DNA from: Bernardetia sp.
Lineage (GTDB): Bacteria; Bacteroidota; Bacteroidia; Cytophagales; Bernardetiaceae
Direction: 5' to 3'
Length of the DNA stretch: 38,621 bases
NCBI RefSeq assembly: GCF_020630935.1
Contig: NZ_JAHDIG010000012.1
Location: forward strand, 39,930-78,550
The notes below the pieces were generated by a model. That model was given only the letters and a program-made list of their open reading frames with translations, made no database searches and was not told where the DNA came from. Both the position numbers and the translations under genes were made by a program. Shown here piece by piece: positions 1 to 38,621 of this stretch (its first letter is position 1; every line of letters starts with the position of its first letter).

Positions 1-3
1 TTT

Positions 4-32
4 GATTCTTAATTAAGAATCTCTTTTTTTTA
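4..32 (+). terminator. Palindrome with T-tract, probable terminator
   Basis: An 18-bp perfect palindrome (two 9-bp arms GATTCTTAA/TTAAGAATC, positions 4-21) is followed by a run of T residues at about 24-32. It would end a plus-strand gene lying left of the window. The arms meet without spare loop bases, so the real hairpin would open a few central A-T pairs. It is also close to the 3' end of the minus-strand GTPase gene. Confidence 0.5.
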
Positions 33-138
33 GAATAAAAGTGAAGAGTTTTATTATTATTGGTTTTGCTCTTTTGCTTTTGCAAGCAGTAAGTCTAGTA
101 TTAAAAAATATTTTAACCTTGATAAAAAAGTAGAAAAC

Positions 139-1863
139 CTAAACCAGTTCGTCCATTATCTTATCTAAATCTCTTTCAACAGCTTCATATTTCTCTTTGA
201 GTTCTATAATTTGTTTTTGCTCCATTTCCATAAGCAAATCGAAATCTTTGAAATTGGAATCAATCTGATTTTTAAGATTGGAAATATAAGTGGAAAGTTT
301 TTGATGGATTTCTTCTTTTAGAGCCTGTTTGCCTTCACTAATCTGCTCACGATATTTTTGCATTATCTTTTGCTTCTTAAGAACTACCGTAACACCAGTA
401 AAAATAAGTCCGAGTCCTGTAATAATTCCACCTGTAACATCAAAAACAACTCCTTGTGTGAGTAATGCTATAGCCGTTCCAATAATTGCTATTCCCCCAC
501 CTGCGACAAAATCTGTAGAAAAACTGGTTTCCTTTGGAAACAAATCTTTCTGAACAAAATTTTCAGTTTCTTTAGTAAACTCATGAAATTCAGTTTGAAG
601 GTCTTGCAAAACTCTACTTCTACGGTCGGCAATATCTCCAAAAATAGCATGATTTTCTTTTAAAATTTTTGGACTATTGCTAAGTTGTAAGTCAATTATT
701 TTTGCCATCTGCTGAATGGTATCTGCTATGGCTGTAATACCTTCTGATAACTTTTGGGTAAGTGTTTTGGTAAGATTTTTTTCTAAATCTTGTGCCACAC
801 GCTCAAACCACATCTTTACAGATTCTTTGTCTGAAAGAACTGAACGAAACGACTTTCCTAATAAACTTCCAAAACTCAATCCTTTATTAATTTCTTGTTC
901 GGTTTCTCTAGTAATGTTTTCATACGCTCCCAAAATATTTTCTATCAAAACATCTACTTGGTAGAGTGATTTCTTTTCTTGCTCGTTGAGTGATTTTTTT
1001 ATTTCTACTCTAAATTTATTGTCAGCTTCAAGTTGCTTTTCTCTTAATAGTACACCTTCTTTTATTTTAGTAAGAATAGTTTTAGAGGTATCAATATTAT
1101 TTTTTAGCTTCAAAATTGGCGCACGCCCACCTGTAATATTTTCTTTGATATATTCTCTAATTTCTGCAAAATTACTAGCCTCGTGATTTCCTTCCTTTTC
1201 TAGTTTGGCAGAAACAGCAAAAATATTGGGTTCTAAAAGTCCCTTTTTCTCTGCGTGTTTTCGAACGCCTTCAATGTTTGTCTTTAAATCAGCTTCGTTC
1301 AACAAATCTGATTGCTGCAAAACAAAAATTATTTTTTTTCTCCAGTCTTTATGAATAAAGTCAAAGAAATCCCAGCTAGACTGTCTGTATGGATTTTTAG
1401 CTTCAAAAACAAAGACAATCAAATCTGAAGAAGGAATAAAATCTTCTGTAATCTTTTGATGCCCTTCTGAAATAGCATTCGTACCAGGTGTATCTACAAT
1501 GGCAATTTCTTTGAGAATATCGACAGGTAATAAAATCTTTTTCAAGTGTGGATTCATTACCAAAATCTGCTCGTCTTCTCCATACAAAATCTGCTGAACT
1601 GTATCTGTACAAGGGTCTGGAGCGACCTTACAAATATCTTTTTCTGTCTCTAAAAGTGCATTTACAAAACTACTCTTTCCAGCCTTTACCTCACCCACCA
1701 CAACGAACATATAGGGTTCATTGATACGCTGACGCAATTCACTCACTGTACCAGAAAGCTCCTTACTTTGAATATCTTGTGTCAGATTATGTAGATTTTT
1801 AATGGTTTCATCTAAACGAAGACGAAATTTTTGAAGGCGTTTGTCTAAAATGCGACTTTTCAT
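139..1863 (-). CDS. Dynamin-like GTPase with C-terminal membrane hairpin
   Basis: The 574-residue protein has a dynamin/YeeP-type GTPase domain at its N-terminus. The P-loop GEVKAGKSS lies at residues 57-65, a switch I threonine in DPCTDT at about 83-88, G3 motif DTPG at 124-127, and the G4 position reads QQSD at 183-186 where TKxD is usual. Long helical segments (about 260-450) follow, then a hydrophobic Gly/Ile/Val-rich stretch at about 452-496 that looks like a membrane-inserting hairpin, then a charged coiled-coil tail. In the family such proteins bind and remodel membranes using GTP. The start ATG is the first in frame, about 45 residues before the P-loop. It stands alone, tail-to-nothing on the left and co-directional with the receptor gene 100 bp upstream. 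Bacterial dynamin-like proteins often occur as pairs; no partner is seen. The exact cellular role is unknown. Confidence 0.8.
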   Translation of the reverse strand: MKSRILDKRLQKFRLRLDETIKNLHNLTQDIQSKELSGTVSELRQRINEPYMFVVVGEVKAGKSSFVNALLETEKDICKVAPDPCTDTVQQILYGEDEQILVMNPHLKKILLPVDILKEIAIVDTPGTNAISEGHQKITEDFIPSSDLIVFVFEAKNPYRQSSWDFFDFIHKDWRKKIIFVLQQSDLLNEADLKTNIEGVRKHAEKKGLLEPNIFAVSAKLEKEGNHEASNFAEIREYIKENITGGRAPILKLKNNIDTSKTILTKIKEGVLLREKQLEADNKFRVEIKKSLNEQEKKSLYQVDVLIENILGAYENITRETEQEINKGLSFGSLLGKSFRSVLSDKESVKMWFERVAQDLEKNLTKTLTQKLSEGITAIADTIQQMAKIIDLQLSNSPKILKENHAIFGDIADRRSRVLQDLQTEFHEFTKETENFVQKDLFPKETSFSTDFVAGGGIAIIGTAIALLTQGVVFDVTGGIITGLGLIFTGVTVVLKKQKIMQKYREQISEGKQALKEEIHQKLSTYISNLKNQIDSNFKDFDLLMEMEQKQIIELKEKYEAVERDLDKIMDELV

Positions 1864-1964
1864 TGAGTTTAATAAAGAAAATTAATTGTTTTGGTCTGTA
1901 TTTTTATTTTTCACGAAAGCTACTAAAAAGATAGGCAATTTACTATTTATTGTTGATTATCTCT

Positions 1965-4382
1965 CTAATTTATCTTAAAACTCACTCCTGCCTGTATATT
2001 TCTTTGTAATTGAGGATTGAAGGTAGCATCTATATCCAAACCTGTAGCATCTATTCCTCCATATTTTGCATCAAAAACATTATTTATTCTAAAATAGGCA
2101 CTTACATTTTTATTAAAGTAATGACGTGCAAGTATATCTAAAGTATAATAACCATCTGTTCTAGCTCTATCTTCTTCGTATTGTTCTACATTAAAAACAT
2201 TGCGTCTATACCATCCAGTCATTAAGATATTCTGAAAATTAATATACCATTTTTGAGAAGGACGAAAAGAAATACGCCATTGTCCCATAAAATCAGGTTG
2301 CATGCGATAATCATCTATTGTGCCACCATTGTCAGGTAAAACCTCACTTCCTTGTGTATAACTAAAAAATAAATCTGTGTCCAAATGAATGCGTTTAATA
2401 ATATTTTTTACTTTTAGTATCCCTTGTATTCCATACGTTGCCGAACGGCTGTCCTCATCATTAATATACTCTCGTGCTGTACCATTAGAATTACCAGAGA
2501 GATAAGAGGCATTAGGGTAGATATTTTTATTTATTCTACGGAAACGTCCCACAATCGGACTTCTTGTTCCTGTAAAATAACCTACAATATCTAGTGTGAT
2601 ATTTTTGGCAGGAAAATAACGAACTCCTGTTTCTATTGTAACGGAATGTTCTGGGTTAAGATTAGGGTTTGGAATTTGTTGATAAATGACTGAGTCTGTT
2701 TCAAGGTCTAGTAAAGCTGTTGAAGCAAATTGAGTAGAAGGAGATGGGGCACGAAAGGCTGTTGCTCCAGAAGCTCTAAAAGATAATTTAGAATTTGCCT
2801 TATATAATATAGAAGCTCTAGGGTTTAACGCTACATTCGTAGAGATACTATCTCCTTCAAATCTATCACGAAAATCAATTCTTCCTCCCACAACAGTTAC
2901 CCATTTGTCGTGCGTATAATAGGCTTGTAAAAATATTCCTCCGTTCATAAGATTATTTCCATTATAACCAAAATTTCCTAATATAGGGTCAGGTTCAAGA
3001 TTACCATTTAAGGCATCTTGATATAATGTTATATCAAAAGGCTCTTCAAGGTCATTAGTAACAGGTAGGTTTGCCGAAAGTGTGGCAGAAAAACCACCTG
3101 TAATCTCAAGGTTTTGATTAAATTTTCTTGTATAAATGCTTTCTAAAAAAACGTCATCTGAGCCTTCATAACGATACGAACGACCTTCAGATCTACCTAT
3201 GTTATAATTAGTTCCAAAAGAGCTATTTGCATCTAATCTATAAAATAGGTAGGAAGCATTTATCAAGAATGAAGAGTTTTTATTACTTGTTTGATATGAG
3301 ACATGTGTCCTACGAATGGTTTCACCCATATAGGTTTCGGGACTAGCATACGAAAAAAAAGCAGGTGTTCGCCCTAAAACACTATGTCTTCGGCTATACA
3401 TTTCATCTATTGCTACTTGGAACTTTCTGTACTTAAATTTTACGCCTATCAAGTAACTTTGTTCAGGTAGTTGGTTTACAACAGCTTTAAAGGGGTTACC
3501 GCCTTCATAATAGCTCATTCCAGCTTGGTTTTCTAATAATCTTAAAAAAGAATCTGGCTGATTTATTGCTAGTTCTGTAAGTAGTCTTCTCATTTCAGGC
3601 TCATTTGGAGCAGTAAAAGAGTTTAAAAATGTATTAAATGGATTAAAGGCTTCCGAGTCTCTATCCAAGTTCAAATCTTCTCTTTTGGTAAGATTTCCAT
3701 AAATACTATACTGCAAAACATTTTTGTCTCTTCCAGCCTTTCCCCCAGCTAAAAAATCTACATGGCGATAATCGTTTGTACCAAAATAGGCATTTGCTTG
3801 TGCATAAGCTGATTTTTCAGAAGTCTGAGTGATAATATTTATTACCCCAGCCACAGCATCTCCACCATAAACAGCAGAAGCAGGGCCATATACAATCTCT
3901 ATTCTTTCAGCTTGAGCGATAGGAAGTTGCGCTCCAATAGCAAGCGCACCATTTACAGCAGGTTGAATAGGAACATTATTTATCAAAATTTTGGTGTATT
4001 CATTGCCTATTTGCCCACGCATTAAAAACATTTCTCCCAAAACACCTGAACCAGGTTGAGAGACTTTTATCCAAGGAACAGTTTTCAAAACATCTACCAG
4101 TGTAATGTATCCGTTTTCCAAAATTTCTTCTTTCGTAACCACATATACTGTAGAAGGAATATCTTCAAGTTCTTTTTCTGAACGACTGACCGAAACTAGG
4201 CGTGTTTCTTCTGTAAGGGTTGTTTTGTTTAGGTCTGCTTCAGTAAGTTTTTCTTTGGCAAGGTGCAAAGGTGTAGATACGTTTTCTTTATTGGCAGTGC
4301 TGTCTGTTTGAGCTAATGAAAACGTAGCGAAACTACAACCAACAAATAAGATAGCTAGAAAAATAAAAGAGTTACTTTTCAT
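1965..4382 (-). CDS. TonB-dependent outer-membrane receptor
   Basis: The 805-residue protein starts with a signal peptide (hydrophobic residues about 5-24, cleavage after SLAQ). A plug domain follows at about 65-190, with the typical sequences ILINNVPI, ERIEIVYGPASAVYGGDAVAGVINII and a TonB-box-like ETRLVSVSRSE just before it. The rest is a 22-strand-type beta barrel rich in aromatic and Asn residues. There is no N-terminal carboxypeptidase-like domain, so it is not a SusC-type glycan receptor; plug style is closer to BtuB/siderophore receptors. The substrate cannot be told. It ends in VSFKIN, lacking the usual terminal aromatic residue. It is divergent from the ECF sigma factor gene (158-bp gap), which could mean that the sigma factor controls it, but no recognisable sigma-specific box was found. 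Confidence 0.88.
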   Translation of the reverse strand: MKSNSFIFLAILFVGCSFATFSLAQTDSTANKENVSTPLHLAKEKLTEADLNKTTLTEETRLVSVSRSEKELEDIPSTVYVVTKEEILENGYITLVDVLKTVPWIKVSQPGSGVLGEMFLMRGQIGNEYTKILINNVPIQPAVNGALAIGAQLPIAQAERIEIVYGPASAVYGGDAVAGVINIITQTSEKSAYAQANAYFGTNDYRHVDFLAGGKAGRDKNVLQYSIYGNLTKREDLNLDRDSEAFNPFNTFLNSFTAPNEPEMRRLLTELAINQPDSFLRLLENQAGMSYYEGGNPFKAVVNQLPEQSYLIGVKFKYRKFQVAIDEMYSRRHSVLGRTPAFFSYASPETYMGETIRRTHVSYQTSNKNSSFLINASYLFYRLDANSSFGTNYNIGRSEGRSYRYEGSDDVFLESIYTRKFNQNLEITGGFSATLSANLPVTNDLEEPFDITLYQDALNGNLEPDPILGNFGYNGNNLMNGGIFLQAYYTHDKWVTVVGGRIDFRDRFEGDSISTNVALNPRASILYKANSKLSFRASGATAFRAPSPSTQFASTALLDLETDSVIYQQIPNPNLNPEHSVTIETGVRYFPAKNITLDIVGYFTGTRSPIVGRFRRINKNIYPNASYLSGNSNGTAREYINDEDSRSATYGIQGILKVKNIIKRIHLDTDLFFSYTQGSEVLPDNGGTIDDYRMQPDFMGQWRISFRPSQKWYINFQNILMTGWYRRNVFNVEQYEEDRARTDGYYTLDILARHYFNKNVSAYFRINNVFDAKYGGIDATGLDIDATFNPQLQRNIQAGVSFKIN

Positions 4383-4531
4383 AAAATGGACTTTATTTAA
4401 GGGCTAAATGACAGAATTTTGTAAAAAATGAGGAAGGAAATGTTACTTTTCTACTAAAATACGGTTTTATTTGTAAAGAGTAAATTAAAGTAGCTTTTAT
4501 CGCAGACTGAATGCTTACTTTTAACCTTTAA

Positions 4532-4539
4532 TAATTTTG
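4532..4539 (+). promoter_or_regulatory. Possible -7 box (TAATTTTG) before the sigma factor gene
   Basis: The sequence matches the Bacteroidota -7 consensus TAnnTTTG. No good -33 TTG lies at the expected distance. It ends two bases before the first possible TTG start at 4541, so if it is used, translation must begin downstream, for example at the TTG at 4568. Confidence 0.35.
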
Positions 4540-4540
4540 T

Positions 4541-5122
4541 TTGAACTCATCTGAAACACGTAGCATATTGCAAGTATCTGTTCAAAGCCAAAGCGAAGAA
4601 GAACTCATTTTGGCTGCACAAAACGACCCTAAACATTTTAGAGTGCTTTATGAAACCAACTATGAAGCTATTTTTCGTTTTTTATATAGAAAAACAAATG
4701 ATGAAGCTCTAGCTGCCGACCTAACAGCACAAACTTTTGTGAAAGCTCTGACCAATATTCATAAATTCGAATATAAAGGAGTGCCGTTTTCAGCGTGGCT
4801 CTACAGAATTGCATCAAACGAGTTTTTGAAATATTATAGAAAGCATAAAAAAATGCCTGTGTATTCTTTAGAAGAGGAAACAGCAAAAAAACTCACTAAC
4901 TTTTCAGAAGCCCAAGCAGATGAAAGACAACAAGAACGCATCGGAGAGCTAAAAAAAGTATTAGAAACCCTAAAACCAAAAGAGATGCAGATGATAGAAC
5001 TTCGTTTTTTTGAAGACAAATCTTTCAAAGAAATTGGTTTTATCTTAGAGACAACAGAAAGCGCAGCCAAAATGAAAACCTATAGAATATTAGAGAAAAT
5101 TAAAAATACAATTACGAATTAG
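4541..5122 (+). CDS. ECF-family RNA polymerase sigma factor
   Basis: The 193-residue product has sigma region 2 at about residues 20-95 (LYETNYEAIFRFLYRK, then DLTAQTFVKAL and FSAWLYRIASNEFLKYYRK) and region 4 at about 130-188 (LKPKEMQMIELRFFEDKSFKEIG, then a helix-turn-helix with ESAAKMKTYRILEKI). Family knowledge: it directs RNA polymerase to a small set of stress or envelope promoters. There is no ATG upstream of the conserved region; the candidates are TTG at 4541 and TTG at 4568. A -7-like box ends at 4539, which favours the later one. The next gene, 68 bp downstream on the same strand, encodes a single-span membrane protein in the place where an anti-sigma factor is usually found. The TonB-dependent receptor is divergent. 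Confidence 0.88.
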   Translation: MNSSETRSILQVSVQSQSEEELILAAQNDPKHFRVLYETNYEAIFRFLYRKTNDEALAADLTAQTFVKALTNIHKFEYKGVPFSAWLYRIASNEFLKYYRKHKKMPVYSLEEETAKKLTNFSEAQADERQQERIGELKKVLETLKPKEMQMIELRFFEDKSFKEIGFILETTESAAKMKTYRILEKIKNTITN

Positions 5123-5155
5123 GTTTAATCTTAAAATCAAAATTAGCTATGCTGA

Positions 5156-5184
5156 TTGTTACACAATTCTAAAATCTAACTTTG
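5156..5184 (+). promoter_or_regulatory. Bacteroidota-type promoter before the TonB-like membrane protein
   Basis: A TTG at 5156-5158 is 18 bp from TAACTTTG at 5177-5184, matching the TTG / TAnnTTTG pattern. The predicted transcription start falls at about 5190, directly at the ATG at 5191, so the message would be leaderless or nearly so. Because of this overlap the in-frame TTG at 5182 is not a believable start. Confidence 0.45.
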
Positions 5185-5190
5185 TATAAA

Positions 5191-5826
5191 ATGAAACATC
5201 AAGATATAAATTTTAATCAAAAACCAATTTCATCAGAAAAAATCAAATCCTATCAAGATTTTGATGCACTTTTGAATGAAGTAGAGAATAACAATTCACG
5301 TAAAAAATCAAAAACAGTATTTTTCTCCTTTTCCAACCCTTATCTTTCGGTAGCAGCTTCGGTTTGTCTGTTGTTTGTGATTGGAATGGGAATATTTTTC
5401 AATCAGAAAGATAATGAAGTGATAGAAAAAAATACAGACTTAGCGTATTCTATCACAGACCAAGACTTAGAAAATGCTGAACGCCTTACAGCTTCTATTT
5501 CAGAAAAAATGGATTTGCCAACTCCAAAAGAAGGAATGGCAATTACTACAACTATTTTAGAGGAAAATGCAAGTCCAGAAAATGCGTCTTTAGAGCAAGT
5601 AGCACAAGTTTTGAAAACTGAAATGAATAAAAACGCTTGTAAAATCTCTATGCAGCAAGAAACAAAGTATGTTGCTTTTGTAGTCAATAGTCAAGGGCAA
5701 ATTACAGATATTGAAGCACAAGGCTGCGAACAAGAAGCTAAAAAAATACTTTCATCATTTCCAAAATGGAAATCAGGAACACTTCAAGGGCAGCACCTTT
5801 CGCAGCGTGTCGTGGTTGCAATTTAA
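5191..5826 (+). CDS. Single-span membrane protein with TonB C-terminal-like domain, candidate anti-sigma partner
   Basis: The 211-residue protein has a cytoplasmic N-terminus of about 50 residues, one transmembrane helix at about 51-70 (LSVAASVCLLFVIGMGIFF), a Gln/Glu-rich linker and a C-terminal domain at about 159-211. That domain reads AFVVNSQGQITDIEAQGC, then EEA-like EQEAKKIL, then FPKWKSGTLQGQ and a final RVVVAI. This order (V-x-G-x-I, Cys, A-K-x-hydrophobic, PxWxxG, final beta strand) is the pattern of TonB C-terminal domains in Bacteroidota, although the Pro-rich spacer of a true TonB is missing. Position right after an ECF sigma gene suggests an anti-sigma role with a periplasmic sensing domain; this is inference. 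The ATG at 5191 is chosen over a TTG nine bases upstream. Confidence 0.65.
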   Translation: MKHQDINFNQKPISSEKIKSYQDFDALLNEVENNNSRKKSKTVFFSFSNPYLSVAASVCLLFVIGMGIFFNQKDNEVIEKNTDLAYSITDQDLENAERLTASISEKMDLPTPKEGMAITTTILEENASPENASLEQVAQVLKTEMNKNACKISMQQETKYVAFVVNSQGQITDIEAQGCEQEAKKILSSFPKWKSGTLQGQHLSQRVVVAI

Positions 5827-5835
5827 TTTTGAATG

Positions 5836-5878
5836 CTGAATAAAATGACCTATTTTTAATTCAGTCTTTAAGATTAAA
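5836..5878 (+). repeat. Short dispersed repeat copy A (TGACCTATTTTTAAT)
   Basis: CTGAAT (5836-5841) and ATTCAG (5859-5864) form a small hairpin enclosing TGACCTATTTTTAAT (5846-5860), followed by AAGATTAAAA. The same 15 bases, also flanked by a small hairpin and followed by AAGATTAAAA, recur at 36612-36626. It lies in the gap before hom. Confidence 0.4.
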
Positions 5879-5899
5879 AAATAAATACAACCACCAACT

Positions 5900-7189
5900 A
5901 TGAAAAAAACATTGAAAATAGGCTTGTTTGGCTTTGGCTGTGTCGGAAAAGGACTCTACGACATTCTTCAAAACAACACCGAAAACACAGGCTTTGAAGC
6001 ACAGATTTTGAAAATTTGTGTAAAAGACAAGACAAAAAAACGTTCTATTGATGCTTCTTATTTTACCTTTGATAAGAATGAAATTCTAGAAAACGAAGAA
6101 ATAAATCTTGTGGTAGAGCTTATTTCTGATGCCGATGAAGCCTATCAGATTGTAAAAAAAGCTCTTTTAGCTGGAAAAAATGTAGTTACGGCAAACAAAA
6201 AAATGATTGCTCTACATTTGGAGGAACTTGTCAAGATTCAGAAAGAAACAGGAAGTTCGCTTTTATATGAAGCTGCTGCCTGTGGTAGCATTCCGATTGT
6301 CCGAACACTAGCAGAATACTACGACAACGAACTTTTATATTCTGTAAGTGGAATTTTTAATGGTTCTTCGAATTATATTCTATCAAAAATTGCTACGGAA
6401 AATCTGACTTATGACGTGGCATTGAAGCAAGCTCAAGATTTAGGTTTTGCAGAAGCTGACCCCACTTTAGATGTAGCTGGTTTTGATGCAATGTATAAAC
6501 TTTGTTTACTGGCAGCACAGGCTTATGGAATTTTTGTAAATCCAGATGAAGTATTGAGAATGGGTATCAATACCCTTAAAAAAGAAGATATTGATTTTGC
6601 GAAAGCCTATTCAAAAAACAGTCAGAATGGTTTCAAAATAAAGCTAGTTGCTAATATTTCACGTATTGGAAAGATAGAAGAGAACAAACTCTTACTTTAT
6701 GTCTTGCCTGTTTTTATTTCTGCTGATAACCCACTCTACAACGTAGAAAATGAAAATAATGCTGTTTTGGTAGAAGCTGCGTTCTCCGACAAACAAACTT
6801 TCATTGGAAAAGGAGCAGGAGGACACCCTACAGGCTCGGCTGTCTTGTCTGATATTTCTGCACTGCGTTATGACTATCAGTATGAATATAGAAAAGTAAG
6901 AAGTATTGATGTTCCAACCACGACACAGTTTAAGACTACAAAAAATGCTCTAGCAGAAGTTTATTTACGTTTTGATGAAAACTTGACGGAAAATAAATTG
7001 AGAGAAAATTTCAATTTTCAAGATGTTGTAGAAAAAAGAGAAAACTACATTATTGGAAACGTTCTCTTATCTGAACTCTTCGAAAAGCGTGATTTTATTG
7101 AGGAAAATAACATTTTTGTAGCGATTGCTGGAGATGTGAAAGCTGTAGAAAATAAAGAAGAGAGATTGGAAGCTGTGGAAAGTCATTAA
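5900..7189 (+). CDS. hom: Homoserine dehydrogenase
   Basis: The 429-residue enzyme reduces aspartate semialdehyde to homoserine with NAD(P)H, the branch step to threonine and methionine, in the cytoplasm. The N-terminal Rossmann motif GLFGFGCVGKGL is at about residues 8-19, the NAD-domain end VVTANKKMIA at about 100-109, and the catalytic-domain signature GIFNGSSNYILSKI at about 151-164 followed by GFAEADPTLDVAGFDAMYKL with the expected acidic and lysine residues. A C-terminal region from about 340 has ACT-domain-like content, giving the normal full length for a monofunctional enzyme; there is no fused aspartokinase. No thrB or thrC lies next to it. It ends before a 22-bp inverted repeat facing the convergent ABC gene. 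Confidence 0.95.
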   Translation: MKKTLKIGLFGFGCVGKGLYDILQNNTENTGFEAQILKICVKDKTKKRSIDASYFTFDKNEILENEEINLVVELISDADEAYQIVKKALLAGKNVVTANKKMIALHLEELVKIQKETGSSLLYEAAACGSIPIVRTLAEYYDNELLYSVSGIFNGSSNYILSKIATENLTYDVALKQAQDLGFAEADPTLDVAGFDAMYKLCLLAAQAYGIFVNPDEVLRMGINTLKKEDIDFAKAYSKNSQNGFKIKLVANISRIGKIEENKLLLYVLPVFISADNPLYNVENENNAVLVEAAFSDKQTFIGKGAGGHPTGSAVLSDISALRYDYQYEYRKVRSIDVPTTTQFKTTKNALAEVYLRFDENLTENKLRENFNFQDVVEKRENYIIGNVLLSELFEKRDFIEENNIFVAIAGDVKAVENKEERLEAVESH

Positions 7190-7214
7190 TCAGAAATTAT
7201 ATTTTTGATTAATG

Positions 7215-7260
7215 ATTTCTCCATAGGACAGAGTTTACAAACTCTGTCCTATGGAGAAAT
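7215..7260. repeat. Perfect 22-bp inverted repeat between convergent genes
   Basis: Two 22-bp arms (7215-7236 and 7239-7260) are exact reverse complements with a 2-base centre (AC). The core reads TAGGACAGAGTTT / AAACTCTGTCCTA. It could end transcription of hom (plus) and of the ABC gene (minus), but neither side has a T-tract, so it looks more like a dispersed palindromic repeat than a canonical intrinsic terminator. Confidence 0.7.
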
Positions 7261-7277
7261 ATAGAGAATGTTGTTTG

Positions 7278-8204
7278 TTAATTCTCCACCATTTTAATAA
7301 AAATATCATTGATAGAAGGCAGTTTTTCTTGCATAGCAATTATTTCATAATCATTGATAAGCTCCTGTACGAGCGCATTTTTTTCTGCTTGTTCATTAAT
7401 TTTGACTGAAGTCAGATAGGTTTTGAAGTCTGTTTCTTGGCTTCCTTTCAAAATCTCATAAGAATTTCCATTTTCCTTGATAGGCTTATCTGTCTGAATT
7501 TCAAAAATATGCGTTCGGTGACTCATTTTTATATCAGCTTTTTTGCCTTCAAATATTTTACGAGATTTGTTAATGAGTGCTATTGTATCACAAAGTTCTT
7601 CTACTGATTCCATACGGTGTGTAGAGAAAATAACGGTTGTGCCTTGCTCACGCAGTTTCAAGATTTCATCTTTCAGAAGGTTAGCATTCACAGGGTCAAA
7701 ACCAGAAAAAGGCTCATCTAAAATCAATAGTTTGGGCTGATGCAAAACGGTTGCTACAAACTGTACTTTTTGTTGCATTCCCTTTGAAAGTCCTCCTACT
7801 TCTTTTCCCCACCACGATTTCATATCAAACGTAGTAAGCCAGTATTTAAGTTTGCTTTCAATTTCGGCTTTCGGTATTCCTTTAAGTCTTCCTAAATACA
7901 TCAATTGCTCTCCTACTTTCATTTTTGGGTAAAGCCCACGCTCTTCTGGTAGATAACCAATTTTTGCAATGTGTTTTGGCGCTAACTCTTCGCCTTCAAA
8001 AAGAATTTTACCTTCGTCTGCTCCTGTAATTTGGGTTATGATACGGATAAGCGATGTTTTTCCTGCACCATTAGGACCAAGAAGTCCGTAAATGCTTCCT
8101 GTCGGAATAGAAAGACTTACGCCAGAAAGTGCTGTATGATTATGATATTCTTTTCGAACATCTGTAATAGTAAGAATAGGGTTGTTTTCTTTATTCAAAA
8201 TCAA
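7278..8204 (-). CDS. ABC transporter ATP-binding protein with C-terminal DUF4162-like domain
   Basis: The 308-residue protein is a complete ABC ATPase: Walker A GPNGAGKTS at residues 43-51, signature LSKGMQQ at 139-145, Walker B LLILDEP at 159-165 and an H-loop STHRMES near 195. About 90 C-terminal residues ending in INDIFIKMV match the tail of the NatA/YhaQ-type exporters (DUF4162). In that family it powers an integral-membrane NatB/YhaP-type permease for export of ions or small molecules. No permease gene is next to it: the neighbour downstream is convergent hom and the one upstream is a nitroreductase beyond a repeat insertion. A promoter is seen 48 bp upstream. Confidence 0.9.
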   Translation of the reverse strand: MILNKENNPILTITDVRKEYHNHTALSGVSLSIPTGSIYGLLGPNGAGKTSLIRIITQITGADEGKILFEGEELAPKHIAKIGYLPEERGLYPKMKVGEQLMYLGRLKGIPKAEIESKLKYWLTTFDMKSWWGKEVGGLSKGMQQKVQFVATVLHQPKLLILDEPFSGFDPVNANLLKDEILKLREQGTTVIFSTHRMESVEELCDTIALINKSRKIFEGKKADIKMSHRTHIFEIQTDKPIKENGNSYEILKGSQETDFKTYLTSVKINEQAEKNALVQELINDYEIIAMQEKLPSINDIFIKMVEN

Positions 8205-8251
8205 GTAAAATTTATTGAACCGTTGTTAAGGGAATAAATGGATACAAAAAA

Positions 8252-8280
8252 CAAAATTACACAAATGTTTGTCTTTTCAA
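8252..8280 (-). promoter_or_regulatory. Promoter of the ABC ATPase gene
   Basis: On the minus strand TTG (8280-8278) is followed after 18 bp by TAATTTTG (8259-8252), a full match to the Bacteroidota consensus. The start site would be near 8246, leaving a leader of about 40 nt to the ATG at 8204. Confidence 0.55.
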
Positions 8281-8311
8281 TTATTAATCAATAAAGGCTA
8301 TCACTAAATAA

Positions 8312-8424
8312 TTAATAACTAGAGTTACGCAGATTAGTGTCCTGTGAAATACAGGACACAGTTTCAAATTTTACAAACCCTACTCACACAGAGCAGCATG
8401 TTGCGTAAGTTCAGTTAATAACTA
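8312..8424. mobile_element. MITE-like element flanked by a 10-bp direct repeat
   Basis: The 10-mer TTAATAACTA occurs at 8312-8321 and again at 8415-8424, enclosing 93 bp (8322-8414). The inner ends carry an inverted TTACGCA (left GAGTTACGCA, right TGCGTAAGTTC). Inside is a perfect hairpin GTGTCCTGT-gaaat-ACAGGACAC (8337-8359). No open reading frame is present. The right direct repeat contains the stop codon of the nitroreductase gene (CTA at 8422-8424), so the insertion hit the very end of that gene and duplicated its stop. Confidence 0.6.
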
Positions 8425-9033
8425 TTTTATCCACTCTACTTTTTCTTGTATAGGTTTGCGTGTAGCTTCTTTTACTAAGTCTTCTTTAGGCACTCCTAAA
8501 TATAAAAAACCAACTATTTTTTCATTTTCAGACAGACCAAATTGTGTATGTGTTTCGTCAGCATAGACGAGCGCACCAGTTCCCCAGTAACTTGCCAATC
8601 CATAAACGGCTGCTGAAAGTTGCATATTCTGAATGCCACAAGCAACAGCTTCTATATCTTCAATCGCTGGAATACGTGGATTTTGATTTGTGCGAGCCAC
8701 CACTACCACAATATGCGAAGACTGGCTCATTCGTTTACGTAATTTGATAGCTTTTTCTTCTTTATATTCTTGCTCTGGAGTTGTTTTTTTATATAAATTA
8801 ATAAGAAAGTCTCCTAACTCTTCTCTTTTCTCATCTGCAAAAACGAAAAATCTCCACGGCTCTAACTTTCCGTGATTAGGCGACCAAGTTACATTTTCTA
8901 AGAGTTGCCATACAATTTTATCATCAATTTTTTCCCCAGTACACTCATGAGGATAAATGGTTCTTCTGTCTCGTATAAGCTGATTGATTTGTTCTGGAGT
9001 GATGTCAGTAATTTCTTTTATGTTGTATTTCAT
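8422..9033 (-). CDS. Nitroreductase family protein
   Basis: The 203-residue protein fits the FMN-dependent nitroreductase fold. The N-terminal RDRRTIYPHE corresponds to the RRSxRxF FMN-phosphate contact, NHGKLEPWRFFVF at about 54-66 to the typical N-x-x-x-x-PWRF segment, and ASYWGTGALVYA plus GFLYLGVPKED near the C-terminus to the second FMN contact. Length is close to the small YdjA-like subgroup. Members reduce nitro compounds, quinones or enones with NAD(P)H; the natural substrate here is unknown. YPHE in place of a basic/aromatic motif is unusual. The stop codon lies inside the direct repeat of the MITE-like insertion. Confidence 0.85.
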   Translation of the reverse strand: MKYNIKEITDITPEQINQLIRDRRTIYPHECTGEKIDDKIVWQLLENVTWSPNHGKLEPWRFFVFADEKREELGDFLINLYKKTTPEQEYKEEKAIKLRKRMSQSSHIVVVVARTNQNPRIPAIEDIEAVACGIQNMQLSAAVYGLASYWGTGALVYADETHTQFGLSENEKIVGFLYLGVPKEDLVKEATRKPIQEKVEWIK

Positions 9034-9185
9034 AGCTTGTTTTTTTGTGAGTTCTAAAAAAAATAAAGTTTTTTGCTAATTTAAGCCCATAATTGAAGAA
9101 AAAAAAGTAAAAATTCACAAATTCAGTTGCAATAAGTATAATGAAAGTGAAAAGGAGCAAGATTAGGTTTTGGTAAAGAAGTAAC

Positions 9186-9215
9186 TTGTAAAGTGCTTAC
9201 TCTTTACTAATTTTG
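9186..9215 (+). promoter_or_regulatory. Promoter of tatD
   Basis: TTG at 9186-9188, a 19-bp spacer, and TAATTTTG at 9208-9215 fit the Bacteroidota consensus. The start site would be near 9221, giving a leader of about 27 nt before the ATG at 9248. Confidence 0.6.
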
Positions 9216-9247
9216 TAACATAATTACTAAAACAACAATTTACACCT

Positions 9248-10018
9248 ATGAATTTTATAGATACGCACGCTCACCTATACGATAAAAAATTTAAAGCTGA
9301 CTGGAATGAATTGGTAGATAGATTAGATAGCACAGGCATAGAAAGAGTATATTTACCAAATATTGACCGTGCTTCTATTGAGCCGATGTTTGAAGTAGAG
9401 GAAAAAGACAAAAAACGTTTTATTCCTATGATGGGATTGCATCCGTGTTCGGTAAAGAAAGATTTTGAAAAAGAACTTTATATTGTAGAAGAATGGCTAA
9501 ACAAGCGCAAATTTTCGGCTGTTGGAGAAATAGGTTTAGATTTATATTGGGATAAAACTTTTTTTGAGCAGCAAAAAGAAGCCTTCAAAATTCAGATAAA
9601 TTGGGCCAAGAAATTCGATATTCCGATTGCTATCCATACAAGGGAATCAACAGATGAGGCTTTAGAAATTTTGGAAGAAATGAAAGATGAGAGTTTGAAA
9701 GGAGTTTTTCATTGTTTTGGTGGAACGCAAGAACAAGCCGAAAGAATCCAAAAACTGGGTTTTTTGATGGGAATTGGAGGTGTAGTTACTTATAAAAATG
9801 GTGGATTAGATAAAGTTTTGCCAAGTGTAGATTTACAACATCTTATTTTAGAAACAGATGCACCTTATCTTTCTCCTGTGCCACATAGAGGAAAACGCAA
9901 TGAGAGTAGTTATATTCCAATTATTGCCAAAAAAGTAGCTGAAATAAAAGGACTTACCATAAAAGAAGTAGCAGAAAAAACTACTCAAAATGCTAAAGAA
10001 TTATTTACAAGTATATAA
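9248..10018 (+). CDS. tatD: TatD family metal-dependent hydrolase (DNase)
   Basis: The 256-residue TIM-barrel hydrolase keeps all metal ligands of the TatD family: the HxH pair in FIDTHAHLYD (H7, H9), the glutamate in AVGEIGLDLYWD at about 96, histidines in IAIHTRE and VFHCFGG, and the aspartate in LILETDAPYLSPVPHRGKRNE. TatD proteins are cytoplasmic 3'-5' exonucleases acting on DNA or RNA ends and may take part in repair or quality control. Length is normal. The asparaginase gene starts 54 bp downstream on the same strand, so the two may share a transcript. Confidence 0.94.
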   Translation: MNFIDTHAHLYDKKFKADWNELVDRLDSTGIERVYLPNIDRASIEPMFEVEEKDKKRFIPMMGLHPCSVKKDFEKELYIVEEWLNKRKFSAVGEIGLDLYWDKTFFEQQKEAFKIQINWAKKFDIPIAIHTRESTDEALEILEEMKDESLKGVFHCFGGTQEQAERIQKLGFLMGIGGVVTYKNGGLDKVLPSVDLQHLILETDAPYLSPVPHRGKRNESSYIPIIAKKVAEIKGLTIKEVAEKTTQNAKELFTSI

Positions 10019-10072
10019 ATCACATTGATAATCTATCAGTGCGTCAGAAATACTGAACTCATAATTGAAAAA

Positions 10073-11209
10073 ATGATTTTAGACCAATACAACATCATCA
10101 ACTTACGTACGGCAGCCGACGAAGACTGTAATACTTCTATTTTGGTAATCTACACAGGAGGAACAATCGGAATGGATTATGACGAAAAAGGAAGTCTTGT
10201 GCCTTTCGATTTTGAAGTTTTGCTGGAGAAAGTACCAGAACTGACACGTTTTAAGTTTCGACTTACTATGCTTGTGCCTTTTGAGCCTATAGACTCATCA
10301 AATATGGGAACAGAACATTGGCTAAGTATGAGTTGGCTTATAGAAGAATTGTATGATGAGTTTGATGGCTTCGTGATTCTTCACGGAACAGATACAATGG
10401 CATATTCTGCCTCTGCTTTGAGCTTTTTACTTCAAAACTTAGCAAAGCCTGTTATCTTGACAGGCGCACAAATTCCGATAAGTGCTCACCGAACCGATGC
10501 AAGAGAAAATCTGATTGGAGCTTTGGAAATTGCTTCTATGCAAGACAAGAAACAACAAGTAATCAAAACAGAAGAGGGAAAGGAGACTATCATTGAGCAA
10601 AATATCGCCCTAGTTCCAGAAGTTTGTGTTTATTTTGATAATTTACTTTTGAGAGGCAATCGCTCCAAAAAAGTTCAGAGTCTAAACTTTACAGCTTTCG
10701 AATCACAAAATTATCCTCATTTGGCTGAGGCTGGTATTTTTATAAATTACGCAAAGAGTTATATTCTGCCTGTTCCTACAAAAAGATTAAGTTTTAAAAG
10801 TGCGATGGACGATAATGTTATTCTTTGGAAAATACACCCTAGTATGAATCCGAAATATTATCTTCCAATGCTAGAGAGTGAAAACTTAAAGGGAGTAGTT
10901 TTAGAATCGTTTGGTTCTGGAAATATCCCAACAGAAAAGTGGGTAATTGATATTTTGGAAAAAATTATTAAACGTGGAGTGGTTGTCGTTAATGTCTCAC
11001 AATGTGCAGGAGGTTATGTCTTGCAAGGGCATTATGAAACTAGCCACGCTCTCACACAAATCGGAGTAGTGAGTGGAAATGACCTTACCTCTGAAGCAGC
11101 TCTTACAAAACTTATGTTTCTTTTTGGAAGTTATGACAACGAGCGTGAGAGAGAAAAAATTATAGAACTTCTACAAACTCCTCTTTGTGGAGAAATGACA
11201 CTTTTTTAA
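10073..11209 (+). CDS. ansA: Type I L-asparaginase
   Basis: From the ATG at 10073 the product has 378 residues and hydrolyses asparagine to aspartate and ammonia. The first threonine motif YTGGTIGM is at residues 27-34 and the second, HGTDTMAYSASALSF, at 104-118, followed by TGAQIPISAHRTDARENLIGAL, all hallmarks of the asparaginase/glutaminase fold. No signal peptide is seen, so it is the cytoplasmic AnsA type. An in-frame TTG at 10025 would add 16 residues (IIYQC...), but these lie before the usual N-terminus and the ATG is preferred. It is convergent with the SUMF1 lipoprotein, only 8 bp apart, with no clear terminator between them. Confidence 0.92.
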   Translation: MILDQYNIINLRTAADEDCNTSILVIYTGGTIGMDYDEKGSLVPFDFEVLLEKVPELTRFKFRLTMLVPFEPIDSSNMGTEHWLSMSWLIEELYDEFDGFVILHGTDTMAYSASALSFLLQNLAKPVILTGAQIPISAHRTDARENLIGALEIASMQDKKQQVIKTEEGKETIIEQNIALVPEVCVYFDNLLLRGNRSKKVQSLNFTAFESQNYPHLAEAGIFINYAKSYILPVPTKRLSFKSAMDDNVILWKIHPSMNPKYYLPMLESENLKGVVLESFGSGNIPTEKWVIDILEKIIKRGVVVVNVSQCAGGYVLQGHYETSHALTQIGVVSGNDLTSEAALTKLMFLFGSYDNEREREKIIELLQTPLCGEMTLF

Positions 11210-11217
11210 AATGAAAT

Positions 11218-12081
11218 TTAAGGTTTTTCCTTTACCTCACAAACACATCTAAAACCCAACCAAGCAGTAGGGTAGTTATAACGAATACGCTCTTTAATAG
11301 TGCTTTGCAAAGGAACGTGCATCCAAGAGCCTCCTTTTGCAATTCCTTTTTCTGTTATCATTTCAGCTACATTTCCTATGGTGTGATGAAGTCCAAAAAG
11401 ATTTGTAGGGTTTTGATATGCATAAACAGTTGGAGGAATAGCTAATGAATCTTCTATGTTTTGATTTAATTTTTGGCTCAAATTAAAGGATGAAATAGGA
11501 ACACTGGCAAGATTAAAACCATATTTTAGATTCTCTTCATTCAAAGTATCTATTGTAGCTAAGGCAGCTTTTTCCCATTCTTTTTCAGTTGGAAGGCGAT
11601 ATTCAAAGGTGTATTTAGTGTCTCTGCTACTAACAAAACTTTGTGTAACGGCTTCACTTCTCCACTTACAATAATTTATAGCTTGCTCGTGAGAAACTCC
11701 AACAACAGGCAAAAAGCGATAGCCTTCATATTCAAGGTAACCCAGCGAAAGAGCAAGTTTTACAGAATCAGAAAATGGAATATCTCTATTCATCCAAGCT
11801 CCAGTAGTTGGAATTTGACTCTGATAGTGGTCGTAGGAAGAATCTTCACTCATATAATGCAAGTATTCCAAATAACTTAAATTTACAACTTCGGTTTTGT
11901 CTATAAATAAATTGCCATCTATCCAAATCGTATTTGGAGGAGTAGGTAGATTGGGTTTCATAGCCAAATGATTTTTTACATTTTTATTTACTTGTCGTTG
12001 CCACACCTTGTATGAAGAAGAACAAGCAAAAGCAAAAAGTAATGAAAAGATAATAGCTAGTTTTGTGATAGGTCTTTGCAT
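11218..12081 (-). CDS. SUMF1/FGE-sulfatase-domain lipoprotein
   Basis: The 287-residue protein starts with a lipoprotein signal peptide, lipobox FAFAC with Cys20. The rest matches the formylglycine-generating-enzyme-like fold: IWIDGNLFIDKTEVVNLSYLEYL, then PVVGVSHEQAINYCKWRS, YRLPTEKEWEKAA, GNVAEMI and KGGSW plus GFRCVCEV at the end. The same fold occurs in the gliding-motility lipoproteins GldJ and GldK of Bacteroidota, but this protein is shorter and cannot be assigned to either. The active-site cysteines of true formylglycine-generating enzymes are not evident, so it is probably a structural or binding lipoprotein of the envelope. Confidence 0.8.
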   Translation of the reverse strand: MQRPITKLAIIFSLLFAFACSSSYKVWQRQVNKNVKNHLAMKPNLPTPPNTIWIDGNLFIDKTEVVNLSYLEYLHYMSEDSSYDHYQSQIPTTGAWMNRDIPFSDSVKLALSLGYLEYEGYRFLPVVGVSHEQAINYCKWRSEAVTQSFVSSRDTKYTFEYRLPTEKEWEKAALATIDTLNEENLKYGFNLASVPISSFNLSQKLNQNIEDSLAIPPTVYAYQNPTNLFGLHHTIGNVAEMITEKGIAKGGSWMHVPLQSTIKERIRYNYPTAWLGFRCVCEVKEKP

Positions 12082-12175
12082 TATGAATGGTTAAAGTGGT
12101 AATTCTATAACGTTTTAAAAAAGAATAACGAAAATCTAAAAAAAACGTGTGCTTATAAACTATTCCTTTGATAAA

Positions 12176-12207
12176 TTGGTTATTTTTTTTATAAAATCGT
12201 ATTTTTG
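12176..12207 (+). promoter_or_regulatory. Possible promoter of clpS
   Basis: TTG at 12176-12178 and TATTTTTG at 12200-12207, 21 bp apart, resemble the Bacteroidota pattern. The start site would be near 12213, leaving about 55 nt of leader. Confidence 0.4.
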
Positions 12208-12268
12208 TATTAAATACACCCAATTTTTTAGGTCTTTGCACATTCTTACATTTCAACTACATTCAATT

Positions 12269-12601
12269 ATGAAACACTTTTCAAACGCTTCCAAATTTAT
12301 TCAGAACAATAAAGCTAATACAGGATTTTATTCCAATACAGAAACAGAAGTTTTAGAAGAAGTAGATACCAAAACAGAGGAAGGGCATCGTTTGATTGTC
12401 TTCAACGACGAAGTAAACACATTTGACCACGTTATAGATACGCTTATAGATGTTTGTAATCATTCTGAACCACAAGCAGAACAGTGTACTTGGATTATTC
12501 ATTTTAAAGGAAAATGCTCTGTAAAAGAAGGTTCTTGGAACGACCTTGTTCCGATGCGTAACGCAATTTGTGAACGTGGCATCTCAGCAGAAGTAGATTA
12601 A
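12269..12601 (+). CDS. clpS: ClpS-family adaptor for the ClpAP/ClpCP protease
   Basis: The 110-residue protein has a variable N-terminus of about 40 residues and a ClpS core: HRLIVFNDEVNTFDHVIDTL at about 41-60, AEQCTWIIHFKGKCSVKEG, and PMRNAICERGISAEV at the end. VFNDEVNTFDHVI is the form of the ND-x-x-T motif that binds N-degron residues in ClpS. The protein delivers substrates with destabilising N-termini to the Clp AAA+ unfoldase. An in-frame extension back to 12149 is open but hydrophobic and unlike ClpS, and passes through the promoter region, so the ATG at 12269 is used. A strong terminator follows 20 bp after the stop. Confidence 0.9.
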   Translation: MKHFSNASKFIQNNKANTGFYSNTETEVLEEVDTKTEEGHRLIVFNDEVNTFDHVIDTLIDVCNHSEPQAEQCTWIIHFKGKCSVKEGSWNDLVPMRNAICERGISAEVD

Positions 12602-12621
12602 AATTTTATCGACTTTCATAT

Positions 12622-12657
12622 AAAAAAGGTCTGAATTATAGTATTCAGACCTTTTTT
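12622..12657 (+). terminator. Intrinsic terminator after clpS
   Basis: Stem GGTCTGAAT (12628-12636) and ATTCAGACC (12643-12651) with a 6-base loop, flanked by six A residues on the left and six T residues on the right. Confidence 0.9.
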
Positions 12658-12974
12658 ATTTTTATAATACTTTATTTTTCAAAGTTAATATATTTCTCTT
12701 GTGTTTCCCTGATAAAAATTATTCTTGGTGAACTTGAGTTTTTGTATAGAAAATTCTACAAAACTATTTATATCAGTATTATTTTATAAACAAAGTAAAT
12801 GTGGGAAAAAATAAATTATTTATCAGAGAGTGAGGGGAAAATAAAATTGCGATAATTATAACTTCTCATAAATTATTATTTATAAGAATTGTTATAAATT
12901 ATTTTGGAATAGTTTTAGAATAAGATTTTGTAGATTTGAATACACTTTATTTACTCACTAAAATTCTATCTACG
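12658..12974. other. AT-rich intergenic region with imperfect inverted repeats
   Basis: No open reading frame is convincing here. A small hairpin is formed by TTTTGTATAGAA (12740-12751) and TTCTACAAAA (12754-12763). A longer imperfect inverted repeat spans 12852-12902, with arms of about 22-25 bases meeting at TATT. A TAnnTTTG-type box (TAGATTTG, 12931-12938) lies 36 bp before the ATG of the NlpC/P60 gene and probably serves as its -7 element; the -33 element is not clear. Confidence 0.4.
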
Positions 12975-13577
12975 ATGAAAAAATTATTTTACTTTCCTGT
13001 ATTACTCTTATTATTTTTATTTACTTTATCATCTTGTGGCAACTTTAAACTTGTTACTATTCAAGATATTGAAAATGATAAGAACAATACTTTGAAAAAC
13101 AAAGTTAAGGTTTCAGAATCAGTTGTAAATAATGAAGACCTAACAGAAGAAAATGAGAATTCAGAAAATACAAGTTCAACCTCTTTATCTAAAGCTGAAA
13201 AAGTGGTAGATGCTGCTCGTAAGCAGTTAGGAACACCACACCTTTTAAAAAATCCAAAGAAAAAACCTGCTACTGATTGCTCTGGAATGACATGTAAATC
13301 TTATTCTACTGTCGGAATTAGTTTGCCACGCACCACGACAGGACAAGCAGAAATGGGAAAATATATTTCAAAAAAGAATCTTCAAAAAGGTGATTTAGTG
13401 TTTTTTTCTTCTAAAAAAAATAATGGAAGAATATCTCATGTAGGACTTATAAGTCGTGTAGAATCAGATGGAAGCGTTTATTTTATACATACTTCAACCT
13501 CAAGGGGAGTAGTAGAAGATGATTTTTATATGAAGCACTGGCAAGAAAATTTTGTTACGGCTCGTAGAGTTTTGTAA
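12975..13577 (+). CDS. NlpC/P60 family lipoprotein (cell-wall peptidase)
   Basis: The 200-residue protein has a lipoprotein signal peptide with lipobox LSSC (Cys21), an Asn/Glu-rich linker to about residue 72 and an NlpC/P60 domain at about 73-200. The catalytic triad is visible: Cys102 in TDCSGM, His155 in RISHVGL and His172 in YFIHTST. Such enzymes cut D-gamma-glutamyl-meso-diaminopimelate bonds in peptidoglycan, here from a membrane anchor in the periplasm. A TTG at 12936 would extend the frame by 13 residues but lies within the putative -7 box, so the ATG at 12975 is the start. It is convergent with the porin gene across a palindromic element. Confidence 0.9.
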   Translation: MKKLFYFPVLLLLFLFTLSSCGNFKLVTIQDIENDKNNTLKNKVKVSESVVNNEDLTEENENSENTSSTSLSKAEKVVDAARKQLGTPHLLKNPKKKPATDCSGMTCKSYSTVGISLPRTTTGQAEMGKYISKKNLQKGDLVFFSSKKNNGRISHVGLISRVESDGSVYFIHTSTSRGVVEDDFYMKHWQENFVTARRVL

Positions 13578-13580
13578 AAA

Positions 13581-13681
13581 ACTAGAGTGCTGGACATCCA
13601 TAGATATTTGATGTTCTGTGACTCACAGAACAGGGAAAAAGTGACACCAACAACTTTTTATCTCATGTCCAGTACTCTAGT
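13581..13681. repeat. Palindromic MITE-like element with 17-bp terminal inverted repeats
   Basis: The ends ACTAGAGTGCTGGACAT (13581-13597) and ATGTCCAGTACTCTAGT (13665-13681) are inverted repeats with one mismatch. Inside is a perfect hairpin TGTTCTGTG-act-CACAGAACA (13612-13632). Both outer sides are runs of five or six A residues, which may be a target duplication or chance. It fills the gap between two convergent genes and could also stop transcription. Confidence 0.65.
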
Positions 13682-13705
13682 AAAAAACAATATTAAATAT
13701 TTTTT

Positions 13706-15145
13706 TTACTTACCAAAATGGTAATTTATAACAAAATTGTAATTTGTAAGATTGGTTTTATTAAAAATGTATTTTGTGTTTTCTTGTGGTTTTGCATTCT
13801 CTTTTCTAACAATTAGACACTGCATTTCTAAGCCTTCAAAATACCCCTCAAATTTGTATCGTATATCAATATTGAATTGATGATAGGAAGGTAACTCGTA
13901 TTTATTTAATCTATAATTGGTAACATTTGGTAAATCATAATACCCATATCCTAGTGTAAGAGAAATTTTATGGTCTAGCCAAAATGAGTGGTATTGTGTG
14001 CTAAATGCGTGTACGTCTCCTGCTCCCTCATTTCGTTCACGAGGCATATACGTAAAAAATGGCTCTCGTCCCCATTCTCTTGGCAATAAAAAACGTCCGT
14101 CTTTATTGATGCGTGTATAATTGACAGTAAACCAATGTTTATAATTAGCAACTCCTAAGCGAATACTAAACGCCTGTGCTTGTTTTTGAGATTCGTAATA
14201 AGCCAGTTCTGAAGTAGAATTTCCTCCCTTATTTAATTTATGTTGGTAATGATACTGTAAACCAAATAAAGGCGAAAAAGCAATACTATCCAAATCAATA
14301 TATTCTACACTAAAAAGTGATGTATTAAATATATTTTCCACATACTGATTGTGTAAGTGAAACTTAACTCTTTCAAGGTTGAATAAAATATCTGATGAAA
14401 AAATTCCTTTTGTATGTTGATGCTCAAAATAGTTAGCTTCTGAACCATCTGTACGAATACCTTGCGAATAAATACCTAAAGAATGTCCAACAGGATAGAA
14501 ATCGACTGTACTACGAGGCGAAACTGCCCAAATCCAAGCACCTTCAAACTGCAATTTTTTGATAGGATTCCATTGCAAATGCAATCCTTCTTGCACGGCT
14601 GGGCGCATACGTCCGTCTTGTGCATTAATGTAAGGAGTTTGGATGGTAAAACGTCCTAGTTTTGCTGTAAAGTATTTGTTGTCATAAGCTAAATACAACT
14701 CTTCCAATCGGTCTAAATCGTGATGATTTTCTGGGTCTTCTATATCAAACAAATCAAGTTCATATCTGCTATTTCTTAAATGATTGGAAAGCAAATTGAA
14801 CTTGAAAAAACCACCTACTCCAATATGCAGACCGTGCCAGTTTTTACTTTTATAGTGCAAACCCATTCCAAAACCATTGGCATAATAATCATTCAAGCCT
14901 TTTTGGTTGTCTGTAAACATCAAAAAGTTACGAAGTTTTGCACTAAAAAATCCTTTTTGAAGTGCATTAGCTAATGTCTTTTCTTCTAAAGAATCTTCAA
15001 AACAGTGTAGAGTTGGCGACAGCTCCTTAAAAGAAAAATGAGGGTCGGGAGCTTGTTCTATTTCTTTTAAGTCTTCTTGTGCGTAAAGCGTTGCAGAAGT
15101 AAATAAAAAAGTAAATAAAATAAGTGTGTAAAAAGTGAATTTCAT
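13706..15145 (-). CDS. OprD-like outer-membrane porin
   Basis: The 479-residue protein has a signal peptide (about residues 1-22, ending LYAQ) and a beta-barrel body with alternating hydrophobic/polar strands and many aromatics. The segments KGFFSAKLRNFLMFTDN, NGFGMGLHYKSKNWHGLHIGVGG and AKLGRFTIQTPYINAQDGRMRPAVQEG follow the order seen in OprD-family porins (R-x-x-x-P-x-x-x-x-D-x-R-M-x-P-x-x-x-x-G). OprD porins are substrate-selective channels for basic amino acids, peptides or small acids. It ends HFGK, without a terminal Phe. A -7 box TAATTTTG lies about 40 bp upstream, and a purine-rich AGGATAGAGG directly precedes the ATG. Confidence 0.65.
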   Translation of the reverse strand: MKFTFYTLILFTFLFTSATLYAQEDLKEIEQAPDPHFSFKELSPTLHCFEDSLEEKTLANALQKGFFSAKLRNFLMFTDNQKGLNDYYANGFGMGLHYKSKNWHGLHIGVGGFFKFNLLSNHLRNSRYELDLFDIEDPENHHDLDRLEELYLAYDNKYFTAKLGRFTIQTPYINAQDGRMRPAVQEGLHLQWNPIKKLQFEGAWIWAVSPRSTVDFYPVGHSLGIYSQGIRTDGSEANYFEHQHTKGIFSSDILFNLERVKFHLHNQYVENIFNTSLFSVEYIDLDSIAFSPLFGLQYHYQHKLNKGGNSTSELAYYESQKQAQAFSIRLGVANYKHWFTVNYTRINKDGRFLLPREWGREPFFTYMPRERNEGAGDVHAFSTQYHSFWLDHKISLTLGYGYYDLPNVTNYRLNKYELPSYHQFNIDIRYKFEGYFEGLEMQCLIVRKENAKPQENTKYIFNKTNLTNYNFVINYHFGK

Positions 15146-15184
15146 CCTCTATCCTTTTAAACTGACTGAATAAAAATAATAGAA

Positions 15185-15192
15185 CAAAATTA
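15185..15192 (-). promoter_or_regulatory. -7 box of the porin gene
   Basis: On the minus strand TAATTTTG (15192-15185) matches TAnnTTTG and sits 40 bp before the ATG at 15145. A -33 TTG at standard spacing is not seen. Confidence 0.35.
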
Positions 15193-15298
15193 GCTCTTCT
15201 GCCTATTTATGTCAGTTACAAAAGTTACTTACACATCAATATTATTTCGTTTCTTCATATCAAAACATCGCCTCTGTATATAATGGTTTCTGAAAACT

Positions 15299-15700
15299 TT
15301 AGTCTAATAAATTTAAATTCATTCGTTGGGCATAAATATAAATATCCTCTGAATTTAATTCTAATTCTGCATTGTGTATTTTTACATTGTATTTTCCATT
15401 AAATCGCTTATCAGAAGATTTATAAATAGCCAAAGTGCTATCATTTTTATAATCAAGCTTTGCTACCACAAATCTATCGTAACCTAAACTAAGTAATATA
15501 TTATTTTCATCTATCTGTATTTGTTTGGCAAAAGCAATTTTATTACCACTTTGTATCAAGTTTTCACCTTTATAGCTAATATTAAACGTCGTATAAGTTC
15601 CATTTAAATTGGGTAATGTATTTTTATTCTTACAAGACAAAACAATCAGAAATAGCACTGACAAAGTGTAAAAAGCATTTTTAAATTTTAATTTTTTCAT
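15299..15700 (-). CDS. Small lipoprotein of unknown function
   Basis: The 133-residue protein has a lipoprotein signal with lipobox IVLSC (Cys23) and a short beta-rich body with PNLNGTYTTFNISY at its start, resembling small lipocalin-like lipoproteins that begin with a LxGTW/Y segment, but no family can be named. Its ATG overlaps the stop of purine nucleoside phosphorylase by one base (TAATG), which implies translational coupling. There is no recognisable catalytic motif. Confidence 0.65.
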   Translation of the reverse strand: MKKLKFKNAFYTLSVLFLIVLSCKNKNTLPNLNGTYTTFNISYKGENLIQSGNKIAFAKQIQIDENNILLSLGYDRFVVAKLDYKNDSTLAIYKSSDKRFNGKYNVKIHNAELELNSEDIYIYAQRMNLNLLD

Positions 15701-16530
15701 TAATCTAATTTCTTAATCATTTCCTTAAATAAAAAAGCCATTTTTGGTTCAGCTACGGCAGCAGCTTCTAAGACTTCCTCTAATGTAATAGGTTTTACAT
15801 TTTCTGGTTGGCACAAGTCTGTCAAGACAGAGACAGCAAAAACAGGTAGATTCATATGTACGGCTGCAATTACTTCTGGCACTGTCGACATTCCGACGGC
15901 ATCTGCGCCTATTGTTCTCAAATAACGGTATTCTGCTCTCGTTTCAAGATTGGGTCCTGAAACACTAACATAAACGCCTTTATGAAAATTAGAAAAACTA
16001 AGCTCTTGATTTTCTGAAATTACATTTTCTGCTAGTTCTATCAGTTTGTTGGAATAGGGTTCAAACATATCTGGAAAGCGAATACCCAAAGCAGGAATAT
16101 TTTTTCCAATTAATGGATTAGAAGGAAGTAAATTGATGTGGTCTTCTAAAATCATCAAATCACTTAGTTTAAAATTTGGATGTAATGCACCAGCAGCATT
16201 CGAAACGAATAAGTACTCAATTCCTAACATTTTCATTACACGCACAGGAAATACAATTTGTTTCATTGAATAACCTTCATAATAATGAAAACGCCCTTGC
16301 ATAACGATTACATTGTGTCCAGAAAGTTTACCAAAAATGAGTTTTCCTGCGTGGCTTTCTACTGTTGAGAGAGGAAAATGAGGAATGTCTTGATATGAAA
16401 TAGTAAGTTCCGTCTCTACTTCATTAACTAAAGCGCCTAAACCAGTTCCTAAAATAATTCCGACTTTCGGTTTTTCTTTATAAAATGAGCGAATAAAAGT
16501 GAGTGCTTCGTTGAGTTTTTCGAATTCCAA
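15700..16530 (-). CDS. punA: Purine nucleoside phosphorylase
   Basis: The 276-residue enzyme splits inosine and guanosine with phosphate in purine salvage. It belongs to the trimeric NP-II type: GIILGTGLGALVNEVE near residue 25 (phosphate loop), PHFPLSTVESHAGKL with the conserved HAG, QGRFHYYEGYSM, FVSNAAGALHPNFKLSDLMILEDHIN, SGPNLETRAEYR and GADAVGMSTVPEVIAA. All motifs are intact and the length is normal. The stop codon is shared with the ATG of the following small lipoprotein. Confidence 0.95.
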   Translation of the reverse strand: MEFEKLNEALTFIRSFYKEKPKVGIILGTGLGALVNEVETELTISYQDIPHFPLSTVESHAGKLIFGKLSGHNVIVMQGRFHYYEGYSMKQIVFPVRVMKMLGIEYLFVSNAAGALHPNFKLSDLMILEDHINLLPSNPLIGKNIPALGIRFPDMFEPYSNKLIELAENVISENQELSFSNFHKGVYVSVSGPNLETRAEYRYLRTIGADAVGMSTVPEVIAAVHMNLPVFAVSVLTDLCQPENVKPITLEEVLEAAAVAEPKMAFLFKEMIKKLD

Positions 16531-16609
16531 TTTTTTAATGATTAATTTTTAGTGATAAATGAGAAATGGAATAATACTTTTACTTTGAATTTCAAATTTT
16601 ATAATAAAA

Positions 16610-17368
16610 TCAAACTGGCTTACTTTCTAGTTTCTTTAAATATTTTAGCAAGATATAATATTTTTTGAAACGATTTCCTTTATTGTCTTTGTACTCTCCA
16701 TTTTTGTCTAAAGCCATTACAGTGGCTCGCTTTGTGATTCGGTGAATAAAACCTGTGTATTCTTTTCCATCAAACGAAAAATTTACCCAGTCGCCTACTT
16801 TTAAATCATATTCTTTCAAGGCTTCCATTCTGCCTGTCAGCAGTTGATGTGTAAAGGCTGTATGTCCGAAAATATGGTTAGCTAATTTTTTAAAATTATC
16901 TTTTCTACAACTAGAGTCTCCGAAAGCTAAAAATTCTACAAGATGGATTATTTCGTGTTCGATAACGTGCATAAGAGCTTCCAAACGGTTTTTGGTCTGA
17001 AATCCTGCTAAATTTACAGTTTTGGCAGAATCATTTTTGAAAGAATTGAAAATCAAATAGGCAGAAATTCGCATTCTAAACTGAACAGGATTTTGCTTTG
17101 TAACCTTATAATACATCAATTTTCCACCTGCCGAAGTCATTTTTTTAGACCAATCAAAAGCCATTTTAGAAGTTACCTCATTTTCTTTGAAATAATTATC
17201 AAAAAAATGAGTATCGTAAAGATTAAAAATCAGTTTTATATCATCATTTGAAACTACGCTAAAATTTTCTGTTTTGATTTGTTTAGACTGTATAAAAACT
17301 TGCTGACGAATTTTGTCAAAACGCTGTTCTATTTCTTCATTAGTGTATTTATAATTCAATAACTTCAT
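16610..17368 (-). CDS. SprT-like zinc metallopeptidase-domain protein
   Basis: The 252-residue protein contains HEIIH (His138, Glu139, His142) and a third ligand candidate in ANHIFGH (His165 or His169), the order of SprT/Spartan domains. Residues 40-115 form a helical N-terminal half with VSKMAFDWSKKMTSAGGKLMYY, also typical of SprT. After the metal site there is a small C-terminal beta domain (VGDWVNFSFDGKEYTGFIHRITKRATVM), resembling an SH3/Tudor-like fold instead of the usual zinc ribbon. Eukaryotic relatives cut DNA-protein crosslinks; the bacterial function is unsettled. It shares direction with the MutS-like gene upstream. Confidence 0.8.
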   Translation of the reverse strand: MKLLNYKYTNEEIEQRFDKIRQQVFIQSKQIKTENFSVVSNDDIKLIFNLYDTHFFDNYFKENEVTSKMAFDWSKKMTSAGGKLMYYKVTKQNPVQFRMRISAYLIFNSFKNDSAKTVNLAGFQTKNRLEALMHVIEHEIIHLVEFLAFGDSSCRKDNFKKLANHIFGHTAFTHQLLTGRMEALKEYDLKVGDWVNFSFDGKEYTGFIHRITKRATVMALDKNGEYKDNKGNRFKKYYILLKYLKKLESKPV

Positions 17369-17393
17369 AAAATAAAATTGATGTAAACTATCG

Positions 17394-17507
17394 TCGGTGA
17401 GGCACCGAAAATGGCGAAAAAATCCGTTGTTGGTGTCCCCACTAACAACTAAGTAGAATCAATATTTAACCGTCGTTGAGGCTCAAAATGCAGCCGTCAA
17501 CGAGGTT
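17394..17507. repeat. Cluster of three hairpins between the MutS-like and SprT-like genes
   Basis: Three inverted repeats stand in a row: TCGGTG/CACCGA (17394-17408); GTTGTTGGTG/CACTAACAAC (17426-17449, one G-T pair); and AACCGTCGTTGAGGCT/AGCCGTCAACGAGGTT (17468-17507, with two bulges). The right arm's CCGTCAACGAGGTTT resembles CCGTAAACGAGGTTT in the repeat at 27558-27572, suggesting a dispersed repeat family. It may also end the MutS-like transcript. Confidence 0.55.
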
Positions 17508-17516
17508 TTTGAAAAT

Positions 17517-19334
17517 TTACATTTCAATTCCCATTTTTTGCATCAAAAAGACTGCATTTGTGTTCTGACAAACCCCTTTTTTGATTTTGTATGGATAGTG
17601 AAGTCCTGTATCTTGATTCTCTACTTCGAAAGCATAATTGGTGATTTGCTTTGGAAACTGCTCTTCTAATTTAGATAATTCTACGTCGTGAGAAGCAATG
17701 AAAGCTGTTGCAGGAAGTTTTAAAAGCTGTTTGATGATTGCAACTGAACCTAAATAACGGTCTTTTGAGTTTGTACCTCTTAAAATCTCATCTAACAAAA
17801 TCATATTATATTCGCCTTGTTTTTCAGCTTCTGCCAAAATATCCAAGATTTGTTTTAGTCTTTTGAGTTCTGCAAAAAATGAAGATTCTCCTTTTTCTAA
17901 AGAATCAATAATACGCATACTACTACTAATTAGCATTGGAACAAAATCAAATTTAGTTGCACAAACAGGCGCACCAGCACACGCCAAGACCATATTTATC
18001 CCCAACGCTCTCAAAAATGTACTCTTACCTGCCATATTAGAACCTGTAATGAGTGCAATTTCTCTGATGGTTGCAGCTGTAAAATCATTAGAAATTCTAA
18101 CACCTTCTTTCAAAAGCGGATGCGCCATTTCTATAATTTCAAAAGCATTTTCTGTATTTTTTTTCTCTGATTTATCTTCAATAGAAACTGAAATAGTAGG
18201 AAAAATATATTCTTTATGGTTAAATGAAAAAGAAGCAAAGCTAAACAAGGCTTCAAATTCGGCTAGTGTTTCTACCCAAATAGGAGTATTTGTTTTGTGT
18301 TCTTTTCTCCATTTTTCTAGCTTGATAGCAAAATGAATATCCCATAAAAACATTCCATTTAAAAACATAAAAGCCACACCATTCATACGATATTCAAAAA
18401 GTTCTAGTGTTTTGGCAAGTTCTTGGGCTGCTCTTGAGCTGCCTTTGAGTTTGTTTTGTAAGGTTTTCGTTTCTTGCTTTTCAAAAGTAGCTTGTTCTAT
18501 AATTTCCCACAGAGCAGCATATTTTTGAAGAAAAGGAATGTTTTTTCCTACTGTATCATAAGTAAGTTGTAGTTTTGGAAACAAACTTCCTACAATACCC
18601 AGTTGAACAAGCGAAAGAAAAACAGGTAGAATATAAGTAACAAATCCCATAAAAGTAGCTATCCAACTTCCAACTGTCAGAACAGGCAATACAAAGCGAA
18701 CAATATTTAAGACTTTGTTTTCTAAAAAAGAATCTTCCGTTTGTAGCCATTTTTTGAGTTGAGCATATTCTTTAGGAGTTTCTTCACTCAAATGTGCTGT
18801 TGTTTGGAGATGAAGACGTAACTCTGTATTTGTTTTGTTGTCTTTAACTAATTCTTTTACAATTTCTTGTCTTTTAAGAATAGTTTTTTCATCCGTTTTT
18901 TCGGAAAGCCAATTTGCCAAAAAATTTCTTCCTACGCTTGTGTTGGTACGTGAGATATACGAAAAAAGACTTGTCTGTCCGAAAATATCCAAATCTTTGA
19001 TATAGGCGTGAAGAGGGTCGTAAAACTCCATTCCGTCGTCTAAGTTTTCAAAGTTATAATGTAGTCTTTCGTTTTCGGTTTCTAAAAGTTTTATTCTTGT
19101 CTTCCAGTAGTTTCTTTTTTGCTCAGATTTTTGATAGAGTTTTACTAAAAAAAGAAAACCAAAAAACAGTAAAAAAGCTGTTCCTGTTACGATTTTCCAA
19201 CCTTGTGGAATTAAAAAATAAAGAATTACTAAAGCTGCAAAAAAATAAATCAGACGAATTGTAGCTATAAGACGAGACTGATTTTTAAATGTTGAAAATT
19301 TCTGATTAGCCTCTGAAAGATAAGATGAGTACAT
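17517..19334 (-). CDS. Membrane-anchored MutS-like ATPase
   Basis: The 605-residue protein ends in a MutS domain V ATPase: Walker A GSNMAGKST (431-439), SSFFAELKRL (484-493), Walker B MILLDEI followed by LRGTNSKDR (511-525) and ASHDVEL (547-553). Upstream are the MutS-type helical core segments, but no mismatch-recognition domain I. Four hydrophobic segments (about 22-42, 46-66, 209-230 and 232-252) make it a membrane protein with cytoplasmic ATPase. Such proteins recur in Bacteroidota and are annotated as DNA mismatch repair proteins, though membrane anchoring argues against a standard repair role. A -7 box TATATTTG lies about 95 bp upstream of the start. Confidence 0.85.
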   Translation of the reverse strand: MYSSYLSEANQKFSTFKNQSRLIATIRLIYFFAALVILYFLIPQGWKIVTGTAFLLFFGFLFLVKLYQKSEQKRNYWKTRIKLLETENERLHYNFENLDDGMEFYDPLHAYIKDLDIFGQTSLFSYISRTNTSVGRNFLANWLSEKTDEKTILKRQEIVKELVKDNKTNTELRLHLQTTAHLSEETPKEYAQLKKWLQTEDSFLENKVLNIVRFVLPVLTVGSWIATFMGFVTYILPVFLSLVQLGIVGSLFPKLQLTYDTVGKNIPFLQKYAALWEIIEQATFEKQETKTLQNKLKGSSRAAQELAKTLELFEYRMNGVAFMFLNGMFLWDIHFAIKLEKWRKEHKTNTPIWVETLAEFEALFSFASFSFNHKEYIFPTISVSIEDKSEKKNTENAFEIIEMAHPLLKEGVRISNDFTAATIREIALITGSNMAGKSTFLRALGINMVLACAGAPVCATKFDFVPMLISSSMRIIDSLEKGESSFFAELKRLKQILDILAEAEKQGEYNMILLDEILRGTNSKDRYLGSVAIIKQLLKLPATAFIASHDVELSKLEEQFPKQITNYAFEVENQDTGLHYPYKIKKGVCQNTNAVFLMQKMGIEM

Positions 19335-19425
19335 TTTTAAAATAGTGAAGAATGTGTGATTGAAATGAATATTCGCAGGTGTATAATTTCGCTTATCGCT
19401 ATTATTTTTTTAAATTTAAAGATTG

Positions 19426-19433
19426 CAAATATA
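19426..19433 (-). promoter_or_regulatory. -7 box of the MutS-like gene
   Basis: Minus strand TATATTTG (19433-19426) fits TAnnTTTG; the expected -33 TTG is not evident. The leader to the ATG at 19334 would be about 85 nt. Confidence 0.3.
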
Positions 19434-19513
19434 CATAATACTACAAACACAGACGTTGAAAAAGCGTTAATAATTTAAGACAACAATTTTTAAATCAATT
19501 TTCAATTTTTTTT

Positions 19514-21073
19514 ATGGCAATAGATAACTCAGAAAAAATTATTCCCCATCCGTCAGAATCAGAACACGTATTAAAGTTACGAACCGTACTTCCTTCAGAT
19601 GCAGCAGACATTGAAGATATTTCGAAACTCATTTATGCAAAAGACCAAGCGTGGACAAAGAAGTCGGTTTTGAAGCTCCTTGAAATATTCCCAGAAGGAC
19701 AAATTTGTATAGAAGACAAAGGAAAAGTAGTGGCGTATGCACTTAGTATGATAATAGATTATGATAAATTTGGAGATAGCCATACCTACCATGACATTGT
19801 TAAAGATAATTTTGTGAATCATAATGAAGATGGCGATATTCTCTATGGAATTGAAGTAAGTGTAAACCCAAATAGCCGTAATATGCGCTTGGGAAGGCGT
19901 TTGTATGATGCTCGTAAGGAACTTTGTGAAAACCTCAACTTGAAAGGAATTATTGCAGGTGGACGTATGCCAAACTTTAGTAAATACTCCGATGATGTAA
20001 CTCCTAGACAGTACATAGAAAAAGTACGACAAAAAGAGATTTATGACCCTGTTTTGACATTTCAACTTAGCAATGGTTTTCATGTCAAGAAAGTATTGCG
20101 TAACTACCTTCCAGATGATTTTGAATCAAAAGCGTATGCAACTCTTCTAAAATGGGATAACATTTATTATGAAGAAAAGCCAACACTTGTAAACCAACCT
20201 AAAGAAGTTATTCGTATTGGTGTGGTGCAGTGGCAGATGCGTAATGTAAAATCGGTAGAATCATTTTTTGAGAACGTAGAATTTTTTGTAGATGCGCTTA
20301 GTTCGTACCGTTCTGATTTTGTGCTTTTTCCAGAGTTTTTCAATGTTCCTTTAATGGCAGAATATAATGAGGAAGATACAGCAAAAGCAATTAGAAGACT
20401 TGCAGAATATACTGAAGAAGTGAGAGACAAACTGGTAGAATACGCCGTTTCATACAACATAAATATTATTGGTGGTAGTCTTCCACTTTTGGAAGATGGA
20501 AAACTTTATAATGTTTCGTATTTGTGTCGTCGTGATGGAACGTGGGATGTACAATACAAAATCCATATTACGCCAAGCGAAGTACAAGATTATGGTATGA
20601 TTGGAGGAAATAAAGTAAAAGTCTTTGAAACAGATGTCGCCAAAATAGGCATCTTGATTTGCTATGATTCGGAGTTTCCAGAGCTTTCTCGTATGCTTGC
20701 CGATGATGGAATGCAAATTTTGTTTGTTCCTTTTTCTACCGATATGCAAAACGGTTATATGCGTGTACGTGTGTGTTCACAGGCTCGTGCTGTAGAAAAT
20801 GAGTGTTATGTAGCGATTGCAGGTAGTGTGGGTAACCTTCCAAAAGTTAAGAATATGGATATTCAATATGCACAATCAGCTGTATTTTCGCCTTCTGATT
20901 ATTCTTTCCCAAACAATGCCATTATAGCAGAAGCAACTCCCAATACAGAAATGACAATGATTGCAGATGTAAATATGGATTTGCTCAAAGAATTGCATAG
21001 CCACGGTAGTGTCAGAAACCTCAAAGACCGTCGTAAAGATATTTACTCCTTGAAGTGGAAAAAGACAAACTAA
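19514..21073 (+). CDS. GNAT acetyltransferase - carbon-nitrogen hydrolase (nitrilase) fusion
   Basis: The 519-residue protein joins two enzymes. Residues about 20-215 are a GNAT domain, with IEVSVNPNSRNMRLGRRLYDARKEL (113-137) as the acetyl-CoA segment. Residues about 232-515 are a nitrilase-superfamily domain with the triad Glu274 (FPEFF), Lys349 (QYKIHITPSE) and Cys383 (ICYDSEFPE), plus the end motif VRNLKDRRKDIY. The nitrilase half would hydrolyse an amide; the substrate of either half is unknown. This domain order is known in other bacteria as a stable fusion. It lies divergent to the MutS-like gene and ends at a strong terminator. Confidence 0.92.
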   Translation: MAIDNSEKIIPHPSESEHVLKLRTVLPSDAADIEDISKLIYAKDQAWTKKSVLKLLEIFPEGQICIEDKGKVVAYALSMIIDYDKFGDSHTYHDIVKDNFVNHNEDGDILYGIEVSVNPNSRNMRLGRRLYDARKELCENLNLKGIIAGGRMPNFSKYSDDVTPRQYIEKVRQKEIYDPVLTFQLSNGFHVKKVLRNYLPDDFESKAYATLLKWDNIYYEEKPTLVNQPKEVIRIGVVQWQMRNVKSVESFFENVEFFVDALSSYRSDFVLFPEFFNVPLMAEYNEEDTAKAIRRLAEYTEEVRDKLVEYAVSYNINIIGGSLPLLEDGKLYNVSYLCRRDGTWDVQYKIHITPSEVQDYGMIGGNKVKVFETDVAKIGILICYDSEFPELSRMLADDGMQILFVPFSTDMQNGYMRVRVCSQARAVENECYVAIAGSVGNLPKVKNMDIQYAQSAVFSPSDYSFPNNAIIAEATPNTEMTMIADVNMDLLKELHSHGSVRNLKDRRKDIYSLKWKKTN

Positions 21074-21101
21074 TTAATTATTAGTGATTGATGTTAAATA
21101 A

Positions 21102-21138
21102 AAACCCCAATTTCAAACTTTGCTTGAAATTGGGGTTT
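21102..21138 (+). terminator. Intrinsic terminator after the GNAT-nitrilase gene
   Basis: Perfect 15-bp arms AAACCCCAATTTCAA (21102-21116) and TTGAAATTGGGGTTT (21124-21138) with a 7-base loop, followed by a T-rich stretch. Confidence 0.85.
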
Positions 21139-21149
21139 ATTCTTTCTTT

Positions 21150-21218
21150 AAGGAGAGAAAACGCAGGTGCAAGCCCGTCAATGAATGACATCCCTGCCCT
21201 GCTCACTTCTCCTTTTTT
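21150..21218 (+). ncRNA. GC-rich nested stem-loop with U-tract, possible small RNA or structured repeat
   Basis: Three nested pairings can be drawn: AAGGAGA (21150-21156) with TCTCCTT (21208-21214); GCAGG (21163-21167) with CCTGC (21193-21197 or 21198-21202); and GTCA/TGAC around ATGAA (21177-21189). Six T residues follow (21213-21218). The base composition is clearly richer in G+C than the surroundings, as is common for structured RNA. No family could be recognised; SRP RNA was considered and does not fit. It could equally be a copy of a dispersed palindromic repeat and terminator for the convergent ybaB. Confidence 0.3.
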
Positions 21219-21220
21219 CT

Positions 21221-21556
21221 TTACATTCCCATTCCACCTAAATCCATTCCTGGTATATTAGGCATCATCCCTTCTGTGCTTTTTTGCATGTGTTCTTTAC
21301 TTTTCTCTTCTGCCGATTCTAATGCTTTATTTACAGCAGCAACAACCAAATCTTGTAACATCTCCTTGTCTTCTGACTTTATAATATCAGCATCAATATC
21401 AAGTCTAATTACTTGTTTTTTTCCGTTGGCAGTTGCTTTTACCATTCCACCACCTGCCTCTCCTTCGGCTGTGATATTTACAAGTTGCTCCTGTACTTCT
21501 TGAAGTTTGGCTTGCATTTCACGCACTTTACCAAACATTTTCATCATATCTTTCAT
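21221..21556 (-). CDS. ybaB: YbaB/EbfC family nucleoid-associated protein
   Basis: The 111-residue protein matches the YbaB family: MKMFGKVREMQAKLQEVQEQL coiled N-terminus, the central GGGMVKATANGKKQVIRLDID, and LQDLVVAAVNKALESAEEKSKEHM. The C-terminus is Met/Gly-rich (IPGMDLGGMGM), as in many orthologues. YbaB binds DNA as a dimer. Often it sits beside dnaX and recR, but neither is present here. It is a single-gene unit. Confidence 0.93.
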   Translation of the reverse strand: MKDMMKMFGKVREMQAKLQEVQEQLVNITAEGEAGGGMVKATANGKKQVIRLDIDADIIKSEDKEMLQDLVVAAVNKALESAEEKSKEHMQKSTEGMMPNIPGMDLGGMGM

Positions 21557-21704
21557 CGAATAGGTATTTATTTATAATAATAGATTTTTATTAAAAGTAA
21601 ATGTACAAAATTCTTATCTAAAAATTTTACACAACTATTTCACTTTGAGTTTCAAAATTAATTTCAATAATTTGTTCTTAAAACGTTGTCAATAGAAAAA
21701 AGTT

Positions 21705-22691
21705 TTAAAACCAATCTTTTAATTCTGCTTCTAAAAAGCCGATAGGCAACAATTCTTTTTCTAACTCTTCTTGTTGATAAACTTTATCTACTAATTTTTG
21801 CAGTTCTGTATTCAAGAAAACATCATTTGTGCTTATTTCTTTGATGATAGCTCCTCTATTGAGTTTGATTTTGATAGAATGCTCTTCATTTTTGAAATTT
21901 ACTTTTCTATGAATTTCACAGGCTGGCGAACGTCCCCAAATCCACTCAAAAGATTTATATTTTTCCTTCGCTAACTCTTCTACTTGATTGACTTCTTCTT
22001 GTGTGAGTGTGTGTATGTGAACAGATTTATTAAAATACAAAAGAATGAAGTGAGCTAGTTTTTCTTCAAAATGCTCTATGTTTAATATTTCTTCTGCATT
22101 ATTTTTTTCTAAGACTTCTCTTATATTGATGACTTTACTCCTCACTGATTTCAAACTTTTTGAGCTAACCTCTACATTTGTAGGAATTGTTATAGCTTTT
22201 TGAAGTTTTTCTAAATCTGCATCAAAGAGAAGTGTTCCGTGTGTGATATAACGATGCTTGTTGGTGTACTGTGCTGTGCCTGTAATTTTTCTTTTTTCTC
22301 CTGCTGCATTTTCTAACCAAATATCTGAACGCTCTCCAATAGCTGCCTGTAATCCTAGTGTTTTTAAAAATTCTACTATTGGAAGTAAAAGCGAATCATA
22401 ATTAGCAACCAATTTCGTATCTAAAGGCTTGATATAACTAAAATTTAGATTGTTTAGGTCATGATAAACTGTTCCTCCACCTGATATACGACGAGAAAGC
22501 AAAATATTTTGAGATTGTAAATAATTATAATTCATTTCTTCCCAAGCATTTTGATTCTTTCCCATCACTAAGGAAGGTTCATTTCTATAAAATAGTAAAT
22601 ATTCACTTTCTTTATCAGTAAAATTGGATAAATATTCTTCTAAAGCGAGGTTGAAAAATGGGTAATGAGAGGGTGAGAAAATTAGTTTCAA
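21705..22691 (-). CDS. lplA: Lipoate-protein ligase A
   Basis: The 328-residue enzyme attaches lipoate to 2-oxoacid dehydrogenase and glycine cleavage proteins. It has YRNEPSLVMGKNQNAWEE (the RNxPxVVxGxxQN motif) at about 40-57, SRRISGGGTVYHDLNNLNFSY (RRxSGGGxVYHD) at about 66-86, and a lysine in RKITGTAQY near 135 that binds lipoyl-AMP. A C-terminal accessory domain is present, giving the full LplA length. The gene precedes nothing obvious on its strand, and its upstream neighbour is a decayed transposase-like gene. Confidence 0.93.
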   Translation of the reverse strand: MKLIFSPSHYPFFNLALEEYLSNFTDKESEYLLFYRNEPSLVMGKNQNAWEEMNYNYLQSQNILLSRRISGGGTVYHDLNNLNFSYIKPLDTKLVANYDSLLLPIVEFLKTLGLQAAIGERSDIWLENAAGEKRKITGTAQYTNKHRYITHGTLLFDADLEKLQKAITIPTNVEVSSKSLKSVRSKVINIREVLEKNNAEEILNIEHFEEKLAHFILLYFNKSVHIHTLTQEEVNQVEELAKEKYKSFEWIWGRSPACEIHRKVNFKNEEHSIKIKLNRGAIIKEISTNDVFLNTELQKLVDKVYQQEELEKELLPIGFLEAELKDWF

Positions 22692-22705
22692 GGTAGTTGT
22701 AGTAT

Positions 22706-23187
22706 TTATGATTTGTTTCTTAGTTTTTCTATTTCTGATAGTGAAAGTCCTGTTAGTTTTTGAATTATATCATCAGATAACCCTTCTTTGCCATCATCAA
22801 AATATGTATCCATTGCGCTTTTCAAATCCCAATAGTCTTTCAAACTCTCTTGATACACATGTCTTTCGTTCTTATCCATTTTTGCAATTTCGAAAAGACG
22901 TTTGAAAATACCTTCGTTCATAATTATCAATTATCTGTAAGTTCTGATAAAGCTTTGTCAAATTTAGGAATTTCTAAAAAAATAAGTGTGAGTTTTTTAT
23001 AAAAAACAGCCTTTCTTTCTCCCTTTCCCATGTGTTCTGTATTCAGATAAGTAAGGTTCATTACATTTTCTGTGTCTTGTAAAAGTTGATTCAGAAAATC
23101 TATCAATAAATCTTTATTTGGTTCTTCACCAAATACTTTTTTAAAACCGTAATCAGTAAAAAGATTAATGTATTTATCTGTTGTCAT
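22706..23187 (-). pseudogene. Decayed PD-(D/E)XK nuclease / Rpn-type transposase-like gene
   Basis: Two short overlapping reading frames carry pieces of one protein. The first (22927-23187, 86 residues) begins KYINLFTDYGFKKVFGEEPNKDLLIDFLNQLL, the usual start of PDDEXK-family transposase-like proteins. It reaches NTEHMGKGERKAVF, then jumps to YKKLTLIFLEIPKFDK, which normally lies about 100 residues later, and ends at a stop. The second (ATG at 22921) starts NEGIFKRLFEIAKM and ends with the typical C-terminal ...IIQKLTGLSLSEIEKL. The catalytic core between the pieces has been lost, so the gene is a remnant. Whether the first piece is still translated is unknown. Confidence 0.8.
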
Positions 23188-23234
23188 CTTTGACTGCTTT
23201 TTAATTTAAAAATTTATACAAGATACTATTTTCT

Positions 23235-24008
23235 TTATAACCTAATAGAAAACCATTCAAGTAACAATTCTTCAAATCGCTTATTATTTACATTGATATT
23301 AATATCTGATGTTATCCTGTCTTTGGTAATCTTTAACTGGTTATCTGTTAGAGTTATTCTACCTGTTTTTTTAAACATAGAAATCACTTTTTTCTTTGTA
23401 AAGTGAGATTCAGAACTTGTTTGGTGAAACAAACACATATCTTCAAACTCTTCTAAAATTCGTTCCTGTTTAGTAAAAATATATTGAGGAACAGGCTTAT
23501 CACTGACAATTTCATTTACTCTAAGATAATCTGCATTTAATGTATCAAAAATAAAGTTTCCTGTTTGGTCTTTATGCAACTCATCAATTTTAATAGGCAA
23601 AGTATGTAAAGAAAATTTTCCAAAGCCAACATCTACAAGAAAATCCTCATTTTTTAGTTTTACTATAATGGCTAAATGGTCGTATTCATTACCATAACTA
23701 TCTAAACTATTGGCATTACCACTTCCTTTATAAACTCTAGCAGAAATCATTTTAGCATCAAACCCTAATAGTGTCAGTAATTGAAAGAAAAGTCCGTTGA
23801 GTTCATAACAAAAACCACCTCTGTTTTTTATAACTACTTTATCAAAAATAGAATTAAGGTGTAGTTTTATGTCTCTTTTATAATGAATGTCTAGGTTCTC
23901 AAAAGGTACAGCATTTAGATGAGCTTCTTGTAGAGCATTTAGAGTTTTTAGGTCTATTGTAATCGGATGTTTATAATTTATCCGTTGCAAATATTTTTCT
24001 GTGTTCAT
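23235..24008 (-). CDS. nat: Arylamine N-acetyltransferase
   Basis: The 257-residue enzyme transfers acetyl from acetyl-CoA to arylamines or hydrazines. The Cys-His-Asp triad is visible: Cys67 in RGGFCYELNGLF, His111 in EYDHLAIIV and Asp126 in VDVGFGKFS. VPFENLDIHY near residue 34-43 is also conserved. Length is normal. It is in the same direction as, and 5 bp after, the chagasin-like lipoprotein gene, so the two are probably co-transcribed behind the DnaJ-domain gene. Confidence 0.93.
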   Translation of the reverse strand: MNTEKYLQRINYKHPITIDLKTLNALQEAHLNAVPFENLDIHYKRDIKLHLNSIFDKVVIKNRGGFCYELNGLFFQLLTLLGFDAKMISARVYKGSGNANSLDSYGNEYDHLAIIVKLKNEDFLVDVGFGKFSLHTLPIKIDELHKDQTGNFIFDTLNADYLRVNEIVSDKPVPQYIFTKQERILEEFEDMCLFHQTSSESHFTKKKVISMFKKTGRITLTDNQLKITKDRITSDININVNNKRFEELLLEWFSIRL

Positions 24009-24013
24009 ATTAC

Positions 24014-24391
24014 TTAAATTTTTAAAACAATTTCTTCTTGAAGGTCTCCTCTATATATTTTTTTAATGATGATTGTCGTTGTTCCTTTTTTAATACCTTT
24101 GAAAACAAACTTTTTCTTACCCGAATCGCCTCCTGTTCCTTGAAACCCTGGGTCATCATAGATAATTTTGCTGTTTTCAAATTCTAAAATATCCTTATTC
24201 TTAATTTCATACTCTGCATCCATTCCAACAGAACCATGAACACTGGTCTTGAAACTTATTGTTTTACCTTCTTTTACTTGATAATTTATCTGATTTTCAG
24301 GCTTATCTATATTGATAGAATTATCAGTCATTGTACTAATACAACTCTGTAAAATCAATAGAAAGGCGATAAATAGTGTGTATATTTTCAT
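24014..24391 (-). CDS. Lipoprotein resembling chagasin (I42) cysteine-protease inhibitors
   Basis: Starting at the ATG at 24391 the product has 125 residues with a lipoprotein signal, lipobox LILQSC (Cys17). The C-terminal half shows GFQGTGGDSGKKKFVFKGIKKGTTTIIIKKIYRGD, which parallels the GxGG...F.F...G...L...YxRPW pattern of the I42 family. The NPTTGY loop of authentic chagasin is replaced by SVHGSVGMDAEYE, so inhibition is uncertain. The frame is open further upstream into the DnaJ-like gene (to 24580), but that part overlaps in another frame and lacks a signal sequence. It starts 13 bp after the stop of the DnaJ-domain gene. Confidence 0.6.
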   Translation of the reverse strand: MKIYTLFIAFLLILQSCISTMTDNSINIDKPENQINYQVKEGKTISFKTSVHGSVGMDAEYEIKNKDILEFENSKIIYDDPGFQGTGGDSGKKKFVFKGIKKGTTTIIIKKIYRGDLQEEIVLKI

Positions 24392-24404
24392 TTTTTTTAA
24401 AATT

Positions 24405-25550
24405 TTAATTACAATATTCTCCCAAAGGCTTTTGAGCTTCCTCACTTCCATAGCGAGCAGCAATTTTCCAACTCTCACAGGCGTTTTCTTTGTCTTTTGT
24501 TTTGTCTTGATTTTTTTTTGTTGGCTTTCCCCAAAAATAAAACCCTTTATAATACCATAAAAAAGGATTTTCTGAATCAATTTCTATTGCTTTGTTCAAA
24601 GTTTTTTCCATTGCTGCATAATCTTTTGCTTGTAGTTTGGCAGCAGCCTTGCCAATGTAAGGGTCTATGAGTGTTGGTTCTTTATCTATTACCTTGTCAA
24701 AATATAAGCTGGCTTTGTCATAATCTTTCAATTTGTATAAATAAAGTTCTGCAATTTTCATTATAGTTATTTGGTCATATTCCCCTACCGAACCAGCATT
24801 TTTATACTCTTGTACAGCTTTATAGTATTCGTTCATAAGTAAATACGTATCTCCTTTTTTTATGTAGTATTTCGCTCTCTGTTGCTTTTCTTCTAAATCT
24901 GCATATTTGATAGCCTTTTCAAAACATTCTATGGCATCTGCATAGTCTTGTTTATAGTCTGCTTCTATAATTCCTAGTAAGTAATTTACCTCTGCATCTT
25001 TTTCCTTTTGTCCGTCTGCTTCATCCAGTGCCTTTACAGCAGTAACAAAATCTTTTGCTTCTATGGCTTCTTTTGCTTCTGTCATATAACTAGAATAGGC
25101 AATACTTGACATAATATTCATCAAGAAATAGGCAAAAACTGTCATTACAGCGAAACCCAAAACGATATACATCTCAGTTTTTCCAAATACAAAAGTAGGT
25201 TGTTTTTTGGTATCTCGCCTTTGTTTACTTTGATAATTTTGATTGGTTTGCCCATAAGAAGATTGATTTGATTGAGAATAACCAGTAGAGGTGTACTGCT
25301 TATAATATTCCTGTCTTCTGGCGTGTTCGAACTCTAATTGATTATCATATCTTGATTTCTTGACAGGGTCAGAAAGAACTTGGTAGGCTTCATTGATGAG
25401 TTTAAAACGTTCTTCTGCTAGTTTGGCTTCTTGTGGATTAGCTGCATTTCGGTCTGGATGATATTTTAAAGCCTGTTTTTTATATGCTGATTTTATTTGT
25501 TGGAGTGTTGCTGTTTTGGCAATACCTAATAAATCATAATAATTACTCAT
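24405..25550 (-). CDS. Membrane J-domain protein with TPR repeats
   Basis: The 381-residue protein opens with a J-domain (residues 1-70) with the HPD motif at 31-33 that stimulates Hsp70 ATPase. A Gln/Ser/Tyr-rich linker leads to one transmembrane helix at about 127-149. The C-terminal part (about 155-375) contains at least five TPR-like units, for instance AVKALDEADGQ, AIECFEKAIKYADL and AVQEYKNAGSV. The topology would place the J-domain and TPR part on opposite sides of the inner membrane. It is not DnaJ itself, since the Gly/Phe and zinc domains are missing. It heads a likely operon with the I42-like lipoprotein and nat. Confidence 0.88.
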   Translation of the reverse strand: MSNYYDLLGIAKTATLQQIKSAYKKQALKYHPDRNAANPQEAKLAEERFKLINEAYQVLSDPVKKSRYDNQLEFEHARRQEYYKQYTSTGYSQSNQSSYGQTNQNYQSKQRRDTKKQPTFVFGKTEMYIVLGFAVMTVFAYFLMNIMSSIAYSSYMTEAKEAIEAKDFVTAVKALDEADGQKEKDAEVNYLLGIIEADYKQDYADAIECFEKAIKYADLEEKQQRAKYYIKKGDTYLLMNEYYKAVQEYKNAGSVGEYDQITIMKIAELYLYKLKDYDKASLYFDKVIDKEPTLIDPYIGKAAAKLQAKDYAAMEKTLNKAIEIDSENPFLWYYKGFYFWGKPTKKNQDKTKDKENACESWKIAARYGSEEAQKPLGEYCN

Positions 25551-25706
25551 AGCTACTTATTAATTTGTTTTAGTTTCTTGGGCGCAAACACTTTTAATAC
25601 TTTGCAAGTTCATAAGGATAACGACTTTGAAAGTAATAAATTTTGAACACTTAAAATGAATTTTAACCTTAGTTTATTTTTTCAGTGTTTATTTTATTTA
25701 TATCTT

Positions 25707-25714
25707 TATTTTTG
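25707..25714 (+). promoter_or_regulatory. -7 box of the SPOR-domain gene
   Basis: TATTTTTG matches TAnnTTTG and lies 36 bp before the ATG at 25750. The -33 element is not clear (TGTTT at about 25686). Confidence 0.4.
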
Positions 25715-25749
25715 TTTAAAGAAATTTTTTCACCTCAATATTATTTTTT

Positions 25750-26661
25750 ATGATGTACACCAAATTCTTTTTCAACTTATTTAGTTTTGTTTTTTTAATG
25801 CTTTTTTCTTCAACTATGCTTAAAGCGCAAAACAAAGCTATGGTAATTTCAGAAACTACCCAAGCTAACAAAATGCCTTATTTTGAAGGTTCTTTCGTAC
25901 AGCTCCAAGAAGAAGGAAAAACAAAAAACAAACCGTATTTTGTATATCTTCATTCTAACAAAAACAAGCTAGATTCTACTACTTTTGCTAATAAATACGT
26001 TCAAACGTATGTTTCTAAACGTTATTTAGCACAAAAACTCCAAGCTCCTTCGTTGTATGCTGATGCTGTTGTGAAAAGATACGAAGTAAAGAGTTTTCCT
26101 CAAATATTGGTCTTTACACCACAAGGAAAGTTAGTAGATAGAATTACATCTTATCAATCTCCTAAGCAAATGATTGCTCGTTTGAAGCTACACGAACAAA
26201 AAACAGGCTCTCCAGAAGACCGTGTTTCTGCCTTTGCGAAGGCTGCTGACCCTACTCTTTCCCTCAAATTACAGACCGAAGGCGAAATACAGAACGTGTA
26301 TCATTTTAGTGTTCGTCCGTATGGAGTAGAAGAAAAAACAATAGGTATTCAGTTAGGTGTTTTTGAAAATTATCAAAATCTTGTAAATAATGTTTCTGAA
26401 TTAGAGCTTCACTGGCACGACAATATTTTGGTAACTTTTGTAGAAATAGATGGAAAAATGCTTTACAGACTTCTTTTAGGTCCTTTTTATAGCTACGAAC
26501 ACGCCAATGTGTACAACAAAAACTTAGAAAAGAAAATGGGATTATTAGGAATCCTTGTCAGTTTAGAAGACTTTGACCCCATCACAGAAGAAAATAAAGA
26601 CCAATATCTAATAGAAAATATAGAAGTTCCAGTAGAGAGCAACAATCCGAATAAAAGATAG
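25750..26661 (+). CDS. Secreted thioredoxin-fold protein with C-terminal SPOR domain
   Basis: The 303-residue product has a signal peptide (about residues 1-27, ending MLKAQ). Residues about 55-155 resemble a thioredoxin fold with the cis-proline segment KSFPQILVFTPQGKLVDRI, but without a CxxC motif, so no redox activity is expected. Residues about 195-275 form a SPOR-type peptidoglycan-binding domain: IGIQLGVFENYQNLVNNV and YRLLLGPFYSYEHANVYNKNLEKK. SPOR domains bind denuded glycan strands at division sites. A terminator-like hairpin follows. Confidence 0.75.
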   Translation: MMYTKFFFNLFSFVFLMLFSSTMLKAQNKAMVISETTQANKMPYFEGSFVQLQEEGKTKNKPYFVYLHSNKNKLDSTTFANKYVQTYVSKRYLAQKLQAPSLYADAVVKRYEVKSFPQILVFTPQGKLVDRITSYQSPKQMIARLKLHEQKTGSPEDRVSAFAKAADPTLSLKLQTEGEIQNVYHFSVRPYGVEEKTIGIQLGVFENYQNLVNNVSELELHWHDNILVTFVEIDGKMLYRLLLGPFYSYEHANVYNKNLEKKMGLLGILVSLEDFDPITEENKDQYLIENIEVPVESNNPNKR

Positions 26662-26692
26662 TCGGAGATAAATAAGTATATATGAAAGAAGG

Positions 26693-26723
26693 GAAGAAAT
26701 ATTCTGATTCTTCTCTTTTTTTT
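26693..26723 (+). terminator. Probable terminator after the SPOR-domain gene
   Basis: GAAGAA (26693-26698) pairs with TTCTTC (26708-26713), followed by a T-run to about 26723. The stem is short and A-T rich. Confidence 0.5.
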
Positions 26724-26923
26724 ATGGCTTGTTATTTGGATTGTTTTATATAAAAACAAAAGAATTTAGCAATCTATATATTTTATTTGTACGATAAGCG
26801 TTTATAGTTTAGATTGCGATAAGATTGAAGTATAATTGTATAATTTTAGTATTAATCTTCATTTTTTGTAGTTTTTGGGCTTATTAGTCAATAAGTCATT
26901 ATAAAATATTTTACGTTTACTTG

Positions 26924-27514
26924 ATGCTTAAACTATTACTTTCTAAGAAAACATATAGAACACCTCTGCTTTCCAAAATTTTATTTGTTTCATTTTTGGC
27001 TGTTTTTGTTGGTTTTATAGCAATACCTTCTAAAGCTCAATATTCGCCTACACAAATGAAAATTGCGCTAATGGTTCATTTTATTGAACACACTAAGTTT
27101 CCACCAGAGGCTTTTAAAAGTCCAAAGGAAATGATACAGATTGGCATTTTGGGAGATGACCCTTTTGGGGACGAACTGGAATCTTTTTTGGTGCATTACA
27201 AAATTAACGGACGTGGTTTGCGTGTTCGAAGGAAAAAAAATGCTTCGGATTTGTGGGGTTGTCAAGTGATTTATATTAGTAAGTCTGAACAAGACAAACT
27301 AAGTGATATTTTAGATTACTTTAGAAGATACCCAACTCTTACCATTGGAGATAATCTGAAAAACTTTGTGGAACAATGTGGAATTATCAACTTTGTAACA
27401 GTTGATAACAAGCCGTATCGTTTTGAACTCAACATTGAAGCGGCTCAAAAATCAAATCTTGTTTTAGATGTTGGGCTTTTTAGAATGGCACAGAGAATTG
27501 TGGCTTGTCCTTAA
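26924..27514 (+). CDS. YfiR/DUF4154 family periplasmic protein
   Basis: The 196-residue product has a long signal/anchor segment (hydrophobic at about 17-38, ending PSKAQ) and a YfiR-type domain: KIALMVHFIEHTKFPPEAF, IQIGILGDDPFGDELESFL, GCQVIYISKSEQDKLSDIL, PTLTIGDN and IINFVTVDNKPYRFELNIEAAQKSNLVLDVGLFRMAQ. YfiR represses a membrane diguanylate cyclase or relates to sensor kinases in other bacteria. No such partner is adjacent here. The ATG at 26924 is used; a TTG directly before it would add one residue. Confidence 0.88.
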   Translation: MLKLLLSKKTYRTPLLSKILFVSFLAVFVGFIAIPSKAQYSPTQMKIALMVHFIEHTKFPPEAFKSPKEMIQIGILGDDPFGDELESFLVHYKINGRGLRVRRKKNASDLWGCQVIYISKSEQDKLSDILDYFRRYPTLTIGDNLKNFVEQCGIINFVTVDNKPYRFELNIEAAQKSNLVLDVGLFRMAQRIVACP

Positions 27515-27521
27515 AATGTAG

Positions 27522-27592
27522 CTCACTCTTTAGAGTGAGAAAAACTCTCAGAGGGAACCGTAAACGAGGTTTAAAAAACGTTGTTTACGGTT
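27522..27592. repeat. Double hairpin between convergent genes
   Basis: The first hairpin is CTCACTCT-tt-AGAGTGAG (27522-27539). The second pairs AACCGTAAAC (27556-27565) with GTTTACGGTT (27583-27592). The strand CCGTAAACGAGGTTT in the second resembles the hairpin cluster at 17494-17508. It likely ends transcription of both the YfiR-like gene and the AAA gene. Confidence 0.6.
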
Positions 27593-27597
27593 ACTGT

Positions 27598-28818
27598 TTA
27601 TTTTCCAAAACCAATTTTTTTCTGACGAATTGAAAAATCAGAAAAATCTTCATTCAAAGGAATATTATAGATTTGAGCTAAAGTAGCAGGTTCTTTAAAC
27701 TCTCTGTCGATATTATTTAGTTTTGCTATTTCATTGGCATTTTTAGCTGGAAGAGCTTCAAAACGATGAATCCCCAACAGACGACCTTCACGAAGAAGAG
27801 CCTTATCCAAATTCTTGATGTCTGTATTAAACGTACAGATAATTTTAAGATTCAAAACATCTGAAAGAAGTCCATCCGAAACGTTTAAAAGATTGGCAAT
27901 CGAACTCTTATCAGTATTAAACAAATCACGAGCTTGTACAGAATCTTCCGATTCTTCAATTATCAGAACAGCATCTTGATAATCAGATAAAAATGTTATT
28001 AAATCTGGACTTGTAATTTCTCTTAGAAGCGTAATCGGATAAAAAATAAATTCTATCTCTGGCTTTGCCTTACTTATCAGATAGCGAATATAATTGGTCT
28101 TCCCACTTCCTGTAACACCGTGAAAAATAAATAAACCAGAGTTGTTTTTTTCGTTGATTTCCTTTACTAGCGTTTCGTGTTTTTCTGTAAACTTCTCCCC
28201 ATAATACAAATCTAAATTTGGAATGGTAGGAGGTTTGATTTGATGTTTACGAAGTGTAAGTCCAGTTCTTGGCGTACTTCCTACAATGTTGATATATCTT
28301 TTCTCATCATCTTTTGTTTCTACAATACACTTTGCAGCAAGCTCAAACAAAAGTTCTAGTCTTTCAGTAGATGTGTCTTCTGTGGCAGTTATCATGTCAA
28401 ATCTAAATATAACATCGTCTAACTTTTTTACGGCATCGTAATTTATATTTATGATAATAGACTCATCGCTTAAAAGCAAATACCAATCTATTGAATAACG
28501 ACTCTCTTTTCTATTAAAAGTCGTATTACGACGATAAATAGAAACAGGTGTATAATTGTTTTCTTCTAAAAGTTTAAGAAATTGATTGAGTGAAACAAGT
28601 TGGTTATTTTCGAAATAATCACGTACTCCAAAATCTATTAGTTTTTGGTCATGACGATTGAGTATATAATAATCTTCACTAAAATAGCCGTCGCCAAATA
28701 CATTATATTTTCCCAAATACGTTTTATTTCCTTGATTCATTTTATCGTCTTGATATTTTTCTAATTCGTCTTTTACTCTACGGTGATTTGAATTACTATT
28801 TCTGTTGGTATTGTGCAT
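27598..28818 (-). CDS. AAA family ATPase with uncharacterised N-terminal domain
   Basis: The 406-residue protein has about 220 N-terminal residues of unknown fold, then a AAA module: Walker A GVTGSGKT (234-241), Walker B VLIIEE (284-289), sensor 1 TFNTD (329-333) and an arginine-finger-like REGR (343-346). The order and the Bcs1-like tail match proteins that remodel or unfold partners, but no named family is recognised. The N-terminus is charged and poor in hydrophobic residues, without a signal peptide, so it is cytoplasmic. It stands alone, convergent with the YfiR-like gene. Confidence 0.8.
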   Translation of the reverse strand: MHNTNRNSNSNHRRVKDELEKYQDDKMNQGNKTYLGKYNVFGDGYFSEDYYILNRHDQKLIDFGVRDYFENNQLVSLNQFLKLLEENNYTPVSIYRRNTTFNRKESRYSIDWYLLLSDESIIININYDAVKKLDDVIFRFDMITATEDTSTERLELLFELAAKCIVETKDDEKRYINIVGSTPRTGLTLRKHQIKPPTIPNLDLYYGEKFTEKHETLVKEINEKNNSGLFIFHGVTGSGKTNYIRYLISKAKPEIEFIFYPITLLREITSPDLITFLSDYQDAVLIIEESEDSVQARDLFNTDKSSIANLLNVSDGLLSDVLNLKIICTFNTDIKNLDKALLREGRLLGIHRFEALPAKNANEIAKLNNIDREFKEPATLAQIYNIPLNEDFSDFSIRQKKIGFGK

Positions 28819-28916
28819 ATATAGATGTTGAGTGGTTTAATGGTTGGTAGCACGACTAGAAAAAACAAACGATATAAAAACAATAAAAGTTTTACAGTTC
28901 GTTTATAATTATGCTT

Positions 28917-29939
28917 TTAAAGATTTTTCATCAGATAAGCATACACATCTGTCATTGCCTGTATATCATCTTTATGCACTTTTTCATTAGGAGAATGGAC
29001 ACCTGCTTCGGCTGCACCAATAAAACACCAATCCATAGGATAAGCAGAAGATTGTATTTCTTTTGCATCACTTCCTCCATCATTTTCTACTTCTAGCTGA
29101 TATTTTACTCCAGATTCTTTTACTAAATCAATGATTTTATTTAGAAAGCTTCTTCTTGGGATATTTCTATCACGCATTGAAATAGCAACACCTTCTCCGT
29201 GTTTTACACCTTCTGTAATCCAAGTAATATCAGAAATGAGACATTGTTTGATTCTATAGTTTTCCCATATCCATTTTAATAAAAATGGCATAGTTCCTCC
29301 TCCAATTTCCTCATAACAAGAAAAAACAAGTATTCCATCTTCTAATGTTTCAGCTGTTTTGAGTAGATTCCAACAGCCCAAACGGTCATCTAAGTAGCAA
29401 GACTGAACATATTCATCTGTTTCTCTAAAATCTTGTTTGAAAACAAATTCAGTTCCTCTATCCACAGTTCTGTCAAACTCTAGTTGTAGTTTTACTTCAC
29501 CTAATGGCTTTCTGTGCTGCCTTGCTCCTCGTTTTTTCTTCTTAGATTTTTTATTTTTTTTCTTCTTTTTATCATCCTCTTCTTTTCCATATTTTACTTT
29601 TAATGTTCCTTCAATTTCTCCTTGCGAGTCTTTTCCTACCAGCTTATAACCATCTTCATATTTTGGAGACCCAACTCTTACTAAGTGATTATCATAACGA
29701 GCCATAAAGCCAATAGAATCCAGATGTGCAAAAGCAGCTGTTCTAGGATTTCCAAAAACAAGCATGACACAATCTTGAAAATCTTCTCCTTCTATAATTT
29801 GGGGCTGTATTTTCCAATTTTCTTGATTTTCTTTGACGTAATTCAGAATAAACTCTTTCATAGGAGCTTCATTGCCTGATGGGGCAAATACTCCACACAT
29901 TTTTTTAAGCAAGTCAAAATTTACATTTGAATCTGTCAT
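28917..29939 (-). CDS. M42 family metallopeptidase with a polylysine insertion
   Basis: The 340-residue product is an M42-type aminopeptidase: His72 in FAHLDSIG, Asp184 in YLDDRLG, Glu210-Glu211 in CYEEIGG, Asp237 in LISDITW and a C-terminal histidine in AGVHSPNEKVH (His315 or His322) fit the dinuclear metal site. The usual AHxDE is AHLDS here. Between residues about 119 and 145 a Lys/Asp/Glu-rich insert (KKKKKNKKSKKKKRGAR) interrupts the second domain; relatives lack it. The start is set at the ATG at 29939: the upstream TTG at 29984 lies within a -7 box. Family members build large tetrahedral particles. Confidence 0.88.
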   Translation of the reverse strand: MTDSNVNFDLLKKMCGVFAPSGNEAPMKEFILNYVKENQENWKIQPQIIEGEDFQDCVMLVFGNPRTAAFAHLDSIGFMARYDNHLVRVGSPKYEDGYKLVGKDSQGEIEGTLKVKYGKEEDDKKKKKNKKSKKKKRGARQHRKPLGEVKLQLEFDRTVDRGTEFVFKQDFRETDEYVQSCYLDDRLGCWNLLKTAETLEDGILVFSCYEEIGGGTMPFLLKWIWENYRIKQCLISDITWITEGVKHGEGVAISMRDRNIPRRSFLNKIIDLVKESGVKYQLEVENDGGSDAKEIQSSAYPMDWCFIGAAEAGVHSPNEKVHKDDIQAMTDVYAYLMKNL

Positions 29940-29981
29940 ATTTTTATAAGAAGGGATATTTTTTATAGTTGGATTTTTAGT

Positions 29982-29989
29982 CAAAATTA
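29982..29989 (-). promoter_or_regulatory. -7 box of the M42 peptidase gene
   Basis: Minus-strand TAATTTTG (29989-29982) matches TAnnTTTG. The predicted start near 29976 lies downstream of the TTG at 29984, which decides for the ATG at 29939 as start codon. Confidence 0.45.
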
Positions 29990-30197
29990 TACAAGTTTAT
30001 ATTTTTGATTGTAGATTTCAGATTACTGAATTTAGAATGAGCTTACAAATATTGCTGTAAGATTAGGTTGCTTATAAATTACATTCAGCAACCATATTTT
30101 GGGGTAAACATTCTACAAGTTCAATACTATCTAAAGAAAATTTCTTTGTTCTTTCTCTTAAAGGCAAGACGTTTGAGCTACAAGACACAGATGGGTT

Positions 30198-31202
30198 TTA
30201 ATACGCCCATTTCAAATATACTGCTCCCCACGTGAAGCCACCTCCGAAGGCTGCCAAAACAAGATTATCTCCTTTTTTAAATTTGTCTTCAAAATCTCTC
30301 AAACAAAGAGGAATAGTAGCACAAGTAGTATTGCCATACTTTGCAATATTTACCAATACTTTTTCTGAATCTAACCCAAGACGTTTTGCTGTAGCATCTA
30401 TAATTCTCAAATTAGCTTGATGGGGAACTAAAAAATCAATTGTATCTCCTGTGAGTCCGTGTTTTTCAGCAAGTTCAGCAGATGTGTCAGCCATATTTTT
30501 AACAGCATGTTTGAAGACTACTGCACCGTTTTGTGTTACATAATGTTCTTTATTAGCAACTGTTTCTGGCGTAGCAGGATAACGGCTTCCTCCTGCTTTC
30601 ATATAAAGTTCGGTTGCGCCAGCACCATCTGTTCTTAAGATAGAATCTATTACACCATTTCCTTCTTCATTAGCCTCTAAAAGAACTGCGCCAGCACCGT
30701 CTCCAAATAAAACGCAAGTCTGACGATCTTCGTAGTTTATGATAGAAGACATTTTATCTGCTCCTACTACTATAATTTTTTTATATTTTCCTGTTTCTAT
30801 GAACTGACTTCCTGTAACTAAACCATACAAAAAGCCTGAACAAGCTGCCATTAGGTCATAACTCAAACAATTTAAGCCTGATTGATGAGCAATAACATTT
30901 CCTGTAGCTGGAAATTGCATATCTGGAGTAGCTGTCGCACAAATAAGAAAATCAATTTCCTCTGGCTTTGTATTTGTTTTTTCTAAAAGACCTTTTACAG
31001 CTTTAGTTGCCATGAAAGAAGTTCCTACTCCTTCTTCTTTCAAAATGCGTCTTTCTTCTATTCCTGTACGTGTTTTTATCCATTCATCGTTGGTATCTAC
31101 CATTGTTTCAAGTTCTTGATTGGTAAGGACATAATCAGGAACATAGCCAAAAACACCTGTAATGGCAGCTTGCTTTTTGTTTGTAGAAGAAGTGGCACTC
31201 AT
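30198..31202 (-). CDS. fabH: 3-oxoacyl-ACP synthase III (KAS III)
   Basis: The 334-residue enzyme starts fatty-acid synthesis by condensing acyl-CoA with malonyl-ACP. The catalytic triad is complete: Cys121 in [10 protein letters not shown], His261 in [10 protein letters not shown] and Asn291 in [20 protein letters not shown] and [10 protein letters not shown] are also typical. Length is normal. The rpmF/plsX partners often next to fabH are absent. After the TAA stop the same frame stays open for 41 codons down to 30072, see findings. Bacteroidota often carry more than one fabH copy, so this may be a paralogue. Confidence 0.94.
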
Positions 31203-31490
31203 AGAAAATCTCTAAAAAATGATAAATAATATGGTTATGTATTGTTTCTTTTTAAAAATTCACGACTTTTTAAACGTAAATCTTCAATGATTTGCTAAGG
31301 TAACAAAGACTTAATCAACTTGCAAGTAATAGCATTACTTCTGATAATTTAAGATTTAAAAAAGTAGAGTAATCCAAACCTTATCATAATTTCTATACTT
31401 TTATAATTGTACTTTTAGTTTTTTGGCTCAAAAAATGCCAACTTTAATTTTATAAATTCAATTACTACGTAATTTTTTAATCTAATTTTT

Positions 31491-32237
31491 ATGAAAAAAA
31501 TAAGCAGAACCACTCGTATTTTATTTTTATTTCTCTTGATTGGTATGGTAGGTTTTTCTACAAGCTGTACTACACAACAAATAGCTGGAGTTTTGGGAAG
31601 TATTGGAGGTGTGCCACTCACGAAAGAGGAAATTTCGAAAGCCTTAAAAGATGCTCTAGTACAGGGAGTAGTGAAAGGAACAGGGTTAGCCTCCAAAGAC
31701 GGAGGTTATTTCAACAATTCACTCATCAAGATTCCTTTTCCAGAAGATGCTGAAAAAGTAGCCAACAAATTGCGTGACTTGGGATTAGGTTCAGAAGTAG
31801 ATAGATTTGTCAAAACGCTGAATCGTGGAGCAGAAGAAGCAGCCAAAGAAGCTGCTCCCATTTTCAAATCTGCCATTACCTCTATGTCCATTCAAGATGC
31901 GTATGGAATCTTAAAAGGAGACAGAGATGCAGCGACTCAATATCTGATGAAAACTACAACTGACCAACTTAAAGCCAAATTTAAACCTATTGTAGCTAGA
32001 AACTTGGAAAAAGTAAATGCTACTCGTTATTACAGTGACCTAGTAAGTAAATACAATCAAATTCCATTTGTAAAAAATGTAAATCCAGATTTAGATGACT
32101 ACGCCACAGACAAAGCGATTGAAGGACTTTTTAAGTTGGTAGCACAAGAAGAGGACAATATCCGAACAAATATTTCAGCTCGCTCTACCGAGCTTATGAA
32201 ACGAGTTTTTGCTCAAGCTCCACAGGCACAACAATAA
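31491..32237 (+). CDS. DUF4197 family lipoprotein
   Basis: The 248-residue protein has a lipoprotein signal, lipobox FSTSC with Cys26, and the DUF4197 pattern: LTKEEISKALKDALVQGVVKG, IKIPFPEDAEKVANKLRDLGLGSEVDRFVKTLNRGAEEAAKEAAPIF, SIQDAYGILKGDRDAATQYL and DYATDKAIEGLFKLVAQEE. The biological role of DUF4197 is unknown; it is found as a single-copy envelope protein in many Gram-negatives. It is convergent with chorismate mutase. Confidence 0.92.
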   Translation: MKKISRTTRILFLFLLIGMVGFSTSCTTQQIAGVLGSIGGVPLTKEEISKALKDALVQGVVKGTGLASKDGGYFNNSLIKIPFPEDAEKVANKLRDLGLGSEVDRFVKTLNRGAEEAAKEAAPIFKSAITSMSIQDAYGILKGDRDAATQYLMKTTTDQLKAKFKPIVARNLEKVNATRYYSDLVSKYNQIPFVKNVNPDLDDYATDKAIEGLFKLVAQEEDNIRTNISARSTELMKRVFAQAPQAQQ

Positions 32238-32248
32238 TTTAATTACGG

Positions 32249-32291
32249 ATTACGAATCGAATGAGAGTGCTTATTTCATTTCATTCGTAAT
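32249..32291. terminator. Bidirectional hairpin between DUF4197 and chorismate mutase genes
   Basis: ATTACGAAT (32249-32257) and ATTCGTAAT (32283-32291) are perfect inverted repeats with a 25-base loop that could pair further in part. T-rich sequence follows on the right. It separates two convergent genes. Confidence 0.5.
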
Positions 32292-32294
32292 TGT

Positions 32295-32606
32295 TTATTT
32301 AGACTGTGTTTGAATTGCCATCTGATGAATAACCTCAAAAATATCTAAGACCAAATCAGATGGCAATTCTAGTTCTTCTGCTATCTTTTGACGAGAATCT
32401 AATATAGCCTGCCATCGGTTGGGCTGAACAGTTTGTATTTTATTCTTTCGTTTGTGTTCCCCTATTTTTTTGACAATTTCCATTCTTTGAGCTATTATTT
32501 TGATAAGCTCTGTATCAATTTGGTCTATCTGCTGACGACATTGTTCTAAGCAAGTATCTGATACTGATTTAGCAACTGGGATTTTTTGAGTAGCATTCAT
32601 ATTCAT
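32295..32606 (-). CDS. Monofunctional chorismate mutase (AroQ fold)
   Basis: The 103-residue protein matches the all-helical AroQ chorismate mutase: CRQQIDQIDTELIKIIAQRMEIVKKIGEHKRKNKIQTVQPNRWQAIL and LDIFEVIHQMAIQTQ. It converts chorismate to prephenate. Visible active-site residues are Arg in AQRM, Lys in GEHKRK, Arg in NRW and Gln in HQM. It stands as a separate gene 158 bp after prephenate dehydratase, which in enteric bacteria is fused to it. Confidence 0.88.
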   Translation of the reverse strand: MNMNATQKIPVAKSVSDTCLEQCRQQIDQIDTELIKIIAQRMEIVKKIGEHKRKNKIQTVQPNRWQAILDSRQKIAEELELPSDLVLDIFEVIHQMAIQTQSK

Positions 32607-32764
32607 AGTTGAAATAAATTTAGTTTATGTTGTTGATTTTTATAAATAACTAAAAATCAATAGGTTATACTATTATCTATTTTTAATTAGCTTCACTGTT
32701 TTTGCAGGTGTGCATTTACTTAGTTGCATTTATTTATCATTTACCATTAATAATTTATCATTCC

Positions 32765-33319
32765 TTATAGTGTAATGGCTAAAAATTTTGTTGTGTTGTT
32801 ATGATGGTCGTGGATATTTTTTTGAATAGCTTGTAGTCCATAATGATTTATTGCTTCAATTCCTCCAATAGCAGCAGCATCCAAATGTTGATTCATTTTC
32901 TGCTGTTCTGCCACCCAACGAATTGCTCCAGCCGTATCACTAAAGTTGGTTGGAACAATCATTTTATTTTTAGAGAGGAAATTACTGCATTCTGCAAGAG
33001 CCACAGGGTGTGAATAAGCAATGCTTAAATCTGAAATCTGCGTTCCTCTTTTGGCAGCTAAATGAAGCTGAATAGGTAAATTTATTTCCCCAATAATTTT
33101 CAAATTCATTGTATCAATTCTTTCATAATTATCTGCTACATTTCCAACAAGTGAGTTTTCAACAGCAATAATTCCTGTATTTACTTTTTTTGTAGCTACA
33201 GCATCTAAGAGCTGGTCAAAATTCTGACAATGAAGCCAATTATTTTTCCCTCCAAATTGTTTTTGTGCTGCCAAATGATGAAATGAAAAGAGTTTTCCTT
33301 GAATTGCGATGGTTTTCAT
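32765..33319 (-). CDS. pheA: Prephenate dehydratase without ACT domain
   Basis: The product, 184 residues from the ATG at 33319, converts prephenate to phenylpyruvate in phenylalanine synthesis. It shows IAVENSLVGNVADNYERID, HPVALAECSNFLSKN, SDTAGAIRWVAEQ, AAAIGGIEAINHYGLQAIQKNIHDHHNNTTKFLAI. The TRF catalytic motif reads TKF. The protein ends there: the Phe-binding ACT domain of ordinary enzymes, about 90 residues, is absent, so feedback control would have to come from elsewhere. The open frame extends 19 residues upstream, but that stretch overlaps the attenuator terminator and is not protein-like. Confidence 0.88.
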   Translation of the reverse strand: MKTIAIQGKLFSFHHLAAQKQFGGKNNWLHCQNFDQLLDAVATKKVNTGIIAVENSLVGNVADNYERIDTMNLKIIGEINLPIQLHLAAKRGTQISDLSIAYSHPVALAECSNFLSKNKMIVPTNFSDTAGAIRWVAEQQKMNQHLDAAAIGGIEAINHYGLQAIQKNIHDHHNNTTKFLAITL

Positions 33320-33352
33320 AGTCTTAGTTTTTAATAGGGTTATTTTTTTGCA

Positions 33353-33391
33353 TAAAAAAAACCCTAACTTTTTCAAGTCAGGGTTTAGAAG
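33353..33391 (-). terminator. Intrinsic terminator/attenuator in the pheA leader
   Basis: On the minus strand AACCCTGACTT (33385-33375) and AAGTTAGGGTT (33370-33360) pair over 11 bp (one G-U) around a GAAA tetraloop, followed by about seven U residues, ending 35 bp before the ATG of pheA. The left arm, CCTGACT, can pair instead with AGTCAGG inside the leader-peptide gene (33459-33453). CTTC (33391-33388) can pair with GAAG (33450-33447) in the same register. That would be the antiterminator. Confidence 0.8.
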
Positions 33392-33428
33392 TTTGTAGGG
33401 TTAGAGTTGTTACTTAAAATTTTGGCAA

Positions 33429-33515
33429 TCAACTTTTAGTCTGCTTCTTCGTCCTGACTAGAGGGCTAAAAAAGTAGAAATAATAAAAGTTAAAAGAGAA
33501 AATATTAAGGCTCAT
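33429..33515 (-). CDS. Phe/Tyr-rich leader peptide of the pheA attenuator
   Basis: A 28-codon frame starts at the ATG at 33515 and ends with TGA at 33429-33431. Residues 6-16 read FSFNFYYFYFF: six Phe and three Tyr among eleven. The C-terminus is basic (RTKKQTKS). The frame sits 110 bp before pheA and the terminator hairpin follows its stop by about 38 bp. This is the layout of ribosome-mediated attenuation: stalling on Phe codons would favour the antiterminator, fast translation the terminator. The same frame continues upstream to a TTG at 33635, but that TTG is part of a possible -7 box (TATTTTTG, 33640-33633). A second -7-like box CAGATTTG (33545-33538) is nearer. Confidence 0.75.
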   Translation of the reverse strand: MSLNIFSFNFYYFYFFSPLVRTKKQTKS

Positions 33516-33698
33516 CTTTTTTTGAATAGATGGTTTACAAATCTGAATATTTTTAAAAGTCAATTTCGCTTGACTTACTTCACAATGATAAACCTTATTT
33601 ATTAGAAAACAAAATTTTGCATAAAAAAAGGACAAAAATAATTTGTGAGTGAATAAGGCAGGGTTTCGCTCTTGTTCTGTGAAAGCAACCCTGTTAGT

Positions 33699-33728
33699 TT
33701 GCCAAAATCAAAAAAACATCTACCTTTG
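33699..33728 (+). promoter_or_regulatory. Promoter of the thiamine-regulated receptor operon
   Basis: TTTG with TTG at 33699-33701 is 19 bp from TACCTTTG (33721-33728), a full match to the Bacteroidota consensus. Transcription would begin at about 33734, right at the first base pairs of the riboswitch. Confidence 0.7.
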
Positions 33729-33730
33729 CA

Positions 33731-33840
33731 GTGCGAAAGGGGTGCTAGAGGCTTCAACAAGCCAAAAGCTGAGATTATACCCTAAATACAAAATTTTGTA
33801 GATGAACCTGAACTTGCTAATACAAGCGTAGGGATTCGCT
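33731..33840 (+). promoter_or_regulatory. TPP riboswitch (THI element)
   Basis: The conserved thiamine-pyrophosphate aptamer is easy to see: the P1 stem GCGAA (33733-33737) with TTCGC (33835-33839), GGGGTGC, the pyrimidine-sensing GCTGAGATTATACCC and the pyrophosphate-sensing half GAACCTGAACTTGCTAATAC followed by GCGTAGGGA. A terminator hairpin and the start of a TonB-dependent receptor follow. By analogy the switch turns the receptor off when intracellular TPP is high. Confidence 0.95.
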
Positions 33841-33853
33841 CCTTCAATATTTT

Positions 33854-33886
33854 ACACCCTAAGAGTTTCTAAAACTCTTAGGGTGT
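33854..33886 (+). terminator. Expression-platform hairpin of the TPP riboswitch
   Basis: A perfect 15-bp stem, ACACCCTAAGAGTTT (33854-33868) and AAACTCTTAGGGTGT (33872-33886), starts 14 bases after the aptamer. The sequence that follows has only a broken T-stretch (TTTTCTT from about 33894), so termination is likely but not textbook. Confidence 0.65.
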
Positions 33887-33961
33887 TGGTAGATTTTCTT
33901 ACTCTGCCCCTTTCCGTTTTACACTTTTCAACCAAAAACAAACTAAAACAAAACGGAAATT

Positions 33962-36385
33962 ATGAAAAATATTTTCTCATTTCTCTTATTCTTTCTATTT
34001 ACCTTATCAACTTCATTTGCTCAAAGTGATTTTAAGCCATCAGTTTCTGGAATTGTAAAGGACAAAAATGGAGAAATACTCATTGGTGCGACTGTAGTAT
34101 TAAAAAGTAGTCAAGTTGATGAAACTAATACAAATCTCACTAAGGGAACAGTAACGAATACACAAGGAAAATTTAGCTTTGCCTCTATTCCATCTCAAAA
34201 CTACACACTTACTATTTCATACATTGGATACGAGACTTACCAATCTAGTTTTAGAGTTTGGGCAGATACGACTTTAGCTGTTAAATTACCAGACGGAAAA
34301 ACACTTTCAGAAATTGTTATTCAATCGTATAGAGAGTATCCTGTTACACTAACAGAACTTAATAAGGAAGCTATTGAAAAACGCAACTTAGGACAAGATT
34401 TACCTATTTTATTACAATATACACCTTCAGTAGTCAGTACTTCAGATGCTGGTGCTGGTGTAGGCTATACAGGAATGCGTGTACGTGGAAGTGATGCAAC
34501 AAGAACTAATGTAACAATTAATGGTATTCCATTGAATGATGCCGAATCACAAGGTGTTTTTTGGGTAAATATGCCAGATTTTGCTAGTTCGGCAAGTTCA
34601 GTTCAGATTCAGCGTGGTGTTGGAACGTCTGTAAATGGTGCAGGTGCTTTTGGTGCTACTGTCAATATTTCTACTAACGAGCCTAGCGATGAAGCAGGTG
34701 CAGAGATTGGTAATTCTTTTGGTTCATTCAATACATTTCGTCATAATGTACAGTTCAATACTGGACTTCTGAAAGATAGAATTAAATTTTCTGGTCGTCT
34801 TTCAAAAATTACTTCTGATGGTTTTATTGATAAGGCATTTTCAGATTTGAAATCATTTTTTGTTTCAGGAGTCTATCAAAACGAAAAAGGAACAAACATC
34901 AAACTCAATATTTTTGGAGGAAGAGAACAGACTTTTCAAGCGTGGAATGGTGTTCCTCAAGAGATTTTAGAAGAAGGAAACCGAACTTACAACGAATTGG
35001 CAGGTTATGATAACGAAATAGATAATTACGGACAAGACCATTACCAACTTATTTTTGACCAAAAAATCAACGATAATTTTACAGCAAACATAGCTTTGCA
35101 TTATACAAAAGGAAAGGGATATTTCGAACAGTTCAAGTCAGATGAAGATTTTTCTGATTATGGATTAGAAGAAATTGTAATTAATGATTCTACGATAATT
35201 AATACTACAGACCTTATTCGCCGTCGTTGGTTAGACAATGATTTTTATGGAACTGTTTTTAATATCAACTATGAAAGTGATGCTACAAAAGGCAACGAAC
35301 CTGTCTTGACAGCTATCGTTGGAGGTGGGTATAATATTTATGAAGGAGCACATTTTGGCGAAATTATTTGGGCAGAATATGCTTCACAAAGTTCAATTAG
35401 AGACAGATATTATGAAAATGATGCTACCAAAACAGATTTTAATCTTTTTGGAAAGGTAAACTATCAGGTCATTGAAAACCTTTTTGCTTTTGCAGACCTT
35501 CAAATACGAACTATCAATTACGACTTTTTAGGTTTCGACAACAATTTGAGCAATGTGAAACAAAGCGCAAACTTATCATTTTTCAATCCTAAATTTGGTT
35601 TGACCTACAAGTTAGACAATCATCGTTTTTATGGGTCTTGGGCAAGAGCGAATCGTGAGCCAAATCGTGATGACTTTACAGAATCTACACCTTCTACTCG
35701 CCCAAAAGCAGAACGTTTGGATAATATAGAATTGGGTTGGAATGGTCGTTTTGACAAACTCTCTTTGTCTGCAAATTATTATCTAATGAATTATACTGAC
35801 CAGCTTATTCTGACAGGACAGGTAAATGATGTAGGTTCTTATACTCGCCAAAATGTAGATAAAAGTTATCGTACAGGTGTTGAGGTTGTGGCAGACTATC
35901 AGTTTAGTAAGAAATTCTCTTGGTCAGCAAATGCTACCTTTAACCAAAATAAAATCAGTGATTTTACAGAATATTTAGATGATTATGACAATGGAGGACA
36001 ACTAGAAATCAATTATGGAGAAACAGATATTGCTTTTTCGCCTTCTGTGATTGCTGCAAATACATTTTCTTTTCGTCCTGCTGATGGTTTTTCCATTAAC
36101 TTACTTTCCAAATATGTAGGTGAGCAGTTTTTAGACAACACTAGCACAGACACCAGAAAACTAGATGCTTATTTTGTCAATGATTTGCAGCTTGTTTATA
36201 ACTTCTCTTATAAGTTTTTCAAAAATATAGAACTCAACTTACTTGTCAATAATATTTTGAGTGAAGAATATGAAAGCAATGGCTATACGTTTGGTTATAT
36301 TTATGGAGGAGAAACTATTCGTCAGAATTATTTCTATCCACAAGCTGGGCGTAATTTCTTAGTAGGATTGAAACTTAAATTTTAG
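33962..36385 (+). CDS. TonB-dependent receptor, probably for thiamine
   Basis: The 807-residue protein has a signal peptide (1-20, ending SFAQ), an N-terminal CarboxypepD_reg-like domain (about 28-113: SGIVKDKNGEILIGATVVLK and YTLTISYIGYETY), a plug domain (about 118-235: MRVRGSDATRTNVTINGIPLNDAESQG and VQIQRGVGTSVNGAGAFGATVNI) and a barrel ending LKLKF with the usual terminal Phe. The TPP riboswitch just upstream strongly suggests import of thiamine or a precursor. In other Bacteroidota such a receptor is followed by the inner-membrane transporter pnuT and a thiamine pyrophosphokinase gene; here neither is next to it. Confidence 0.9.
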   Translation: MKNIFSFLLFFLFTLSTSFAQSDFKPSVSGIVKDKNGEILIGATVVLKSSQVDETNTNLTKGTVTNTQGKFSFASIPSQNYTLTISYIGYETYQSSFRVWADTTLAVKLPDGKTLSEIVIQSYREYPVTLTELNKEAIEKRNLGQDLPILLQYTPSVVSTSDAGAGVGYTGMRVRGSDATRTNVTINGIPLNDAESQGVFWVNMPDFASSASSVQIQRGVGTSVNGAGAFGATVNISTNEPSDEAGAEIGNSFGSFNTFRHNVQFNTGLLKDRIKFSGRLSKITSDGFIDKAFSDLKSFFVSGVYQNEKGTNIKLNIFGGREQTFQAWNGVPQEILEEGNRTYNELAGYDNEIDNYGQDHYQLIFDQKINDNFTANIALHYTKGKGYFEQFKSDEDFSDYGLEEIVINDSTIINTTDLIRRRWLDNDFYGTVFNINYESDATKGNEPVLTAIVGGGYNIYEGAHFGEIIWAEYASQSSIRDRYYENDATKTDFNLFGKVNYQVIENLFAFADLQIRTINYDFLGFDNNLSNVKQSANLSFFNPKFGLTYKLDNHRFYGSWARANREPNRDDFTESTPSTRPKAERLDNIELGWNGRFDKLSLSANYYLMNYTDQLILTGQVNDVGSYTRQNVDKSYRTGVEVVADYQFSKKFSWSANATFNQNKISDFTEYLDDYDNGGQLEINYGETDIAFSPSVIAANTFSFRPADGFSINLLSKYVGEQFLDNTSTDTRKLDAYFVNDLQLVYNFSYKFFKNIELNLLVNNILSEEYESNGYTFGYIYGGETIRQNYFYPQAGRNFLVGLKLKF

Positions 36386-36394
36386 TAAATTTAG

Positions 36395-36586
36395 AAGTTG
36401 TTTAAGACCTGAAAGTCGGCGAAGCCAATGGAAAAAAGTAGCTTGAATGAAGTGTAGAGTAAATTTTATTTATTATTTCTCGTTCAAGCATTCTGCTTGG
36501 ACGCACTTTTTTGTCAGCATATGCTGACGAAACGGTAAGCACAAGATGGAATCTTGAGCTAGAAAACCATTCTTAAACAAGTTCTT
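36395..36586. repeat. MITE-like element with inverted ends and several internal hairpins
   Basis: The inverted pair TTGTTTAAGA (36398-36407) and TCTTAAACAA (36571-36580) brackets about 160 bp. Inside are TTCAAGCA/TGCTTGGA (36483-36501), a perfect 16-bp palindrome GTCAGCATATGCTGAC (36513-36528) and CAAGAT-gga-ATCTTG (36542-36556). No reading frame is present. It occupies much of the 507-bp gap after the receptor gene. Confidence 0.55.
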
Positions 36587-36610
36587 AGATATCTATATAT
36601 GATATGAAAA

Positions 36611-36660
36611 CTGACCTATTTTTAATCAAGGTCAGTACCCAAGATTAAAATATATTTCCA
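36611..36660 (+). repeat. Short dispersed repeat copy B (TGACCTATTTTTAAT)
   Basis: CTGACCT (36611-36617) and AGGTCAG (36629-36635) form a hairpin around TATTTTTAAT, followed at a short distance by AAGATTAAAA. The 15 bases TGACCTATTTTTAAT match the copy at 5846-5860 exactly. Confidence 0.4.
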
Positions 36661-36677
36661 AGTTAAGTTCACTTAAA

Positions 36678-36719
36678 AAAATAACCGAGTTTTGTAAAGA
36701 GACAGAACTCGGTTATTTT
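36678..36719 (+). terminator. Strong hairpin, probable terminator
   Basis: Perfect 14-bp arms AAAATAACCGAGTT (36678-36691) and AACTCGGTTATTTT (36706-36719) with a 14-base loop. It lies far from the receptor stop (about 290 bp), beyond the MITE-like element, which may have been inserted between the gene and its original terminator. Confidence 0.7.
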
Positions 36720-36892
36720 GACTTAATATTAGTTTTTAAAAAAAAAAAGTTGTTGTTCATAAATTTTTTAAAGAAAGAGAATCAACAAGTAAAAATTAGT
36801 CTACTACTCCAAAAAACCTAATTGAAAACGATGAAGAATAAAAAATAGACATAATTTCAGCCAATAAAAAAACAAAATAACCTTAATAAACT

Positions 36893-37810
36893 ATGAAAAA
36901 ATATTTCATCGTAACCATCCTAATTTCAATTTTTTCTTGCCAACAAAACACCCAAAAAGAAAAAAATAAAGTAGAGACAGTCACTTATGAGCAAGTGATT
37001 ACAGATGATTATGAATTAGAAAAACCAAATGTTACACCTCCAAAAGCTGTTTTAGTCTTGTTTGGAGGTTATCCAGAAAAAGCTAAAGACATAAAAAGAG
37101 AATTCAAAATTTTAGAAAAAGCTAGACAAAAGCAAATCGCTGTTCTGTATTCTAATTATAGTCAAAAATTATGGTTTGAAGAAAATGAGTTGCAAGAGCT
37201 TTCCAATCAGATGCAAGAGATTTTTATAAAAAATGAGTTACCTACCAACAATGTATATTTAGGAGGCTTCTCAAGTGGTGGGGATGTAGCTCTATTACTG
37301 GGAAACTATCTAACAGAAAATAAAAAACTGACACCTAAAAGAATTTTTATTGTTGATTCTCCTATCGATTTAGCAGAACTGTATTTTAGTTCAGAAAAAA
37401 ACATCAAACGCAATTTTTCAGAAACTTCTGTTCAAGAAAGTAATTGGATTATCAGTACACTTGGAGAAAGGTTTGGAAATCCGAATGAAGACCTTAGCAA
37501 TTATGAAAAACATTCTGTATTCACTCTTAAAACTAAAAACATAAATAATATTGAAAATCTAAAATCTACCAAAATAAGAATGTACACAGAGCCAGATACT
37601 GTTTGGTGGAAAGAAAATAGAATGGCAGATTACGACCAAACTAATGCTTATTTGATAAAAAATCTATCTAAAGAGCTAAAGAACAGTGGTTTTTCTGATG
37701 TAGAGTATATCCCAACACAGAATAAAGGCTATAGAGCTAATGGAGATAGACACCCTCATAGCTGGTCAATAGTAGATAAAGATGACTTGATAAACTGGAT
37801 ACTGAAGTAA
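36893..37810 (+). CDS. Alpha/beta-hydrolase-fold lipoprotein
   Basis: The 305-residue protein has a lipoprotein signal, lipobox SIFSC with Cys16. The hydrolase fold shows AVLVLFGGYPE at about 52-62, the nucleophile elbow GGFSSGG (Ser127 as nucleophile in G-F-S-S-G), IFIVDSPID at about 151-159, an acidic candidate in TEPDTVWW and a C-terminal histidine in RHPHSWSIVD. The substrate is unknown; esterase or peptidase activity is possible. It has its own spacing from the receptor and is most likely transcribed separately. Confidence 0.72.
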   Translation: MKKYFIVTILISIFSCQQNTQKEKNKVETVTYEQVITDDYELEKPNVTPPKAVLVLFGGYPEKAKDIKREFKILEKARQKQIAVLYSNYSQKLWFEENELQELSNQMQEIFIKNELPTNNVYLGGFSSGGDVALLLGNYLTENKKLTPKRIFIVDSPIDLAELYFSSEKNIKRNFSETSVQESNWIISTLGERFGNPNEDLSNYEKHSVFTLKTKNINNIENLKSTKIRMYTEPDTVWWKENRMADYDQTNAYLIKNLSKELKNSGFSDVEYIPTQNKGYRANGDRHPHSWSIVDKDDLINWILK

Positions 37811-37972
37811 AATCACACTAAAAAAAGTTAATTCCAATCATACGAAAGTCTATTTTTGTAAGTCTGAAAGTATATTTGTTACTTACTATTTTTATACTAA
37901 GGATTATGAAAAGCAAATGAAATATGGCTTATTTCATTGTCCATTATTAATTAATCAATTATACTTTATAAA

Positions 37973-38621
37973 ATGAATCTACTTACCAAACCGTCAAAAT
38001 GGATTTTGGCAGCTTTTGCATTGCTGTTTGCTTATCCTGTTTTGGCACAAAACAACACACAAACAACTATAGAAAACGACAATCCTCTTTGGATGCGTTA
38101 TTCAGCAATTTCTCCTAATGGTAATGATATTGCTTTTTGTTATAAAGGTGATATTTACAAAGTAGCTGCCAGTGGTGGGCGTGCTTCTCTTCTTACTTTG
38201 CACGAAGCCTACGACGTTATGCCTGTTTGGTCGCCAAACGGAAATATGATTGCTTTTGCTTCCGACCGTTTCGGAAACCACGATATTTTTGTAATGAATG
38301 CAGAAGGCAGCGAGCCAAAGCGTCTTACTTTTCATTCTGCTGGTGATAAACCTGTTGCCTTCTCTCCAGATGGAAAGTTTTTGTATTTCAATTCTTATCG
38401 TATGCCTTCACAAAAAGATGCAGCTTTTCCTTCTGGAATGTTTGAGCAGCTTTACAAAGTGGCAGTAGATGGAAGTTCTCGTCCAGAAATGGTCATTACA
38501 GAAGTTACTCAAAACGGAAATCTTAATAAAGCAGGAAACAAACTCGTTTATGAGGACCGTAAAGGCTATGAAGACCAGTGGAGAAAACACCATGTTTCTA
38601 GTGTAGCAAGAGACATTTGGG
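37973..38621 (+). CDS. Tricorn/TolB-like beta-propeller peptidase, N-terminal part (cut by window edge)
   Basis: The reading frame opens at the ATG at 37973 and runs off the window after about 216 codons. A signal peptide (LAAFALLFAYPVLAQ) is followed by NPLWMRYSAISPNGNDIAFCYKGDIYKVAASGG, YDVMPVWSPNGNMIAFASDRFGNHDIFVMNAEGSEPKRLTFHSAGDKPVAFSPDGKFLYFNS: repeated WD40-like/PD40 blades of the TolB/tricorn type. The order (propeller first, signal peptide) is that of the periplasmic S41/tricorn-like peptidases common in Bacteroidota. The protease part would lie beyond the window, so the full identity is inferred. Confidence 0.75.
   Translation, partial: MNLLTKPSKWILAAFALLFAYPVLAQNNTQTTIENDNPLWMRYSAISPNGNDIAFCYKGDIYKVAASGGRASLLTLHEAYDVMPVWSPNGNMIAFASDRFGNHDIFVMNAEGSEPKRLTFHSAGDKPVAFSPDGKFLYFNSYRMPSQKDAAFPSGMFEQLYKVAVDGSSRPEMVITEVTQNGNLNKAGNKLVYEDRKGYEDQWRKHHVSSVARDIW

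Follow-up and report, generated by a model that had tools for sequence, protein, structure and literature searches.

A putative phenylalanine/tyrosine attenuator with an aromatic-rich leader peptide ahead of pheA in Bernardetia and its relatives

Leader, terminator and genes at the locus

The window, a stretch of 38,621 nucleotides from a Bernardetia sp. contig, carries on its minus strand, in this order, a promoter-like pair of elements, a 5' hairpin, a leader ORF, and then an AT-rich spacer and a terminator, behind which lie pheA and a chorismate mutase gene (Table 1). The leader is dominated by aromatic codons: residues 6–16 read FSFNFYYFYFF, with Phe or Tyr at nine of eleven positions, and this frame, recognized in the original prediction, is confirmed by its coordinates, its translation and a window-wide scan. 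Across all six reading frames of the window, no other 11-codon stretch contains nine or more Phe/Tyr codons, and 30 dinucleotide shuffles of the window produced no ORF of 12–45 codons at the leader's Phe/Tyr density. Phenylalanine supplies six of the nine aromatic codons and comes first in order. The presence of a Phe/Tyr-rich leader and a terminator before pheA is a confirmed observation.

Table 1. Features of the pheA leader region and the genes behind it, with positions in the window
Feature	Position	Strand	Details and basis
Putative Bacteroidota-type promoter	33614–33583	minus	TTTTG 33614–33610, 19 nt, TATCATTG 33590–33583
5' hairpin of the leader RNA, AAGTCAA/TTGACTT	33576–33557	minus	folding
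Leader peptide ORF	33515–33429	minus	28 codons, MSLNIFSFNFYYFYFFSPLVRTKKQTKS*, ATG at 33515
Phe/Tyr regulatory codon run, 9/11	33500–33468	minus	also strand 1 of the protector hairpin
Antiterminator 5' arm (strand 2), AGTCAGG	33459–33453	minus	extended by GAAG 33450–33447
Purine-rich leader tail, pairing back on the codon run (protector, 1:2)	33450–33429	minus	folding and tail-shuffle test
Small stem AGTTG/CAACT between strands 2 and 3, in the antiterminator loop	33434–33405	minus	folding
Intrinsic terminator	33386–33354	minus	5' arm contains strand 3, CCTGACT 33382–33376
pheA, prephenate dehydratase catalytic domain only, no ACT match	33319–32765	minus	184 aa; Pfam PF00800, E 4.1e-48
Chorismate mutase gene, next on the same strand	32606–32295	minus	103 aa; Pfam PF01817, E 3.3e-22

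Bacteroidota promoters follow the consensus TTTG-n-TAnnTTTG, which the putative promoter matches imperfectly. The nearest listed upstream gene (33962–36385) lies on the plus strand and is oriented away from the leader, so no upstream gene is evident that the terminator could serve.

Structurally, the terminator consists of a 12-bp stem of −15.6 kcal/mol, with its 5' arm at 33386–33375, a GAAA loop and its 3' arm at 33370–33359, followed by a T-run that extends to 33354. The hairpin originally placed at 33385–33360 is real in its GAAA loop and T-run but falls one pair short of this stem; the gap that separates it from the leader stop codon measures 42 nt rather than about 38, and pheA is indeed the next gene, but its ATG at 33319 stands 34 nt past the T-run rather than directly behind the hairpin. 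The alternative pairing holds exactly, AGTCAGG in the leader being complementary to CCTGACT in the terminator and GAAG to CTTC (33391–33388), and the antiterminator arm lies 8 nt past the last Phe codon. A short TAGTC/GACTA hairpin, earlier put forward as the competing structure, is present but weak (−3.9 kcal/mol), whereas pairing of the codon run with the leader tail reaches −13.7 kcal/mol in folds of the window and makes the better protector. The protector hairpin is thus probably formed by the Phe/Tyr codon run and the leader tail.

To follow a stalled ribosome, the window RNA 3' of it was folded codon by codon with 10 nt past the A site masked, which corresponds to the ribosome footprint beyond the A site. 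With strand 4 absent, all seven antiterminator pairs are left when the A site stands at codons 6–15, five at codon 16, two at codon 17 and none from codon 18 onward; the claim that a ribosome stalled in the run leaves AGTCAGG free is upheld in these folds. With strand 4 present, the minimum-energy fold is devoid of antiterminator pairs wherever the ribosome stalls, and the model therefore depends on co-transcriptional kinetics. Sequence and folding accordingly place at the locus a short ORF rich in codons for the pathway product before the cognate gene, an intrinsic terminator between the two, and an antiterminator that excludes this terminator and is free under a stalled ribosome, the last only before strand 4 is made.

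Conservation in the genus and recurrence across the class

The genus set comprises seven genomes (G000–G006), the window's own included. Six of them hold a single prephenate dehydratase, and these six also carry the leader; in the seventh (G004, 93% complete), neither pheA nor leader DNA was found. The leader is single-copy in the six apart from one match in G001, a candidate second leader that was rejected as a short chance match; it does not precede pheA, and the gene behind it resembles what we take to be bioB. A search for a second Phe/Tyr leader before the DAHP synthase-chorismate mutase gene found none in four of the seven genomes, bar a weak TTG frame in G000.

Across the six genomes the leader peptide is nearly identical. 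Among synonymous-comparable codons, 337 of 375 are identical in the leader versus 1543 of 2199 in pheA, figures that combine 15 genome pairs with a shared history and are hence a description rather than a test. The element TTTATnATTGTG precedes the leader in all six sequences, and the hairpin shortly 3' of the promoter-like element folds in all six with varying stem letters. The 3' strand of this 5' hairpin often contains GAC(T) across the genus and could also contact the AGTC arm. The 7-nt pairing AGTCAGG/CCTGACT is formed in 6/6 sequences and is invariant, its GAAG extension pairs in 83% of cells, and both strands of the AGTTG/CAACT stem are conserved in alignment A1. TAGTC/GACTA likewise pairs in 6/6, two of its pairs being kept via a one-sided G-U change. 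Compensating changes are absent from both the antiterminator and the terminator in these six sequences, and the argument for the pairing relies for that reason on comparison between genera, where arm letters differ and peptide tails vary widely while the complementarity of the arm is kept.

For the wider comparison, the window PheA was searched against 395 genomes of the class, 101 of which matched at E ≤ 1e-17, and up to 400 nt upstream of pheA were examined at all 101 of these class loci, with a leader defined as an ORF of 12–45 codons holding at least six Phe/Tyr in 11; duplicate loci (L125–L128) were excluded from the counts. Leaders occur at 70 of the 101 loci, in 19 of 30 families and 46 of 65 genera by kinship labels, and every one of the 70 is followed by a hairpin and T-run. 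The reverse strand gives 2/101 and dinucleotide shuffles give a mean of 1.4/101. On the computational side, conservation of the Phe/Tyr-rich frame and of the alternative pairing in relatives, on which the original prediction depended, is thus found both within the genus and in the recurrence of leader plus terminator across the class.

The remaining 31 loci have no leader by this definition. They include all eight loci of family f33 and five of the eight of family f19; pheA at these five begins no more than 10 nt from where another frame on its strand ends. Five loci (L034, L038, L042, L094 and L095) miss the strict count and stay uncounted, yet seem leader-bearing by eye. Three of these, from family f36 (L034, L038 and L042), seemingly have a shorter leader reading ...TYFWFYP... 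and then a terminator-like hairpin, again by eye. A PheA search outside the class set covered 30 loci out of 42 matching genomes. Leaders are found at none of ten loci with a distant PheA type (L021–L030) and at none of eight further loci with a nearer type (L008, L012 and L015–L020).

Family f12 displays a doubled arrangement. Sixty f12 genomes were searched and 46 matched; the best-scoring 30 of the 46 loci, a choice that favours relatives of the tandem query, all carry a leader, and 11 of the 30 carry two. At three of these 11 (L009, L010 and L014), each of the two serial leaders has its own terminator, and the other eight lie among L155–L170. Two candidate leaders are also present at L099, L110 and L124 of the class set.

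Pairing was quantified over 81 leaders in 75 loci, made up of the 70 class loci plus five further members of the genus; L025, whose single frame lacks a terminator, was left out, as were weak additional frames in L049 and L089. The arm is defined as the best pairing partner of the terminator's 5' arm among segments past the last Phe/Tyr codon, a choice by which stalled-state counts are partly built in. Arm pairing exceeds that of 200 region shuffles at p<0.05 in 71 of the 81 leaders and at p<0.01 in 51, and averages −15.0 kcal/mol for a leader's own arm versus −9.7 kcal/mol for arms of other loci. Compared with those of other loci, a leader's own arm comes within the best 5% in only 36/81 and within the best 10% in 46/81, partly because related loci share arm motifs. 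The arm starts at a median of 8 nt past the last Phe/Tyr codon (interquartile range 6–10), and its end, measured from the start of the stop codon, varies between 18 nt beyond and 22 nt short of that point. This spacing, tight to the codon run and loose to the stop codon, suggests that the device is anchored on the codon run.

The protector recurs as well, with a topology in the genus that departs from that of most relatives. Pairing of the codon run with the tail is stronger than with shuffled tails (p<0.05) in 59 of the 81 leaders, including five of the six from the genus. The tail segment paired with the codon run overlaps the arm by at least 3 nt in 68/81, and in 0/6 genus leaders does it overlap the 7-nt arm, which sits in the loop, so that exclusion there rests on GAAG and on topology. 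In ribosome-free folds with strand 4 absent, at least four antiterminator pairs are kept in 66/81 leaders; five of the six genus leaders keep none and the sixth (L004) keeps seven. A ribosome at the stop codon covers at least half of the arm in 58/81 leaders and less than 20% of it in all six from the genus.

Proposed attenuation mechanism and the alternatives

Collectively, these features very probably constitute a ribosome-mediated transcription attenuator that would sense charged tRNA-Phe, and probably tRNA-Tyr, and would control pheA together with the downstream chorismate mutase gene, a reading drawn from sequence and predicted folds. When Phe or Tyr is scarce, the leading ribosome would stall in the codon run and sit on strand 1; strand 2 (AGTCAGG...GAAG), left free, would pair with strand 3 (CTTC...CCTGACT) while strand 4 is still to be made, and RNA polymerase would read through into pheA. 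When both amino acids are ample, the ribosome would cross the arm and be released at the stop codon; the codon run could then refold on the purine-rich tail, with TAGTC possibly pairing with GACTA, and strand 3 would pair with strand 4, ending transcription 34 nt before pheA.

The off-state may be reached in two ways. In most relatives the off-switch is more likely a moving or terminating ribosome that masks the arm, since their ribosome-free leaders mostly keep the antiterminator and at least half of the arm is covered in 58/81. Release and refolding are likelier in the genus, where the arm stays free under a ribosome at the stop codon and these two steps must restore termination. The earlier statement that a ribosome running to the stop allows termination may consequently hold for the genus in that refolding could remove the antiterminator pairs, but not in the form of arm masking. 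The enteric-type reading as a whole is supported, with corrections to the protector, the stop step, the part given to Tyr codons and the argument from the ACT domain.

That last argument held that the leader suits an enzyme lacking its feedback domain, and it does not discriminate. PF00800 is the only Pfam family in the window PheA at E ≤ 0.001, but the PheA frame is at least 275 aa long in 99 of the 101 class matches, the exceptions being the window's own and that of G382, so ACT loss offers no explanation for the leader. Moreover, ACT matches, each below the Pfam cut-off, appear in 3/3 leader-bearing PheA proteins tested, and the 179-aa PheA of G382 (L118) has no leader; ACT loss as a general reason for the leader is rejected. 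PheA of catalytic-domain size is seen in the genus and at L118, where pheA lies directly behind a frame that ends like DAHP synthase-chorismate mutase. Because the only dehydratase found in the genus has no ACT match, the attenuator may be the main Phe/Tyr-responsive control of that enzyme.

The rest of the pathway bears on whether both aromatic amino acids are sensed. TyrA (PF02153) is matched in 0/7 genus genomes, but 20 of 52 other relatives likewise give no match at E ≤ 0.001, and this absence serves as a hint only, because one control genome was positive for TyrA in one search and negative in another, which makes the search imperfectly sensitive. An aromatic amino acid hydroxylase (PF00351) is found in 7/7 genus genomes. 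With one dehydratase in six of the seven and no TyrA match, the genus may make Tyr from Phe, and pheA may be the entry to both amino acids, which would fit a leader of mixed codons. TyrA near pheA would fit such a leader as well: a TyrA match lies 1.5–1.7 kb downstream of pheA in six genomes of families f12 and f19 (G021, G038, G053, G028, G043 and G057).

An attenuator that senses mainly Phe, with its Tyr codons incidental, is a possible but doubtful account. It draws on the Phe majority (6/9) and the leading position of Phe codons in the window and on the reaction of pheA, which makes phenylpyruvate; against it, all 81 leaders mix Tyr codons with Phe codons, to a total of 394 Phe against 304 Tyr residues, and the TyrA matches downstream of pheA and the possible route from Phe to Tyr in the genus speak for a role of both. 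Tyr is probably sensed as well as Phe.

It is highly unlikely that the leader ORF acts by translational coupling, or as a functional small peptide, instead of by transcription attenuation. Where short ORFs lie close to gene starts, reinitiation may raise translation (PMC4833913), but here 109 nt separate the leader stop codon from the pheA start, a terminator stands behind the leader in 70/70 leader-bearing class loci, and peptide tails diverge widely between genera with arm complementarity kept. Slightly less probable again is control of the terminator by a metabolite-binding riboswitch or a T-box, which a structured 5' region with a terminator might suggest: no Rfam family reaches its gathering score in the window or in ten related leader-bearing loci, and the 17 weak Rfam matches at E ≤ 10 include no T-box or amino-acid leader. 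Least probable of all is that an intergenic stretch rich in AT and pyrimidines yielded the leader by chance and that the hairpin is an ordinary terminator, for although weaker Phe/Tyr-rich frames (6–7 of 11) lie at 12 other sites in the window and some related pheA loci are leaderless, the class-wide recurrence far above both controls, leader codons more conserved than those of pheA and a terminator with no evident upstream gene to end all count against it.

The attenuator reading extends, with more reserve, beyond the genus. It seems somewhat likelier than its opposite that these loci represent a family of Phe/Tyr attenuators, undescribed and outside Rfam, that spans much of the class, in which the codon run doubles as strand 1, the arm follows the last aromatic codon by about 8 nt and is not anchored on the stop, and one lineage has doubled the device into a serial two-step gate. 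Recurrence in 19 of 30 families with differing arms and kept pairing makes attenuation in this Bacteroidota class look old and widely used. The position of the arm, about 8 nt past the last regulatory codon, offers a testable design rule, and the tandem form, if true, would place two serial attenuators in the path of transcription as a two-step gate.

Comparison with known leader systems

Enteric pheA attenuators combine a Phe-rich leader peptide with an alternative antiterminator and terminator before pheA. The E. coli example (Rfam RF01859, Phe_leader) resembles the present site in its Phe-rich peptide, its alternative structures and its position directly before pheA. The site differs in that Tyr codons are intermixed, the stop codon lies about 20 nt past the antiterminator arm, PheA has no ACT match and chorismate mutase is encoded by a separate gene. 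In scans that scored 150 first-pass candidates per genome, RF01859 exceeds its gathering threshold of 55 bits in 0/7 genus genomes, the best score being 31 bits at a non-pheA site of G004, and it exceeds the cut-off in one of 14 control genomes. The pheA leader site is absent from 30 weak matches to the family, and the family is absent from the 17 matches at E ≤ 10 in 33300–33620. A Lactococcus leader RNA named for leucine and phenylalanine (RF01743) is comparable by that name; the available text of PMC2864571 lists it for Lactococcus lactis only, and it is not among the matches in the pheA leader region here.

Taxonomically closer is a 5' element of Flavobacterium psychrophilum, from the same phylum, structured and likewise ahead of pheA, which the available text of PMC9723704 describes as shared with other Flavobacteriaceae genera and as having no Rfam match. 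That text also reports strong clues for leader peptide attenuation before amino-acid operons in this species, and presents the pheA element without codons, arms or a pheA mechanism. In Bacteroides thetaiotaomicron, a transcript map mentions leader-like short ORFs in the part of PMC7366714 available. Beyond PMC9723704, the literature searched, mostly short of full text, yielded no description of this pheA attenuator, and within it the spacing rule and the tandem form were not found in print. To judge from the letters and their predicted pairings, the mechanism would be that of the enteric pheA leader at a site outside the Rfam Phe_leader family, with the spacing rule and the tandem form as apparently new parts. 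Given a known mechanism and the earlier clues from F. psychrophilum and B. thetaiotaomicron, the element is filed under a known kind of attenuator.
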